Shown: piece by piece, positions 1-64,000 of the stretch
How positions within the stretch are numbered: the stretch's first letter is position 1
Layout: each line of letters opens with the position of its first letter
DNA from: Alphaproteobacteria bacterium
GTDB taxonomy: Bacteria > Pseudomonadota > Alphaproteobacteria > Micavibrionales > Micavibrionaceae
Length of the DNA stretch: 64,000 nt
Direction: 5' to 3'
Assembly (NCBI GenBank): GCA_009995045.1
Contig: JAACQG010000006.1
Coordinates: 164,448-228,447 of the forward strand
Notes under the pieces: model-generated
What the model was told of the DNA's origin: nothing
The model's database searches: none
What the model saw: only the letters and a program-made list of their open reading frames with translations
Program-made: the position numbers and the translations under genes

Positions 1-1
1 T

Positions 2-67
2 AAAAACACCAACGAAGCCCTCCTCAAAAGCGAAACGCGTGAATTTATGGATATCGCGTTCATTTAA
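2..67 (+). CDS. C-terminal end of an unidentified protein (partial)
   Basis: An open frame enters the window at base 2 and ends at a TAA at 65-67, giving 21 residues that end in EFMDIAFI. The stop is 17 bases before the next start, on the same strand, so it may share an operon with the cation transporter that follows. Too little is visible to name a family, and the rest of the gene lies outside the window. Confidence 0.45.
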   Translation, partial: KNTNEALLKSETREFMDIAFI

Positions 68-84
68 AGTGAAAACGAATAATA

Positions 85-1011
85 ATGGCATCAGGCTCTA
101 AAAAAGTAATCATCGCCGCGTTAATCGGCAACTCCCTCATCGCTGTAACAAAATTTGTTGCATCAAGCATGACGGGAAGCTCGGCCATGTTCTCGGAAGG
201 GGTTCACTCCCTCGTCGATACAGGCAACCAGGCATTGCTACTCTACGGCTTAAAAGCAGCCAAAAAACCCGCAAGCACAGCCTTCCCGTTTGGTCACGGC
301 AAAGAAATCTATTTCTGGAGTTTTGTCGTCTCCATCCTGATCTTCGCACTCGGCTCCGGTATTTCTATATACGAAGGTATTCACCACATCCTCCACCCCG
401 AGGAAATCACAAACCCGCTCATCAACTATATTGTATTAAGCCTCGCCATGGCATTTGAAGGAGCGGCTTTATGTGTGGCATTCAAAGAATTTAATAAAAC
501 ACGCGGCAATAAAACCTACTTAAACGCAGTCAAAGACGGGAAAGACCCATCCATGTTTGTGGTCTTATTTGAAGACAGCGCAGCCATGCTCGGCCTATTC
601 GTCGCCATTATCGGCATTACGCTCGCCCAAATCACAGGCGATATCTGGTGGGACGGTGTCGCATCAGTAGCCATTGGCGTTATACTTGGCATGACTGCGG
701 TATGGCTTGCGATTGAAACGAAAGGCCTCTTGATCGGTGAAGCCGCAAGCCCGGAGACAGTCGCCTCAATCCGCGACATGGCCGAACAAAAAGATGAAAT
801 CAACGCAATCAACGAAATCCTCACACTGCATATGGGCCCGGAATATATTTTGGTGAATATTTCCATTAATTTCAGGAACGATATTACCGCAGATGCATTG
901 GCAACATTGATTGATGCGCTTGCTAAAGAAATCAAAGTCAAACACCCCTTCGTCAAACGCGTCTTTGTAGAAGCAGAATCACTGAAAGAATTAGGAGATC
1001 ACCATGACTGA
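85..1011 (+). CDS. Cation diffusion facilitator (CDF) transporter, ZnT9-like
   Basis: This inner-membrane protein of 308 residues probably exports a divalent metal such as zinc in exchange for protons. The CDF membrane region starts at about residue 8. A HSLVD motif (H41, D45) marks the first metal-site half. The second half reads FEDSAAMLG (E163, D164) instead of the usual HxxxD, as in the ZnT9-like branch of the family, so the substrate is uncertain. A cytoplasmic tail of about 90 residues follows, as is normal for CDF proteins. Its last 8 bases overlap the start of the dehydrogenase gene behind it, so the two are probably translated from one message. Family call is firm; the metal is inference. 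Confidence 0.88.
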   Translation: MASGSKKVIIAALIGNSLIAVTKFVASSMTGSSAMFSEGVHSLVDTGNQALLLYGLKAAKKPASTAFPFGHGKEIYFWSFVVSILIFALGSGISIYEGIHHILHPEEITNPLINYIVLSLAMAFEGAALCVAFKEFNKTRGNKTYLNAVKDGKDPSMFVVLFEDSAAMLGLFVAIIGITLAQITGDIWWDGVASVAIGVILGMTAVWLAIETKGLLIGEAASPETVASIRDMAEQKDEINAINEILTLHMGPEYILVNISINFRNDITADALATLIDALAKEIKVKHPFVKRVFVEAESLKELGDHHD

Positions 1012-1789
1012 CCTTAAAGGAAAAACAGCCCTCATCACCGGATCAACAAGCGGCATCGGCCTCGCATTGGCGCATAATCTCTCCGATCATGGCATCAACA
1101 TCGTCCTGAACGGTTTCGGCGACGCAAAAGAAATTGAGCGCGAGCGCAAAGCAATCGAAGATAAAGGCGTAAAATGCATCTATAACGGCGCAGACATGAC
1201 CAAATCAACCGAAATCGAGCTGCTCGTCAAAGAGGCGGAAGAGACATTCGGCACAGTCGACATCCTCATCAATAACGCAGGCATCCAATTTGTGAGCCCC
1301 GTTGAAGACTTCCCACCGCAAAAATGGGAAGCCATCATTGCCATCAACCTATCTTCGGCGTTCTACACATCCCATTACGTTGTCCCCCTCATGAAAAAAG
1401 CGGGATGGGGCCGCATTATCAACATCGCGTCCGCGCACGGTCTTGTTGCTTCACCGTTCAAATCCGCATATGTTGCCGCCAAACATGGTATCGTCGGCCT
1501 CACCAAAACGCTAGGCCTCGAACTGGCTGAAGATAACATCACCGTCAATGCCATCTGCCCCGGCTACGTAAAAACCCCGCTTGTCGAAGGGCAAATCGCC
1601 GACACCGCAAAAGCCAGAGGCATGAGCGAAGAAGATGTCATAAACAAGGTTATCCTTGATGCGCAATGGACAAAGAAATTCGTGACAACCGATCAAATCG
1701 CCCAACTCGCGCTATTCCTCGCTTCCGATGCCGCAGAAAACATTACTGGCTCGACACAATCCATTGACGGTGGATGGACAGCGGCGTAA
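1004..1789 (+). CDS. bdhA: 3-hydroxybutyrate dehydrogenase (SDR family)
   Basis: A 261-residue short-chain dehydrogenase that most likely interconverts 3-hydroxybutyrate and acetoacetate with NAD, in the cytoplasm, at the end of polyhydroxybutyrate or ketone-body breakdown. The Rossmann glycine motif is at 12-19 (TGSTSGIG), NNAG at 90-93, and the catalytic residues are N115, S143, Y156 and K160. The C-terminal AQWTKKFVTTDQIA region is typical of 3-hydroxybutyrate dehydrogenases rather than other SDRs. The start ATG lies inside the end of the upstream transporter gene and is preceded by a TTAGGAGA ribosome site. SDR membership is certain; the substrate is inferred from overall likeness. Confidence 0.87.
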   Translation: MTDLKGKTALITGSTSGIGLALAHNLSDHGINIVLNGFGDAKEIERERKAIEDKGVKCIYNGADMTKSTEIELLVKEAEETFGTVDILINNAGIQFVSPVEDFPPQKWEAIIAINLSSAFYTSHYVVPLMKKAGWGRIINIASAHGLVASPFKSAYVAAKHGIVGLTKTLGLELAEDNITVNAICPGYVKTPLVEGQIADTAKARGMSEEDVINKVILDAQWTKKFVTTDQIAQLALFLASDAAENITGSTQSIDGGWTAA

Positions 1790-1855
1790 GCCATTTACCA
1801 TCAATTTAGCTAAAGGTTTACATAATTATTAACTCTTTTTAATACTTTTTGCGTA

Positions 1856-1861
1856 TATAAT
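1856..1861 (+). promoter_or_regulatory. Candidate -10 box of the FecR-domain gene
   Basis: A perfect TATAAT lies 61 bases before the FecR gene start, within an AT-rich stretch that follows the dehydrogenase stop. No good -35 box is visible at 17 bases upstream, so the promoter may depend on an activator. The gene has its own ribosome site (AAAGGGAC) directly before its ATG at 1923. Confidence 0.4.
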
Positions 1862-1922
1862 AGAAGCTGTGAATAAAATAGCCGCCTACAAAAACACGGC
1901 AAAAAATAGGGATTAAAGGGAC

Positions 1923-4568
1923 ATGGCATATAAAGATGTAAATCAAATGGATCGCGCCGATGGCGAGGCACAAACCGAAACCATCCAAACGCTGCACATC
2001 AATGGAGATACGCTTGACCTGCCCCATGATAGCTATGTGAGAGACGCGGATATATCACGCGATGGCGCAGATTTAGTCCTAAACAGCGATCATGGCACGA
2101 TCGTCGTCGAAAATTACTTCTCAGGCATAGAATCCCCTATCCTCATTTCACCCAGCGGCGCATCCCTCAGCCCGCAATTGGTAAACTCTTTCGCAACAAG
2201 CGGCAATGAATACGCACAAAGCACATCCATGAACGATGCAAGCCCCGTCGGCGCAGTACAAGAGATCAGCGGAAACGCAACAATCACACGCGGTGACGGC
2301 ACAACAGAAGATTTATCGCTAGGATCACCAGTCTACCAAGGCGATATCATAGAAACAAACGCAGGCGCAGCCGTTAACGTCGCCTTTACCGACGAATCCA
2401 ATTTCGCCGTCTCCGAAGACACACGTCTTGCAATCGACGAATATGTGTTCGACCCATCATCCGAAGGCAGTGTTCAAAATTTCTCAGTGCTAAAAGGCGT
2501 CTTTGTTTACACGTCCGGCCTCATTGGACGCGATGACCCCGATGATGTATCAATCGACACACCAGTTGGATCAATCGGTATTCGCGGCACAATCATCGCA
2601 GGTGACGTCAACGAGGGTGAAATCACAGTCGTAGAAGGCGCAATCGTCCTTCGTGACCTAAGCGGCGGGGAAATGACCCTCGCTAGCCAGTTCGAAACAG
2701 GACGCTTCACGAGCACAAATGGCATCCAAAACCTTGGACAAAAATCAGCAACTGACGTCGTAGAAAAATTCTCTATCGTGTCGAATGTAGCGCCGAACAT
2801 GTTCTCATCCATTAACGATGCCGCAACCGAAAACGCGCCAGCAGCAGCAGACACACAAACAAACACAGAACAACCAACACAGCAAACCGCCCCAGAAGCC
2901 AACAAAGAAACCAACGAAGAAACTCAATTCGATGCTGACGGCGCAACTGACCAAGACGGCGACAACAAAGTTGACGGAACAGTTGAAGACGCTGGCGGAT
3001 CCGATGGCGCCGCCCTAGATGGAGCAGACGCAAACACGGCGCAAGAAACAGCACAAGACACGAACCCAACAGCCGTACAAATTGCACAGGCTCTAGGCAT
3101 GTCAAACGGTGATAACGCTGTGAATATGACTGGTAATAAAGGCATGGGTGGCATGGCAAATATGGCCATGGCAACAAAACATGCCGTAATGAACGGTAAA
3201 GCCATGATGGAAAACATCATTGAGGCAAAATCCCACATGGATATTGTGGATCAGATAAAAGGGAAAGCTGGCTATCTGGAAAATTCTGACAGCGCCATTA
3301 ATCCGAACCTCTTAGATAGAATTATAGCAAAATCCGGCGCATCCCCGACAAGTGATAAAGATCAAAACTACGTTAAAGAATATTTCCAAGCCGGTGAATT
3401 AACGCAGTGGAGCTACGATTTTGGTGATGATTTTCAGGGGGAAACTTTTTTAAGGCTCTCTCAAAACACAATTGATACCTTAAATCGTTATGACGCTTAT
3501 GGAGGAACAGGAAACGGTGGACTTGATGATTTATTGCATCATTGGTCATTTGGCGGCGCCAGAACAGGTGTAGCATCAGGGGACGCCCAATTAATTTTAA
3601 ATTTTGACGAGGATTTTTCCACCGCCCCATTAGGCGAGGACATTACACCAGGAAGTTTCGGAAGTTTTACAATTGAAATCGAAGCCGTGAACGCAAATGG
3701 ATCAGTCATATCAAGCTATAACTTTGATATGTTTAATAATTCTATTGGTGCCTCACCATCCAGTGCATGGGGAACTCCAGGCACTGATATTTCTGGAACG
3801 GACGAAATATTTAACAGCCCCGTTGGAATAGACTCCTCCTTACTGACGATTGGCGCAAACAGCACAACAGATAATATAACGGTCTTCATGGGCGATGGAG
3901 TTGATCGCATTGAGATTGGAAGCGGAAACCCCGTAACTAACAGTACAATTAACCTTGGTAGCGGCCAAAATACAGCCACCCTAAATGGCGGCGGCACAAG
4001 CCTAGGCAACACAATCGTTGGTGGAAACAACAGAGATACCTTTACCATCAACAATGCCGACAACAAAATGTATGGGATGGATGGAGACGACAAATTTGCA
4101 ATCAACCAGACAAGCTTCTCTACAATAACAAACAACACAGTAATCGACGGCGGTCAAAGTGGCTTTAATGCCTATAAAACATTAAACCCCCTATCGAACA
4201 CTAACCAAGGCATCGGCGACACTCTGCTTCTTAATTCAGCAGGCAGCTTTAATTTCTCTGCGATTACCAACGGCCAAATTAAAAATATCGAACGCATCGA
4301 ATTGGGAGCAGGCAACCAAACCATCAAACTCACTTTGGATAGTGTTATGGAGATGACGGATGGCAGAAACACGCTCCTCATCAGTGGTGATAACAATGAT
4401 ACATTCGATACATCCGCGTTGGATGGCCAAGGATTTAATTTAGAATACACCAATAAAGCAATAGATGAAGGCAGCGGCACGCAAAACTTCAAGGTTTACA
4501 GCAACGCCGAAGGCGTAACACTCATTATCGACAGCGATATTAATGGCGCGGCATCATTAGTAGCCTAA
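1923..4568 (+). CDS. Large FecR-domain protein with degenerate RTX-like repeats, probably type I secreted
   Basis: An 881-residue acidic protein with no N-terminal signal peptide. Residues about 20-75 resemble the prefix found in BapA-like adhesins (an LxLxxxDxxI...DGTIVVENYF pattern). Residues about 115-245 form a FecR domain (GDIIETNAGAAVNVAFTD; SIGIRGT). Residues about 300-385 are a Gln/Thr/Asp/Ala-rich low-complexity linker. The last 250 residues are rich in Gly, Asn and Asp with calcium-repeat-like pieces (MYGMDGDDKF, GDNNDTFD), and the end is short and hydrophobic. This layout fits export by a type I secretion system as a surface or biofilm protein. No secretion genes are nearby, so that role is inference. 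It could also be an unexported FecR scaffold. Confidence 0.6.
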   Translation: MAYKDVNQMDRADGEAQTETIQTLHINGDTLDLPHDSYVRDADISRDGADLVLNSDHGTIVVENYFSGIESPILISPSGASLSPQLVNSFATSGNEYAQSTSMNDASPVGAVQEISGNATITRGDGTTEDLSLGSPVYQGDIIETNAGAAVNVAFTDESNFAVSEDTRLAIDEYVFDPSSEGSVQNFSVLKGVFVYTSGLIGRDDPDDVSIDTPVGSIGIRGTIIAGDVNEGEITVVEGAIVLRDLSGGEMTLASQFETGRFTSTNGIQNLGQKSATDVVEKFSIVSNVAPNMFSSINDAATENAPAAADTQTNTEQPTQQTAPEANKETNEETQFDADGATDQDGDNKVDGTVEDAGGSDGAALDGADANTAQETAQDTNPTAVQIAQALGMSNGDNAVNMTGNKGMGGMANMAMATKHAVMNGKAMMENIIEAKSHMDIVDQIKGKAGYLENSDSAINPNLLDRIIAKSGASPTSDKDQNYVKEYFQAGELTQWSYDFGDDFQGETFLRLSQNTIDTLNRYDAYGGTGNGGLDDLLHHWSFGGARTGVASGDAQLILNFDEDFSTAPLGEDITPGSFGSFTIEIEAVNANGSVISSYNFDMFNNSIGASPSSAWGTPGTDISGTDEIFNSPVGIDSSLLTIGANSTTDNITVFMGDGVDRIEIGSGNPVTNSTINLGSGQNTATLNGGGTSLGNTIVGGNNRDTFTINNADNKMYGMDGDDKFAINQTSFSTITNNTVIDGGQSGFNAYKTLNPLSNTNQGIGDTLLLNSAGSFNFSAITNGQIKNIERIELGAGNQTIKLTLDSVMEMTDGRNTLLISGDNNDTFDTSALDGQGFNLEYTNKAIDEGSGTQNFKVYSNAEGVTLIIDSDINGAASLVA

Positions 4569-4592
4569 GCAACTGCAAAGATGGCCGAAAAA

Positions 4593-6083
4593 CTAATCTA
4601 TGCGCGTCAACATCGAAACCGCCGTCTGCCATCCCGCATATAATCGCGCCCGTTCATCATCATGCATCGCTGGTTCATAATGTCGATCCGCATGCCAAGC
4701 ATCGCGCACATCATCAAGCGAATCAAAAACTCCCACTGAAAGCCCCGCCAAACAGGCCGCGCCCCATGCCGTGGTCTCGACCACCGCTGGAATCTCTATA
4801 TCCATATTGAGCATATCCGCCAAAAATTGACACATAAACCCATTGGCCACCAATCCACCATCGGCGCGGATCACATCTGGCTTGACGCCGCCATCGGCCT
4901 CCATCGCCCCCATGAGGTCGCATGTCTGATAGGCCTGCGCCTCCAAAGCGGCGCGTACGATATGCGCAGCGTTGCTCTCACGCGTAAGGCCGCATATCAT
5001 CGCCTGCGCATCTGGCTTCCAATGCGGCGCGCCCAACCCCGTAAAGGCAGGCACAAAATAAACCTCGTTATTATCATCAACGCTACGCGCCAAATCCTCG
5101 CTGTTGGCGGCATCATCAAACAGGCCCACGCCATCGCGCAACCACTGTATCGCCGCTCCCGCAATAAAGATCGACCCTTCTAACGCATATGAAACCTTTC
5201 CATCAAAACGATAAGCCACCGTCGTCAGCAACCTATGCTGGGACACCTTAAAGTCATCGCCAATATTCATCAGCGCAAAACAGCCAGTGCCATATGTGGA
5301 TTTCACCATCCCCACATCGAAACACCCCTGCCCGATCAACGCCGCCTGTTGATCCCCCGCAACTCCGCCGATCGGAATTTCCGCGCCCATATAAGCACTA
5401 TCAATACAGCCGTAATCCGCAACATTATCATAAACATCCGGCAACATACTGCGCGGAATATCAAACAGCGCAAGCAGCTCTTCATCCCATTCCTGCGTCA
5501 CAACATTGAACAACATGCTGCGCGAAGCATTGGTCGCATCGGTCGCATGAACAGCGCCCTTGGTCAGCTTCCAAAGCAAAAATGAATCCACCGTACCGAA
5601 CAAAAGCTCACCAGCCTCCGCCCGATCCCGCGCCCCCTCAACATGATCCAATATCCATGCAATCTTCGTGGCAGAAAAATACGCATCCAATAACAACCCT
5701 GTTTTTGCGGTAATCATCTCCTCATGCCCCGCATCATTCAATGCTTGGCAATGCTGCGCCGTGCGCCTGTCTTGCCAGACAATCGCATGATAAACAGGCT
5801 CGCCCGTTTCACGATCCCAAACAATGGTTGTTTCACGTTGATTTGTAATACCCGCCGCCACAACACGGGAAAGATCATTCCCCAACGCATCGGCGATTTG
5901 CGTCAAACATGACAGCGTATCATCCCATATATCATTCGCATCCTGTTCAACCCATCCTTTTTGCGGATAATGCAGCGTCAATTCTTTTTGCTGCAAATGA
6001 ATGATCTTACCAGCAACGTCAAAAACAATCGCACGCGAGCTGGTTGTCCCCTGATCTATCGCAAGCAAATACGGCTCTGCCAT
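4593..6083 (-). CDS. glpK: Glycerol kinase
   Basis: A 496-residue cytoplasmic FGGY-family kinase that phosphorylates glycerol to glycerol 3-phosphate. The N-terminal ATPase motif DQGTTSSRA starts at D10, and the FGGY signatures (QDRRTAQHC, the GVAGDQQAALIGQ segment, GLGAPHW) are all present. Length matches the family. I chose the ATG at 6083 because it overlaps the glpD stop as ATGA and has GGAAGGA at good spacing. An in-frame ATG at 6101 would add six residues. It follows glpD in one operon, so the pair takes glycerol to dihydroxyacetone phosphate. No glpF or glpR is in the window. Confidence 0.95.
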   Translation of the reverse strand: MAEPYLLAIDQGTTSSRAIVFDVAGKIIHLQQKELTLHYPQKGWVEQDANDIWDDTLSCLTQIADALGNDLSRVVAAGITNQRETTIVWDRETGEPVYHAIVWQDRRTAQHCQALNDAGHEEMITAKTGLLLDAYFSATKIAWILDHVEGARDRAEAGELLFGTVDSFLLWKLTKGAVHATDATNASRSMLFNVVTQEWDEELLALFDIPRSMLPDVYDNVADYGCIDSAYMGAEIPIGGVAGDQQAALIGQGCFDVGMVKSTYGTGCFALMNIGDDFKVSQHRLLTTVAYRFDGKVSYALEGSIFIAGAAIQWLRDGVGLFDDAANSEDLARSVDDNNEVYFVPAFTGLGAPHWKPDAQAMICGLTRESNAAHIVRAALEAQAYQTCDLMGAMEADGGVKPDVIRADGGLVANGFMCQFLADMLNMDIEIPAVVETTAWGAACLAGLSVGVFDSLDDVRDAWHADRHYEPAMHDDERARLYAGWQTAVSMLTRID

Positions 6084-7612
6084 CAAATACGATCCTTCCA
6101 ATATTGACGGATATAACGATCAACATCCGCAACAACGTCATCACTCACGTGAAGCCCAAGCTTTGAGCGTCGCCATAAAACATCCTCCGCAGTTTGTGCA
6201 AATTCATAGCGCAGCAAATATAAGATTTCGCTCTCATAGACTCCGCCGCCGAAATCTTGCCCCAAATCCTGAAGATATCGCGCCCCTTGCAAAAACACAT
6301 CCATTGATGTTCCATAGCTGCGCGCATATCTGTGCAGCAAAGCTTTAGGCAACCATTTATAACGCTGCGCTTGTGTCATCAAAAACGCATCAAAATCCGC
6401 ATCCTTAATATCACCGCCCGGCAACGCCGCCCCCGCCGTCCATGGCGCGGCGTCACGATCATGCATTTTAAGAATCTTATCAACCGCTTGCTCGGCGAGC
6501 TTTCGGTAAGTTGTTAACTTGCCGCCAAAAATCGACACCATCGGCGCAGCATTTTTATCATGTGCATATAATCTATAATCACGCGTCGCCGACGTCGCAC
6601 TTTTGCCCGCATCGCTGGATTCACTATACAATGGCCGCACCCCGCTATAGGTCCACATCACATCTTTCTTGGTAATCTCTTTAGCAAAAAACTGGTTATG
6701 CGCATTAATCAAATACGCCATCTCGGCATCTGAAATCCTTGCCTCACGCGGATCACCCTCATACTCCTCCTCGGTTGTACCAATCAGCGTATAGTCATGC
6801 TCATATGGGATCGCGAAGGTAATACGATTATCCGGTTGCTGCAGGATATAAGCTTGTTCCCCTTCATATTGACGCGCAACAATAATATGCGATCCCTTAA
6901 CAAGGCGAATATCAGGTATCCCATCCTCATCATTGAATGCACTATTATCATCAACCAAATGACGCACCCAAGGGCCCGCAGCATTTATAACCATCGATGC
7001 ATTCACAGCATGCTTGTGTGATTGCTCACCTTCTTTTTGATATTCGACAATCCAATAATCATCTTGGACACGGAGTTTGACACAACGATGGCGCGTTAAA
7101 ATCGTCGCGCCATGCGCCGCCGCCGATATCGCGTTTAACGCAACAAGCCGCGAGTCATCCGCCCAACAATCGGCATACGAAAACCCTTTATTATATTCAC
7201 TGCGAATAGGCGCGCCGCGCGCATCATGTGCGAAATCAACACCACGCGAAGCCTTCAAGGAATTACGCCTTGCCAAATGGTCATATAAAAACAACCCCAT
7301 ACGCACCATCCACGCAGGGCGCTGTTGCGGTGTATGCGGTAAAATAAATTCCATCGGCCAAATAACATGCGGCGCCATTGATAAAAGCACTTCACGCTCT
7401 TTCAAAGCATCGCGCACCATTTTAAACTCATAATATTCTAAATACCGCAGCCCACCATGAATAAGCTTCGTGCTGGACGAGCTGGTCGCGCCGCCAAGAT
7501 CCTCTGCCTCAAGCAATAAAACCTTGAGCCCACGTCCCGCTGCATCACGCGCAATACCCGCGCCGTTAATGCCGCCACCGATTACACATAAATCATAATT
7601 TATCACTGTCAT
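6083..7612 (-). CDS. glpD: Aerobic glycerol-3-phosphate dehydrogenase
   Basis: A 509-residue FAD enzyme that oxidises glycerol 3-phosphate to dihydroxyacetone phosphate at the inner membrane and passes electrons to quinone. The FAD-binding motif GGGINGAGIARDAAGRG begins about residue 12, followed by the family signature STKLIHGGLRYLE. The C-terminal helical domain of the DAO/GlpD family is complete. It is the first gene of the glpD-glpK pair and its stop overlaps the glpK start by one base. It has 67 bases between its start and the next gene upstream, enough for its own promoter. Confidence 0.95.
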   Translation of the reverse strand: MTVINYDLCVIGGGINGAGIARDAAGRGLKVLLLEAEDLGGATSSSSTKLIHGGLRYLEYYEFKMVRDALKEREVLLSMAPHVIWPMEFILPHTPQQRPAWMVRMGLFLYDHLARRNSLKASRGVDFAHDARGAPIRSEYNKGFSYADCWADDSRLVALNAISAAAHGATILTRHRCVKLRVQDDYWIVEYQKEGEQSHKHAVNASMVINAAGPWVRHLVDDNSAFNDEDGIPDIRLVKGSHIIVARQYEGEQAYILQQPDNRITFAIPYEHDYTLIGTTEEEYEGDPREARISDAEMAYLINAHNQFFAKEITKKDVMWTYSGVRPLYSESSDAGKSATSATRDYRLYAHDKNAAPMVSIFGGKLTTYRKLAEQAVDKILKMHDRDAAPWTAGAALPGGDIKDADFDAFLMTQAQRYKWLPKALLHRYARSYGTSMDVFLQGARYLQDLGQDFGGGVYESEILYLLRYEFAQTAEDVLWRRSKLGLHVSDDVVADVDRYIRQYWKDRI

Positions 7613-7679
7613 AGCTTAAGGGTACATCAGCTATAAACCCCTGCAAAGCATGATTATCAACAAAGCCAAATTTGAAAGA

Positions 7680-8090
7680 TTATGATGCTTTTGCCATGCG
7701 CGCTAAAAGAATACGCAACTTCGCTTCTAGCTGAACAGGTGAAAACGGCTTCGAAATATAAGCCGACACACCAGAAGATTTTGCCTCGACAACAGATTCA
7801 ATGTCAGAACGCCCCGTAATCATTAAAAACGGAATATCCGGATCAACGGTGCGAATTTGCCGAAGCAATTCAACGCCATTCATATTGGGCATATTCCAAT
7901 CACAAATAATAAGGTCAACAAAATCAAATGCAGAATCAATGAAGTTAAGTGCCTCACGCCCATCCCCAGATTCAAAAATCTGATTTATCCCTAACTCCAT
8001 CAGCATATTTCGCAACATAGAGCGAACCTCGTTTTGGTCCTCGGCAATCAAAACCTTCAATTTACTCATATCATCTAACGCAGAACTCAT
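7680..8090 (-). CDS. Single-domain response regulator (CheY-like)
   Basis: A 136-residue receiver domain with no output domain. The acidic pair is E17/D18, the phosphate acceptor D64 (CDWNMPNMNG), the switch threonine T92 and the lysine K114. The start at 8090 has a perfect AGGAGGT ribosome site; in-frame codons further upstream lie inside the kinase gene. It starts 11 bases after the hybrid kinase ends, so both are one operon. It probably takes phosphate from that kinase and acts by protein contact, for example on a motor, a further kinase or a cyclic-di-GMP enzyme. The target is not visible from sequence. Confidence 0.87.
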   Translation of the reverse strand: MSSALDDMSKLKVLIAEDQNEVRSMLRNMLMELGINQIFESGDGREALNFIDSAFDFVDLIICDWNMPNMNGVELLRQIRTVDPDIPFLMITGRSDIESVVEAKSSGVSAYISKPFSPVQLEAKLRILLARMAKAS

Positions 8091-8101
8091 AGCACCTCCT
8101 T

Positions 8102-10153
8102 TTAAGCGTTGATAGCCAAAGCCATAGGCTGTTCCTGCGTGAGAGCGTAATAAACGCTGTCGCACAACAAATCAAAATCAATTGGCTTTGAAATAAAAAT
8201 CGCATCATCAGGAATATCCACCTTCGCATCCACCCCGCGCGACGGATAACCGCTCATATAAATTACGTGTATGTCAGGCCGCAGGGCCTGCATCATCTCC
8301 GCAAGCTTCAATCCATTCATGCCCGGCATCACCAAATCGGTAATCATGATATCAATCTCACCCAGATGATCCTCTTGAAGGACAAGCGCGTCATCACCAC
8401 ATGACGCCTCAAGCACATTCATATCGTGACGAGACAAAACCTCGGCAATAATGCGCATCAAATCCGGTTCATCTTCCACCACGAGCGCGGTATATCCCTG
8501 AAAACTAAGCTCACCAGACGCATCACGAACCACGGCTTTAGCTGGCTCTGTTAACACTGCGGAATGCGGAATATAAACACTAATCTCTGTACCCACGCCC
8601 TGTTCGGATCGCACATCAATATACCCGCCCATATCCTTAACCAGACCATAAACAACAGACAAACCAAGCCCCGTGCCCTTGCCCTGTTCTTTTGTTGTAA
8701 AAAAGGGATCAAAAATACGTTCACAAACATCTTTCGGCATCCCCATTCCATTATCTCGCACCTTAAGGCAAAGATAATCACACTCACGGTCCTTAACGAA
8801 ATAAGGCAAATAATCCGCCTTTTTCTTATTCAATGCCACGTGAATGACGCCAAGATCGCCAAAAGCATCACGCGCATTAACCACCAAATTCATAATAATT
8901 TGAACAAAATCATCTTCTGCGCATCGGCCAAATAAATCACCATCATCAGAGTCAATTTTAAAAACAATGCTCTCATCCAACAAAGGCCGCAAAAGAACGC
9001 TCTGCTCGCGAATAACCTTGCCGATATCAGAGACCCGCTCCTGATGTGTTTTATGACGCGCAAATGCCATCATCTTTTTGGTAAGTCCCGCTGCGCGTAT
9101 GGAAGATTCTTTTATTTTCCCCGCATAAGAAATCATCGTATCTGGCTTGGCTCTATTCATCTCAATCATCCGCGCATAGCCTTCTATGATGGATAGAATA
9201 TTATTAAAATCATGAGCGATCCCCGCCGATAGTTGTCCCAGAGATTCAAGTTTTTGCGCCTTATAAAACTCAACCTCACGCTGCTTAAGCTCAGTAATAT
9301 CGGTTAAAACCCCGACATATAAATCGACATTCCCTATTGCGTTTAAAACAGGGCTCAAACGAAAATCATACCAACTTACTGCCCCCTCTTTCTCGAACTG
9401 AACCTGCTTTTGCAATGATTTTTTATAATGCACGCAATCCATAAAACTTTGCACATCATCACATTCTCCAATAAGACCTAGCAAAGTAGAGAATGCAGGA
9501 AAGTCATCCTCATCAAGCGGCAAACCCATGATCTCTTTACACATACGATTACAAAAAATAACAGGTAAATGTCGCTGCCGAGGATCCAAAATAAACACCG
9601 CGCTTGATATCGCCTCGATCGCCAGATTAAGCTCCGTGTTAATCTGGTTCAAAACTGAAATATCTTCATTATGCGCTTTCAAGACACTCACATCCCTAAT
9701 AAGAGCAATCGTGGACGCGTTATCGCCTTTATACATTTCAACCAGATATGAATGCCCACTATCACCAACAACAACCTCACGAAAATGTGACGTATCATTG
9801 GCCCCCTGAAGCGCACGAAATGAATACAATGACTGCGTATCATCGGACGCATGATCAAAAATATAGGCAATAAAATCAGTAAGAGAGCCAACGATACGAT
9901 CATCCGACAACGCGTTAAAATAAGACAATGCAATGGTGTTTGCATATTTAAGACGATCCTTATTGTCAAAAATCAGAAAGCCCGCCCCACCAAGTTTCAA
10001 TATATTTTCAACCGCATGGATATAGTTTGTCTTTTCCCGATTCCTGTATGACAGGTAAATCAAGATGAGCACCACAAGACAAAAGGTACAAACAACAAAG
10101 ACAGAAAACAAATTCACCAAAACAACCACCAAGAGAAACAGTAGGAAACACAA
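8102..10153 (-). CDS. Hybrid histidine kinase: membrane segment, PAS-like sensors, HisKA, ATPase, receiver
   Basis: A 683-residue sensor kinase. Residues 2-36 are very hydrophobic and form one long membrane segment or a tight hairpin with almost no periplasmic part. Two PAS-like regions follow (about 45-155 and 175-290). The phosphorylated histidine is H314 in GIAHDFNN, the N box is near 422-430, and the ATP-binding glycines are DNGMGM (467-472) and GTGLGLSV (493-500). A receiver occupies about 553-672 with D606 and K656. The arrangement resembles CckA, but the operon partner here is a CheY-like protein, and the divergent neighbour is the YjbH-type gene. The signal is unknown, probably cytoplasmic or membrane-derived. 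Confidence 0.85.
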
Positions 10154-10244
10154 ACAACCATAGGTTATTTTTCATGCACAACCAAATGAAACCACAATCC
10201 TTATTGGCTTTGACATACACAAGTATTTTAAAAACACTGATTTA

Positions 10245-12341
10245 GTGAGAAAAATTATTACAACCATAGCATTAAGCATTACCGGCCTCGCTGCTGGCAT
10301 CATCACGATGCACTGCGCATATGCGCAAACACAACATTCAACGAATATATACGGAACGCTCGGCCTCAATACGATCCCGAATGCACGCATGGACGAAACA
10401 GGAACCATCCGCACACAAATCAGCCAACTTGACCCATATCTGCACGGTTTCATCGGCATACAAATCGCTGATCCGCTTTATATCGGCCTCCGCCAAAGCG
10501 CAGAATTTTCAAGCTTTAGCAACGACGCGAAACACCTATACCCGGGCATAGATGCCAAATTACGCCTGAACAAGGAAAGCGCGCACACACCCGAAATTGC
10601 ATTCGGCGTGCAATCCGGCCTTGGGCATAAGCGCCAATCTGGGGAATATCTCGCGCTCTCCAAACGCTATAAAGATTTGGATGTGACGGGCGGCATTGGT
10701 TGGGGGCGTTTTGCCTCCGCCGCGCATATCGACAATCCATTAAACGCAATCAGCAGCCATTTCGGCAAAGACAGACCCCTCGACGGCGAAACACCAACGA
10801 AGCCGCAAAATTGGTTAACCGGACAAGATATCGGTTTTTTCGCAGGGGCCGAATATTTCACCCCGATAAAAGGCCTATCCCTAAAAGCAGATTATGGCGG
10901 CGATGCTTATGAGGCCGAAAAAAACGCCTTTAATTTCCGCCCCGCCGCGCCATGGTCAATCGGCTTTAATTACAAGCCTTGGAATTTTTTAGATTTCGGC
11001 CTCGCCGCCCAAGGGACAGAGAAAATTATGGCGAGATTATCCCTTCAGGGAAATATCAAAAATTGGCGTCATCAATCCGCGAAATCAAAATCAAACACAC
11101 CGCTCGCCCCCTATCGCACAGACACCGAGACAACCACGCTCATCAGCCGCGACGCCGAGCGTGACCATCTCCATTTAAAAAACGTCACCGCCGATTATAA
11201 TATCGCCAGCGCGACCATCCAATATAACAACCACAATTCCGCGCCCAACCAACTGGGCAAAGCCCTCATCCATATGGCCAATAACGCAGGACAATATATC
11301 GAAGCCCTCAAACTCTCCCCCGTCGTAAACACCCTACGCGGCCCAAGCATCACATTCATGCGCCGCTCTATCGAAAGCGCATTTGCACATAACAACGGCA
11401 GCACCGACGAAATCTGGCACACCACTGCATTTAAACATGATTTCAGCGGCCTTCAAAAATACCGCATCAACGACTATAACGATTATGATTTCAAGGGCAT
11501 CAACGTCACCCTAGACAACCAAATAAGTCTATCCGAGGAAGACACCAGCCTCCTGCGCCGCACCTCGCTCATCGTAGAAACAACCGGCCCACATCATTTC
11601 AAATATTTCACCAGCGGCCTCGGCCTAAGGCTCAACCTTAGTGATAATATCGGCAAATTAAAACGCACGAGAGCGCGTAGAGCCACTCCGATAAAAAGTG
11701 ATGTCTATGATTTCGCTGATCGCTTCTTCGCGATTGATACCGCCTATATCGCCCTGCCCCATACCATCATGCCAAACCTGCATAGCAATCTAACGATGGG
11801 ATATCTGGATGAGAATTTTGCCGGTCTCGGCGGTGAAATCCTTTACCGCCCCTTTGATAAACGATACGCAATCGGCGCGGAAAGCTGGCTGGTCAAAAAA
11901 CGTGACCCTTATACTGTCGCAAATTTAGGAACACGCGACACATCCCTATTCTCAGGCAGCCTCAATGGCTGGTATGACATCCCCAAAGCCGATGTGGTTT
12001 TCGGGATCAAGGCCGGACGCTTACTCGCACAAGATGTCGGCGCAACCGCAACACTCACCAAAAACTTCAAAAGCGGCGCAACCCTCGAAGCTTACACGAG
12101 CATCTCTAACCAAGCCGACGCTGATCTCTTCGGCGGCACAACGCATACCGATCATGGCCTCCGGCTAAACATCCCGCTTGGTGGGTATAAATACCTGAAA
12201 AACGCCAATATCCGCGTAACCGCCGCCCCCTTTGGCAAAGATATCGCACAAAGCGTAGACAATCCCCTCCCCCTATACAAAGCCACCAACCAATTCTCCC
12301 TCTCCCACCTCGCCAAACATTGGGATGAGTTGAACGAATAA
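10245..12341 (+). CDS. YjbH-domain outer-membrane/envelope protein
   Basis: A 698-residue exported protein with a GTG start and a signal peptide ending about residue 27 (CAYA|Q). The mature part opens with NIYGTLGLNTIPNARM, the typical start of YjbH-domain proteins, which are predicted outer-membrane barrels linked to exopolysaccharide. Alternating hydrophobic strands run through the whole chain and the C-terminal portion has barrel-like repeats. It is transcribed away from the hybrid kinase across a 91-base gap, so the two may share control. It lacks the YjbEFG partners nearby. The exact role is not known; a link to capsule or polysaccharide export is inference from the family. Confidence 0.7.
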   Translation: MRKIITTIALSITGLAAGIITMHCAYAQTQHSTNIYGTLGLNTIPNARMDETGTIRTQISQLDPYLHGFIGIQIADPLYIGLRQSAEFSSFSNDAKHLYPGIDAKLRLNKESAHTPEIAFGVQSGLGHKRQSGEYLALSKRYKDLDVTGGIGWGRFASAAHIDNPLNAISSHFGKDRPLDGETPTKPQNWLTGQDIGFFAGAEYFTPIKGLSLKADYGGDAYEAEKNAFNFRPAAPWSIGFNYKPWNFLDFGLAAQGTEKIMARLSLQGNIKNWRHQSAKSKSNTPLAPYRTDTETTTLISRDAERDHLHLKNVTADYNIASATIQYNNHNSAPNQLGKALIHMANNAGQYIEALKLSPVVNTLRGPSITFMRRSIESAFAHNNGSTDEIWHTTAFKHDFSGLQKYRINDYNDYDFKGINVTLDNQISLSEEDTSLLRRTSLIVETTGPHHFKYFTSGLGLRLNLSDNIGKLKRTRARRATPIKSDVYDFADRFFAIDTAYIALPHTIMPNLHSNLTMGYLDENFAGLGGEILYRPFDKRYAIGAESWLVKKRDPYTVANLGTRDTSLFSGSLNGWYDIPKADVVFGIKAGRLLAQDVGATATLTKNFKSGATLEAYTSISNQADADLFGGTTHTDHGLRLNIPLGGYKYLKNANIRVTAAPFGKDIAQSVDNPLPLYKATNQFSLSHLAKHWDELNE

Positions 12342-12346
12342 AAAAA

Positions 12347-12376
12347 AGGCCATCTTCTGTGGGGAGAAGATGGCCT
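12347..12376. terminator. Rho-independent terminator between convergent genes
   Basis: A perfect 12-base stem (AGGCCATCTTCT with its complement) closes a 6-base loop. On the minus strand it is followed by seven T, which fits the end of the rluD transcript. On the plus strand it is followed by GTTAGTTTT, which could also serve the yjbH-type gene. Confidence 0.88.
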
Positions 12377-12582
12377 GTTAGTTTTGTATCAGATCGGATG
12401 AAGCTAAATGAAAAACCTGACACTTTTCTACGTAATCAAATCAAAAAATATAATCTTTCTATGCTACAGGCTCACCAGCCCGTAAATTTTTTTCCCTATA
12501 TCTGCGCCTAATTTCTGTTCCAAATTGGCGCTGTCCCTAATGCTTTTTTCACTGGCCTATAACTAAACCTTATACTTTTATA

Positions 12583-12602
12583 TTACATAAAATTTTATGT
12601 AA
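12583..12602. repeat. Perfect 20-base AT palindrome
   Basis: TTACATAAAATTTTATGTAA reads the same on both strands. Its core is closely related to the 13-base motif found at four other places in the window. It may be a binding site for a dimeric regulator, but it lies in a convergent gap where no start codon follows closely. Confidence 0.5.
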
Positions 12603-12615
12603 ACACAACAATATT

Positions 12616-12628
12616 ATGTAAAATTTTA
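12616..12628 (+). repeat. Copy 1 of recurring 13-base motif ATGTAAAATTTTA
   Basis: Lies 13 bases after the 20-base palindrome. The same 13 bases occur exactly at 19101-19113 (reverse strand), 30269-30281 and 43370-43382. Confidence 0.5.
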
Positions 12629-12653
12629 GATAAATTTACAACCACACTGAAAG

Positions 12654-13625
12654 TTATAATAATTTCAATAGATTAACATAATCATCCGGCAAACTCTGCT
12701 CAAAATGCATAGTCTCTTCCGTGATCGGATGGATAAAAGAAATCGCCCCCGCATGAAGCGCTTGGCGACCAAAGCTTAAGACCTGCTCTTGCGCGTCATC
12801 ATCCATGCCATGCTTTTTCATCGCCGCTTTTAATGCTGTTAATTGCGGCCCATACATAGGATCACCCACCAAAGGATTTTTGATCGCCGCCATATGCACG
12901 CGGATTTGATGCGTTCTACCGCTCTCTAACTTGCACTCAACCAGAGAAAAATAGCCGCCGAAATCTTTTTCAACCATATAATATGTCTTCGCCGTCTTGG
13001 CTTGGCGTACATTCACGGCCACCTTAAGGCGGTTACGCGGATCACGTCCCATGGGCAAATCAACATGCCCCTTTATCGGCATAGGCACACCGAGCAATAA
13101 CGCCTTATAAACACGGCTCAAACTACGATCCTCAAGCTGCGCTGATAAGCCTTTATGCGCCTTATCATGCTTGGCAACGACCATAAGCCCTGTCGTATCC
13201 TTATCTAGCCGATGCACAATCCCCGGCCGCATAACGCCGCCGATGCCCGAAAGCTCGTCACCACAATGATGAAGCAGCGCATTGACCAGCGTCCCTGAAT
13301 GATTTCCCGCGCCCGGATGCACAACCAATCCCGCTTGCTTATTGATCACCAACAAATCAGCATCTTCATACACGATATCAAGCGCGATATCCTCTGGCTC
13401 CGGCTCCGCGGAGACCGCGTCAGGAACAGTCAGAACAAGCTTATCCCCCTCGCTCAACTTCCACGATGCCTTGGTAAAAACCTGTCCGTTTAATGTCACC
13501 GCGCCGCTTTCAATCAAAGCCTGTATCCGTGAACGCGAATAATCGCTTTGTATCTGCGCAAGTGTTTTATCCAGACGATCCCCTGAATCAAAATCGTCAA
13601 TATCAAATTCTAAAATAATACTCAT
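12654..13625 (-). CDS. rluD: Ribosomal large-subunit pseudouridine synthase RluD
   Basis: A 323-residue cytoplasmic enzyme that turns uridines in helix 69 of 23S rRNA into pseudouridine. An S4-like RNA-binding domain is at about 15-75 and the catalytic core has HRLDKDTTG with the catalytic aspartate D141. The later motifs LESGRTHQIRVH and VGDPMYG are intact. Its start codon overlaps the stop of the gene upstream as ATGA, so it is translationally coupled to an exported protein of unrelated type. RluD is favoured over RluC because of the full-length S4 domain and overall likeness. Confidence 0.9.
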   Translation of the reverse strand: MSIILEFDIDDFDSGDRLDKTLAQIQSDYSRSRIQALIESGAVTLNGQVFTKASWKLSEGDKLVLTVPDAVSAEPEPEDIALDIVYEDADLLVINKQAGLVVHPGAGNHSGTLVNALLHHCGDELSGIGGVMRPGIVHRLDKDTTGLMVVAKHDKAHKGLSAQLEDRSLSRVYKALLLGVPMPIKGHVDLPMGRDPRNRLKVAVNVRQAKTAKTYYMVEKDFGGYFSLVECKLESGRTHQIRVHMAAIKNPLVGDPMYGPQLTALKAAMKKHGMDDDAQEQVLSFGRQALHAGAISFIHPITEETMHFEQSLPDDYVNLLKLL

Positions 13626-15001
13626 AAGGAATTCAGCACACGCTCTTTCTTTGGCTTACAGGGGTCAATGTAGCTATCGACTTTCGGGGTCGCAATGATC
13701 CACCCCTCGTTACTGCGCTTTTCTATCGGTTTACCCGCTTCGGCCTTCGCACCGTCACCTGATACCACATCATTCTCTTGCTGATAAGCAATTTGCGTCG
13801 TACCGACCATAATACGTTCCCCCGACGGCCCAAGCACGAAATCATGGACATCCGCAATTTCTCCTTGGAAATAGGCCTGCGAGTCAAAAACAACGCCGCG
13901 TGGGTTTAATGTCACAACACGGGCATAATCTTTAACGACCTCCCCCTCTTCCGCGAAAGTGCTCTTAATGGGTTTAGCGTCAATCATCACGGAAATCACA
14001 TCATCCTTATTCACCATCAACCCTTTGCCCGTATAGTCCATATCATTGGTAAAATAACGCTGCCATTGCATCTCGCCATTATCACCCGCCACACGCATAA
14101 GCCATCCTGCCTTTAACGGGTCTTCTTGCCCCGGCAAAGCTGTCCCTAACACAGCAATACTGCCATCGCTCATCTGCGCCACCTTGGTTAATTCCGCCCC
14201 GACACCGCGCGGATATTGCCGCTGCCAATCGATCCCCCCCCTTTCATCAACCTTCAAAAGCCAGCCAGTCTTACGATCACGGGCATTATTCACATACCCC
14301 GTAGCCAGATAACGTCCGTCTTTTGATGGAGTAATTGAATAAAGCCCATTATCAGGGCCAGGGTTAAACGCACGTTTTGATATCACCTGCATCTTGGAAT
14401 TTAAGCGATAAAACTCACTAAAACGTGGCGCAGCGGATCGTTTATCCTCAACACTTGCCGCCATCACCAATCCTTTACCATCGGGCGCTAATGCAACACT
14501 GCCATAAACAAAAGATCCGTTTTTATGACGAAATGTCTTCTCGCGGCGCAACGCCCCGCGTCCGTCAAATACACCAATCCAAAGCGATGAAATCTCTTTC
14601 GCCTCCTGAATACGTGCAAGCACCATGTAATCATCACCATAACGATGAACGCTCAAAATATTATCCAAGCCTTTAACTTTGCGCTTGGTTTCCCAAGCAA
14701 CGCGTCCGCGGCGATCAATTTCTTGCAATGTTAAATCCGGATATGCCTGCCCCAGCGATCCACGCGTACCTGCCACATACATGTTAGCATTCTCCATCGC
14801 AACCGCCGCGCCATAACGCTCATCGTGATCCTCATCACCATGCACGCCATCCCAAATGGCAAAAGCGCCAATCTCCGCCTCACGCAACTTTAATATAGCC
14901 TCAACATCAAAATCACAGCGCTGCGCACGCGCTTGCAACGGAACCAGCGCCCCGATTGTGACCGCACACATAACGCATAAATTTGTGATCATTGTTTTCA
15001 T
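13622..15001 (-). CDS. Exported beta-propeller-like protein of unknown function
   Basis: A 459-residue protein with a signal peptide (MKTMITNLC start, cleavage near ARA|Q at 26). The mature part has repeated strand patterns of the kind seen in WD/PQQ-like propellers (GRVAWETKRKV, GGIDWQRQYP, GEMQWQRYFTND), each with a conserved W near a short strand end. An open frame continues upstream to 15217, but that part overlaps the divergent glycosyltransferase gene and lacks signal-peptide logic, so the ATG at 15001 is preferred. It is translationally coupled to rluD by ATGA. I do not recognise a named family; a periplasmic scaffold or binding role is inference. Confidence 0.6.
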   Translation of the reverse strand: MKTMITNLCVMCAVTIGALVPLQARAQRCDFDVEAILKLREAEIGAFAIWDGVHGDEDHDERYGAAVAMENANMYVAGTRGSLGQAYPDLTLQEIDRRGRVAWETKRKVKGLDNILSVHRYGDDYMVLARIQEAKEISSLWIGVFDGRGALRREKTFRHKNGSFVYGSVALAPDGKGLVMAASVEDKRSAAPRFSEFYRLNSKMQVISKRAFNPGPDNGLYSITPSKDGRYLATGYVNNARDRKTGWLLKVDERGGIDWQRQYPRGVGAELTKVAQMSDGSIAVLGTALPGQEDPLKAGWLMRVAGDNGEMQWQRYFTNDMDYTGKGLMVNKDDVISVMIDAKPIKSTFAEEGEVVKDYARVVTLNPRGVVFDSQAYFQGEIADVHDFVLGPSGERIMVGTTQIAYQQENDVVSGDGAKAEAGKPIEKRSNEGWIIATPKVDSYIDPCKPKKERVLNSL

Positions 15002-15056
15002 ACCAATACAGTGTAAGATTGACGCACATAAAAGTCTATGCCAGTAAATCAAGTTC

Positions 15057-16145
15057 ATGCAAACAAACCACGCCCCATTAAAAATCCTTATCATCAGCGA
15101 TGCATGGCATCCGCAGCTGAACGGCGTTGTGCGCACATACGAACATTTAATTGAAGAGCTGGAAAAACGTGGCCATATAGTAAAAGTCATCGGCCCAAGT
15201 GATTTCCCGTGCACCATCCCAACCCCGGGCTATCGCGAAATCAAACTCGCCATCGCACCATATAAACACCTCAAAAGGCTAATCGATGATTTCGCGCCGA
15301 ACCGTATCCATATCGCAACCGAAGGGCCACTAGGCTGGGCCGCGCGCAAATACTGCAAGAAACATGGCCGCCAATTTTCAACCTCGTTCCATACGCTCTT
15401 TCCCGATTATGTCGCAAAGCGGGCCGCGAAATATCTACCCTTTTTATACAAACCAGCCCATGCAATCGCCAAATCCATCATCCGCCACTTTCACCAACCC
15501 TCCATCGTTATGATGGTCGCCACCCAAAGCTTAGAAGACACATTGCGCGAATGGGGCTTCACCCCCGCAATCATGCGCCTCACACGCGGTGCAAAAATTG
15601 ATACCTTTTCACCCGGTGAAAAAACCAAATTCAAAGACCTCCAATCGCCCATCGCATTATATGTTGGACGCATCGCGATTGAAAAAAACATCGAAGCCTT
15701 CCTCAGCATGCAATGGCAGGGCGAAAAAGTCATTATCGGCGAAGGCCCGGCCAAAGCAGAGCTAGAAGCAAAATACCCGAGCGCTCATTTCCTTGGCAAA
15801 AAAACGGGGAACGAGCTCGCCGAATATTATCGCTCCGCCGATGTCTTTGTCTTTCCATCACGCACCGACACATTCGGCATGGTTTTAATCGAAGCCCTTG
15901 CATGTGGCACACCTGTCGCAGCCTATAACGTCACTGGCCCCAAAGACATCATCACGCAAGACTATCTCGGCGCACTCAACGCAGACCTAAGCAAGGCTGC
16001 TCTTAACGCCCTAACACATGGAACTGCGCAAGAACGCGCCAACCACATTGCCCAACATTACACATGGGAAACAGCCGCACAGCAATTTGAAACCGCCCTA
16101 ACCGTCCCCATTATCAATGGTAAAATAATTGCAAACGGGTCATAA
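15057..16145 (+). CDS. GT4 family glycosyltransferase (mannosyltransferase-like)
   Basis: A 362-residue GT-B fold enzyme. The N-terminal motif SDAWHPQLNGVVRTYEHL and the C-terminal VFPSRTDTFGMVLIEALACGTPV segment with the EX7E motif are typical of GT4 enzymes close to GDP-mannose-dependent alpha-mannosyltransferases of the MgtA type. It probably adds a sugar to a lipid or glycan on the inner face of the membrane. It is divergent from the exported propeller gene with a 55-base gap. The donor and acceptor are inferred from likeness, not visible. Confidence 0.78.
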   Translation: MQTNHAPLKILIISDAWHPQLNGVVRTYEHLIEELEKRGHIVKVIGPSDFPCTIPTPGYREIKLAIAPYKHLKRLIDDFAPNRIHIATEGPLGWAARKYCKKHGRQFSTSFHTLFPDYVAKRAAKYLPFLYKPAHAIAKSIIRHFHQPSIVMMVATQSLEDTLREWGFTPAIMRLTRGAKIDTFSPGEKTKFKDLQSPIALYVGRIAIEKNIEAFLSMQWQGEKVIIGEGPAKAELEAKYPSAHFLGKKTGNELAEYYRSADVFVFPSRTDTFGMVLIEALACGTPVAAYNVTGPKDIITQDYLGALNADLSKAALNALTHGTAQERANHIAQHYTWETAAQQFETALTVPIINGKIIANGS

Positions 16146-16199
16146 TAAAGATACAAACGAATGCTCAATCAATACATGAGCTATAAGGAACACTCTGAA

Positions 16200-16565
16200 A
16201 TGGCAAACATCCTCATCGCTGAAGACGACACCTCAATGCTCGGCTTTCTAAAGCTTGCATTGGAAAAAGCAGGCCACACCGTGACCGACAAAACAAATGG
16301 TGTAGACGCGCTTGAAACACTTAAAAATGAAAACGCCGTATTCGACCTTTTATTAACCGACATCGTTATGCCCGGCATGGATGGTATCGAATTATCTCAA
16401 CAAGCCACCAAATTCCAGCCTGAGTTGAAGGTCATGTTTATAACCGGATTTTCCGCTGTCGCTGTGGGCCGCGAAGACATCAAAGAAGACAAAGCAAAAG
16501 TCCTCTCCAAACCATTCCACCTCAACGATTTGGTTGAACAGGTCGAAACACTTCTAGCTGCCTAA
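16200..16565 (+). CDS. cpdR: CpdR-like single-domain response regulator
   Basis: A 121-residue receiver. The acidic pair is D9/D10, the acceptor D54 (LTDIVMPGMDG), and K104 sits in VLSKPFHL. The FITGFSAVA segment and the LVEQVETLLAA end match CpdR, which in Caulobacter controls ClpXP-dependent proteolysis in the cell cycle when unphosphorylated and is itself degraded through its C-terminal alanines. The two terminal alanines are present here. The ATG at 16200 gives the normal CpdR length; an in-frame ATG at 16161 would add 13 residues that do not fit the family. No other cell-cycle gene is adjacent. Confidence 0.85.
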   Translation: MANILIAEDDTSMLGFLKLALEKAGHTVTDKTNGVDALETLKNENAVFDLLLTDIVMPGMDGIELSQQATKFQPELKVMFITGFSAVAVGREDIKEDKAKVLSKPFHLNDLVEQVETLLAA

Positions 16566-16621
16566 ATAAAACGCTTGAAATATCAACGCGGAAAGATTAT
16601 TTATTACCCAACCGTGAAAGT

Positions 16622-16696
16622 GGGCGGTTAGCTCAGTGGTAGAGCACTTGCTCGACACGCAAGGGGTCACAGGTTCAAGTCCCGTACCGCCCACCA
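16622..16696 (+). tRNA. tRNA-Val (anticodon GAC), with C33 and an A-C mismatch
   Basis: The full cloverleaf is present with an encoded CCA end. The acceptor stem GGGCGGT pairs perfectly with ACCGCCC, the D stem GCTC with GAGC, and the anticodon stem CTTGC with GCAAG. The 7-base loop is TCGACAC, so the anticodon is GAC (16654-16656), read as valine. Position 33 is C (16653), where nearly all tRNAs have U. The T stem ACAGG faces CCCGT, leaving one A-C mismatch at the middle pair. Both oddities are unusual for a working tRNA, but the rest of the structure is intact. Confidence 0.88.
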
Positions 16697-16716
16697 TTTT
16701 TCCAAACACCATAAAC

Positions 16717-16745
16717 TTGACACACCCCTCATAAAATGTGAAATA
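16717..16745 (+). promoter_or_regulatory. Candidate promoter of the queCDEF operon
   Basis: A perfect TTGACA at 16717-16722 is followed after 17 bases by GAAATA at 16740-16745, a weak -10 box. It lies between the tRNA and the preQ1 riboswitch and would start a leader of about 75 bases that contains the riboswitch. Confidence 0.45.
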
Positions 16746-16775
16746 AGGGCACGTTAAACGTGGCATAATGCCAAA

Positions 16776-16817
16776 GCCGGTCGCAGAATTCCTACCCGGC
16801 GTACAGAGAAAACAAGG
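16776..16817 (+). promoter_or_regulatory. PreQ1-I riboswitch controlling queC translation
   Basis: A GCCGG/CCGGC stem (16776-16780 with 16796-16800) encloses a loop beginning TCGCAG, followed by an A-rich tail AGAAAACAAGG that contains the ribosome site of queC. This matches the known preQ1-I pattern of Thermoanaerobacter (stem, TCGCAG loop, AAAACAAGG tail). In that class the tail pairs with the loop when preQ1 is bound, hiding AAGG and stopping translation. The genes behind it make preQ1, which fits feedback control. The fold was read by eye. Confidence 0.83.
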
Positions 16818-16822
16818 AAACC

Positions 16823-17533
16823 ATGATGAAAACCCTCGTTGTCTGCTCCGGCGGGCTAGATTCAGTGACATTGGCCTATAAAGTCGCACGCGAACATACA
16901 TTGAGCGCGCTCGTCTCTTTCGACTACGGACAGCGCCACAAAAAAGAACTATCCTTCGCCGCCAATATTGCCGAAACACTCGCTGTCCCGCACATGATCA
17001 TCGACATCTCAAACGCCGGCGCACAACTTAACGGCTCTGCACTGACTGATAATATCGTTGTGCCCGACGGTCATTACGCAGAAAACTCCATGAAAGCCAC
17101 AGTCGTGCCCAACCGTAACGCAATCATGCTCAGCATCGCATATGGCATCGCCTCCGCTCAAAACCTCGACACGGTTGCAACTGCCGTCCATGGCGGTGAT
17201 CACTTCATCTACCCTGATTGTCGTCCCGCGTTTATCAAAAGCTTTGAAACCATGCAAAACCATGCCCTTGAAGGTCTATCATCCATAAAACTCTACACCC
17301 CGTTTTTGGAAACCGACAAAACCGAAATCGCCCGCGAAGCAGCCCGCCTTATCGTGCCCATCGAAAAAACATGGTCTTGCTATAAAGGCGGAGATATTCA
17401 TTGCGGTCGTTGCGGCACATGCGTTGAACGCATCGAAGCCTGCCACCTTGCGGGGGTATATGACCCCACCCAATACGAAGATCCCAATTTCTGGCAAAGC
17501 GCCATAGAAACGCATAACAAAGGAGCGGCATAA
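16823..17533 (+). CDS. queC: 7-cyano-7-deazaguanine synthase QueC
   Basis: A 236-residue cytoplasmic enzyme that turns 7-carboxy-7-deazaguanine into preQ0 using ATP and ammonia. The ATP loop SGGLDS is at 9-14, and the C-terminal zinc cluster CYKGGDIHCGRCGTC carries the four cysteines of the family. It is the first gene of a four-gene run and lies directly behind a preQ1 riboswitch whose tail supplies its ribosome site. Start is the first of two adjacent ATG codons. Its stop overlaps the queD start as TAATG. Confidence 0.95.
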   Translation: MMKTLVVCSGGLDSVTLAYKVAREHTLSALVSFDYGQRHKKELSFAANIAETLAVPHMIIDISNAGAQLNGSALTDNIVVPDGHYAENSMKATVVPNRNAIMLSIAYGIASAQNLDTVATAVHGGDHFIYPDCRPAFIKSFETMQNHALEGLSSIKLYTPFLETDKTEIAREAARLIVPIEKTWSCYKGGDIHCGRCGTCVERIEACHLAGVYDPTQYEDPNFWQSAIETHNKGAA

Positions 17534-17892
17534 TGTTTACAATCTCCAAGGAATACCATTTCTCGGCCTCTCACGTCTTACATGGCCTCGCCGAAGATCA
17601 CCCCTGTTCACGCCTGCATGGGCATAATTATATCGTCGAAGTAGAGCTTCAATCAGAGACATTAGACGATACCGGATTCGTGCGTGACTACCGCGAGCTA
17701 GATGCGCTTAAACACTATATAGACACCGAAATCGACCATCGCCATCTCAATGAGGTGCTCGGCGAAAACAACACAACTGCCGAACAAATCGCCAAGCATA
17801 TCTATGATTGGAGCAAAGCGCGCTGGAGCGAAGTCTCCGCCGTGCGCGTACGCGAGACACCAAAAACCACCGCAGAATATAGGCCATCATAA
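17533..17892 (+). CDS. queD: 6-carboxy-tetrahydropterin synthase QueD
   Basis: A 119-residue enzyme of the PTPS fold that converts dihydroneopterin triphosphate to 6-carboxytetrahydropterin, the second dedicated step of queuosine synthesis. Zinc histidines are H14, H29 and H31, and the catalytic cysteine is C25 in CSRLHGH. The start overlaps the queC stop by one base and queE follows after one base. Overlaps throughout the run indicate one transcript. Confidence 0.94.
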
Positions 17893-17893
17893 C

Positions 17894-18592
17894 ATGATCC
17901 GTATCAGCGAAATCTTCGGCCCCACCATCCAAGGAGAAGGCGCATTAATCGGTCAACCAACCGTATTTGTGCGCACAGGCGGCTGCGATTATCGCTGTTC
18001 TTGGTGTGACACGCTCTACGCGGTGGAAAGCAAATATCGCCACGATTGGAACCCCATGAGCGCCCAAGACATCATGACAAAGGTAAAATCCCTCTCCAAT
18101 AACAAGCCACTGACAATATCCCTATCGGGCGGAAACCCGGCAACGCAGCCATGCGGTGATCTCATACCCCTCGGTCAAAAGGACCAATATCGCTTCGCCC
18201 TCGAAACCCAAGGATCAATCGCGCAAGACTGGTTCAAAGACCTCAACGTGCTCACCCTATCGCCCAAACCGCCATCAAGCGGCATGGAAACCAATTGGGA
18301 TATGTTCGATGAATGCATCACAGCCGCAGGTGAAAAACCAGAAATCGCTTTAAAGATCGTAGTCTTTGACGATAAAGATTATGCCTACGCTCAAAACGCC
18401 GCCGCAAGATACCCTGCCCTGCCTCTTTACCTTCAACCGGGAAATCACCAAGTCAATGGCATCGCCGACATGGACGGGCTGAACCAACGCCTGCAATGGC
18501 TCGCTGATAAAGTAACCAACGATGATTGGTATGACGCTCGCGTTTTACCACAACTCCATGTTTTAATCTGGGGCAATGAAAGAGGCGTCTAA
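17894..18592 (+). CDS. queE: 7-carboxy-7-deazaguanine synthase QueE
   Basis: A 232-residue radical SAM enzyme that makes 7-carboxy-7-deazaguanine from carboxytetrahydropterin. The iron-sulfur cysteines are C31, C35 and C38 (CDYRCSWCD), the canonical CxxxCxxC spacing, and a glycine-rich LSGGNPA follows for SAM binding. I placed the start at 17894 because the [16 protein letters not shown] start is the family N-terminus; upstream in-frame codons lie inside queD. It is the third gene of the operon. Confidence 0.94.
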
Positions 18593-18625
18593 TAAACTAA
18601 AGGCATCACACAAGGAACATAAGAA

Positions 18626-19090
18626 ATGACAAAAGACATATACAAAGACCTAACCCAACTCGGCGGCGCAAACACAGTCGCAAACACCCCCGATGAAGCC
18701 ATCCTAGAGCGCGTGCCAAATCCGCATAAAGGATCAGATTACGCCGTGCGCTTCACCGCACCAGAATTCACCTCCATCTGTCCACTCACCGGACAACCCG
18801 ATTTCGCGCATCTTGTGTTGGATTATGTCCCCGATGAATGGCTTGTGGAAAGCAAATCACTAAAGCTCTTCCTAACATCCTTTCGCAATCATGGCGATTT
18901 CCACGAAGCATGCACAGTATCAATCGCCAAGCGTATCGCTGAAATCACCAAGCCAAAATGGCTGAGACTAGGCGGATACTGGTATCCACGCGGCGGCATT
19001 CCAATTGATATTTTCTACCAAGAAGGCGAACTGACGAAAAGCGTTTGGATCCCTGAACAAGGTGTCGCCAATTATCGCGGGCGCGGATAA
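18626..19090 (+). CDS. queF: NADPH-dependent preQ0 reductase QueF
   Basis: A 154-residue short-type QueF that reduces the nitrile of preQ0 to the amine of preQ1. The catalytic cysteine is C52 with D59 in [11 protein letters not shown], and the NADPH motif ESKSLK is at 75-80. It lies 33 bases after queE with its own ribosome site (AAGGAACA). Together queC-D-E-F run from a carboxypterin precursor to preQ1; tgt and queA, the later steps, are not in the window. Confidence 0.95.
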
Positions 19091-19100
19091 CAACACATAA

Positions 19101-19113
19101 TAAAATTTTACAT
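19101..19113 (-). repeat. Copy 2 of recurring 13-base motif (reverse strand)
   Basis: TAAAATTTTACAT here is the reverse complement of the motif. It lies 102 bases before the start of the pilus N-domain gene at 19215 and 11 bases after the queF stop, so it could sit in a promoter region. Confidence 0.5.
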
Positions 19114-19214
19114 AAATCAAAACAGAAAGTGGGTGCGAAATTGATCCACTCGCGCTATACTATGAATTGAGCGTCACTTCTGACATCATCTTCTTATTCC
19201 AATCGGGACCATTT

Positions 19215-19817
19215 ATGCAGATTAAATTGATAACAAAAACAACACTTTGCGTCTTTGCAATGGCGTTTTTAATAGCGTCCCCGACCCTTGCGCAGGACGA
19301 AGTCAATGCAGCATCCCCAATTGATATTCTCCCCGCAAAAACAACAAAGACAGACACACCAACATATAACGACGCATACGACACGCATCCCCCGCTAAAA
19401 ATCAGCCCCGATAAATCCGAGCTTATCCGCCTTGATAAAGAAGCAGGGTCCATCATAGTCGGCAGCCCCTCTCATCTGAGCGTGCTAGCAGATAGTGCAA
19501 AAACGCTCGTGCTCGTCCCCCAACTTCCCGGCGCAACCTATGTCACAATTTTGGATAAACAGGGTGAAATCCTTATGCAGCGTCATGTGATTATCGGCAG
19601 CCCCAAGAAAAAATACGTCCGCATTCGCAAATCATGTAACGCCGACCAAGAAGGGTGCGAAAGCACACAGGTCTATTATTGCCCCGATATGTGCCATAAG
19701 GTTAACGTCGCGCAAGAAGCATCCGAAAGCAGATCATCTGGCACTGATATAAGACAAAGCGGTAGCGCAGCAACAACCGAAGATGTACTGGATGATTCAG
19801 CACAAGAAAAACAATAA
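19215..19817 (+). CDS. Exported protein with pilus-assembly secretin N-terminal-like domain
   Basis: A 200-residue protein with a signal peptide ending about AQ|D (near residue 28). Residues 70-135 (SELIRLDKEAGSIIVGSPSHLSVL...TYVTILDKQGEI) match the N-terminal domain of CpaC-type secretins (pilus assembly N-domain), but there is no secretin barrel. A cysteine-containing tail follows (CNADQEGCESTQVYYCPDMC). The ATG at 19215 is chosen because it directly starts the signal peptide. It stands before tadD, on the opposite strand from the main Tad block. It may help place the secretin or bind its ring in the periplasm; that is inference. Confidence 0.68.
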   Translation: MQIKLITKTTLCVFAMAFLIASPTLAQDEVNAASPIDILPAKTTKTDTPTYNDAYDTHPPLKISPDKSELIRLDKEAGSIIVGSPSHLSVLADSAKTLVLVPQLPGATYVTILDKQGEILMQRHVIIGSPKKKYVRIRKSCNADQEGCESTQVYYCPDMCHKVNVAQEASESRSSGTDIRQSGSAATTEDVLDDSAQEKQ

Positions 19818-19885
19818 AAACACCAATCCATCTAGGCGAATCGTCTGAGTTTTGATAAAAAAAGCATTAAATATAAGGGCAGAGA

Positions 19886-20608
19886 ATGAAACCATACCGC
19901 ATCAACAAAACAATCCTAATGGCCAGTTGCGTATTCGCGCTCGGTGCATGTCAAACGACAAGCAGCACATCGACACCACCACAAAGCAGATCATCAAAAA
20001 TCGACAACGCAATGCAACGCGCCGCAATTAGCGCAAAGCGCTCTGGCAATGCAAACAAATCATTATCCGTGCTTGAGCAAATATACAAACGCAACAGTAA
20101 CAATGAACAATCCGCAATAGATTACGCCGCAGCATTACGAAGAAATGACTACGTAAACCGTGCATCTATCATCATGGAGCCATTTGCAACAGACCCAGAA
20201 GCGTCATCAGCCTCTAAAACTGAATTTTCTGCCATTATGTTAGCAAAAGGCGATTATAAACTCGCCGAAAGATACGCCCAACAAGCCGTGACAAGAGATG
20301 AGACGAACCCCGAGGCATATCACTTCCTCGGCGTTGCATTAGACGCCCAAAGCGAACATGAAAAAGCCGAGCGCGCATTCCGCAAAGCGTTAGACCTCTG
20401 GGATGGCGACCCGACGAGCATCATGAACAACCTCGCGCTTAACCTCGCCTCACAAGGGCATCTTGATGAGGCTGCTGATATCCTTCAAAAAGCGCGCGAA
20501 GTCTCGCCTAACCGCGAAGAAATCGAACGTAATTTACGCATCATAACTGCGCTTCAACAATCAAACGGTATTCCAGTCCCCAAACCGAAAAAGAAACCGA
20601 CAATCTAG
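19886..20608 (+). CDS. tadD: TadD-like TPR lipoprotein
   Basis: A 240-residue outer-membrane lipoprotein candidate with a lipobox ending at C22 (FALGAC). Several TPR units run between about 50 and 225, as in TadD, which stabilises the Tad secretin. It is 68 bases behind the pilus N-domain gene and ahead of a strong terminator, facing tadC. Position next to the Tad genes supports the call over a generic TPR protein. Confidence 0.78.
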   Translation: MKPYRINKTILMASCVFALGACQTTSSTSTPPQSRSSKIDNAMQRAAISAKRSGNANKSLSVLEQIYKRNSNNEQSAIDYAAALRRNDYVNRASIIMEPFATDPEASSASKTEFSAIMLAKGDYKLAERYAQQAVTRDETNPEAYHFLGVALDAQSEHEKAERAFRKALDLWDGDPTSIMNNLALNLASQGHLDEAADILQKAREVSPNREEIERNLRIITALQQSNGIPVPKPKKKPTI

Positions 20609-20637
20609 GCTTCTGACATTGCGTTGTAGGAATGAAG

Positions 20638-20666
20638 ACCGCCTCCAAATGGGGGCGGTTTTTTTT
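20638..20666 (+). terminator. Terminator after tadD
   Basis: A nine-pair stem (ACCGCCTCC with GGGGGCGGT, one T-G pair) with loop AAAT is followed by eight T. It ends the tadD transcript and separates it from the convergent tadC. Confidence 0.88.
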
Positions 20667-20691
20667 GAGGACGCTAGATGCATAGAGGCAA

Positions 20692-21639
20692 CTACATACC
20701 TGCCGCGCCAGCCTGTATCCCCGCAGGACCAAGAATCACAATAAAGAGCGCTGGCAAGAAACATAAAATCATCGGTACAGTGAGTTTTGGTGGCAATGAC
20801 ATCGCCTTTTCCTCCGCGAGAGACATACGCATCTCACGAAGCTCTTCCGACATCACGCGCATCGCTTGTGATACAGACGTTCCGTATTGTTCAGCCTGAA
20901 TGAGAGATGTCGCGAAACTTTTCCCCGCGCCGCTACCAACCCGCCGCGCGAAATCCTGTAACGCTTGACGACGATCATTTAGCATCGCCATTTCCGCGCT
21001 CAATATACCAAGCTCCTCGGCCAATATGGGTGAGTGCTCCGCTATTTCTTCCGCAACACGGTCAACCGTTTGTTCCAAACCAATCCCCCCCTGCACACAA
21101 ATCAGCATCATGTCCAAAGAGTCAGGAAAAGATAAATTAATCTCAGTTTGTCTTTTTTGAATTTTGTTTTTAATCAAAATATCAGGCAGCTTGTACCCAA
21201 AAACTGCTGCACCTAATAACGACAACAAAACAGTTGTATCTCCGACGTCCGCGGCCTTAGGACTTGAAAATATAATCATTAAAATGACGCACAAAAATAT
21301 AGGTGCAACACCTTTTCCAATCATGAATTTAAGCGGCGCTGACGGATCTCTAATCCCCGCCTGAAGCAGGTTATCGCGCATATCCTCGCCCATTTTTCCC
21401 GCCAATTGCTGCACCTTATAAAAGCCAGCCATGGAATCTTTCGCTGATAGGTTTTGATCTTTTGCCTTGTAATGGCTTCCATCACGCGTCGCGTCAAAAA
21501 GCGCTTTTCGACGCTTGCCAATAACATCACGATAACGCTCCTTCTCATCGCTTTTGTTTAAAAACGGGAGCGCTATCCCCGCAAAAGAAAGTGCAGCAAG
21601 AAATGATACAATAACCGTAATAATCATTTGCTGATCCAT
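20692..21639 (-). CDS. tadC: Tad pilus inner-membrane platform protein TadC
   Basis: A 315-residue member of the T2SS-F family with an N-terminal membrane segment, a pair near 105-150 and one near the C-terminus. The central LPDILIKNKIQKRQTEINLSFPDSLDMM motif and the GIGLEQTVDRVA segment are typical of TadC. With TadB it forms the platform that the TadA/CpaF ATPase turns to assemble Flp pilin. It starts 7 bases after tadB in one operon and is the last gene of the block. Confidence 0.9.
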   Translation of the reverse strand: MDQQMIITVIVSFLAALSFAGIALPFLNKSDEKERYRDVIGKRRKALFDATRDGSHYKAKDQNLSAKDSMAGFYKVQQLAGKMGEDMRDNLLQAGIRDPSAPLKFMIGKGVAPIFLCVILMIIFSSPKAADVGDTTVLLSLLGAAVFGYKLPDILIKNKIQKRQTEINLSFPDSLDMMLICVQGGIGLEQTVDRVAEEIAEHSPILAEELGILSAEMAMLNDRRQALQDFARRVGSGAGKSFATSLIQAEQYGTSVSQAMRVMSEELREMRMSLAEEKAMSLPPKLTVPMILCFLPALFIVILGPAGIQAGAAGM

Positions 21640-21646
21640 AACTCAC

Positions 21647-22624
21647 CTAAACCCTAAAATTAATCATTTGCTTCATAATAAGAACACCAACACCCATCCA
21701 ACCAATAGCACCATAAAGCAGCATATTTCCGGTTCTGGTGGTAAACATCACTTCAAGATATTCGTAATTCAAAAAATAAAGCCCCAATGTCACGATCACC
21801 GGCAAAGACGCAATAATCGCCGCCGAGGCAACCGCCTCCGACGACAACGCTTTAATCTTACGCTTCAACTTAAAACGTGAGCGAATAACGCCGGATAAAT
21901 TCATCAAAACCTCTGATAGGCTCGATCCCGTCTGCGCTTGAATAGATAAGCCCGTTGCAAACATTTGCATCTCAGCCAATGGGATACGACGCATGGCTTC
22001 TTTCGCTGCCTCATGCAAGGGAACGCCAATCTTTTGCTGATCATAAATACGACCCATTTCATCGCCAACAGGTCCATCAAACTCTTTGGCAATCATCGAA
22101 ATTGCCTCCGACACGGGCATCCCCGCTTTTAACAAACGAACCGTCGCCTCAAGAGCGTCAGGAAATTCCATCAGAAATTTCTTCTGTCGATTGGCAGCCA
22201 TTTTTTTAATCACGAACCGCGGAAATCCAAACAAACCGATAAATGCAGCCAAAAACATGATCGTCGGCGTCTGTCCCATCGCATAAGCGCCACCAAGGAA
22301 GATAGCCAAACTAACAAGCGAGAAAACCCAAAACTGTTTCACACTCCACGACACGCCAGCCTGTTCCAGCATCATGCTGATCGTTGTTTTTGTCTTCGCT
22401 TTACTCTCTTCTTTCTCATCCCTAAGCTTTTTAGCGATATCCGCACGCCGTTTATTCTGTTCATCCGCATCATCAAGCTTAGCATCAGCGGCTCCTCGCT
22501 GCCCCGAGATCACACTCATAACCCGCTTTTTGCGCTCCGCCTCACGGTTCATCATCACCGCAACAATCGTCCCCGCAACAACAAGAACAACTACAACAGC
22601 TAAAATAATCGGCAGAAATTCCAT
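21647..22624 (-). CDS. tadB: Tad pilus inner-membrane platform protein TadB
   Basis: A 325-residue T2SS-F family protein. An N-terminal membrane segment at about 4-24 is followed by a charged cytoplasmic stretch (AERKKRVMSV, EQNKRRADIAKK), a membrane pair near 95-135, the F domain with FPDALEATVRLLKAGMPV, and two C-terminal membrane segments. It pairs with TadC. It begins exactly where cpaF ends, without a gap, which implies coupled translation. Confidence 0.92.
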   Translation of the reverse strand: MEFLPIILAVVVVLVVAGTIVAVMMNREAERKKRVMSVISGQRGAADAKLDDADEQNKRRADIAKKLRDEKEESKAKTKTTISMMLEQAGVSWSVKQFWVFSLVSLAIFLGGAYAMGQTPTIMFLAAFIGLFGFPRFVIKKMAANRQKKFLMEFPDALEATVRLLKAGMPVSEAISMIAKEFDGPVGDEMGRIYDQQKIGVPLHEAAKEAMRRIPLAEMQMFATGLSIQAQTGSSLSEVLMNLSGVIRSRFKLKRKIKALSSEAVASAAIIASLPVIVTLGLYFLNYEYLEVMFTTRTGNMLLYGAIGWMGVGVLIMKQMINFRV

Positions 22625-24283
22625 TTAATCAAACGCCTCTTCCATGGCTTCAAGCACATATTGGTCAACGCCATATTGACGCGCCTTATCGAAGAATTTG
22701 GGACGAAGCCCGGTCGAGCGATGCTTGGTAATCAACTTCCCGTTATCATCCTCACCTTCTATATCCAGCACAAAGAGATCTTGCATCGTAACAACCTCAC
22801 CCTCCATACCCGTAATTTCAGTCACATGTGTGGTTTTACGCGAACCATCACGAAGACGCTGCACTTGAATAATCACCTGAACCGCGCCCGCAATTTGCTC
22901 TCTAACCGCCGCTTGCGGCAGATTAAGCCCACCCATCGCAATCATGTTCTCCATACGAGACAAGGCCTCACGCGGGTTGTTCGCGTGAACTGTGCCCATC
23001 GAACCATCATGACCAGTATTCATCGCCTGCAGCAAATCAAATGCCTCTGGCCCGCGCACCTCACCCACGATAATACGTTCAGGACGCATCCGCAGACAGT
23101 TCTTAACCAAATCGCGCATTGTCACCTCACCCACCCCTTCAAGGTTAGGTGGACGCGTCTCAAGGCGAACCACATGCGGCTGCTGAAGTTGTAATTCACA
23201 GGCATCTTCGCATGTAATAATGCGCTCGCCCTGCTCAATATAGCGCGTCAGACAGTTCAGCATCGTCGTCTTACCCGAACCAGTACCGCCAGACACCAAA
23301 ACATTCACACGGCTGCGCCCGATTGCCTGAATGAGCTTCGCACAACTCGGCGTCATTGATCCAAATTCGAGCAATTTATCAAGCGTCAATTTATCTTTCG
23401 TGAATTTACGAATGGTCATGCACGCGCCATCCACGGCCAAAGGCGGAATAATAACATTCACACGCGAACCATCGGGAAGGCGCGCATCACAAATGGGCGA
23501 ACTTTCATCAACGCGACGCCCAATCGCGCCCACGATCCGCTGACATATCGTCGTCAAATGTTGGTTGTCTCGAAAATTAATATGCGTGCGCTCAATCTTA
23601 CCGTTTACCTCAATATATGTGGTATCAGGGCCGTTGATCATAATATCGGCAATATCATCGCGCTCGAGCAATTCTTCAAGCGGCCCAAAACCAAGCATGT
23701 CATCCGCACACTCCTTGGCGATGCTCTGTAATTCCGCAGGAGTTAGATCAAGATTTCTAAAGCGTGCAATCTCCTCTACCGCGCTGTAAACCTCTTCCCG
23801 CGCTGCTTTCGAATCCATCCGCGCAAGTGCCTTAAGGTCAATCCCATCGCGTAAATCAAGCCATATACGGTTGCGCGCACGCTGTAATCGTAATGTCGTA
23901 ATGCTGTCTGCGCCATCACCGACAGCTTCTTCAATCTCTTCTGCAAACGGGTCTTCATCCTTAACAGCTTTTGGCGTCGCATCAACTTTCGGCTTCTTAA
24001 GCACTTTCGCTTGCTGCTGTATTTTCGGCTCAACAGTCGTAATCTTCGGTTTCTCTACCGCAGCAATTACATCTACCTTTGGGGTATCAATAACCGGTGG
24101 AATTTTCTCACCCGCATTCTCTTCCTTAGGTTCTATTTCACGCTGATCCACAGAATCAGATTCAACCGCAAGATCATCAAGATAATGTGCAGCCTCTTGC
24201 ACATCATCTAATACGGAATCAGGTTTCGATACCACTTGTGGCTTCTTTTTCTTATTGGGTGTTGTTTGTTTTTTACCAAACAT
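22625..24283 (-). CDS. cpaF: Tad pilus assembly ATPase CpaF/TadA
   Basis: A 552-residue secretion ATPase that powers Flp pilus assembly. The first 120 residues are a charged Lys/Glu/Pro-rich tail; the catalytic part has the all-alpha N-domain, Walker [11 protein letters not shown] at 331-340, the Asp box [13 protein letters not shown] and the Walker B region [13 protein letters not shown]. The N-terminal tail is long compared with many CpaF proteins and may be a contact region. It follows cpaE by 32 bases and touches tadB. Confidence 0.94.
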
Positions 24284-24315
24284 AACGAACCTTTATGTCA
24301 GTTGTTATTGTTGAA

Positions 24316-25599
24316 TTATTTCGACGATAATTTACGCATCAAACCGCCTAGCAAGCCGCTGCCACTTCCGGCTTTATCCGCAGCATTATCAACTGTGAAA
24401 TCACCAGATACAATCTTTTGAACAACAGGCAGCAACGTAGATTTAACAAGCGTTTCACCGTCTTTATCGGACGTAATGCGGCGGCTAGCATTCTCATTAC
24501 CCTGAAATAGCTTTGCATCAAACGGCACAACAGCAGATACATTCAAATCCATTGCCGTTTCAATATCTTTCCTTGGCACATCTTGGCCACTTACCATACC
24601 TGACATATTGATAATCAACTCAATTCCATCATCCTCACCACCCCGAAGATCTTTAATCTCCTGGACTAAGCTGCGCGATTGACGCAAAGAAACCAGCCCC
24701 TGCGTCGAAACAAGGTTAATCTGATTAGCGCGTGTAATAACAACATTTTGTAACGCTTGCGGGCTGTGCGACAAATCCACGAAAACAACCGGATATTTCG
24801 CCATCAACACATCAATCATCATCTCCAATTGATCCGCACTGATCGATTGATCCAACATCACATCACTGCCACTTGCAAGAACGCTCAGCTTATCTGTGAC
24901 CTTATGGATCATACGATTAAAATTATCCTGATTCTCCGCTTCGATTTCTTTCGCCGCTTCAAGCAATGTTGTAACCGGCTCAAACCCAAGGCCGACACTC
25001 ATGGTCGACCAACCACCGCACGCATCAAGCAAAAATGTCTTTTGCCCCATAAACTCCGCTACACCACACGCCGCTGACTGACATAAAACGGATGTTCCGA
25101 CGCCGCCTTTCGCGCCTATAAACGCAATCAAGCGACTGCCCTTGACCCCGATTTTTTCAATCAAAGTCTTGGCACAAATCTCCGCCATCACATTCGCCAT
25201 AATAGGCTTAACGAGATAATCGCTAATCCCCATATCAATCAACTTACGATACAAATTCACATCGTTTTCAGGGCCAATAACAATCGCCGAAGTCCCCTCC
25301 GTACAATGCCCCGCCAGCTCTTCAAGCTTGGCCGTGAATGCTGCGTCAATTGTCTCTGTTTGCACAATGACAAGATCAGGGGATTCAAACTCTTGATAAG
25401 ATTGGATCGCGCTATTTACATCGCCATCTTCGACACCGACAACAACACGAGCAAAGCGCCAATCCGTCTCCAATTGTCGTGCGGACGCTAGCGTCTCTTG
25501 GTCTTTTGAAAATACAGCTATACTGGCCTGCGGCAATAAAATCGAATTGCCCTGCCCTTTACCCTCTGAATTTAAGCTCTGGTTTTCTACCGCGCTCAT
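24316..25599 (-). CDS. cpaE: Pilus localisation ATPase CpaE/TadZ
   Basis: A 427-residue protein that places the Tad machine at the cell pole. A receiver-like domain at about 25-145 is followed by a ParA/MinD-type ATPase with the deviant P-loop KGGVGTS (164-170). In the receiver part the usual phosphate-acceptor region is only loosely kept (IVQTETID), as in other CpaE proteins. It lies between cpaD and cpaF in the normal cpa order. Confidence 0.9.
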   Translation of the reverse strand: MSAVENQSLNSEGKGQGNSILLPQASIAVFSKDQETLASARQLETDWRFARVVVGVEDGDVNSAIQSYQEFESPDLVIVQTETIDAAFTAKLEELAGHCTEGTSAIVIGPENDVNLYRKLIDMGISDYLVKPIMANVMAEICAKTLIEKIGVKGSRLIAFIGAKGGVGTSVLCQSAACGVAEFMGQKTFLLDACGGWSTMSVGLGFEPVTTLLEAAKEIEAENQDNFNRMIHKVTDKLSVLASGSDVMLDQSISADQLEMMIDVLMAKYPVVFVDLSHSPQALQNVVITRANQINLVSTQGLVSLRQSRSLVQEIKDLRGGEDDGIELIINMSGMVSGQDVPRKDIETAMDLNVSAVVPFDAKLFQGNENASRRITSDKDGETLVKSTLLPVVQKIVSGDFTVDNAADKAGSGSGLLGGLMRKLSSK

Positions 25600-25697
25600 T
25601 AATATTGTCTTTCATCCGTCAATTTATTCTTTTTTACCGACTTATTCTATCAGAAATTCCTTATGAAACATTAACGATAGCCTATTATCTTAGCCCG

Positions 25698-26351
25698 TTA
25701 TTCTGATGACGATTCCCCATCAAGCGGCTCATTTTGAACCCCCGTTCTATAACCATCAACAATATTCGCCGCGCGACGTCCATCGGATGTATCTTGCGTC
25801 TCTCCCCCGCCCATTAAATCTTTAGGACGCGCGATTTGTTTTGCAAAGATGGAATCACGAGTGCATCCCAATTGATACCCTACAGGGGTATCAATATTAC
25901 GATCATGCATGCCCGGCATCATCTCGCAATCATCCGGCGCAGCAAGCGCGAATGAATCATAAGACACAACCGCTCGCGCAACATTCCCCTGCCCTTTTAC
26001 CGGCAGAATTGATGAATTAACATGCACACCATTCTTACGAAAATCCTCACTAATACGCGCAGCATGACTACTCGCATGCATCGCTGTATTTGTGCTTGAT
26101 TGAGGGTCATAAATAACCGTCAAATCCACATCACCGCCATCACCCTGACTGCTATAATGACGTGATAATGCTGCGATATACCCTGCATCCATTTTATCGA
26201 CACTAATATCTTCGAAAATCTCTTCTTGCTGCAGCTTCATTTTGTTCTGCGATAATTTGGTTTCTGAATGCACAATATTTTCACACCCCTGCAACAAAAA
26301 ACCACTCACTAGCACACTGGCTGACAACACTAAAACTTTATTCATTTTCAT
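25698..26351 (-). CDS. cpaD: CpaD-family pilus lipoprotein
   Basis: A 217-residue protein with a lipoprotein signal (lipobox FLLQGC, C23). The C-terminal half carries the CpaD pattern (DDCEMMPGMHDRNIDTP...LGCTRDSIFAKQIARPKDLM, near residues 140-180). CpaD is an outer-membrane lipoprotein that helps the Tad secretin. It sits between cpaC and cpaE as expected, with 98 bases before cpaE. Confidence 0.9.
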   Translation of the reverse strand: MKMNKVLVLSASVLVSGFLLQGCENIVHSETKLSQNKMKLQQEEIFEDISVDKMDAGYIAALSRHYSSQGDGGDVDLTVIYDPQSSTNTAMHASSHAARISEDFRKNGVHVNSSILPVKGQGNVARAVVSYDSFALAAPDDCEMMPGMHDRNIDTPVGYQLGCTRDSIFAKQIARPKDLMGGGETQDTSDGRRAANIVDGYRTGVQNEPLDGESSSE

Positions 26352-26383
26352 CGCTATATCCTCTTAAAATCACTATCAATGCT

Positions 26384-27874
26384 TTAATCCAGCAAATATC
26401 CAAATCCACCATCCATAGAAAACAGATCGCTATCAGTATTATATTCACGTCGAATATTTGCAGCAAAGGCCTGCGCCAATGGATAGCTCCGCTGCTTTGG
26501 AACATCTTCGACTACTTTTTCTTGCGCATATGGCTTCACAAGAAACGGTGTAACAATCACAACCAATTCCGTCTCATTGCGCTCAAAACCATGCGACGAA
26601 ACTAGATCACCGATAACCGGCGCTTTACTCACACCAGGCAATCCCGACATACTTTTCACCGCATCTGACTGCAATAATCCCGCAATCATAAGACTGGAAC
26701 CGCTCGCCATCTCTACCGTTGTCTGCGCGCGTCGAATATCACGCCCCGGAACGGTCAAATCCGCCAATATAACCGCATTTTCGAAATCAAGCGATGACAC
26801 CTCCGTATCCATCTGCAAGGAAATACGGTTTTCAGAAAGAACAATCGGTCTGAAGTTCAAAGACACACCAAACTCGCGAAATTCAACAACGACGTTACCA
26901 ACATTATCGCGACCAACAGGAACCGGAAATTCACCACCAGCAAGGAAACCTGCCTGCTCACCAGATACCGTTGTCAAATTCGGCTCAGCTAATATATTGG
27001 CTAAATTCTCTTTTTCAAGCGCCTCAAGGAAAAGCCCCAACTGGCCAACCCCTTTCAAACCTGTGTCCGCCAGAATACGAGCCGCACCGACTGGATCCTG
27101 CGACAATGCAATATTTGACGCGGCGCTTAAAGCATCCGTCCCGCCCAAAAAGCTACTAGGCTGCGTGCCGCCAAAAATTGTTGTTGCCGCCAATTCATTG
27201 GGATCATTCGTTGAGGTTTGAATGCCCAACTCACGCAACACATTGCGGGTGGCTTCAACAATTTTAACCTGCAACATAACCTGTTGCTCACCGCGCGTTT
27301 CAATTAAATTCGAGATAAGCTCATCAATCGTCTTATCATCATCTTGCAAATCACCTACATAATGCCCAACAAGATTAGAAATCTTAGATGCCGCATCAGG
27401 ATTCGACGCCGTTCCCGTTAAAATAATCTGGTCATGAATTGAGCCAACCTTCACATTTTCACCTGGAAACAGCTCATCCACCTTTGACTGAATTGCCATC
27501 AAATCGTATGTCACATGAATATCCAAACGCTTAACAATGTCGCCATTCTCGTCCAGCGCGATAATATTCGTGTCACCTACCTTTAAGCCAACAATATAAA
27601 GCTTGTCTGATTGCACCGCCATCACATCAATCAATGATGGGTCGGCAACCAACACATCCGCGAGCTCAGAACCAACACCAACCAATTCGGCCTTACCAAG
27701 TGTAATCTGAATAGGTTTATTCGTGATCACTGGCTTCATGTCCGCAAAATCCCCTTTCGCGGCAAAAACAGGCGAAAACGGAAGCGCACCAATCATTAAA
27801 CATGCCGCAAAAGCAAAACATGCAAATATTTTTAAGCGAGGTTGATATGATCGTTTCATAATTTTAGCTTTCAT
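26384..27874 (-). CDS. cpaC: Tad secretin CpaC/RcpA
   Basis: A 496-residue outer-membrane secretin. A long signal peptide ends near residue 38 (VFA). The pilus N-domain is at about 45-125, a BON-like domain at about 130-200, and the secretin barrel at about 240-445 with the VPVGRD gate region and the LPGVSKAPVIGDLVSS motif. An internal ATG (residue 6) could be the true start. It follows cpaB by 62 bases. It forms the pore through which the Flp pilus leaves the cell. Confidence 0.93.
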   Translation of the reverse strand: MKAKIMKRSYQPRLKIFACFAFAACLMIGALPFSPVFAAKGDFADMKPVITNKPIQITLGKAELVGVGSELADVLVADPSLIDVMAVQSDKLYIVGLKVGDTNIIALDENGDIVKRLDIHVTYDLMAIQSKVDELFPGENVKVGSIHDQIILTGTASNPDAASKISNLVGHYVGDLQDDDKTIDELISNLIETRGEQQVMLQVKIVEATRNVLRELGIQTSTNDPNELAATTIFGGTQPSSFLGGTDALSAASNIALSQDPVGAARILADTGLKGVGQLGLFLEALEKENLANILAEPNLTTVSGEQAGFLAGGEFPVPVGRDNVGNVVVEFREFGVSLNFRPIVLSENRISLQMDTEVSSLDFENAVILADLTVPGRDIRRAQTTVEMASGSSLMIAGLLQSDAVKSMSGLPGVSKAPVIGDLVSSHGFERNETELVVIVTPFLVKPYAQEKVVEDVPKQRSYPLAQAFAANIRREYNTDSDLFSMDGGFGYLLD

Positions 27875-27936
27875 TGTGATTTACGCAGACATTACATTTG
27901 AATATTGAAAATGCGACGGAACGCCTCATCTTCGAC

Positions 27937-28818
27937 TTAACGGGTTGGAACCGCCTGAACGGAATTACCACTATAAATTCGAACCGTGTTAGAAGTCGCA
28001 CCACTCTCTTTGCGGGCACGATCCATTTCCTCATAAACTTCTTCTTTGATTGATGTAAGACGCGCATCGGACACCGTTGGCCATTTACGCTCTAAAGTTG
28101 CGTCATCGCCAACACCACGCAGCACAAGGTTCAAATCGCCCATATCTGCCGCCAATGTTAATCGCTCTGCATCTTGCGCGCTCAGCGCCAAAGTAACCGT
28201 CTTACCAACTTTTATCTTATCGTCGGTCGCACGCTCCGCACTTTGATCAACAGCAAGAATTTTAACGTTCTGCAAAATTGTTTCCGTCGCAGTGTTATCA
28301 AGGCTAAGCGCCAGAGATTTCGCTACACTTGGGTCATCATCCGCGCTGCGCACATTAACCTTATACGTCAAAATCACGTCTACAAAATCACCAGGGCCAA
28401 TAAAGCCAGAAACCATACTCGCCGCTTTCACATCAATCGCCATCGCGCGCATGCCTGGCGCTAAACTCGCCGCTACAAAATTACCCTTAGCCTGCCCTAG
28501 TAAAGCCGATTTCATAACCGGCTCACCTTTGGCAATATTACGTGCCAAACGCCCCTCAAGAGCTTCAGATGCAGGCTGCTCATCTAACTGACGCACCGCG
28601 CCAGGGAACATGCTCGATTTGGGCCATGGCTGCCAACGCAAATCGCCATCGTTTAATTCCTGACCAATTTTCAAATCTTGAACCGCAACCAAAACATTAA
28701 TACGCGCTTCTTGAATAACTGCCTCTTCCTTACCGCCCATCATCACCTGTACCATCACCGCCACAAGAACAGCGACCAAAACGGCACCAGCCAAAACTAT
28801 TAAAACATTTTTATTCAT
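27937..28818 (-). CDS. cpaB: Flp pilus assembly protein CpaB
   Basis: A 293-residue periplasmic protein anchored by an N-terminal membrane segment (5-27). An SAF domain at about 40-110 (VAVQDLKIGQELNDGDLRW, IAKGEPVMKSALL) precedes the RcpC/CpaB C-domain with APGMRAMAIDVKAASMVSGF and GPGDFVDVILTY. It starts the cpaB-C-D-E-F-tadB-tadC block and has 211 bases before it, the likely promoter region. Confidence 0.92.
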   Translation of the reverse strand: MNKNVLIVLAGAVLVAVLVAVMVQVMMGGKEEAVIQEARINVLVAVQDLKIGQELNDGDLRWQPWPKSSMFPGAVRQLDEQPASEALEGRLARNIAKGEPVMKSALLGQAKGNFVAASLAPGMRAMAIDVKAASMVSGFIGPGDFVDVILTYKVNVRSADDDPSVAKSLALSLDNTATETILQNVKILAVDQSAERATDDKIKVGKTVTLALSAQDAERLTLAADMGDLNLVLRGVGDDATLERKWPTVSDARLTSIKEEVYEEMDRARKESGATSNTVRIYSGNSVQAVPTR

Positions 28819-28888
28819 GGTCTACCTCGTTAGAGAACAAAGAAAGGAAGAGTATTTGTTAGAAACACAGTGTTAATCTGGATTATAA

Positions 28889-28909
28889 AAAGAGCGGAAC
28901 ACCCTCTTT
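28889..28909 (-). terminator. Possible weak terminator after cpaA
   Basis: AAAGAG and CTCTTT can form a 6-base stem around a 9-base loop. On the minus strand it is followed by TTATAAT, so it may end transcripts from cpaA before cpaB. A 6-base inverted repeat ATGGCA/TGCCAT follows at 28919-28936. Both are small and could be chance. Confidence 0.35.
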
Positions 28910-29030
28910 AAGTCTGCTATGGCATAACTTTGCCATGGTTATTTATAAGTGTGCCTTTTTTAAGTTAACAATTCGTGAACCTAGAAAATTAAATGCAAAA
29001 TAAAAAATAAGTGTAAAAAAGCAGAGCGAC

Positions 29031-29573
29031 CTATAGAAAGATACGAAACGTATCAACACTAAAGTACCCTATTTTAACAAAAGAAGCCAGCGCGCCGAGC
29101 ACAATAGCAATACCATAAGGAACCTTGCTCGCCCCGCCCTGCACCTGATCTATCCAACTGCCTTTTGCAGGCTCCTTAATCGGCTTATATTTTTTTAAGA
29201 TGATCGCTGTCACACCAAGCAATCCGCCAAACAAACTCGTATACACCAAAAACATCGGTATCGCGGAAAACCCCATCCATACAGCAAACGCACTGACCAG
29301 TTTTTGATCGCCCGCCCCCCATATCCTGAAAGAATAAAGCGCAAAGCTTCCCACAAACACCAAAACAAAGCCCAAAATGTGCGACGCAATCGGCGCAAAA
29401 GGCCCAACACTGCCAAAAACCCACAACAGCAAATAACAGACAACAAACACGGAAAATATAATCACACTGTTCATATTAGGAATGCGCATACCTTTGTAAT
29501 CCGACATCGCCGACATTGCGCCATACGCAAGCATGACGAACAAACAGGACAAATAAACAATGAGTGAAAACAT
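29031..29573 (-). CDS. cpaA: Prepilin peptidase CpaA/TadV (A24 family)
   Basis: A 180-residue membrane protease that cuts the leader from Flp pilin. The two catalytic aspartates are in SDYKGMRIPN and in the GAGDQK motif, both kept, with five to six hydrophobic segments. The size matches short A24 peptidases that lack the methylase domain. It follows the two pilin genes, separated from them by a terminator. Confidence 0.92.
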   Translation of the reverse strand: MFSLIVYLSCLFVMLAYGAMSAMSDYKGMRIPNMNSVIIFSVFVVCYLLLWVFGSVGPFAPIASHILGFVLVFVGSFALYSFRIWGAGDQKLVSAFAVWMGFSAIPMFLVYTSLFGGLLGVTAIILKKYKPIKEPAKGSWIDQVQGGASKVPYGIAIVLGALASFVKIGYFSVDTFRIFL

Positions 29574-29616
29574 AAAAAACCTATTTGTTAAGAGCTATTG
29601 CGATACAAAGTAAAAA

Positions 29617-29640
29617 CCCGCCCAAACGGGGCGGGCTTTT
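29617..29640 (-). terminator. Terminator or attenuator between pilin genes and cpaA
   Basis: CCCGCCC (29617-29623) pairs with GGGCGGG (29629-29635) around loop AAACG. On the minus strand five T follow. It should end most pilin transcripts and let a minority run into cpaA, as expected when much more pilin than peptidase is needed. Confidence 0.85.
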
Positions 29641-29660
29641 TATAAACTTAAATGCTGACG

Positions 29661-29846
29661 TTAAAGCCCTTCAGAAGAGAACCCATCATCTATACCTTGA
29701 AAACCCGCTTCGATACGATCTCCTAAAGTAAAGACCAATGCAACGATAGCAAGAGCGATAGCAGCGACCATGAGTCCGTATTCAATCGCAGTAGCCCCAT
29801 CTTCGTCACGAAGGTAAGCGTCTCTTAAAGCAAGTAATTTCAGCAT
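29661..29846 (-). CDS. Flp-type major pilin, copy 2
   Basis: A 61-residue Flp/PilA pilin. A short basic leader (MLKLLALRDAYLRDEDG) is followed by the processing site G|ATAIEYGLM with the E and Y of the Flp motif, then a single hydrophobic segment. It differs from the neighbouring copy at 11 of 61 positions (about 82% identical). Its ribosome site is in the 29-base gap behind copy 1. It may be a second structural pilin or a spare. Confidence 0.92.
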   Translation of the reverse strand: MLKLLALRDAYLRDEDGATAIEYGLMVAAIALAIVALVFTLGDRIEAGFQGIDDGFSSEGL

Positions 29847-29875
29847 TGAAATATCCTTCTACGAGATGACTAACC

Positions 29876-30061
29876 TTATAGGCCTTCAGCAGCGAAGTTA
29901 TCATCCACGCCTTGGAAGGCTGCTTCGATACGATCACCCAATGTAAACACAAGCGCCACAATACCAAGCGCAATCGCCGCAGCCATAAGGCCGTATTCAA
30001 TCGCAGTAGCGCCCTCATCATCACGAAGGTAAGCATCTTTCATAGCTAATAATTTCAACAT
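29876..30061 (-). CDS. Flp-type major pilin, copy 1
   Basis: A 61-residue Flp pilin with the leader MLKLLAMKDAYLRDDEG, processing site G|ATAIEYGLM and a C-terminal DNFAAEGL end. It has a clean AAGGAG ribosome site before its ATG. It is first in the pilin pair, with a 420-base AT-rich region upstream that should carry its promoter. Being closer to the promoter, it is the likelier major subunit. Confidence 0.93.
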   Translation of the reverse strand: MLKLLAMKDAYLRDDEGATAIEYGLMAAAIALGIVALVFTLGDRIEAAFQGVDDNFAAEGL

Positions 30062-30268
30062 AATATAATCTCCTTAATAAGATTGATTTGATTTAAATTT
30101 CGGTTAATCCCACACTTCACATTTTTTGGAACAGTTACATGAAGATCCCAACCGTTACTCATATTAGAATATCGGGATTTGATTAAGGGAAGGTTAAATT
30201 ACACAGTTATTACTTATATTTTTAAAGAAAAAATGCAAAAAAATCAACTAATAAGTTTATTTAATTTT

Positions 30269-30281
30269 ATGTAAAATTTTA
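30269..30281 (+). repeat. Copy 3 of recurring 13-base motif
   Basis: ATGTAAAATTTTA within an AT-rich stretch, about 210 bases upstream of the first Flp pilin start. An upstream TTAATTTT extends its likeness to the palindrome at 12583. Confidence 0.5.
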
Positions 30282-30426
30282 TCTATTGCTTATTTACTTG
30301 TAAAAATAATAATTTTACTTAAACAGATTAAGTATAAAGCACCCCCCCCTCAATTGCCTTTAATAGACATACTGACACCCACAGTAAAAAACCAAAAAAG
30401 AAAAAAACAATTATTGCGCATAATAT

Positions 30427-30454
30427 AAAAAGCCCACTTCAACAAAGCGGGCTT
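30427..30454 (-). terminator. Terminator after the TadG-type gene
   Basis: AAGCCC pairs with GGGCTT (30430-30435 with 30449-30454), with a further CTT/AAG pair inside and one A-C mismatch. On the minus strand it is followed by a T run. It lies 27 bases past the TadG stop. Confidence 0.75.
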
Positions 30455-30481
30455 CTTTTTAAGAATATATAATAAGACCTA

Positions 30482-31972
30482 TTAACTCTTAATATGCAGA
30501 TTACTTAACTCCTGCGCTATATCGCGAAAGACGCTCAAAAGCTCATCAGAGCTTCTAACATGTTCATGGCGACCACCATTAATCGCACACCCCTGATATA
30601 ACGCTTTTGTAGCATTATCGATCCCGCCAGAGCTCGCCTCAAACGTAATCGTGTAAATCGTTGGCCCTTTATCCATGGCCTTCATATTATCACACGTATC
30701 TTCAAGACGATCATCAAGAACCCCCGATGAACCAACACTATGTGTGCCATTACGACCGAATGCGCCATAAGGACTGCTGCGGACGTTATCACCGTCGGTC
30801 ATCATCACAATAACCTTGCGCCAAGCTCTATCATCCCAAGACACGCCCTCAGTAAATGGAGCCTCGGGCGAAAGCATGCGCCACCCCCATACCATACCGA
30901 TATTACCAAATGTCGAACCATTTGCCTGCATCTCACTTAAGCGATTTTTGAGAACAGTCATATCTTCCGTCAACGGCAAAACCGAAGCGGACGGGCAAAC
31001 ATAATTCGGCCCGCGCGTAACATAACGCGCCCCATATCTATAGCTGGTGCTTCTACAACTAGAGTCAGTTGAATTATAATAATTACACACCCGGTTCGTG
31101 TTGCTTGAAATATTACATTCCGGCGCATCTGTAAAATTATTACGGCACCAGCGATACATATACCAAGGCCCAGAATGATCCATCACATCCGTGCCGTCAT
31201 CTTCTTCTAAAACACAAATATTGGTGTCTTTATCATTACTAAATTCCAAACCAAGTGGATTGGACAAAAATGCATTTTCATAGGCGTTTCCATCATCATC
31301 ATAGCCAAGACCATAAGGCCCAACATTCACCGACGTTGCATAAGGCACAATACCAACCTTCACAAAATCATTTTGCGCCTGAACAAACGAACCATATCGG
31401 CTCAAACAATCCTCAGTATTATCGGAATCATAAGTTCCATACAAAATCTCGACAAACTCGCACGCCGCCGTTCTTAGCTTTCCAATATTATTATTGGTAC
31501 CCATTGACCCTGTATTATCAAGAACAAGAACGACCTCTAATCCCTTAACCTCTCTCTGGACAACCACCTCCGCCGAGACGTTAATTTCGTCAACACCAAT
31601 AACGCGTACAAATAAGGTCGTATAAACAGCCTTACCCGAAACGCTCACCAAATTCCCATCAACAGAAACTATTGGCTCAAAAGTCGCGCCAAGCTTTTCC
31701 GGTGGGTAATTAACCTTAAAGAAATCCTGCACTTTTTGCTTAATAACACCAGAATCATTCGAAGATGCCGTCGCCGCCAACGCCGCCGCATCAATCGCCT
31801 GAGAGAGACGCTGTTTGACCATATACGCCTGCGCGTAATCAATCGCCATCCCCGCCGAACCAATAACCACCGGTGCCATCACCGCGAACATAATCGCAAT
31901 CGCCGCGCCAGTATTGCGGATATAAGAACGGCCAAACGCCGCCATAGTATTTATGATGTTTATTTTTGTCAT
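30482..31972 (-). CDS. TadG-type pilus protein with von Willebrand factor A domain
   Basis: A 496-residue protein. Residues 22-44 are a TadE/G-type membrane segment with a basic start (TadE-like leader RNTGAAIAIMFA). A vWA domain begins about residue 145 with the metal site DNTGSMG (D152, S156) and continues to the C-terminus (VIVMMTDGDN). Between the two halves of the vWA domain is a loop with cysteines at 253, 276, 286, 296, 306 and 326; four of them are exactly ten apart. It is the last of three TadE/G genes and probably acts at the pilus base or tip, or in adhesion. Start is the ATG at 31972. Confidence 0.85.
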   Translation of the reverse strand: MTKINIINTMAAFGRSYIRNTGAAIAIMFAVMAPVVIGSAGMAIDYAQAYMVKQRLSQAIDAAALAATASSNDSGVIKQKVQDFFKVNYPPEKLGATFEPIVSVDGNLVSVSGKAVYTTLFVRVIGVDEINVSAEVVVQREVKGLEVVLVLDNTGSMGTNNNIGKLRTAACEFVEILYGTYDSDNTEDCLSRYGSFVQAQNDFVKVGIVPYATSVNVGPYGLGYDDDGNAYENAFLSNPLGLEFSNDKDTNICVLEEDDGTDVMDHSGPWYMYRWCRNNFTDAPECNISSNTNRVCNYYNSTDSSCRSTSYRYGARYVTRGPNYVCPSASVLPLTEDMTVLKNRLSEMQANGSTFGNIGMVWGWRMLSPEAPFTEGVSWDDRAWRKVIVMMTDGDNVRSSPYGAFGRNGTHSVGSSGVLDDRLEDTCDNMKAMDKGPTIYTITFEASSGGIDNATKALYQGCAINGGRHEHVRSSDELLSVFRDIAQELSNLHIKS

Positions 31973-32009
31973 GTTTCACCTAACCTTCAGATTAGAATAT
32001 AAAAAGAAT

Positions 32010-32558
32010 TTAAATGCGCTCAACAATAGCGCTCTTTCGCCCACGGGAGAATGCAATCTCACGCATCGGAACCAGACCAACAGTAAATTTACCGATTGAA
32101 AAACCTAAAAACAGCGGATCATATTCATATTCAATACTCACAACAATCACACCATTATTCGCCTCAGCCAACGACGCAACAGCCGCAAGCACATCCGGAT
32201 TGGGTGTCATGTTACGTGTCTCACGCCATTCAATATATGCATCCGCATCATCATCAAAACCGATGCTAACAATATCAACACCATAAACCGAAGTATCAAA
32301 TGGCTGCAGCGCAAGCTCACCCGCCATTATCGCTTCATTGATCATGCCATCACTCATTTGTGAATCACGCGCGATAAGATCCGCAGTCACCTGGGATGCA
32401 CGAATAGCTTTTTGCCCCGCTAAAATAGCACTACCCATGTCATATGTACCAACCAACAAGACGGCCAAAAGCGGAAACACAAAGGCTGATTCAATTGCCG
32501 CAACACCATCACGGCACCGCGCCCATTTGATTAACAACGATCTCAGAAAATAAAACAT
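32010..32558 (-). CDS. TadE-like minor pilin
   Basis: A 182-residue TadE-family pseudopilin. The start ATG at 32558 gives a short N-terminus (MFYFLRSLLIKWARCRDG) before the conserved GVAAIESAFVFPLLAVLL membrane segment with the E of the TadE motif. Longer in-frame starts lie within the gene upstream. It is a single base after that gene (ending 32560) and 37 bases before the TadG gene. TadE proteins are needed for Tad pilus assembly. Confidence 0.87.
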   Translation of the reverse strand: MFYFLRSLLIKWARCRDGVAAIESAFVFPLLAVLLVGTYDMGSAILAGQKAIRASQVTADLIARDSQMSDGMINEAIMAGELALQPFDTSVYGVDIVSIGFDDDADAYIEWRETRNMTPNPDVLAAVASLAEANNGVIVVSIEYEYDPLFLGFSIGKFTVGLVPMREIAFSRGRKSAIVERI

Positions 32559-32559
32559 A

Positions 32560-33093
32560 TCAAACCGCCCCATCAAAATCATAGGGCTCTGATTGCAAAA
32601 CAATCGTCGACATAAAGAGTTTAGAACCACTTCCGCCCGTCAACAAACTACCCACAATAGGAGTCATAATGTGATAACGATACGCAGTACGAACAAGCAC
32701 ACGGTCACTTGAGCCGCCCGGCGCCACACCGCGCGAAACCATATTACCGTCTTCATCAAATTGCGCCGCCGCGCTGGCAAAATCACCAAAACTATCAAGC
32801 CGCTGCACCTCAATTTGAATATCATTACAATCTAAAAAGGCCATTTTATAGCTGCAAAGAGCATCACGAAACGCCTCCTCAGGTGCTGATGCGGATTGCT
32901 GAAGCTGCCCCGTTCTAATCAAGCGCGCCGCTGAATTGGTTGCCCCCTCCAGCAAGCTCGCCGATGTAAACATCAACGACATTTCAATAATACCAAGAGT
33001 AAGCATCATATATGGCGCAAGCAATAAGCTAAACTCAACGGCGGTAACACCATCGTCTTTGCGCGCCCATTTTCTATATAATTTACCCAACAT
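32560..33093 (-). CDS. TadE-like minor pilin
   Basis: A 177-residue TadE-family protein. I chose the ATG at 33093, which gives MLGKLYRKWARKDDG before the motif GVTAVEFSLLLAPYMMLTLG; an in-frame TTG at 33126 is possible but less likely. A mainly extended periplasmic domain follows with two cysteines in LCSYKMAFLDC. It is first in the TadE-TadE-TadG operon. Confidence 0.86.
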   Translation of the reverse strand: MLGKLYRKWARKDDGVTAVEFSLLLAPYMMLTLGIIEMSLMFTSASLLEGATNSAARLIRTGQLQQSASAPEEAFRDALCSYKMAFLDCNDIQIEVQRLDSFGDFASAAAQFDEDGNMVSRGVAPGGSSDRVLVRTAYRYHIMTPIVGSLLTGGSGSKLFMSTIVLQSEPYDFDGAV

Positions 33094-33123
33094 TTGTATA
33101 AAATCACTTTCAAATTTCAGGCA

Positions 33124-33147
33124 CAAAAAAAGCGGCTATCATCCGCT
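33124..33147 (-). terminator. Terminator of the pseudokinase operon
   Basis: AGCGG pairs with CCGCT around a 7-base loop, followed on the minus strand by a run of T. It ends the transcript of the membrane protein at 33225 and sets it apart from the TadE genes. Confidence 0.8.
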
Positions 33148-33224
33148 CCAACTTTCTGCACCCACAGAACCTAACTTCTCTTATTGTTTCACAAGACCAG
33201 TAAAGAAAGCCTTAATAGGCATAA

Positions 33225-33719
33225 TTACGACTTGTCCTCTTTTTCAATCGCAAACCCATATTGATCAACCGCAATCTCTCTCGTGACCTCTTTACCCCAT
33301 CTATCAACAAGTTCTTTTTGACGTTTCTTGATTGCCTTCACACGCGCCTTGCCTCGCTGCAACAACAAACTCGCGATAATGCCCGTCATAGCCCAATCAA
33401 TCAGATACCCAATCGCAGCCGCCGCATACATAACAACAATCGCCTTTGGATTTGTTACAATCTCAATAGCCTGCTCAAAATTATGCCCCTTCGTCCATAG
33501 ATCTAACAAAAAAGGAACCGCGCCCGACAAATTCATAGCCCCCACTGTAATTGCCTTTGATTTGCGCTTAGAACGATCAACAAAAGCCGCAGCCAATGTT
33601 GGCAACATCGCGATAGAAAGCATAAAAGTCGTTGGCAAAAAGACAATCGCCATCAACAAACCAGCCGCACTTAATATTTGTTTTTTAAAACCACCGCTTT
33701 TAGCCTTTTTCTTCGCCAT
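33225..33719 (-). CDS. Small membrane protein of unknown function
   Basis: A 164-residue protein with a very basic start (MAKKKAKSGGFKK), about three hydrophobic segments (roughly 15-47, 56-75 and 93-120) and a charged cytoplasmic tail (RGKARVKAIKKRQKELVDR). I do not recognise the family. It begins 12 bases after the pseudokinase gene and is followed by its own terminator, so the two form a closed unit. A membrane partner for the pseudokinase is a fair guess but not shown. Confidence 0.65.
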   Translation of the reverse strand: MAKKKAKSGGFKKQILSAAGLLMAIVFLPTTFMLSIAMLPTLAAAFVDRSKRKSKAITVGAMNLSGAVPFLLDLWTKGHNFEQAIEIVTNPKAIVVMYAAAAIGYLIDWAMTGIIASLLLQRGKARVKAIKKRQKELVDRWGKEVTREIAVDQYGFAIEKEDKS

Positions 33720-33731
33720 AAAAAATCTTCC

Positions 33732-35825
33732 TTAAAATATACTATTGCCACTCATGAACATATAAGTCGTCACAAGAATAAACAGCGCAGCAAGACCACC
33801 CGAAATAAGCGCAGCAAAGTCCCGGCCAGTTCCACGGCCAAAACTGCCCTCATCTTCCAATTGCCTTGATAAACGATCTTCCTCCAGCTTTAGCTGAGCA
33901 TATTCAACCATAGCAGCCTTATACCCACGCATATCCCTTTCGTGCACATCAGGGCTATCTAGAAGATTAGCCATCTTCACCAAATCACCCAGCTTCACAT
34001 ATTTATCAATATTCTCTTTCAGCTTGTCTCTGATATCCTGATCATGAAAACGCTTATAAACAGTCGGAAGTCTTTTCTGAAAAGCCTTTGCTATATGTGG
34101 AAAAGGATCAAGCCCAGACCGCTTTTGGATGATCGCAAAAACTTTTAAATTCGCAAGAAGGTTTTTATGATCATCGGGGGAATTGATATCATACAAATAC
34201 GCGTCAATGATTTTGGAATCTTTCATCGATAAAAATGCTGCAACATGCCTATCAATAAACAAAGCAGGACTATCACCCTTTTCACAAACAGATTCAAACG
34301 CAGACATCATTTCTTCGGGTGTTGACACATAGTAGTCTTTTAACTTCAAACTGAGGCATGGCACGTCCGGAGATAAGGTGTATAGGCAACGCTCAATACC
34401 AACACCAATCTTATTCTGCCGTAAAAAACTGCGACAAAAATCAAATTTTGAAATCCATCCCGAAACAGCAACATTCGGATTTTCACTGGTTGTAACCCAA
34501 TTCATTGCAACAGATTGCGTAAACATATCTGCAAATAATTTGACATCACGATTATTTACTATTGTGTCATACAGCGCATTCCCGACCCCGTCACCTGACA
34601 TGCACAACCCTCGGAAACGAAGTGGCGCCATTGCATCCAAAAGCGAAGAGACATTGGAAACAAGTCTGTCTTCATAGCCTGGTCCGCGCCCTCTTTGAAT
34701 AGACGATTGATATGCCTCTTTTAAACGATCAACAGCAACACTATCCTCCAAAGAGCGCGTTAACCATTGCTCCAAAACGCCATCTTCAACGAGCTTAACC
34801 GTTTCAGATGGAGCCTTATCAAGAGCCATAGCAAGCAATTGAGGATAAACAAATTTTTCACCATTAAACAAAATCGGACGCGCCGATTTTGCTCGGCTTG
34901 ATGACTGCTTTGGGCTAAGCCTGCGCCCATCAAGCCACACTAAAATTTCATCTACCGTCCATCTCTGTGATGGTTCATCATGCAACAAACCACGCAGCAA
35001 CTCTAAGATAGAGCCCTTAAAACGGTCCTTACCGGTCACGGCGGCATAACTACCGACCTTAACCTTCTCACGAATAATTTCCTCATCGCTCTTCCCCTCA
35101 AGAGGATCAGAAGAGCGAAGAATAACAGCCAACGAAACACCAAACGCATAAATATCATCAGCCAACATACCGCTTCCACGACTAATCGCATCCGCTTGCG
35201 CACGCTCTATCGGCTCATATATAGATGGTTGCGTATACGAAGCTTGTGCAGACAAACAATCCCCTAACACAAACTCACTTCCCTTGCCGCTTTGAAACAT
35301 ATTACCGGGGCGGATTGCGCCGTGAACAAAATCCTTATCACGAAAATCCTGCAAAACATTAACCATGGGCTTAACGATGCTCTCCATGACTAAATCTTGC
35401 TTCCAACCCATCGCCTGTTCTTTATCGCGCTCCAAAAAACGCTCACCAATCGAGTATTTATACACAATCACATACCGCTCTTGCTTAGCTGGCGGCCAAT
35501 AAACCTTACCGTACGAAACCAAGGGTAAAAGAGCTGGATTAATAATTGAAGCATACCTCTCCGCCGCATTTCGGCGTGGTACAAGATGGCGCTCACACAC
35601 AATTGCAATTAAATTATCGGAGCTTCGCCCCCTAGATACAGCCTTATAGGCTTTATTTTCCAAGGAGTCATAAGATGGTAAAGGCTTGCTGGGGAATATT
35701 TCGATATTACCATCAAATTTAACAACCGTTACTGGCGTTTGCACCTTTGGCTTTGTCGAAGAAACATCCTTCTTGCCTTCACCCTCAGCAGGCTTTTTAT
35801 CACTCTTAGTTTTATCGTCCGCCAT
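33732..35825 (-). CDS. Tail-anchored pseudokinase-like protein
   Basis: A 697-residue protein. Residues 30-310 show the outline of a protein kinase: FVHGAIRPGNMF (168-177) replaces the HRDLKxxN loop, GDC (188-190) replaces DFG, and ADDIYAFGV (222-230) and the QRWT end (about 280) match the C lobe. The catalytic aspartate, the DFG aspartate and a clear glycine loop are absent, so it should not phosphorylate. A long helical region with a coiled stretch (QLKLEEDRLSRQLEDE) follows, and one membrane segment lies at about 670-692, leaving the body in the cytoplasm. It is the first gene of a two-gene unit between the Tad and purA genes. Kinase-fold assignment is moderate; lack of catalysis is clear from the residues. 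Confidence 0.68.
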   Translation of the reverse strand: MADDKTKSDKKPAEGEGKKDVSSTKPKVQTPVTVVKFDGNIEIFPSKPLPSYDSLENKAYKAVSRGRSSDNLIAIVCERHLVPRRNAAERYASIINPALLPLVSYGKVYWPPAKQERYVIVYKYSIGERFLERDKEQAMGWKQDLVMESIVKPMVNVLQDFRDKDFVHGAIRPGNMFQSGKGSEFVLGDCLSAQASYTQPSIYEPIERAQADAISRGSGMLADDIYAFGVSLAVILRSSDPLEGKSDEEIIREKVKVGSYAAVTGKDRFKGSILELLRGLLHDEPSQRWTVDEILVWLDGRRLSPKQSSSRAKSARPILFNGEKFVYPQLLAMALDKAPSETVKLVEDGVLEQWLTRSLEDSVAVDRLKEAYQSSIQRGRGPGYEDRLVSNVSSLLDAMAPLRFRGLCMSGDGVGNALYDTIVNNRDVKLFADMFTQSVAMNWVTTSENPNVAVSGWISKFDFCRSFLRQNKIGVGIERCLYTLSPDVPCLSLKLKDYYVSTPEEMMSAFESVCEKGDSPALFIDRHVAAFLSMKDSKIIDAYLYDINSPDDHKNLLANLKVFAIIQKRSGLDPFPHIAKAFQKRLPTVYKRFHDQDIRDKLKENIDKYVKLGDLVKMANLLDSPDVHERDMRGYKAAMVEYAQLKLEEDRLSRQLEDEGSFGRGTGRDFAALISGGLAALFILVTTYMFMSGNSIF

Positions 35826-35870
35826 AAATACTCTAAAAAAGGAATTTAAAAAACTATACGCAGAAAGAGA

Positions 35871-35902
35871 AAAGGCTCCCTGAAGAATATCAAGGAACCT
35901 TT
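35871..35902 (-). terminator. Terminator after purA
   Basis: AAAGGCTCCCTG pairs with CAAGGAACCTTT with two mismatches and an 8-base loop, followed on the minus strand by TTTTCTCTTTCT. It separates purA from the pseudokinase gene. Confidence 0.7.
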
Positions 35903-35950
35903 AGTGTAATCGTGATCTAGGCAAAAGTAAAATGACTTAAGCGATACAAA

Positions 35951-37246
<1,296 letters not shown>

Positions 37247-37262
37247 TCATTCCTTATATGTG

Positions 37263-38345
37263 TTAAATCTCTTCGACTTTACCGTCTTTATAGATATGGG
37301 TGCAAGTGCTTAAAAGCTGCAAATCTTCATCGCTCCCACGAACAGTAATATATTTCTCATTTTGCAAACGCTGCAAGACATCCCACCCCGCATCCATCGA
37401 CACAAACACCCGCGGCTTTCCTATAAATGCAGGCATTGCGGTGCGAACCGTATCCATATAAAGCGTAAAGCCAGCCGCCGCCTCCGCGCAAACATCACCA
37501 TCGCAATCAATTGCATAACGCCCACCACGACCAATCTCACCATGCGCATCAGGGGAAAATAAAGTGAACACAACGCCGCTATGATACTCAAAACCCTTCG
37601 TCTCCAACGGATCAACCGTATAAGAAACGCCCGATATGCCAAGCTCATCCGCCGCCTTTTGAACCCGTGCAATCACCGTTTTCAATTCGCGCACCTGCGT
37701 CAAAGCATCCTCGCTCAAACCAAGAGCCTCAAGCCGCGCTATCGCCTTATCAGAGGTGCCCGCCAATTGCGCACGCAACGAATCAAGCGCATCTTTATCC
37801 GCGCCCGCCGCCTCAAAAACCGCATCAACAATATCAGGGAGAGAGAAATCAATTGTAACCTTATCTAGCCCGACATCCGATAAACCCTTAAGCGCAATAA
37901 CCGCCATTTCTATAATGTCGTCATTTTCTGCGCCCCCGACAAGCTCACATCCAACTTGTGCAAATTGGCGGAATGTCCGTTGCTGACTCGCGCGCGTGCG
38001 TATCGCATCATTGGCATAAGCAATACGCAAAGGGCGCGGCGCATCTGCCATACGTGTGGTCGCTATCCGCGCAATCTGCGGCGTAATATCCGAGCGCATC
38101 GCAAGCATTTTCTCTGACAAAGGATCCATCATACGAAATGTCTGCTGCGCACATGACGCCCCAGGCCCCGGTGCAAGCAAGCTTTCCTCAAACTCAACCA
38201 ATGGTGGCTTAACACGATCATATCCAAATCGTGCAAAAGCCTTCATCAAAATACCGATACCTCGAAATTCCGCATCCGCCTCAGGGGGAAGCAAATCCTC
38301 AAAACCTTTCGGCAACAACATCGGTGATTTTATTCGCTCATTCAT
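37263..38345 (-). CDS. hisZ: ATP phosphoribosyltransferase regulatory subunit HisZ
   Basis: A 360-residue relative of histidyl-tRNA synthetase that regulates the short form of HisG in histidine synthesis. The class II synthetase-like motifs are present (LLPPEADAEFRGIGILMKAF, MRSDITPQIAR, RTFRQFAQVGCE), but the anticodon domain is missing, as in HisZ. The ATG at 38345 matches the usual start; the frame runs open for 19 more codons upstream. The hisG partner is not in the window. Confidence 0.92.
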   Translation of the reverse strand: MNERIKSPMLLPKGFEDLLPPEADAEFRGIGILMKAFARFGYDRVKPPLVEFEESLLAPGPGASCAQQTFRMMDPLSEKMLAMRSDITPQIARIATTRMADAPRPLRIAYANDAIRTRASQQRTFRQFAQVGCELVGGAENDDIIEMAVIALKGLSDVGLDKVTIDFSLPDIVDAVFEAAGADKDALDSLRAQLAGTSDKAIARLEALGLSEDALTQVRELKTVIARVQKAADELGISGVSYTVDPLETKGFEYHSGVVFTLFSPDAHGEIGRGGRYAIDCDGDVCAEAAAGFTLYMDTVRTAMPAFIGKPRVFVSMDAGWDVLQRLQNEKYITVRGSDEDLQLLSTCTHIYKDGKVEEI

Positions 38346-38431
38346 AGTGTTAGGGATAATGCGAGGGAGACGGAAAGTCAATTTCTTAGAGCATCTAGCC
38401 AATCAGATTTTCTACAAAAAAATGAATCAAG

Positions 38432-39805
38432 CTATAACGAAACCCGCTTAATAACATCACAAAGCCCGTCAACAACGGATTCAACCTTTACTGCGTCGTC
38501 ACCTTCCGCCATCACACGAATGACAGGCTCCGTTCCGCTTGCGCGCACCAACAAGCGCCCATCATTGGCCAAATTCCCCTCTGCCTCTTTGATTGCCGCC
38601 TTTACCGCGTCATCATCCAGTGGCTGAACGCCACCATTCGCTCTAGGATCAAAATGCACATTTTTCAAAATCTGGGGCAATGGCACAAATAGCGATAACG
38701 CCTCACTTGCCTTATTGCCACTTTCTTTAAGCATCCCCAAAACCTTAAGCGCCGCCATCAATCCATCACCTGTTGTTGAACTATCGGATAATACGATATG
38801 CCCCGATTGCTCCCCACCAAGGTTAAAACTTTCACGGCGCATCTGCTCAACAACATAGCGATCGCCAACCGCCGCACGAATAAGCGTAATCCCTTGGCTT
38901 TGCAAAAACCGCTCCAGACCCAAATTCGACATAACGGTAGAAACAAGCGTATCTTTCACCAATTCACCGCGCGCCTTCATCGAAACCGCAAGCGCAGCCA
39001 TCAATTGATCACCATCTATTTTCGCACCGGTCTCGTCAACCATAATCAAACGATCCGCATCACCATCGAGCGCGATACCGATATCCGCCTGATGCTCAAC
39101 CACAGCAGCCTGCAACGCCTCTGTTGCCGTCGCCCCGCAACCATCATTGATATTACGTCCGTTTGGCTTATTACCAATAATAACGACTTCAGCTTCCAAT
39201 TCCCAAAGCACCTGCGGCGCAACCTTATATGCCGCACCATTGGCGCAATCAATCACAACTTTTAGCCCCTCAAGGCTCGCCCCACGTAGCATACTTGCCC
39301 GTTTCACAAACTCCGCATACCGCCCAATCGCGTCATCAAGCCGCGCGGCCTTACCAAGCGAATCTGGCGCAGCCAAATTCCCGCTCATATCACTCTCAAG
39401 CTTGGCCTCGATCTCAGCCTCAATCGCATCGTCCAGCTTATAGCTATCCGCGCCAAACAACTTAATCCCGTTATCTTCAAATGAGTTATGCGACGCCGAT
39501 ATCATCACACCAACATCACACCTGAGCGACCGTGTTAGCATCGCCACGCCAGGTGTTGGAATAGGCCCAGTCAAAATCACATCCATACCCATGGATAAAA
39601 ATCCCGCCGTAATCGCCTGCTCCAACATATAACATGAAAGTCGCGTATCTTTGCCGACCACAACGCGATCCGTCGGCTTACCCTCTTGCTTTTCACGAAG
39701 CACAAGCGCCGTCGCCATCGCCACCTTCGTCGCCGTTGAAGCCGTCATAGGCTCAACATTAGCCCGCCCCCGAATACCATCAGTACCAAAATATTTACGT
39801 GTCAT
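38432..39805 (-). CDS. glmM: Phosphoglucosamine mutase
   Basis: A 457-residue enzyme that makes glucosamine 1-phosphate for UDP-GlcNAc and so for peptidoglycan. The phosphoserine loop is [12 protein letters not shown] with S105 the acceptor, the metal loop is DGDADR, and the sugar loop GEQSGHI is kept. It lies in the order ftsH-(unknown)-glmM, where many relatives have folP between. Confidence 0.96.
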
Positions 39806-39851
39806 GATGTGATGATGCCCGATAGAAAAGTAAAATCAATGTTTATTTGAC

Positions 39852-40472
39852 TTAATCGGGACTATAAACAACATCTTGAACGGCTTCCAATGGTTGGGAT
39901 GCAATCTGATCAGGATCACCAAAGCACGTCTTTAGAAAGTCATCAGGATAATATTCCGCCACAATTTTATAATTTTGAACCACCTGCACGTCCATTCCAT
40001 CAATAACATTCGCCTGATAAAGCATTGGGAATTGATCCGTATCAACTTTAACGATTGGAAAACGATCAGCTAAAGCTAAAACCGCCTGCGTTTGAGGATC
40101 TTCTGACAACCAAGAACTAGAATAATAAACAACGACAATCGGCTTTCCGTTACTGACACCATCCAAATGTGTTTTAAATGCATCGCTCACTTCCGTGGCA
40201 ATGCTATCCAAACCCTTCTCAGTTGCTACAATTTCATCCTCATGCGTATCAACAGTATATGTATCGTAATGTCCAATTAAATTGTTGTATTGAGATAATT
40301 TATCGGCTGAAAATGTAAAATCAGACGCACCAGAGAGCCTCGTAACACTCTCCGTCAATAAACAACCAACCTGAAAAGGCTCAATATTGGGCATGTCACC
40401 CTCAGCAAAAGCAGCCCCCGCAGAAACAGAGAATGACGCCCCTGCCAGCAATGATTTTAAGCCAAGCCTCAT
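39852..40472 (-). CDS. Exported thioredoxin-fold candidate without CxxC
   Basis: A 206-residue protein with a signal peptide (cleavage near AFA|E, residue 23). Residues 108-175 follow the thioredoxin strand pattern: KPIVVVYY, then where WCxxC should be SSSWLSED (118-125), a helix, PIVKVDTDQFPML, and a strand VQVVQNYKIVAEYYP. Only two cysteines exist (C37 and C183), far apart. If the fold is right it cannot do thiol exchange and may act as a chaperone or binding protein in the periplasm. It sits between ftsH and glmM, 78 bases after ftsH. I do not recognise a named family. Confidence 0.5.
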   Translation of the reverse strand: MRLGLKSLLAGASFSVSAGAAFAEGDMPNIEPFQVGCLLTESVTRLSGASDFTFSADKLSQYNNLIGHYDTYTVDTHEDEIVATEKGLDSIATEVSDAFKTHLDGVSNGKPIVVVYYSSSWLSEDPQTQAVLALADRFPIVKVDTDQFPMLYQANVIDGMDVQVVQNYKIVAEYYPDDFLKTCFGDPDQIASQPLEAVQDVVYSPD

Positions 40473-40549
40473 AACACATCCATCACTCTATTATTGTGAT
40501 ACCTTCATCAATAATAATAATAAACTATGACAATGACAAAAACAAAGGA

Positions 40550-42463
40550 CTAAGCCCCTTGCGGCGCTTCACCGCCAGTGCTCGACGGAACAGACGATTT
40601 TGCCCCGCCGCTTGGTGCGTCATCATCATGGCTGTCACGAATGATCGGCTCTCCACGCAAAATTGCTTTAATTTCCTCACCCGAAAGCAATTCATATTCA
40701 AGCAACGCTTTAGCCAATTTATGAAGATCATCAAGGTTTTCGGTCAAAATCTGTTTCGCACGATTATATCCCTCATCAACAATGCGACGTACCTCACTAT
40801 CCACCATATTCGCAGTATCATCCGACATCGTCTTGGTCTGCGATACTGAATGCCCAAGGAAGACTTCTTCTTGATCCTGCGTATAACGAATTGTACCAAG
40901 CTTCTCCGACAATCCCCATTCTGTAACCATCTTACGCGCAATGCTTGTCGCTTGAGAAATATCGCTCGATGCGCCTGTTGTTACCTTGTCGTGCCCAAAG
41001 ATAATCTCTTCAGCCACGCGCCCACCCATTGCAACAGACAAATCAGCATGCAATTTCTCACGGCTCATCGACAAACGATCATTTTCCGGCAAACGCATAA
41101 CCACGCCAAGCGCACGTCCGCGTGGCACAATTGTTGCCTTATGAATCGGATCACTTGCCACTTCATGCATCCCGACGAGCGCATGCCCCGCTTCATGATA
41201 AGCCGTCAGCTTTTTCTCATCTTCGCTCATCACCATGGATTTACGCTCCGCGCCCATCAACACCTTGTCTTTAGCCTCTTCAAATTCTTCCATGCCAACA
41301 ACGCGCTTATTTTTGCGCGCTGCATGAAGTGCAGCCTCATTCACAAGATTGGCCAAATCTGCACCAGAAAAGCCCGGCGTACCACGCGCAATAACCATGG
41401 AATCAACATTATTCGCAAGCGGCACTTTCTTCATGTGCACCTGCAAAATCTTATCCCGCCCCTTAATATCAGGAAGCGGAACAACAATCTGCCTATCAAA
41501 TCGACCAGGACGTAAAAGCGCAGGATCAAGGACATCTGGGCGGTTCGTTGCCGCAAGGATAATCACACCCTCATTGGCCTCAAACCCGTCCATCTCAACA
41601 AGCATTTGGTTCAATGTCTGCTCACGCTCGTCGTTTCCTCCACCAAGGCCAGCGCCGCGATGACGTCCAACCGCATCAATCTCGTCAATAAAGATAATAC
41701 AGGGCGCATTTTTCTTACCTTGTTCAAACATATCACGAACGCGGCTCGCACCGACCCCGACAAACATCTCAACAAAGTCAGACCCTGAAATCGTAAAGAA
41801 CGGCACATTCGCTTCACCCGCAACCGCGCGCGCGACCAATGTTTTCCCCGTACCGGGCTGCCCCACCAAAAGCGCCCCTTTGGGGATTTTCCCGCCGAGA
41901 CGTGAAAATTTGCCTGGATCTTTTAGAAACTCTACAACTTCTTCCAATTCCTGCTTGGCCTCATCAATGCCTGCAACATCTTCAAACGTCACACGACCTT
42001 CCTTCTCCGTCAGCATTTTAGCCTTAGACTTACCAAAGCCCATCGCACCGCCGCCGCCTTTTCCACCCTGCATCTGGCGCATAAAGAACAACCACACACC
42101 AACAATCAAAATCGCAGGAAGGAGAGAGATGATAATACTGCCAATCGTCAATTGCTCTGGGTCTTCGGGGCGTGCTTTAATCTCAACGCCAGTATCCGCC
42201 AAGCGATCGACAACATTCTCATTCGGTGGCACAACCACGTTAAACGCTTCTCCACCGCTGGTGAATGTGCCCTTAACTTCACTGCCCTGAATCACAACAT
42301 CGCGAACACGCCCATCTCGCGCCCCTGCCATGAATTCAGAGTATGAAATTTCGCTTCCACCACTCACACCAACCTTCTGCGCCCCTTGAAGCACGTTAAG
42401 CAAGAAAAATAAGACGAAGGCAATTGCCAACCAGAATATCAAATTTCGGCTAAGTCCGTTCAC
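40550..42463 (-). CDS. ftsH: ATP-dependent membrane protease FtsH
   Basis: A 637-residue inner-membrane protease that degrades misfolded membrane and some regulatory proteins. Two membrane segments (about 8-25 and 108-127) flank a small periplasmic domain; the AAA domain has Walker A GQPGTGKT at 201-208 and Walker B IIFIDEID, and the zinc site is HEAGH at 423-427. I chose the GTG at 42463, which has AAAGG at nine bases and gives the normal [11 protein letters not shown] start; the open frame runs 20 codons further. The C-terminus is a Ser/Gly-rich tail. Confidence 0.95.
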
Positions 42464-42538
42464 GCGATAATACCTTTCATTATTCGAATATCTGTAATGT
42501 AGCCCAATTCCCGCGCCAAACAAGAAAAATCGAAACTA

Positions 42539-43534
42539 TCATTCGCTCTTTTCACAAGCAAGGATGAGACGCTTATTCACGTCATCACGCTCGAAAATCA
42601 CACCGCCCAATGTTCGCTTACGAAACGAAACATCATGTTTTAGCGAAAACATCAAATCCTCAACCTTCTCCATACGCGGCGCATAATCACGATCAAGCCC
42701 GATATCGGATATACACATAAGAAGAAGCCGCAAAACAATTTCATCATGCGCATCACAGATACTTATTTTAAATTCGATACGATTCGTATTTTTAAATAAC
42801 AAATGGTCTGCAAAAGCTTTTTGCGTGATATCATCAAGCGCATCACGCGCACGTGCCATTCGCATCGCAATAACCGACAAACGCTTTTCACTCAGCCCCT
42901 CCGCCGATAAAATATCCATAGATTGACGCAGTCGAACCCGCGCATATCCATCATCCACATTCGAGGGATCATCGACATACTCAATGCCTTGCGCATCACA
43001 CACCGCAACCAAATCATCTTTAGGGACATGCAAAAGCGGGCGACACAGCAAAAGCCCATCCATCTCCTGAACCATCCGCATTCCTGCCAAACCATCAAGT
43101 CCGCTACCCTTAGCTAGACGAAACAATACCGTCTCCGCTTGATCGCCTTGATGATGCGCAAGGAATAAATGTTGAATACCGCGCTCAAAACAATATCCCC
43201 GCATAAGCGCGTATCGCGCCTTGCGCGCCCCTTCCTGAACACGCACATTTTTTGGTGCTTCCCATGTTAATATATGATGCTGTACATGCTCAAACGCCGC
43301 GCAATAATCCGCAACGCTCTCACACTCCCCCCGCGCAGCTTTACGCAAACCATGATCAACACTCAAAACATGTAAAATTTTATCATGCACCGCGCACCAT
43401 TCCTGAAGCAACCATAGCAACGCCATGCTATCACCGCCGCCCGACACACCAACAGCAATGGTCTGAACATGCTCAAACGCGCCCCCAAAGGGACGCCCCA
43501 TTAAATCATTAAACTGCTCAGATGTAAGGCTCAT
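42539..43534 (-). CDS. tilS: tRNA(Ile)-lysidine synthase
   Basis: A 331-residue enzyme that converts C34 of the isoleucine CAU tRNA to lysidine so it reads AUA. The ATP loop SGGGDSMALLW is near residue 30, with DHGLR and the HHQGDQAET motif behind it. It is shorter than the E. coli enzyme and keeps the N-terminal catalytic part with only a short C-terminal region, which is common in this branch. Sits between cpoB and ftsH in the normal order. Confidence 0.94.
   Translation of the reverse strand: MSLTSEQFNDLMGRPFGGAFEHVQTIAVGVSGGGDSMALLWLLQEWCAVHDKILHVLSVDHGLRKAARGECESVADYCAAFEHVQHHILTWEAPKNVRVQEGARKARYALMRGYCFERGIQHLFLAHHQGDQAETVLFRLAKGSGLDGLAGMRMVQEMDGLLLCRPLLHVPKDDLVAVCDAQGIEYVDDPSNVDDGYARVRLRQSMDILSAEGLSEKRLSVIAMRMARARDALDDITQKAFADHLLFKNTNRIEFKISICDAHDEIVLRLLLMCISDIGLDRDYAPRMEKVEDLMFSLKHDVSFRKRTLGGVIFERDDVNKRLILACEKSE
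43370..43382 (+). repeat. Copy 4 of recurring 13-base motif, inside tilS
   Basis: ATGTAAAATTTTA occurs here inside the tilS coding region, flanked by CATG on both sides (CATGTAAAATTTTATCATG). It may be chance or a site with no role; the other copies are between genes. Confidence 0.35.
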
Positions 43535-43564
43535 AGCTTTAGCCTTAAAGAAAACGCGACAAAA

Positions 43565-44551
43565 TTAACAGCCTAAACGCTCTTTTTCTTGATTGGCACG
43601 ACGAATAACGGGCGCAGAAGCCTGAAATCCTTCTTTTGATATCTGTGACAACGCAACACATGCATCATCTTTTTTATCAAGCGCCGCAAGCGACATACCC
43701 AATTTTAAGAGATTATCCGCTGATTTGGAATTTTTCGGATAAAGCTTAAACCCTTCAGCAAATAAACGCGCCGCACGCTCAAAATCACCGCGCACATAAT
43801 ATGTCTCACCAAGCCAATATTTCGCATTTCCGGCCAACGGATGATCTGGATATTCATCCAAAAAGACCGTGAACTCTTTTTGTGCAATATCATATTTCTC
43901 ATTCTTCAACATTGAAAACGCATTCTCGTATGTCGCCGCCGCTAAATCTTCGCCCGCAGTCACGTTACCGCCGCCTTCGCGATATGTACCGAGCTGGCCT
44001 GGCTGCGCTGATGGCGTGTCATCATCCAAATTACCGGATTTCCACTGATAGCCAGCAGGCTTTTCTTCTACATCACTATCTGGCGCATCTGATGTACGGT
44101 TTATATATTTCGCTGCGCCGCTGCTGCGTGACGAACCACCAGCGGAATTACCTTTTTCCAAATCCTGAATACGCAATTCCAAATCACTCTTCAGGCGATC
44201 CAACTCTTCACGCAATTGACGGTTCTCATAGCTAAGCTCTTCAAACTGCCCACGGATCTTACGAATATCGCCTTCAACTTGGGATAGTCGGATTTCAGCA
44301 TCCGCCCGCGATGCATCCGCAGCAGAGCTATCCGTAAGACTCCCTGCTGGCGGTTGCTCACCACGGAACAAGGCGCGGCTCAATGTTTCAATTTCTTTTT
44401 CCAAGCGATCAATACGATTGCGCAAATCACGGTTTGACTGCGCCTGCGCATCTGCCGTAAATCCAAGTGTTAAAACGCCAAAGCCCATAACCAAAAGGCC
44501 CAAAATGAATCGGGCCTTTAAACGGTCAGTACTCGCAAATGATTGCATCAT
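43565..44551 (-). CDS. cpoB: Tol-Pal associated periplasmic protein CpoB (YbgF)
   Basis: A 328-residue periplasmic protein. A signal peptide (cleaved about AQA|Q, residue 38) is followed by a coiled coil at about 38-140 (NRDLRNRIDRLEKEIETLSRAL, QLREELDRLKSDLELRIQDLEKG), a Ser/Gly-rich linker and a TPR domain at about 205-325 (NAFSMLKNEKYDIAQKEF). This is the usual CpoB plan. It coordinates outer-membrane constriction with peptidoglycan synthesis. It lies 19 bases after pal. Confidence 0.93.
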   Translation of the reverse strand: MMQSFASTDRLKARFILGLLVMGFGVLTLGFTADAQAQSNRDLRNRIDRLEKEIETLSRALFRGEQPPAGSLTDSSAADASRADAEIRLSQVEGDIRKIRGQFEELSYENRQLREELDRLKSDLELRIQDLEKGNSAGGSSRSSGAAKYINRTSDAPDSDVEEKPAGYQWKSGNLDDDTPSAQPGQLGTYREGGGNVTAGEDLAAATYENAFSMLKNEKYDIAQKEFTVFLDEYPDHPLAGNAKYWLGETYYVRGDFERAARLFAEGFKLYPKNSKSADNLLKLGMSLAALDKKDDACVALSQISKEGFQASAPVIRRANQEKERLGC

Positions 44552-44569
44552 ACTAAATTCCTATAATTC

Positions 44570-45103
44570 TTAGTTAACTTTCGCAACGCCGCGACGGTTT
44601 TGTGACCATGCTTCCGGACCATTGCCAGGAACAGCAGGACGCTCTTTACCATATGTCACAGTATCAACACGACGAGGATCAACACCAAGCGCAACGAGGT
44701 AATTTTTCACTGAATTCGCACGACGCTCACCAAGAGCGAGGTTGTATTCACGTGTTCCGCGCTCATCTGCATGGCCTTCAATCGTGATGTTAAGCGCAGG
44801 ATATTGCGCCAACCAATTGGCTTGCTTTTCCAATGTCATACGGGCTTCTGGGTTTACATCATATGAGTCTGTGTCAAAGAACACGCGGTCACCAACATTC
44901 ACAACCAAATCTTGTTGTGAACCTGGTGTAGGGCCACCCATGTCGCCATCAAGCGTATTGGTGTCATAAATATCAGAAAGCGGTCCACCTGCTTCAGCAC
45001 CGTTCATACCCGACTGGCTATCCAGTGTCGCGTCCTCATTAGATGTTGAACACGCAGAAACCAATACCAATACAGCAAAAATCATTAAATAACGGGCGAG
45101 CAT
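44570..45103 (-). CDS. pal: Peptidoglycan-associated lipoprotein Pal
   Basis: A 177-residue outer-membrane lipoprotein that grips peptidoglycan. The lipobox is VSAC near residue 18, and the OmpA-like domain has FFDTDSYDVNPEAR, the NITIEGHADERGTREYNLALGERRA signature and DPRRVDTVTYGKERP. I chose the ATG at 45103 because AAAGGAG sits eight bases before it; an ATG at 45109 is too close to that site. It heads the pal-cpoB pair, but tolQRAB are not upstream of it here. Confidence 0.95.
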   Translation of the reverse strand: MLARYLMIFAVLVLVSACSTSNEDATLDSQSGMNGAEAGGPLSDIYDTNTLDGDMGGPTPGSQQDLVVNVGDRVFFDTDSYDVNPEARMTLEKQANWLAQYPALNITIEGHADERGTREYNLALGERRANSVKNYLVALGVDPRRVDTVTYGKERPAVPGNGPEAWSQNRRGVAKVN

Positions 45104-45231
45104 GAACATTTCTCCTTTGAATTTTATATCACGCGATTTGCAGATCCACATGGATCTAACGAATCCTATTAATATTCCCTTCGCGTCACTCTTGCAAGGG
45201 TTACAAATCATCTAACGCAATTAAACACAAT

Positions 45232-46086
45232 TTAGTTCAATCGTCCGCGCAATTCATTCAACAATAATTCCGCATCCCGCGCCTCACCATTATAAACTTG
45301 TGCCTTAGGAACGGCATCAATATATGCCTCTAGCGCCTCAATCGCCGCCTTTGTCTGCTCGACCTTCGCAAATAATACACCCGCATCCAACAAAAGCCTG
45401 TATTCATCAGGTGCAATTTTCATCATCCGTTGCACACACATAAGCGCCCCAGCATAATCCTCAATTTCAATCTGACGGTGCTTAATATTATTCTGCAAAC
45501 GAATCAAAATATCCCGATTGGAGGTCGCCTCAAAATAATCCGTCGACAATTCCGCCCGATCCCCCATCACACGCTTAACTAACATCCGCAAATCAGAAGC
45601 TTCCAAAACCCTGCAATTATCAAAAACATCAAAGATTATCCGCTGACCACCATGCTCAATACGGCAAACAAAATGCCCCGGAATATTAAGCCCGCAGATA
45701 TCCCAACCTTGAGCACGGCCTACGCAAATATATAAAATCGCCAGCGTAATCGGAATACCTTTGCTACGCTCAATCACCCGTATCAAATTCGCATTTTGTA
45801 AATCATCATAGGTCTGATTATCGCCAACATAACCATGCTGCTCACCAATGACATCGCGCAGCGCATTAAGCTGGACACCGACAGTCTCGACGCCGCCATC
45901 TTTCATGAGATCAATATATTTGGACTGAACATCATCAGCCAAAACTTTCATGTGATGAAAATACCGATCCATCGATATCCCATCCATATCCAGCGCCGCC
46001 AAAGCAATCGCCGCCGCACCAAGATCAATATCAGCATCATCAACAATGCCTAGCTTATCAATGATCTCTTGTGCATCGTAATTCAT
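45232..46086 (-). CDS. SirB1-family transglutaminase-like/TPR protein
   Basis: A 284-residue protein of the SirB1 family. The N-terminal half carries the transglutaminase-like SirB1 core (RSKGIPITLAILYICVGRAQGWDICGLNIPGHFVCRI) and the C-terminal part holds TPR-like helices (YAGALMCVQRMMKIAPDEYRLLLDAGVLF). It has no signal peptide, so it is cytoplasmic. No firm biochemical role is known for the family. It sits between the BON lipoprotein and pal. Confidence 0.85.
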   Translation of the reverse strand: MNYDAQEIIDKLGIVDDADIDLGAAAIALAALDMDGISMDRYFHHMKVLADDVQSKYIDLMKDGGVETVGVQLNALRDVIGEQHGYVGDNQTYDDLQNANLIRVIERSKGIPITLAILYICVGRAQGWDICGLNIPGHFVCRIEHGGQRIIFDVFDNCRVLEASDLRMLVKRVMGDRAELSTDYFEATSNRDILIRLQNNIKHRQIEIEDYAGALMCVQRMMKIAPDEYRLLLDAGVLFAKVEQTKAAIEALEAYIDAVPKAQVYNGEARDAELLLNELRGRLN

Positions 46087-46104
46087 GAAAGAGTAAAACT
46101 CCGT

Positions 46105-46992
46105 TTATTGCTTATCATCCCAAAGCAAATCTTCCGATTGGATAACATCCGTGGTTGATCCATTGCGCGGCGATGCTTGCGCCGGCTGCGTTAAAACCGG
46201 CGAGCGGCCATCAACATTAGGATATCCCATCGGCTGAGGAATAATCACAACCGGATCGCGCCCAGGCACATCTTGCATGACCGCATCATCACGTGCCTCA
46301 CCCCAATCAATACGATCGGAATTGCTATCTTGCTGATAATTGGATGGCGGCTGTGCGTATTGCTGACTTGATATTGTGTTATTTTCAGGCGCAGGGTCGT
46401 CAGGCTGGCCAACAAGTTTCACATAACTAACAACCTGTTCAACATCACGCATCGTACGCGCAATTTCAATCACACGGTTAAGCTCGGCCTGATCCTGCGC
46501 GTAGCCCATCAAGTAAACAACACGACGAACCGTATCGATGGAATAATTAACCGACAAAACATTCTTATCAAACATCAAAGCCGTACGCAGACGCCCATTA
46601 ATCCACGCATCCCGCGCGTAGCCCGTGATGCCATTGCTATCGGCAACCGTAATCTCATTAATAACCTGCTTAACACCCTCTGGCTGCCACGCAAGGCGCA
46701 CAGCTTCAACACGATGTTCTGGGTTTTGCACAACCCCCGTCAACAACACACGACCATTATTGATCGTCATATCCAGTTTCGTGAACATTTCAACATTATA
46801 ACTAAACCACAATTCATTGATCTTCGCCTGAATCACCGCATCCTTAGCCGCGCGGCTGATTCCCCCCTCTTGCACCATCGCAACACCAGCGGTCGCGCCA
46901 ACACCTGTCGCAACGCCAACAGCCGTACATCCTTGCAATGCGAACACACCAAGAGCACAAACAGACACAGTAAAAAGAAGAGAATTTTTCAT
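46105..46992 (-). CDS. BON-domain outer-membrane lipoprotein (DolP/YraP-like)
   Basis: A 295-residue lipoprotein (lipobox ALQGC, C22). Two BON domains follow at about 50-115 (AVIQAKINELWFSYNVEMFTK) and 125-195 (DAWINGRLRTALMFDKNVLSV), then a long disordered Gln/Ser/Pro-rich tail. The two-BON lipoprotein plan and its position near yraN and rsmI match DolP, which supports outer-membrane integrity. The tail of about 90 residues is longer than in E. coli DolP. Confidence 0.85.
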   Translation of the reverse strand: MKNSLLFTVSVCALGVFALQGCTAVGVATGVGATAGVAMVQEGGISRAAKDAVIQAKINELWFSYNVEMFTKLDMTINNGRVLLTGVVQNPEHRVEAVRLAWQPEGVKQVINEITVADSNGITGYARDAWINGRLRTALMFDKNVLSVNYSIDTVRRVVYLMGYAQDQAELNRVIEIARTMRDVEQVVSYVKLVGQPDDPAPENNTISSQQYAQPPSNYQQDSNSDRIDWGEARDDAVMQDVPGRDPVVIIPQPMGYPNVDGRSPVLTQPAQASPRNGSTTDVIQSEDLLWDDKQ

Positions 46993-47045
46993 GGGGGATA
47001 CACCTGAATCATTTAAAAAGAAAAAGAACGAATCTTATTGGTGAA

Positions 47046-47420
47046 TTATGCCCCCACCATCCACGCATTGTCCAGATGTTCACCACAAATACTCTCATCC
47101 GATAAATCCCCGCTAAAGGCGATCACGTCGAAACGCATATCAAACGAACTGTATTCTGGATATTCCGACAAAAACCATAACGCCGATTGTTCAATCCGCC
47201 TGCGTGTTTTGGGTGTAACAGCATAAAGAGAATCACGAACCGATTGATGCGCTTTCACCTCGACAAACGCAATTAAATCCCTTTTGCGGGCAATAATATC
47301 AATCTCTCCAAATTTGGTCTTGTAGCGCTTTTTTATAACCGTGTAACCATCCCGCTTAAGCTGCTTAGCCGCGCGCTCTTCTGCCAAAACACCTTTACTA
47401 TATGAGGTTACCGTCTTCAT
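47046..47420 (-). CDS. yraN: YraN family nuclease-like protein (UPF0102)
   Basis: A 124-residue protein of the YraN family with a PD-(D/E)xK-like core: GEIDIIARKRDLIAFVEVK, preceded by AEERAAKQLKRDGYTVIKKRYKT. It may act on DNA, but its role is not established. Its start overlaps the rsmI stop by four bases (ATGA), so the two are coupled. Confidence 0.9.
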   Translation of the reverse strand: MKTVTSYSKGVLAEERAAKQLKRDGYTVIKKRYKTKFGEIDIIARKRDLIAFVEVKAHQSVRDSLYAVTPKTRRRIEQSALWFLSEYPEYSSFDMRFDVIAFSGDLSDESICGEHLDNAWMVGA

Positions 47421-48319
47421 TTTGTAATCTTAATCGCCAAATCATAAAGCGCTTTACGCTTCATACCTGTCTTTGCCGCAACCTGCGCCGCCGCCTCTTT
47501 AGTCCCCAAATCTTGCAGCGCCTCTTTCAACATCGCCTCAACATCCGCGTGATTAACCTCCTGCGCAACGGGTGGCTCAATCACGAGAACAATTTCCCCC
47601 TTGGGCGCGCCTTCCGCCGCATAATGCGCTATCAAATCTTGAGGCAAAGCGCTACGCATCTCTTCGAATTTCTTGGAAATCTCACGCACAACCGCCACTT
47701 TTCGCCCACCCAGCACCGCATCAATATCTGCTAGGCTTGCCTTCAAACGTCCCGCACTTTCAAACGCAATCAAACTGCCCTTCGCATCCGCCCAAGCACT
47801 TAAATGGGCTTTACGCGCCCCCTGCTTGCTCGGCAAAAACCCGACAAACGAAAACGCATCACTCGGCATACCCGAAAGCTGAAGCGCAGAAAGCGGGGCA
47901 TTGGCCCCCGAAATACTGGTCACATAAGCACCGGCCACATTCAAATCACAAATCAACTTATATCCAGGGTCGGAAATCATCGGCATCCCCGCATCACTAA
48001 TCAACGCAAACGTGAGCCCCTCAGCAATCCGCCGCGCAATCGAAGCACGCTTAGCCGCATCGCTATGATCGTGATACGCCTCTAGCTTCGCATCAATGCC
48101 GTAATGCGCCATTAACTTTCCCGAAACGCGCGTATCTTCGCAAAGAATAACATCCACCGCCGCAAGTGTATCTAGCGCCCGAATAGAGATATCCCCTAAA
48201 TTTCCAATCGGGGTCGCAACGATATAAAGCCCCGCCTGCCGCACTTGGTTTTGATACCCACCAAGCCTCCAGCCGCGCATTGCCGATTGATTATCTTTTT
48301 CGCTCATGTTTGAATGCAT
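47417..48319 (-). CDS. rsmI: 16S rRNA (cytidine-1402-2'-O)-methyltransferase RsmI
   Basis: A 300-residue SAM methyltransferase that modifies C1402 in the ribosome decoding centre. The tetrapyrrole-methylase fold signs are GLYIVATPIGNLGDISIRAL, CEDTRVSGKLM and the SDAGMPMISDPGY loop. It is divergent from the LpoA-like gene and coupled to yraN. The first 28 residues are a less conserved lead; a shorter start at the GLYIVATP end is possible. Confidence 0.93.
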   Translation of the reverse strand: MHSNMSEKDNQSAMRGWRLGGYQNQVRQAGLYIVATPIGNLGDISIRALDTLAAVDVILCEDTRVSGKLMAHYGIDAKLEAYHDHSDAAKRASIARRIAEGLTFALISDAGMPMISDPGYKLICDLNVAGAYVTSISGANAPLSALQLSGMPSDAFSFVGFLPSKQGARKAHLSAWADAKGSLIAFESAGRLKASLADIDAVLGGRKVAVVREISKKFEEMRSALPQDLIAHYAAEGAPKGEIVLVIEPPVAQEVNHADVEAMLKEALQDLGTKEAAAQVAAKTGMKRKALYDLAIKITK

Positions 48320-48355
48320 AATCTCGCAACCATAAAGATAGAAATTCGAAAAGTC

Positions 48356-49654
48356 ATGCGCATTCTCACCCTAAGCCTCGTCATCACCACCCTGCTCATG
48401 GCATGTTCCCAGGGCGGATATCAACAGAGCAAACAATGGGAATATAACGCAAACACATCAAAAACCGCGCAAAACCCACCGCGCCCTATCAACGAAACCA
48501 CACAAGCCAACGCGCAAGCCGCTCAAATCCCCGGCCTAGAAACTGCGCCCGCCCCATATAATCAAAGCGCCATGACTAAAAACAACAACTTGCCCCCCGT
48601 AAAAGTGGCTCTGCTTGTTCCATTAAGCGGCAAACACGCAAAACTAGGCCAATCAATGCTGAACGCCGCGCAGCTTGCCCTATTTGATCTAGGGCATAAT
48701 AACTTCCAAATCATCCCTAAAGACACCCGCGCCAACGCCAATGACGCCGCGACAGCCGCCAAAGAAGCAATCGACGACGGCGCAGAACTTATCATCGGCC
48801 CCGTATTCGCCGAAGCCGTGCGCGCCGTAAAACCAATCGCCGCCTCATCGCGCATCAACGTAATCGCCTTTTCAACCGATTGGTCACTTGCGGGCGGGAA
48901 CACCTTCATCATGGGTTTCCTACCTTTCGATCAGGTTGAGCGCTTAACACGATACGTTGCGTCACATAATATAACCAGCGTCGGTATATTCGCGCCAAAT
49001 GATAATTATGGCCGTGCCGTCACGAATGCATTTACAAACCAAGCCGCCCGCAACGGCCTGCAAACCGCAGCAACATCAACATTCAACCCAAGAAGCCGCA
49101 ACCTCAGCACGGATGTAAGAGCATTCGCAAAATATGATAGCAGACCAGAAAACACCTCCGCGCCATTTGACGCTGTACTAATGCCCGTCGGCGGCCAAAA
49201 CGCCATCACAATCGCCAATCTCTTAACCCAATACGGCCTCACCCCCAATACCGTAAAGCGCCTAGGCACAGGATTGATGGATGATACTGGCCTCTCCGGA
49301 GAGCCCGGACTAGACGGTGCATGGTTCGCCGCCCCATCGCCAACATTACGCCGCAATTTTGAAGACAAATATATGAAAGTCTATGGCCAAAAAGCCCCGC
49401 GCCTGACAACGCTCGCCTATGACGCAACCGCATTGTCTGCAATCCTCGCTCAACGTGGTCAGCAAAGCCAAGGCCGCCCACAATTTGATAAAAATTATTT
49501 ATTGAACCCGAATGGATTTTTCGGCATCGATGGAATATTCCGCTTCCGCTCCGATGGAACCGCAGAACGCGGCCTCGCAGTATTGGAATTCAATCGCGGT
49601 CGCATCAAAGTCATAGACGAAGCACCAAAAACTTTTGAAACAACGCGCTATTAA
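48356..49654 (+). CDS. LpoA-like periplasmic binding lipoprotein (penicillin-binding protein activator)
   Basis: A 432-residue lipoprotein (lipobox LLMAC, C17) with a long Gln/Ala/Asn-rich linker and a type I periplasmic-binding fold from about 80 (VKVALLVPLSGKHAKLGQSMLNAA). This is the alphaproteobacterial relative of LpoA, which activates PBP1a. It is divergent from rsmI, as in many proteobacteria. I chose the ATG at 48356 since it starts the signal sequence; the frame is open for 14 more codons. The binding of a ligand is not implied. Confidence 0.85.
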   Translation: MRILTLSLVITTLLMACSQGGYQQSKQWEYNANTSKTAQNPPRPINETTQANAQAAQIPGLETAPAPYNQSAMTKNNNLPPVKVALLVPLSGKHAKLGQSMLNAAQLALFDLGHNNFQIIPKDTRANANDAATAAKEAIDDGAELIIGPVFAEAVRAVKPIAASSRINVIAFSTDWSLAGGNTFIMGFLPFDQVERLTRYVASHNITSVGIFAPNDNYGRAVTNAFTNQAARNGLQTAATSTFNPRSRNLSTDVRAFAKYDSRPENTSAPFDAVLMPVGGQNAITIANLLTQYGLTPNTVKRLGTGLMDDTGLSGEPGLDGAWFAAPSPTLRRNFEDKYMKVYGQKAPRLTTLAYDATALSAILAQRGQQSQGRPQFDKNYLLNPNGFFGIDGIFRFRSDGTAERGLAVLEFNRGRIKVIDEAPKTFETTRY

Positions 49655-49676
49655 ATCAATGTTATAAGTTTATAAA

Positions 49677-50645
49677 TTAGCCCTGAAGCTTAGAAGCACG
49701 TAATTCTTCAAATTCGGCAAAGGTAAGCGCAGGCTCTTTCGGTGCCTCAAGGCGCTTTTGCATCGCTCCGAAAATCACACGCGGCACATTCACATCGCAG
49801 CATGACTCCAACCCCTTAAAGCCGGGAAAACTATTGGCCTCACAAATCGTGTATCCGCTTTCATCATATAGAAGGTCAATACCCGCAACCTGCAAATTCA
49901 AAATCTCAGATGTTTTTACCGCCATATCAATCGCAATCTGGTCGGGCTTAAACTCAACGACTTCCGCCCCTTGCGTATAATTGGCCTTAAACCCACCATC
50001 AGTCGCGCGGCGCTCCATTGAGGCAATCACCTCGCCATCCACAACGAACAGGCGCAAATCGCGCCCTTTGCTCTGCGCAATAAATTTTTGGAAAATCAGT
50101 TGGATATTTGGATTGGTCTGCTCAATCAAATTCATCAAATCGCTAAACGCATTGTGATTATCCATTAAAAACACGCCAGTGCCATTCACACCAAGCAACG
50201 TCTTAACAACAACCGGAAAACCAATCGTCCGCTCAACCAAGTCCAAATCCACGGGGAATTTTGCAAGCATCGTTGTCGGCGTTGGCAAGCCGCTCTCCGC
50301 TAGTGCTTGATGCGTATGCATCTTATCCGAAACCATTTCAATCGAACGGGAATCATTAAAGACCCGAACACCCAAACGCTCAAACTGACGAATAACCGCC
50401 AGCGAGAAATATCCCGTATCAATCACATATGTACGCGGCAAAAGGAAATCAGGCAATTTCACGAATTTACCATCAATCAAAATCGACTCGCGATCTTCTT
50501 CGGACACCAACAAATCAAACTGCTCTGGATGAAAGACCTTAACATCAATGCCCATATCCCGTCCCTCGGACAAGAAACGTCGCACCTCAAATGCCTCCGC
50601 ACTCGCACTGTCTACTTCTTCATTAAAAAGAATCCAAACTTCCAT
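49677..50645 (-). CDS. RimK-like ATP-grasp ligase
   Basis: A 322-residue ATP-grasp enzyme of the RimK/alpha-L-glutamate ligase type. After an N-terminal domain, the ATP-grasp runs from about 105 (SDKMHTHQALAESGLPTPTTML) with IGFPVVVKTLLGVNGTGVFL, LFQKFIAQSKGRDLRLFVVDG and the metal site ICEANSFPGFKGLE. It is likely to add an amino acid to a peptide or protein. The ATG at 50645 has AGAGGGAAA at good spacing. It lies next to the LpoA-like gene, where gshB is found in some proteobacteria, but the motifs fit RimK better than GshB. Confidence 0.82.
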   Translation of the reverse strand: MEVWILFNEEVDSASAEAFEVRRFLSEGRDMGIDVKVFHPEQFDLLVSEEDRESILIDGKFVKLPDFLLPRTYVIDTGYFSLAVIRQFERLGVRVFNDSRSIEMVSDKMHTHQALAESGLPTPTTMLAKFPVDLDLVERTIGFPVVVKTLLGVNGTGVFLMDNHNAFSDLMNLIEQTNPNIQLIFQKFIAQSKGRDLRLFVVDGEVIASMERRATDGGFKANYTQGAEVVEFKPDQIAIDMAVKTSEILNLQVAGIDLLYDESGYTICEANSFPGFKGLESCCDVNVPRVIFGAMQKRLEAPKEPALTFAEFEELRASKLQG

Positions 50646-50986
50646 AGCTTTCCCTCTCTGCTTATCCGATATCATCCATTGATCGGCATTTTTATCTCAT
50701 GATTGATGACCAATATAAAGTAAAATCCAATGACAAAGCAAATCGAAGATTAAGCCCCGCCAACGCAATAAGATGTATTATTTTCAAAAACGCGACTAAC
50801 TGTGGAAAAGTAATTTTACATCTTGAAAGCAATTACGATACGCGCAATGATCCTAACTCCACTGAGCAGAAATGAACATACGAAACGCCGCGTATGAATA
50901 TCCGCCACCAATGTTAATCATTGGTGAATAAGCGTTTCCTAATACACAGCCCCAAACAGGCTGGCATGACCAATAGGAGAAAACAC
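50646..50986. other. 341-base promoter gap between the ATP-grasp gene and the TetR gene
   Basis: The two genes diverge. The gap holds a nested inverted repeat at 50882-50938, close to the TetR start, and ordinary AT-rich sequence otherwise. A reverse-strand open frame across 50853-51224 overlaps the TetR gene and has no coding signs. Confidence 0.6.
50882..50938. promoter_or_regulatory. Nested inverted repeat, candidate TetR operator
   Basis: The inner arm CACCAATG (50906-50913) pairs perfectly with CATTGGTG (50919-50926). An outer arm GAAACGC (50882-50888) pairs with GCGTTTC (50932-50938). The inner repeat lies 61 bases before the TetR start, so self-control by this regulator is a fair inference. 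Confidence 0.5.
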
Positions 50987-51715
50987 ATGCAACCCACTCT
51001 CGGACAAACCGCGCTTGATTTCGAAACATTTTTGGATAATAGTGCGCCTCAACAAGATAACCAACCACCACAATTTGAATTAGAAGAGGCAGTGGCAGAT
51101 ATGGCAGACGCTCCAAACGAAGCACAAACCAAAACAGACTCCAAACAAGGAAAAGGCCGCCCTCGCAGTGAAAAATCACGCAAAAATATCCTAAAAGCAA
51201 CCAACGCGCTCCTCCTCCATACAAGCGTGCAAGAGCTCTCTATTGAGGCTATCGCTAAAAAAGCAAAAGTCGGAAAAACAACCATCTATCGCTGGTGGCC
51301 CAATAAAGCCGCCGTTGTTATGGACGCCCTCATCGCACAACCTGGCTTGTCCGCGCCACTTCCCACCGCGCGCAACCACGCCGAAGCGATCAAGCTTCAG
51401 CTTGAAAAACTCATTCGCATGCTGGATTCAAACAATGGCGACACAATCGCACAACTTTTCAGCGAAGCCCAAGCGAGCAATAAAGCGCGTAATATTTTCA
51501 CAAGCAATTTCCTTTCCCCCCTCGTAGACGCGCTTCAATACAGCATCGAAGAAGGCATCAAAGAAAAAGAATTCCGCAGCTCTCTTGAAATCAAAACAAC
51601 AATCGATATGTTGTGTGGCCCCATCTTCTTCCGCCTCATGGCACATCCGCATGACCTGAACGAGGACTTCATCCAATCCTATCCTAAAGAAGCACTCCGC
51701 CTGATCAGCGCATAA
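50987..51715 (+). CDS. TetR/AcrR family regulator with acidic N-terminal extension
   Basis: A 242-residue repressor. Residues 1-55 are an acidic, Gln-rich extension not usual in the family, then [16 protein letters not shown] leads into the helix-turn-helix [27 protein letters not shown] (about 80-110). The C-terminal domain is a TetR_C-type ligand or dimer domain. The ATG at 50987 has AGGAGA at six bases; an upstream frame to 50921 runs through the palindrome and is unlikely. Ligand and targets are unknown. Confidence 0.85.
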
Positions 51716-51748
51716 TATTCGTTTTCAAAAAACACCCATAAAACAAAA

Positions 51749-51777
51749 ACGCCCTCAAAATTGCGGGGCGTTTTTTT
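51749..51777 (+). terminator. Terminator after the TetR gene
   Basis: AACGCCC pairs with GGGCGTT around a 10-base loop, followed by seven T in all. It faces the glyoxalase gene on the opposite strand. Confidence 0.85.
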
Positions 51778-51801
51778 AATCAGATTTTAAGGCAGCGGAT
51801 A

Positions 51802-52263
51802 TTACCAGCTACCAGTATTTTCCATCGAAGCCCATGGCTCCTGCGGTTCAAGCGCATCACCCTTTTGCAACAGCTCAATCGAGATACCATCAGGCGATTT
51901 AATAAACGCCATATTACCATCATGCGGCGGACGGTTAATCGTAATACCCGCATCCATCAATGATTGGCATGTCTCATATATATTGTCGACGCGATACGCC
52001 AAATGGCCAAAGTTACGACCACCGGAATAACTCTCTGTCTTGCCATCTTCATCCGGCCAGTTATAGGTAAGCTCAACCATCGGCGCTTTATTGTGTTTCG
52101 CCCGCTCTTCATCGTGCGGCGCAGCTAGGAACACAAGCGTGTAACGCCCGCTTTCGACTTCATTGCGTCTAATCTCTACCAATCCCAACTTGCCGATATA
52201 AAAATCCAATGAGGCATCTAAATCCTCAACCCTCACCATTGTGTGTAAATATTCTAAACTCAT
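51802..52263 (-). CDS. gloA: Lactoylglutathione lyase (glyoxalase I)
   Basis: A 153-residue metal enzyme that turns the methylglyoxal-glutathione adduct into lactoylglutathione. The VOC pattern gives H7, the ELTYNW glutamate, the [11 protein letters not shown] histidine and the [12 protein letters not shown] glutamate as metal ligands. The C-terminal tail is longer than average ([17 protein letters not shown]). It stands alone between opposite-facing genes. Confidence 0.88.
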
Positions 52264-52310
52264 AACACCTTCTCCTTTTCAAATCAGTTTCATACGACTA
52301 AGCTATAGCG

Positions 52311-53603
52311 ATGCTTAAAGATTTCAATATCGAAAAACAATTAACTGTTATTCAAACATGGGTGAGCGAGCATATCCTCACCACGAGCACCCTCTATCAG
52401 GGCATCATTATTTTAGCATCGTTTTTGCTCGCGGGGTTTGTCTATCCTGTCATACGCAGAAAACTAACAAAAATGCTAGAAGGCGCTGACCTGCCCGCCA
52501 CTGTACGACTAATCGCAACCAACACAATAAAGCTCCTCTGGCCATGCATTGCGCTTCTAATTTTATACGCAAGCCTCGTCATCGCCAGCTCTGAATTCGT
52601 CGGCATAAACACAACCCTCGGCCAAGGTATAACAAAGCTATTACTTGCATGGATTATCATACGCATCGTTGTACAATTTATTCGAAACACTGCCATGCGC
52701 AATTTCTTCGCTGTGGTGACATGGGCCATTGCCGCGCTGTCTATCTTCGGCTTGCTTGAACAAACCACCGAAACCCTTAACAGCATAGGCTTCAGCGTTG
52801 GAGAGTCGCGCATCACCGCGCTGGCTGTCATCAACAGCCTTCTCCTTATTGTGGTCTTGCTCTATTTTGCCCTCTTCACATCCACTTTTGCGGAAAAGAA
52901 AATACTCGGCGTCAAATCACTCACCCGATCATCACAGGTTTTAATCTCAAAAGTCGTGCGCGTGATGCTCATCGTCTTTGCCCTGCTTGTGGGCATAACC
53001 TCTGCGGGAATTGACCTCTCGCTCTTTACCGTCTTTGGTGGGGCGATTGGTTTGGGGATTGGTTTTGGTCTCCAAAAAGGAATATCCAACCTCTTCTCTG
53101 GCATGCTTCTATTGATGGATAGATCAATTAAACCAGGCGATGTTATTGAATTACCGGAAATTGGAACATTCGGCTGGGTCAATCAAATGGCCGCCCGTTA
53201 CACCGAAATCGTCACCCGCGATAACAAATCATTCCTCATACCAAACGAAGATTTCATTACACAACGCGTCATAAACTGGAGCCATGGAGATTCGCTCATC
53301 CGCGTTTCGGTTCCTTTTGGCGTGCATTATAAATCAGATGTAGAAAAAGTAATCGAAATCGCGATCGAAGCAGCCAAGAAACCGCCCCGCGTCCTCGCAT
53401 TTCCCGAACCTGTCTGCTGGATCACAGAATTTGGCGACTCATCGGTAAACTTTACCTTACGCTTCCAAATCAAAGACGCAGAAGCCGGTATCACCAATGT
53501 AAAAGGCGAAGTTCTTTTAGAGCTCTGGAAAGCGTTTAAAGAAAACGGAATAGACATCCCATATCCGCACCGCGAAGTTTACGTCCATGAAGTCAAAGAT
53601 TAA
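52311..53603 (+). CDS. MscS-family mechanosensitive channel
   Basis: A 430-residue inner-membrane channel that opens under membrane tension. It has several extra N-terminal membrane segments, then the pore helix region VFGGAIGLGIGFGLQKGISNLFSGMLLL and the GDVIELPEIGTFGWVNQMAARYTEIVTRD beta domain. With five to six membrane segments before the pore it is a larger MscS relative. The start at 52311 follows a divergent gap of 47 bases. Confidence 0.88.
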   Translation: MLKDFNIEKQLTVIQTWVSEHILTTSTLYQGIIILASFLLAGFVYPVIRRKLTKMLEGADLPATVRLIATNTIKLLWPCIALLILYASLVIASSEFVGINTTLGQGITKLLLAWIIIRIVVQFIRNTAMRNFFAVVTWAIAALSIFGLLEQTTETLNSIGFSVGESRITALAVINSLLLIVVLLYFALFTSTFAEKKILGVKSLTRSSQVLISKVVRVMLIVFALLVGITSAGIDLSLFTVFGGAIGLGIGFGLQKGISNLFSGMLLLMDRSIKPGDVIELPEIGTFGWVNQMAARYTEIVTRDNKSFLIPNEDFITQRVINWSHGDSLIRVSVPFGVHYKSDVEKVIEIAIEAAKKPPRVLAFPEPVCWITEFGDSSVNFTLRFQIKDAEAGITNVKGEVLLELWKAFKENGIDIPYPHREVYVHEVKD

Positions 53604-53628
53604 AAGACGTGAAAGATTAAAAGGCGTG
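53595..53628 (+). repeat. Tandem 17-base repeat over the MscS-gene stop
   Basis: Two copies of AAAGATTAAAAG(A/G)CGTG lie head to tail with one difference. The stop codon of the channel gene (TAA 53601-53603) is in the first copy. It looks like a recent small duplication. Confidence 0.7.
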
Positions 53629-53636
53629 GCGAAACA

Positions 53637-54095
53637 CTAATCGTTCAAAAAGAACCAATGCTTCTTTTTACGCGACCGCTCCTCTTTGCTGATAAAGTCA
53701 GGATTGGCGACCTTCTTGACGATATTAGCATCAATAAACAGACATAAATTCTGCGCAATACTATCCGCCAGTGTTTGCGAGATATTAGAAATCGTAATCG
53801 TCACCGCATTACCCGTATAATCAACATCACGCTTAATATCCTCAATCGGAACATCAACATCGGGACATTGCGTTAAATCAGGTGCCTCATTCTTATAGAC
53901 AAGCGTAATGCGCTTCCCACGATAAAATTCAATATCATGCGATTTTTGAAAAGCATCCCCCATCACAATTGACGCCTGCCGCGCATCCACATCATATTTA
54001 GCCGCGTCAACGGTAATAATCAACGGATCACGCGCTTTCGATGCTGCAATCTCAACAATATGTTCATAAACGGGAATCGACGGTGAATAATCCAT
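53637..54095 (-). CDS. Hypothetical cytoplasmic protein
   Basis: A 152-residue protein without a signal peptide or membrane segment. It has alternating strands and helices (DPLIITVDAAKYDVDARQASIVMG, KRITLVYKNEAPDLTQCPDVDVP) and a very basic tail (KEERSRKKKHWFFLND). I do not recognise a family. It stands convergent to the MscS gene with 33 bases between. Its role is unknown. Confidence 0.6.
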   Translation of the reverse strand: MDYSPSIPVYEHIVEIAASKARDPLIITVDAAKYDVDARQASIVMGDAFQKSHDIEFYRGKRITLVYKNEAPDLTQCPDVDVPIEDIKRDVDYTGNAVTITISNISQTLADSIAQNLCLFIDANIVKKVANPDFISKEERSRKKKHWFFLND

Positions 54096-54135
54096 ACACC
54101 ATTATGCGCCTATATAACGCCAAAACCTAACAACA

Positions 54136-54164
54136 AAAAAGGGCGAGCCAAGTCCACCCTTTTT
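54136..54164 (-). terminator. Weak terminator after the 83-residue gene
   Basis: AAAAAGGG pairs with CCCTTTTT around a 13-base loop. It lies 20 bases past the stop of the small gene and could end it or serve the gene at 53637. Confidence 0.4.
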
Positions 54165-54184
54165 AATAATTATCTAACTAATAA

Positions 54185-54436
54185 TTAAGGAGCCAATGCT
54201 GAGCCAAAACGCCCCCATAGGGTCTCCATTTCCTCGCGCGCATCTTGACGTTCTTCTTTTGATGCCGCAGGATCTTGGGACTTAACAAACAATTCACTAT
54301 GCCTATTATATGCATCATAAACAGAATTAGCGTAATCCATTTCATCAGGAACCATCTTTATTACGTTATCGCTTTTGACTGGCCCTGCATTTTCACCAAA
54401 TGTTTTTCTCGCTGCGGCTGCGGCTATTGCACTCAT
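54185..54436 (-). CDS. Small hypothetical protein
   Basis: An 83-residue acidic, helical protein (MDYANSVYDAYNRHSELF, KEERQDAREEMETLWGRFG). It has GGGAGAGT in the bases before its ATG, so it is probably real. No family is recognised and no signal or membrane segment is visible. Its Ala-rich start could be a weak sorting signal but is not a clear one. Confidence 0.5.
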   Translation of the reverse strand: MSAIAAAAARKTFGENAGPVKSDNVIKMVPDEMDYANSVYDAYNRHSELFVKSQDPAASKEERQDAREEMETLWGRFGSALAP

Positions 54437-54535
54437 ATACTCTCCCTATAAACTTAGTTTATATAATTCAAAGAAAAATCTATATAAAATTACATTAATA
54501 ATGTCAATAAATACTTTTTTGATGCACCGCACACA

Positions 54536-54560
54536 ACAAAAAGGCGGGAAACCCCGCCTT
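54536..54560 (-). terminator. Terminator after ahpD
   Basis: AAGGCGGG pairs perfectly with CCCGCCTT around a 4-base loop, followed on the minus strand by five T. It ends ahpD. Confidence 0.85.
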
Positions 54561-54589
54561 AATTGAAATAAAATTACCAGTTGTGCTTT

Positions 54590-55141
54590 TTACGCTGCTT
54601 GCGCAATTTCAACTTGCGCTGCTTGCTCACCATCAACAACAGCCGCTGCTGCTGCTACCGTTGCCGCGATGCGCACAGATGTCTGAATTTGCTCGCTGCT
54701 AAATCCAGCCTTCTTCAATTCTGCTTCATGCGCGTCAATACACATGCCACAACCATTAATCGCAGAAACCGCTAATGACCAAAGCTCGAAATCTCCCTTA
54801 TCGACGCCGGGATTACCCATGATATTCATCCGCAATTTGGCAGGAAGCGTCCCATATTCTTTATTGCTCGCCAAATGCACGAATCGATAATACACATTAT
54901 TCTGCGCCATAATCGCCGCCGCTGCTTTCGCTGCATTCAATGCATCCGCAGATAAATTATCCGCCGCTTCTTCCTCAATCAACGCAATCACATCCGCCTG
55001 CCGCGTCGCAAGCGCAGACGCCAAAAACGTGCCCCATTTTTGCTGATCGCTGAGGCTCTCATCATTGGCCAAAGACGACAAATTCAACTTCACATCTTTC
55101 GCGTAATCGGGCATCCGCCCTTTTAATACATCAATAGTCAT
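54590..55141 (-). CDS. ahpD: Alkylhydroperoxidase AhpD-like protein
   Basis: A CMD-fold protein of about 183 residues. The redox pair CGMC with a nearby histidine (IDAHE) is the AhpD active site (about C131 and C134, H138 in this start). AhpD regenerates AhpC. The ATG at 55141 has AAAGG at eight bases; an ATG at 55147 is too close to that site. It lies behind ahpC with a hairpin between them, so the two form the ahpC-ahpD pair also seen in mycobacteria. Confidence 0.88.
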
Positions 55142-55168
55142 AGTCATTTCCTTTCTTTAGATACAAAA

Positions 55169-55201
55169 CAGGCGGGCAGCCCTATTCAAACCACCCGCCT
55201 G
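55169..55201 (-). terminator. Hairpin between ahpC and ahpD
   Basis: CAGGCGGG pairs with CCCGCCTG around a 17-base loop, followed on the minus strand by TTTT. It may partly end ahpC transcripts so that ahpD is made at a lower level. Confidence 0.65.
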
Positions 55202-55211
55202 AAACTGTTTA

Positions 55212-55799
55212 TTAAGCAGCTTTTTGCATGTCATTGGCCGCTGCTGAGGCATCAATACCTTCGCCGCCAACTGGACGGTTACAAGCACAAAGCTCATCAG
55301 ACTGAAGCGCATCAAGAATACGAAGTGTTTCTTTCGGGTTACGACCAACATTAAGACCGTTCACGCTCACATGCTGGATCACACCATGTGGATCGATAAT
55401 ATATGTCGCACGCAAACAAACGCCCGCGTCCTTATCACGAATACCAAAACCATCAATAAGATCGCCTTTTGTATCCGCAAAGCCCCACTGATTTAGTTTG
55501 TTCAAATCTGGGTGCTCACGACGCCAAGCAAGTTTGGAAAACTCGTTATCTGATGAACCACCAAGAACGATAGCATCACGATCGCTGAACTCTTCGTTCA
55601 ATTTCGCAAACTCTACAATCTCTGTCGGGCATACAAATGTGAAATCTTTTGGGTAGAAGAAAATAACTTTCCACTTCCCTTCAAAGCTATCCTGCGTGAG
55701 TGTTTCAAATGCGCTCTCACCGCCTTCTTCATGAATATTAAATCCTGGCTTTACACCTGTGATTTCAAATTCTGGAATCTGATCGCCTATACCTAACAT
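55212..55799 (-). CDS. ahpC: Peroxiredoxin AhpC
   Basis: A 195-residue peroxiredoxin that reduces peroxides. The peroxidatic cysteine is C57 in DFTFVCPTE, and the C-terminal ELCACNRP holds C171 and C173 as the resolving and helper cysteines, as in the AhpD-linked AhpC type of mycobacteria. Start at MLGIGDQIPEF with AGGAGATAG before it. It is followed by ahpD and, upstream, katG. Confidence 0.92.
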   Translation of the reverse strand: MLGIGDQIPEFEITGVKPGFNIHEEGGESAFETLTQDSFEGKWKVIFFYPKDFTFVCPTEIVEFAKLNEEFSDRDAIVLGGSSDNEFSKLAWRREHPDLNKLNQWGFADTKGDLIDGFGIRDKDAGVCLRATYIIDPHGVIQHVSVNGLNVGRNPKETLRILDALQSDELCACNRPVGGEGIDASAAANDMQKAA

Positions 55800-55913
55800 G
55801 TACTATCTCCTGTAAATTATATTAAATTTTTGCATCGCACATCTGCGAAGCACCCTTCATACATGGCATCTCACCCTTCAAATTTCCAACGAATAATATC
55901 AATAGTTAAATAC

Positions 55914-55957
55914 AAAAAAATCGATACCAAAACACATTTAAGTGCGATGGTATCGAT
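55914..55957 (-). terminator. Terminator after katG
   Basis: ATCGATACCA pairs with TGGTATCGAT (ten pairs) around an inner loop, followed on the minus strand by seven T. It separates katG from ahpC, so ahpC should have its own promoter in the 114 bases that remain. A smaller inverted repeat TTTACCA/TGGTAAA lies at 55963-55980. Confidence 0.85.
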
Positions 55958-56007
55958 CCTATTTTACCAGAGATGGTAAACCCTATGCCTGATAGCGCTG
56001 AGTGCGC

Positions 56008-58269
<2,262 letters not shown>

Positions 58270-58343
58270 TTATTAATCATTCTTACCGTCTTATTATTCG
58301 TTGCGAACACATAAAAAGACAGCGAGTAATTTCTCTTTTCAAT

Positions 58344-58389
58344 ATCGAAAAATTCGATTGATATTTAAATTACACATGATATTTTCGAT
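58344..58389. promoter_or_regulatory. Candidate OxyR binding region between katG and oxyR
   Basis: ATCG-N7-CGAT at 58344-58358 is a perfect inverted repeat with OxyR-like half-site spacing, and a second related half GATATTTTCGAT follows at 58378-58389, about three helix turns on. Together they could give four half-sites for an OxyR tetramer just before the oxyR start. Fit to OxyR is inference. Confidence 0.5.
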
Positions 58390-58392
58390 AAT

Positions 58393-59280
58393 ATGATTAG
58401 ACCATCCCTACGCCAACTAAGCTACCTCATCGCCATACATGAGCATGGCTCCTTCATAAAAGCCGCTGAAGAATGTGCCGTCACGCAATCCACCCTCAGC
58501 GCAGGGATCAAAGAGCTTGAAAATATCCTCGAACAACAACTCGTCATCCGCAACCGTAAAGCCGCAATCCTAAACCCATTTGGTTTAGAGGTCGTCGACC
58601 AAGCCACACAAATCCTGAAAGAAACCGATCAAATTGTCGCCCGTTCAAAACTCCTCGGCGAACCCTTGAGCGGCCCGCTGCGCATCGGCATCATCCCAAC
58701 AATTGCCCCCTACACGTTGCCAGAAATCCTGCCATCCATTACAACGAATTTTCCAAAACTCGAACTTCAACTTCACGAGGATATAACTGATCGTCTGCTT
58801 GAATCACTCGATAAAAACCATATCGACATCGCGCTCATGGCCTTTCCCTATGACACACCAAACCTCACACAACACATCCTCTTTGAAGAAAAATTCATGG
58901 CAGCAATCGCCAATACCGCGACCAGCAAAGCCACATCAATTAACATCAAAGACCTCGAACCCGACAAGCTTCTCCTCCTTGAAGATGGCCATTGCCTGCG
59001 CGATCATGCGCTATCCGCATGCGACCTTCAAATCCCAAGGCAAAGAAAAACATTCAGCGCAACCTCGCTTCCCACACTCATTCAAATGGTACGCGCTGGC
59101 TTTGGCATGACACTATTGCCCGAAATGGCCTGCCGCCCCGACACCATCCCAAGCGGCATCACCCTCCTGCCCTTCACAGACAAAAACCCGCCAACCCGTC
59201 AAATCGGTCTATGCTGGCGCAAAAAAGACCCACGCAAAGCTGATTACGAAATCCTTGCAAAATCTCTGCTTAAGGCTTAA
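58393..59280 (+). CDS. oxyR: Hydrogen-peroxide regulator OxyR
   Basis: A 295-residue LysR-type regulator. The DNA-binding helix-turn-helix is at about 20-40 (FIKAAEECAVTQSTLSAGIK), and the redox pair C201 and C210 lies in LLEDGHCLRDHALSAC, the OxyR signature. Upon oxidation it should activate the divergent katG and perhaps ahpC. The start ATG at 58393 lies directly beside the candidate site. Confidence 0.93.
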   Translation: MIRPSLRQLSYLIAIHEHGSFIKAAEECAVTQSTLSAGIKELENILEQQLVIRNRKAAILNPFGLEVVDQATQILKETDQIVARSKLLGEPLSGPLRIGIIPTIAPYTLPEILPSITTNFPKLELQLHEDITDRLLESLDKNHIDIALMAFPYDTPNLTQHILFEEKFMAAIANTATSKATSINIKDLEPDKLLLLEDGHCLRDHALSACDLQIPRQRKTFSATSLPTLIQMVRAGFGMTLLPEMACRPDTIPSGITLLPFTDKNPPTRQIGLCWRKKDPRKADYEILAKSLLKA

Positions 59281-59360
59281 AAAGCGTCAAGAACAACAGG
59301 CATTTTAAATATTTTAGAACACGCGGCAACGCGCGGCAAAAGCAAAAGAAAGAAACGAGC

Positions 59361-60269
59361 ATGGAATATAAGGTAGCAGCGCTCTACAAGTTTATGCCCA
59401 TCGAAGATATCGCAGCCCTTCGCGCGAAAATCTATACCTTCACCGATTCAAATGTGCCCTCAATTTGCGGCACGCTCCTCATAGCACCCGAGGGCATAAA
59501 CGGCACAATCGCTGCACATCCCGATGATATGGCCACCATGGTAAAATTCATGGACGAAACACTCGGTATCACCGAAGGGACAAAAGCCTGTGAATTCAAA
59601 TACTCCTACGCCTCAAAACAACCCTTCAATCGCTTTAAAGTCCGCAAGAAAAAAGAGCTCATCACCCTGCGCAAACCCGAAGCAAACCCCAGCGAAAAAG
59701 TCGGCGAATATGTCGAGCCAAAAGACTGGAATGCTCTCATCAATGACCCAGAAGTTCTCCTCCTAGATACCCGCAATGACTATGAAACAAAAGTTGGAAC
59801 CTTTGATGGCGCGGTTGATCCCGACACAAAAATATTTACCGAACTACCCGAATGGATCGAACAAAACCTTGATCCCAACATACACAAAAAAGTCGCAATG
59901 TACTGCACTGGCGGTATCCGCTGTGAAAAAGCATCCAGCTATATGCTCGATAAAGGCTTTGAAAATGTTTATCATCTCAAAGGGGGCATCCTTCAATATC
60001 TCGAAGAAATCCCTGCTGAGCAAAGCAAATGGAAAGGCGATTGTTTCGTATTCGATCAACGCGTATCCGTTGGCCACGGATTAGAAGAAGGCGACTGGAA
60101 AGTCTGCCATGCCTGCCGCGAACCCTTAAGCGCCGATGATGCAAAGCGCAAGGAATTCGAACACGGAATCTCTTGCCATCACTGCATCGACACACTAACA
60201 CCAGAGCGCGAACACGCGCTGCGCTCCCGACAGAAACATTACGCTGATCGTTACGGCGAAGCGTCATAA
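59361..60269 (+). CDS. trhO: tRNA uridine(34) hydroxylase TrhO (YceA)
   Basis: A 302-residue protein of the rhodanese-containing YceA family that hydroxylates U34 of some tRNAs to ho5U. The N-terminal domain (ALYKFMPIEDIAALRAKI, LLIAPEGINGTIA) is followed by a rhodanese domain with the catalytic cysteine in MYCTGGIRCEKAS, and a C-terminal cysteine cluster (CHACREPL, CHHC). Six bases separate it from the next gene, so the two are one operon. Confidence 0.9.
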   Translation: MEYKVAALYKFMPIEDIAALRAKIYTFTDSNVPSICGTLLIAPEGINGTIAAHPDDMATMVKFMDETLGITEGTKACEFKYSYASKQPFNRFKVRKKKELITLRKPEANPSEKVGEYVEPKDWNALINDPEVLLLDTRNDYETKVGTFDGAVDPDTKIFTELPEWIEQNLDPNIHKKVAMYCTGGIRCEKASSYMLDKGFENVYHLKGGILQYLEEIPAEQSKWKGDCFVFDQRVSVGHGLEEGDWKVCHACREPLSADDAKRKEFEHGISCHHCIDTLTPEREHALRSRQKHYADRYGEAS

Positions 60270-60275
60270 AAACAA

Positions 60276-60917
60276 ATGCCACACCCAATCCTATACAGCT
60301 TCCGTCGCTGCCCCTACGCCATGCGTGCACGACTTGCTTTATATGCCGCGAATATCAACGTAGAGATTCGCGAGATTGTCCTTCGCGATAAACCCGAGCA
60401 TATGCTGGAGATATCCCCGAAGGGCACAGTCCCCGTCCTTATGCTGGGCGACGGCACGATCATTGATGAAAGCCTAGACATCATGATCTACGCACTGGGT
60501 CGCCAAGACCCCGATGAATGGCTTTGCGAAGACGAAGAAACAACAGATTTTTTAATCAAAAGAAACGATAGTGAATTTAAATACGCTCTGGATCGTTATA
60601 AATATCCGAATCGATATCCAGATGAAAATTGCTCGGACATGTTCGACCGCGGCGCTGAAATCCTGCACAATCTAAACGCGCGCATCGATAAAAACGGAGC
60701 GTTGGTTGACGACTATAACACCCTCGCTGATTACGCAATCTTCCCGTTTATCCGCCAATTCGTCAATACAGACAAAGATCGCTTCCATGCGCTAAACCTA
60801 AAGCCATTAGAAAAATGGCTAAACACGCACCTGAAAAGTCCGCTTTTCAATGCCATCATGGAAAAATACAAACCATGGCAACCTGAAGACCCGGCGATCA
60901 TATTCGGTCATAAATGA
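60276..60917 (+). CDS. Glutathione S-transferase-like protein
   Basis: A 213-residue protein with a thioredoxin-type N-domain (ILYSFRRCPYAMRARLAL, a CPYAM redox-site form) and a helical GST C-domain. It keeps the PVL motif (GTVPVLMLGDGTIIDES). It may conjugate or reduce a glutathione substrate; the substrate is unknown. It follows trhO closely and ends just before the convergent anti-sigma gene. Confidence 0.82.
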   Translation: MPHPILYSFRRCPYAMRARLALYAANINVEIREIVLRDKPEHMLEISPKGTVPVLMLGDGTIIDESLDIMIYALGRQDPDEWLCEDEETTDFLIKRNDSEFKYALDRYKYPNRYPDENCSDMFDRGAEILHNLNARIDKNGALVDDYNTLADYAIFPFIRQFVNTDKDRFHALNLKPLEKWLNTHLKSPLFNAIMEKYKPWQPEDPAIIFGHK

Positions 60918-60924
60918 ACTATCA

Positions 60925-61269
60925 TTAAAGATAGTCATCTGCGCCAAACAAATCGTCCACATAAAACGCCAGCGAAACATCACCAACATCCTGCGCACCG
61001 TTATCGGATATATTCACAATATCCCCGCTAAACACGCCAAGGCCAATCGCCAACAACAAAAACACACCAAGCGCCAATGCCGGTTGCGGCATCATAAGCT
61101 TTTCCGTGACGCGGCTAAACCAATCGCCGATAACAAAACGCGACTTACCTTGTGCCATATTTCCTTGCGGGATATTTTTGCTCGCCTCAATAATCCTATG
61201 CGACATATTGCTTGGCGCATCGGGTACATCCCGTCTCTTTAATAACATCTCAAATTCATGATCATCCAT
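60925..61269 (-). CDS. Putative anti-sigma factor with one membrane segment
   Basis: A 114-residue protein. A short cytoplasmic part (MDDHEFEMLLKRRDVPDAPSN...) is followed by one membrane segment near 65-85 (ALALGVFLLLAIGLGVFSG) and a small periplasmic end. The start overlaps the sigma gene stop by eight bases (ATGGATGA). This pairing and the topology are typical of anti-sigma factors, but no zinc or known anti-sigma motif is visible, so the role is inferred from position. Confidence 0.65.
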   Translation of the reverse strand: MDDHEFEMLLKRRDVPDAPSNMSHRIIEASKNIPQGNMAQGKSRFVIGDWFSRVTEKLMMPQPALALGVFLLLAIGLGVFSGDIVNISDNGAQDVGDVSLAFYVDDLFGADDYL

Positions 61270-61837
61270 AACTAACCCTCCCCGCTTCATTGTTTTCAAA
61301 CTTGCCCTTAAGCGCCCCCTTCGCTCGCATGACCAGCGACTCAAGCGCCTTAACACCAACCCCTAAAATCTCCGCAGCTTCCTTATTACTCAACCCTTCA
61401 TAGACACAAAGGTTAAGCGCCAATTTCTGTCTCTCCGGTAATGCCTGTATTGCCGCCTCAAGCGCATCTTGCTGCTCATTGTGCACCATAACATCATCCG
61501 CCAAATCGGCCTTATCCGCCATCAAATCAATCACATCAGGATTGCTTTGCGGCTTTTTCTTACGCGCCGCATCAATACCAACATTCGTTACAACCCGATA
61601 AAACCACGTCGTAAACTTAACACCTTTGCTCGCATCAAAACCCTGCGGCTTTGTCCATAATTTCAAAAAAGCATCCTGCACAATGTCTTCCGCTTCAACA
61701 GGATTGCCGCAAACACGATAAGCCGCCGCAAAGAACATTTGCATATGCCGCTCAACAAGGCAGGCAAAAGCCTGATGATCACCGCCACATATGTGCGCCA
61801 TCAGGCTTTCATCACTCAATGTTTTATGATCAACCAT
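61262..61837 (-). CDS. ECF-type RNA polymerase sigma factor
   Basis: A 191-residue group 4 sigma factor. Region 2 (FFAAAYRVCGNPVEAEDIVQDAFLKLW) and region 4 (LPERQKLALNLCVYEGLSNKEAAEILGVGVKALESLVMRAK) are intact. It lies between an EF-hand protein (9-base gap) and a membrane anti-sigma candidate, so the three are probably one operon and the sigma factor may control itself. Signal and regulon are unknown. Confidence 0.92.
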   Translation of the reverse strand: MVDHKTLSDESLMAHICGGDHQAFACLVERHMQMFFAAAYRVCGNPVEAEDIVQDAFLKLWTKPQGFDASKGVKFTTWFYRVVTNVGIDAARKKKPQSNPDVIDLMADKADLADDVMVHNEQQDALEAAIQALPERQKLALNLCVYEGLSNKEAAEILGVGVKALESLVMRAKGALKGKFENNEAGRVSYG

Positions 61838-61846
61838 ATTGATGGT

Positions 61847-62167
61847 TTAATCCTTTTTCACGTCATCACGTTTTTCTTTGCGCTCTTGGAAACGCTCTTT
61901 CATTTCGGCGCGTCTCTTTTCATGCGCAGCCTTTGCTTCTTCTTTGGTGATTTTGTTATCACCGTCTGTATCCATCTCTGAAAAACGATCCGTTGCGTGG
62001 CTGATAAATTCATCCTTTGAAATCGCGCCATCACCATTGGTATCGTGCTTTTCAAACATTTTCGCGCCGCGATCGCCACGATCACCTTTATCACCATGAT
62101 GATCCGCCAAAGCAGGCATCGCACCAAAAGCCATAGCAAACACACTTAACATCAAAATCTTCTTCAT
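61847..62167 (-). CDS. Exported EF-hand protein
   Basis: A 106-residue periplasmic protein. A signal peptide (cleavage ALA|D, about residue 21) is followed by two EF-hands: HDTNGDGAISKDE and MDTDGDNKITKEE, then a very basic-acidic helical tail. The start ATG at 62167 gives the signal peptide. It should bind calcium. It is upstream of the ECF sigma gene, so it could sense calcium or protein stress for that system; this is inference. Confidence 0.85.
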   Translation of the reverse strand: MKKILMLSVFAMAFGAMPALADHHGDKGDRGDRGAKMFEKHDTNGDGAISKDEFISHATDRFSEMDTDGDNKITKEEAKAAHEKRRAEMKERFQERKEKRDDVKKD

Positions 62168-62275
62168 TTTAAAGTCCTTCTCTAATAATTGAACAACACA
62201 CAATCATAGCATGTTGTAGTCCTGATACGGTGATATCAGAAGAAACCTTCGCTTATATGATAAAAAATTATTAAA

Positions 62276-63154
62276 TTATCGCGCAACGATATCAAAAACA
62301 ACGCGATGACCGCGCTCACCTGACGGCTTAAACGCCTTTTGGTAAGCTAGCTTGCCCGGTGCATTCAAAGCAACCTTAACAACGGCGCCAGAACTGCCCG
62401 TCTTGCCACTATACCCCGCAACCAAACCTTTATCTGCGAGATAATCTTGTGATGACGCCCCCCACGCAACGTCAGCCATCTTCACAACCAACGTTTTATT
62501 ATCATCTTCAAAATAAGTATGAAAACGCGTTTTATCCGTCACATCAAACACAATCCTAGTCTTGCCTGGATGCTGCCCAACGCGGACGCCACTCACACGC
62601 GCCCCCGACGCAACGGCGGTTTTAGGCATTTTTGCATCAGCAACATTATCCGCCTTCGGCTCAATAGGTTTACTCAGCGCATCTTGGCGCGCCTTGTGTT
62701 TTGCCAAAATCGTCTCAACATATGTCTTCGCATTGTTTTGCTTATTAATTGGGCCATCTTCAATCTTCAAACCTTTAGGCGCCCCAATCCCAGCCACATC
62801 AGCTAGTTTATCTGGATCGGCCTCCACACGTACAGTACGCGAGTGCAGCTTTTCATGCGCCTTATACTCCTCAACTGTTTTTGAGAACTTGTTCTTACGA
62901 TTAATCTTTTGTGGGTTAACATCGCTGCGCGCCAACATATGCTGTTCAATCGGTGAAAGAACACGATCCTCATCCACAATCGCAACGTCACCATCTCCAC
63001 CAAGCAAATCCTCAGACGTCTCAATAGCTGGCGGTCTCGCGAGCGACGCATCAACCGAAGCGCCTCCATTTTGCGTAGCTTGACACCCACCAAGCACAAA
63101 CAAACTGGTCACAAATAAACAATAGACGGGGCGAATAGAAACCAAACGCGGCAT
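62276..63154 (-). CDS. AMIN-domain lipoprotein
   Basis: A 292-residue lipoprotein (lipobox FVLGGC). After a linker rich in Asp and Lys, an AMIN domain at about 185-292 (SGVRVGQHPGKTRIVFDVTDKTRFHTYFEDDNKTL) makes up the C-terminus. AMIN domains target proteins to peptidoglycan or to the secretin pore. No amidase or secretin domain is attached. It may help place envelope machinery. Confidence 0.78.
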   Translation of the reverse strand: MPRLVSIRPVYCLFVTSLFVLGGCQATQNGGASVDASLARPPAIETSEDLLGGDGDVAIVDEDRVLSPIEQHMLARSDVNPQKINRKNKFSKTVEEYKAHEKLHSRTVRVEADPDKLADVAGIGAPKGLKIEDGPINKQNNAKTYVETILAKHKARQDALSKPIEPKADNVADAKMPKTAVASGARVSGVRVGQHPGKTRIVFDVTDKTRFHTYFEDDNKTLVVKMADVAWGASSQDYLADKGLVAGYSGKTGSSGAVVKVALNAPGKLAYQKAFKPSGERGHRVVFDIVAR

Positions 63155-63323
63155 ATCTTTAAGTCCTGATAATGATCAAACGCACCATGCGGAAAGAACG
63201 AGTTGAACAACTCTAAAAATATAATACCGCATTTCACCCCCTCATAACAAGTCCCACCAAAAGATGAAATCACCACACAACCTTAAAGAAAAATTAATCA
63301 TTTTAGCCAAGAATGAAATCACG

Positions 63324-63923
63324 ATGAATAAATATAACAACAACACATTCAAACAAAACGCACTAGCAGCCCTAGAAACCGCCCTCTTCCTAAAAAAGGG
63401 CGCAAAGCGCTTCTCGAGTGATAGCAAAAGCCTGAAGCAATCATTCTTGCTTCCTATCATGCTTTTGCCCATCACACTTATCATCGTTTTTTACGCACAC
63501 CCTGATGGCAAGCTAGCAGACGGAGCAACACAAATCCTTGCAATCATTTACACATTGCGCCTCTTTATCTATTTGGGATTATTTTTGGGGTTTGTATACC
63601 TCATGACAAAATCAATGGACAGAGCCGAAGATTTCAAACGCTTCGCCACCGCCAATAATTGGCTAACTCTGCCCGCTGCTGGCGCAATGCTGCCCCTGTT
63701 ATGTTTATTCCTAAACGGCTCGCACTCATGGGCAGAAATATATCCAATGATGGTGGTTGTCACGCTGTATGCATATGCATACACCGCTTTCATGGCAACT
63801 TATGTATTGCGTATCCCTTATGAGCTGGCTGGCTTTATTGCTATCGCAGGCATGGCAATCCATCAATCATCGCTCACCGCCCTCAAATGGGCCGCAGTGC
63901 AAACGATCACGCTCATTTCTTAA
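63324..63923 (+). CDS. Inner-membrane protein of unknown function
   Basis: A 200-residue protein with about four to five hydrophobic segments (roughly 42-60, 72-98, 115-132, 143-163, 170-195) after a basic N-terminal part (NALAALETALFLKKGAKRFSSDSKSLKQ). An in-frame ATG at 63264 would add 20 residues. I do not recognise a named family, although the ALAALETALFLKKG... start followed by membrane segments resembles small Yip1-like proteins. Its stop overlaps the next convergent gene. Confidence 0.6.
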   Translation: MNKYNNNTFKQNALAALETALFLKKGAKRFSSDSKSLKQSFLLPIMLLPITLIIVFYAHPDGKLADGATQILAIIYTLRLFIYLGLFLGFVYLMTKSMDRAEDFKRFATANNWLTLPAAGAMLPLLCLFLNGSHSWAEIYPMMVVVTLYAYAYTAFMATYVLRIPYELAGFIAIAGMAIHQSSLTALKWAAVQTITLIS

Positions 63924-64000
63924 TCATCTCAGAAAACAGCCCAATATAGCGATCAGGAACAGTCGAGTAGGCCATATGCGCCAATAACGCGACAATCCAA
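63913..64000 (-). CDS. C-terminal end of an unidentified protein (partial)
   Basis: A reverse-strand frame enters from the right edge and stops at a TGA at 63913-63915. It gives 28 residues ending DRYIGLFSEMIKK. The 11-base overlap with the membrane protein is convergent. Nothing more can be said about it. Confidence 0.45.
   Translation of the reverse strand, partial: WIVALLAHMAYSTVPDRYIGLFSEMIKK

Follow-up and report, generated by a model that had tools for sequence, protein, structure and literature searches.

A two-gene unit conserved in the Alphaproteobacteria encodes a protein that matches protein kinases by profile, has lost catalytic residues and ends in a hydrophobic segment, paired with a small membrane protein. 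The larger product (PK) is probably a catalytically dead, membrane-anchored pseudokinase that serves as a scaffold or switch, working in complex with the smaller one (TM). The genes lie within a 64-kb stretch of DNA, referred to here as the window, which belongs to a 1.89-Mb genome (Table 1). The first-pass annotation had described a two-gene unit with a terminator on each side, and both open reading frames were found, along with a terminator-like hairpin on either side. The region as a whole contains 6 terminator-like sites, not clearly above the shuffle mean of 4.4 (sd 2.2), and so the case for terminators depends on the position and stability of these hairpins. A Tad locus lies 3' of the pair (gene names assigned by eye; TadE confirmed by search). 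Elsewhere in the window, an 881-residue open reading frame at 1923-4568 contains a FecR-like stretch, recognized by eye, and adjoins a glycerol-kinase-like gene. A chance origin of the PK and TM reading frames is excluded, because the frames, the motif losses and the pairing are all conserved across the class (see below).

Table 1. Features of the PK-TM locus, in window coordinates
Feature	Coordinates	Strand	Basis
PK, 697-residue predicted pseudokinase	33732..35825	-	ORF and profile alignment
TM, 164-residue membrane protein	33225..33719	-	ORF and hydrophobicity
12-base gap from PK stop codon to TM start codon	33720..33731	-	sequence
HGAIRPGN codons, PK residues 168-175, HRD-loop equivalent	35301..35324	-	profile alignment to solved kinases
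VLGDC codons, PK residues 186-190, DFG equivalent	35256..35270	-	profile alignment to solved kinases
Terminator-like hairpin between purA and PK	35871..35902	-	13 pairs, -19 kcal/mol, z -5.85, 0/200 shuffles as stable
Terminator-like hairpin 3' of TM	33129..33149	-	weaker: z -2.48, 1/200 shuffles as stable
purA, upstream neighbour of PK	35951..37243	-	
Two TadE-like genes directly 3' of TM	32010..33126	-	TadE confirmed by match

The kinase outline that was noticed at first sight appears to be genuine, and profile comparisons support the view that PK is related by ancestry to the Ser/Thr protein kinases. The kinase-like domain spans approximately residues 38-310 and is followed by a conserved C-terminal half (approximately residues 310-660). 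When a profile built from 85 family members was compared with solved kinases, the best match was to MK2 (E 3.4e-13, profile positions 60-288 of 685), with HgaIrptN of the family aligned over HRDVKPEN and LGec over LTDF. The PK of the window alone scores 22.5 bits (E 8.7e-5) against Pfam Pkinase, short of the gathering score of 31.7; a Pkinase match at E <= 0.01 is present in 35 of 50 aligned members from the window's order, and one of ten class members scanned exceeds the gathering score. Kinase-type families are the only Pfam matches at E 0.01 among 50 members, and no Pfam domain besides the kinase type was found in the window's PK. An Asp of helix F and an Arg of helix I hold the kinase fold, and PK apparently still has both, as Asp224 and Arg288 (99% of the 85 members at either position); together with Gly229 and Trp289, they form a set that is kept in at least 96%.

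The catalytic residues have fared differently. According to the introduction of PMC12599244, a bacterial pseudokinase combines homology to kinases with the loss of at least one of three residues, and PK fits this general definition. Among 87 aligned family members, Lys occupies the beta-3 Lys position in a single protein (from locus L115) and Asp occupies the HRD-Asp position in a single, different protein (from locus L063). Position 189, the counterpart of the DFG Asp, is Glu in 49 members, Asp in 33, Gln in 3 and Pro in 2. The family thus falls short of an active Ser/Thr kinase: none of the 87 members has all three residues together, which argues strongly for the earlier suggestion that PK is not a kinase. 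The reported replacement of the HRD Asp (HGAIRPGN in the window) is therefore a property of nearly the whole family, but the reported replacement of DFG by GDC stands only in part: the Phe and Gly are lost, but the aspartate is kept as D189 in the window's PK, and an acid (Asp or Glu) is found there in 82 of the 87. The loss of the ATP-binding beta-3 Lys, in place of which the family mostly has Val, Ile or Leu after a conserved Ala, is an addition to the motif losses claimed before. His168 is kept in 83/87 members, followed by Gly or Arg in 82 and then mostly by Ala, Asn or Ser; position 170 across the family is mostly Ala, Asn, Ser, Gly, Cys or Arg. Asn175 is kept in 84/87. The sole HGD member, which carries the Asp at the HRD position (L063, 1486-3576), lacks the beta-3 Lys and has GEC at DFG; it also has the best Pkinase score among the ten class members scanned (E 2.1e-10, exceeding the gathering score).

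Relatives with intact HRD and DFG motifs, which the first-pass annotation had named as evidence against its reading, occur outside the family only and have a different architecture; there are none among the 87 members. In a search of 299 genomes of the phylum, 186 match the PK profile at E 0.001; outside the class these matches are mostly limited to part of the kinase domain, the best (E 1.4e-27) covering the profile in part. The best matches found outside the class are three proteins from the same phylum (L173, L174 and L175), which align with profile positions 42-394, 22-456 and 70-441 (E 3.5e-32, 5e-30 and 1e-28 in a scripted search). As in PK, the similarity to the family profile continues beyond the kinase domain, to positions 394, 456 and 441, but the proteins differ in that the Lys, HRDIKPGN and DFG are all present and the C-terminal architecture is another one. 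In the tree they branch outside the PK family, the node of which has weak support (0.355).

Judged by motif or domain, PK is outside three published pseudokinase families. The GLW pseudokinases carry GLW at the HRD site and poly-leucine at beta-3 (PMC12599244, section 9), whereas the PK family mostly has His, then Gly or Arg, then Ala, Asn or Ser at the first site, and Val, Ile or Leu after a conserved Ala at the second. The CP1 pseudokinases are described as having a linked COG3899 domain and no membrane segment (PMC12599244, section 10), and the DLHK pseudokinases as keeping the HRD aspartate, likewise with no membrane segment (part of PMC12599244); PK has kinase-type Pfam families only, has almost always lost the HRD Asp and carries a membrane segment (see below). 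In the same source, ActPs1 is assigned chiefly to actinobacteria, whereas DYD is reported from actinobacteria and firmicutes. Like PK, EssB/YukC of type VII secretion is a membrane pseudokinase; it has a scaffold role (PMC12599244) and is taken here only as a working model for PK. Unlike PK, it is a secretion component of Firmicutes with the motifs LDMR, Ytfvlapd and TRG, and homology is not claimed.

The best match of PK among NCBIfam models is the class IV lanthionine synthetase LanL (NF038150; residues 147-315, E 4.3e-7), but PK reaches 28.6 bits against a cut-off of 650 and has no other Pfam domain. Its best PADLOC matches are MkoA (PDLC03920; to residue 360, beyond the kinase-like domain, E 3.3e-9) and mad6 (PDLC04138), profiles of 1112 and 659 positions that are matched in part only. 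A role in defence was considered on this account and set aside: the matches cover the kinase-like part, and the PK-TM pair sits in a conserved chromosomal order. As a separate observation, open frames of 2380 and 1211 residues at loci L176 and L179 match PK over its kinase-like part and the beginning of the region that follows it; the L179 frame contains a helicase-like P-loop as well, recognized by eye, and both are perhaps related to MkoA.

The C-terminal half of PK is conserved in its own right. Four residues are invariant in all 87 members (Trp289, Gly476, Tyr482 and Cys490), of which the last three lie in this half, and Asp525 and His527 are nearly so (99% and 95% of 85 members). Because the invariant residues cluster here, the main activity of PK may sit outside the kinase-like part, and the C-terminal half may be the seat of the real activity. 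Internal repeats, suspected by eye in this half, were not borne out by a four-segment profile-profile comparison (best probability 3.8 out of 100, E 0.011). The membrane anchor proposed earlier for the C terminus corresponds to a hydrophobic segment at residues 674-695, which 83 of 85 family members show clearly, among them the window's PK.

The TM protein has a long hydrophobic stretch at residues 17-41, followed by a weak one near 63-66 and by one at 94-112 that is also weaker than the first. Its N terminus is strongly basic (5.8 Lys plus Arg per member within residues 1-14) and its C-terminal tail is charged; both ends probably lie in the cytoplasm. No Pfam family fits TM, the commonest matches reaching 2 of 77 members.

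The distribution of the two families argues that they belong together. Of the 58 genomes of the window's order, 56 have PK and 55 have TM. Among 385 genomes sampled from the class, 133 match the PK profile and 135 match that of TM: both proteins are present in 131, PK only in 2, TM only in 4 and neither in 248. With 131 genomes containing both against 6 containing one, the earlier proposal of a two-gene membrane module is well supported. The two PK-only matches are both weak (E 4.2e-4 and 6.8e-4), and of the four TM-only matches two are weak (E 3.8e-5 and 8.7e-4) and two are in incomplete genomes (84% and 75%). At 80 of 82 wide loci (39/40 in the order and 41/42 in the class), PK and TM lie next to each other in the same orientation; the 42 class loci comprise 40 hand-picked genomes with a PK match and two Azospirillum records, and the start codons of relatives were picked by script near the expected place. 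In a set of 72,556 plasmid records, PK also occurs on five replicons, all from Azospirillum, and on two of these it carries the label 'serine/threonine protein kinase'. Azospirillum sp. B510 and A. lipoferum 4B are among the carriers. The gene order in A. thermophilum is hisZ, purA, 'serine/threonine protein kinase', hypothetical protein, rpoH; A. ramasamyi has the PK-TM pair without purA.

Genomes with several copies provide a further view of the pairing. Excluding those with a fragmentary PK (G154, G179, G332, G362 and G399), 15 multi-copy genomes with unbroken genes could be compared. PK and TM are present in equal numbers, 2 or 3, in eight (G101, G185, G190, G235, G330, G333, G406 and G410); G190, G333 and G410 contain tandem PK-TM pairs, and in G185 the third TM and the third PK are on different contigs. 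The pairing is not absolute, because copy numbers are unequal in the other seven: G153, G192, G293 and G374 have two PK and one TM, G401 has one PK and two TM, and G071 and G204 have one PK and four TM. G190, a 2-Mb genome, has three pairs (L117, L165): a tandem of two and, on the same contig at a distance of about 1.1 Mb, a third. The three extra TM-family genes in each of G071 and G204 (L147-L152) have no PK match in the stretch examined. An association of these extra copies with a sensor kinase was rejected: L148 follows a hybrid histidine kinase gene, but L147 and L149-L152 do not, both as judged by eye.

PK and TM are also retained together when they are apart, as in G033, G088, G228, G276 and G360 (two of these five genomes are 63% and 69% complete); an apparent split in G208 reflects contig ends. 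In G360, which is 100% complete, the two genes are on different contigs (L153 and L154), and TM follows purD-, xseA- and SixA-like genes, named by eye. The two families have also diverged in parallel. Across 62 loci with PK, TM and purA (L060, L062, L063, L097 and L117 were excluded beforehand), the correlation between PK and TM in tree distance is 0.86, and the partial correlation given purA is 0.79. None of 2000 permutations gave so high a partial correlation, but permutation destroys the tree structure, and so the argument is the partial correlation itself and not the permutation count. Adjacency, joint duplication, retention when split and co-evolution together support a shared function of PK and TM that is not dependent on adjacency.

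These data suggest the following model. The PK head and the long second region would lie in the cytoplasm, with a single C-terminal segment reaching the inner membrane, and PK would form a physical complex with TM. Because the ATP lysine and the catalytic aspartate are gone, PK would most likely act as a binding scaffold or an allosteric switch, in the manner of EssB/YukC as summarized in PMC12599244. Its head would bind a partner protein; Asn175 and Asp/Glu189 might in addition hold a metal or nucleotide. TM would couple this binding to a process of the envelope. The scaffold reading is strained at one point, since the conservation of Asn175 and of the acid at 189 exceeds what a pure scaffold needs. 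That conservation, in the face of the lost Lys and HRD Asp, would fit a repurposed enzyme that binds a metal-nucleotide through these two residues and carries out another transfer reaction, as do SelO (AMPylation) and SidJ (glutamylation); such new activities of pseudokinases have precedent (PMC12599244, in part). However, both of those proteins keep the ATP-binding-motif lysine (PMC12599244, Table 1), which is absent from PK, and position 170 shows no clear, conserved substitute base; an enzyme of this kind is fairly unlikely. A bolder proposal joins the two halves of the protein: an ancient alphaproteobacterial signalling complex in which the dead kinase domain would be a ligand- or metal-dependent switch (Asn175 and Asp/Glu189) driving a second, possibly catalytic region (Gly476, Tyr482, Cys490, Asp525 and His527), with TM as the dedicated membrane subunit. 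This is distinctly unlikely as a whole. It is extremely improbable that TM is instead an insertase-like helper (similar to EMC3/TMCO1) that inserts the tail anchor of PK. The similarity of TM to EMC3_TMCO1 (PF01956) that prompts this idea is weak, with a best E of 3.5e-4; at E 0.05 it is confined to 2 of 77 members, the window's TM (E 0.019) scores 15.2 bits where the gathering score is 27.1, and a general helper would not be expected to track PK in copy number.

The chromosomal neighbours of the pair offer two other functions. A purine-nucleotide sensor tied functionally to purA has in its favour that purA is upstream of the pair at 28/42 class and 26/40 order loci, with hisZ nearby at 25 and 14, and that AMP or ATP could occupy the pocket of a pseudokinase. 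Nevertheless, purA and PK have a strong terminator-like hairpin between them in the window, 14/42 and 14/40 loci retain the pair although the stretch shows no purA match, and rpoH (24/42) and rluD (23/42) are near the pair at class loci about as often, which points to a stable chromosome order instead of a shared function; we regard the sensor as very improbable. The Tad locus of the window raised the possibility, already voiced in the first-pass annotation, that the pair is tied to the pilus, for example as an inner-membrane platform or regulator accessory to Tad in the window's order. A TadE match indeed lies within about 300 bases 3' of TM, on the same strand, in 25 of 53 TadE-positive genomes of the order (tables compared by eye): 23 of these, counting the window, belong to the window's family, and the other two, G038 and G050, to a different one; in G034 the match is 1.5 kb beyond TM. 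The loci of G038, G050 and G029 (L042, L047 and L145) lack purA in the stretch examined, so that Tad adjacency can exist without it. However, Tad homologues are near the pair at 24/40 order loci and 0/42 class loci outside the order, a search with the window's own Tad proteins (E 1e-5) that could miss divergent Tad genes there. Of the two neighbours proposed earlier for comparison in other alphaproteobacteria, purA recurs at the loci examined outside the order and Tad does not, and purA is the older neighbour of the pair. TadE is matched in 69 of 131 genomes with the pair against 97 of 254 without it, a mild association (odds ratio 1.8, p 0.009, phylogeny ignored) that leaves 62 of the 131 without a match. 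In the window's order, G005, G046 and G057 likewise carry the pair and have no TadE match. A Tad component should be linked to Tad genes wherever it is present, and the PK-TM pair is not, leaving the case for a tie to the pilus weak and an accessory role in the order quite improbable. A role in Tad could be a local use of the pair and is unlikely to be its common function. Insertion of the Tad locus between the pair and rluD was also considered and rejected, because the window's rluD-like gene (12654-13625) shares the strand of the pair, in contrast to the opposite strand at class loci, and rluD is in the stretch at only 1 of 40 order loci.

Membrane pseudokinases are a known kind of bacterial protein, but the PK family and its TM partner seem to be undescribed within the literature searched: no description of the pair was found in the open-licence literature, including the parts of PMC12599244 and PMC5430801 consulted. 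Because relatives with an intact kinase are known, the route from kinase to pseudokinase is traceable. The pair is present in about a third of the 385 alphaproteobacterial genomes sampled, and should PK indeed be a pseudokinase, with TM as its obligate partner in the membrane, labels such as 'serine/threonine protein kinase' mislead. If the model is true, the class would hold a widespread membrane-bound module, and a class-wide membrane pseudokinase with a dedicated partner would take its place beside EssB/YukC.
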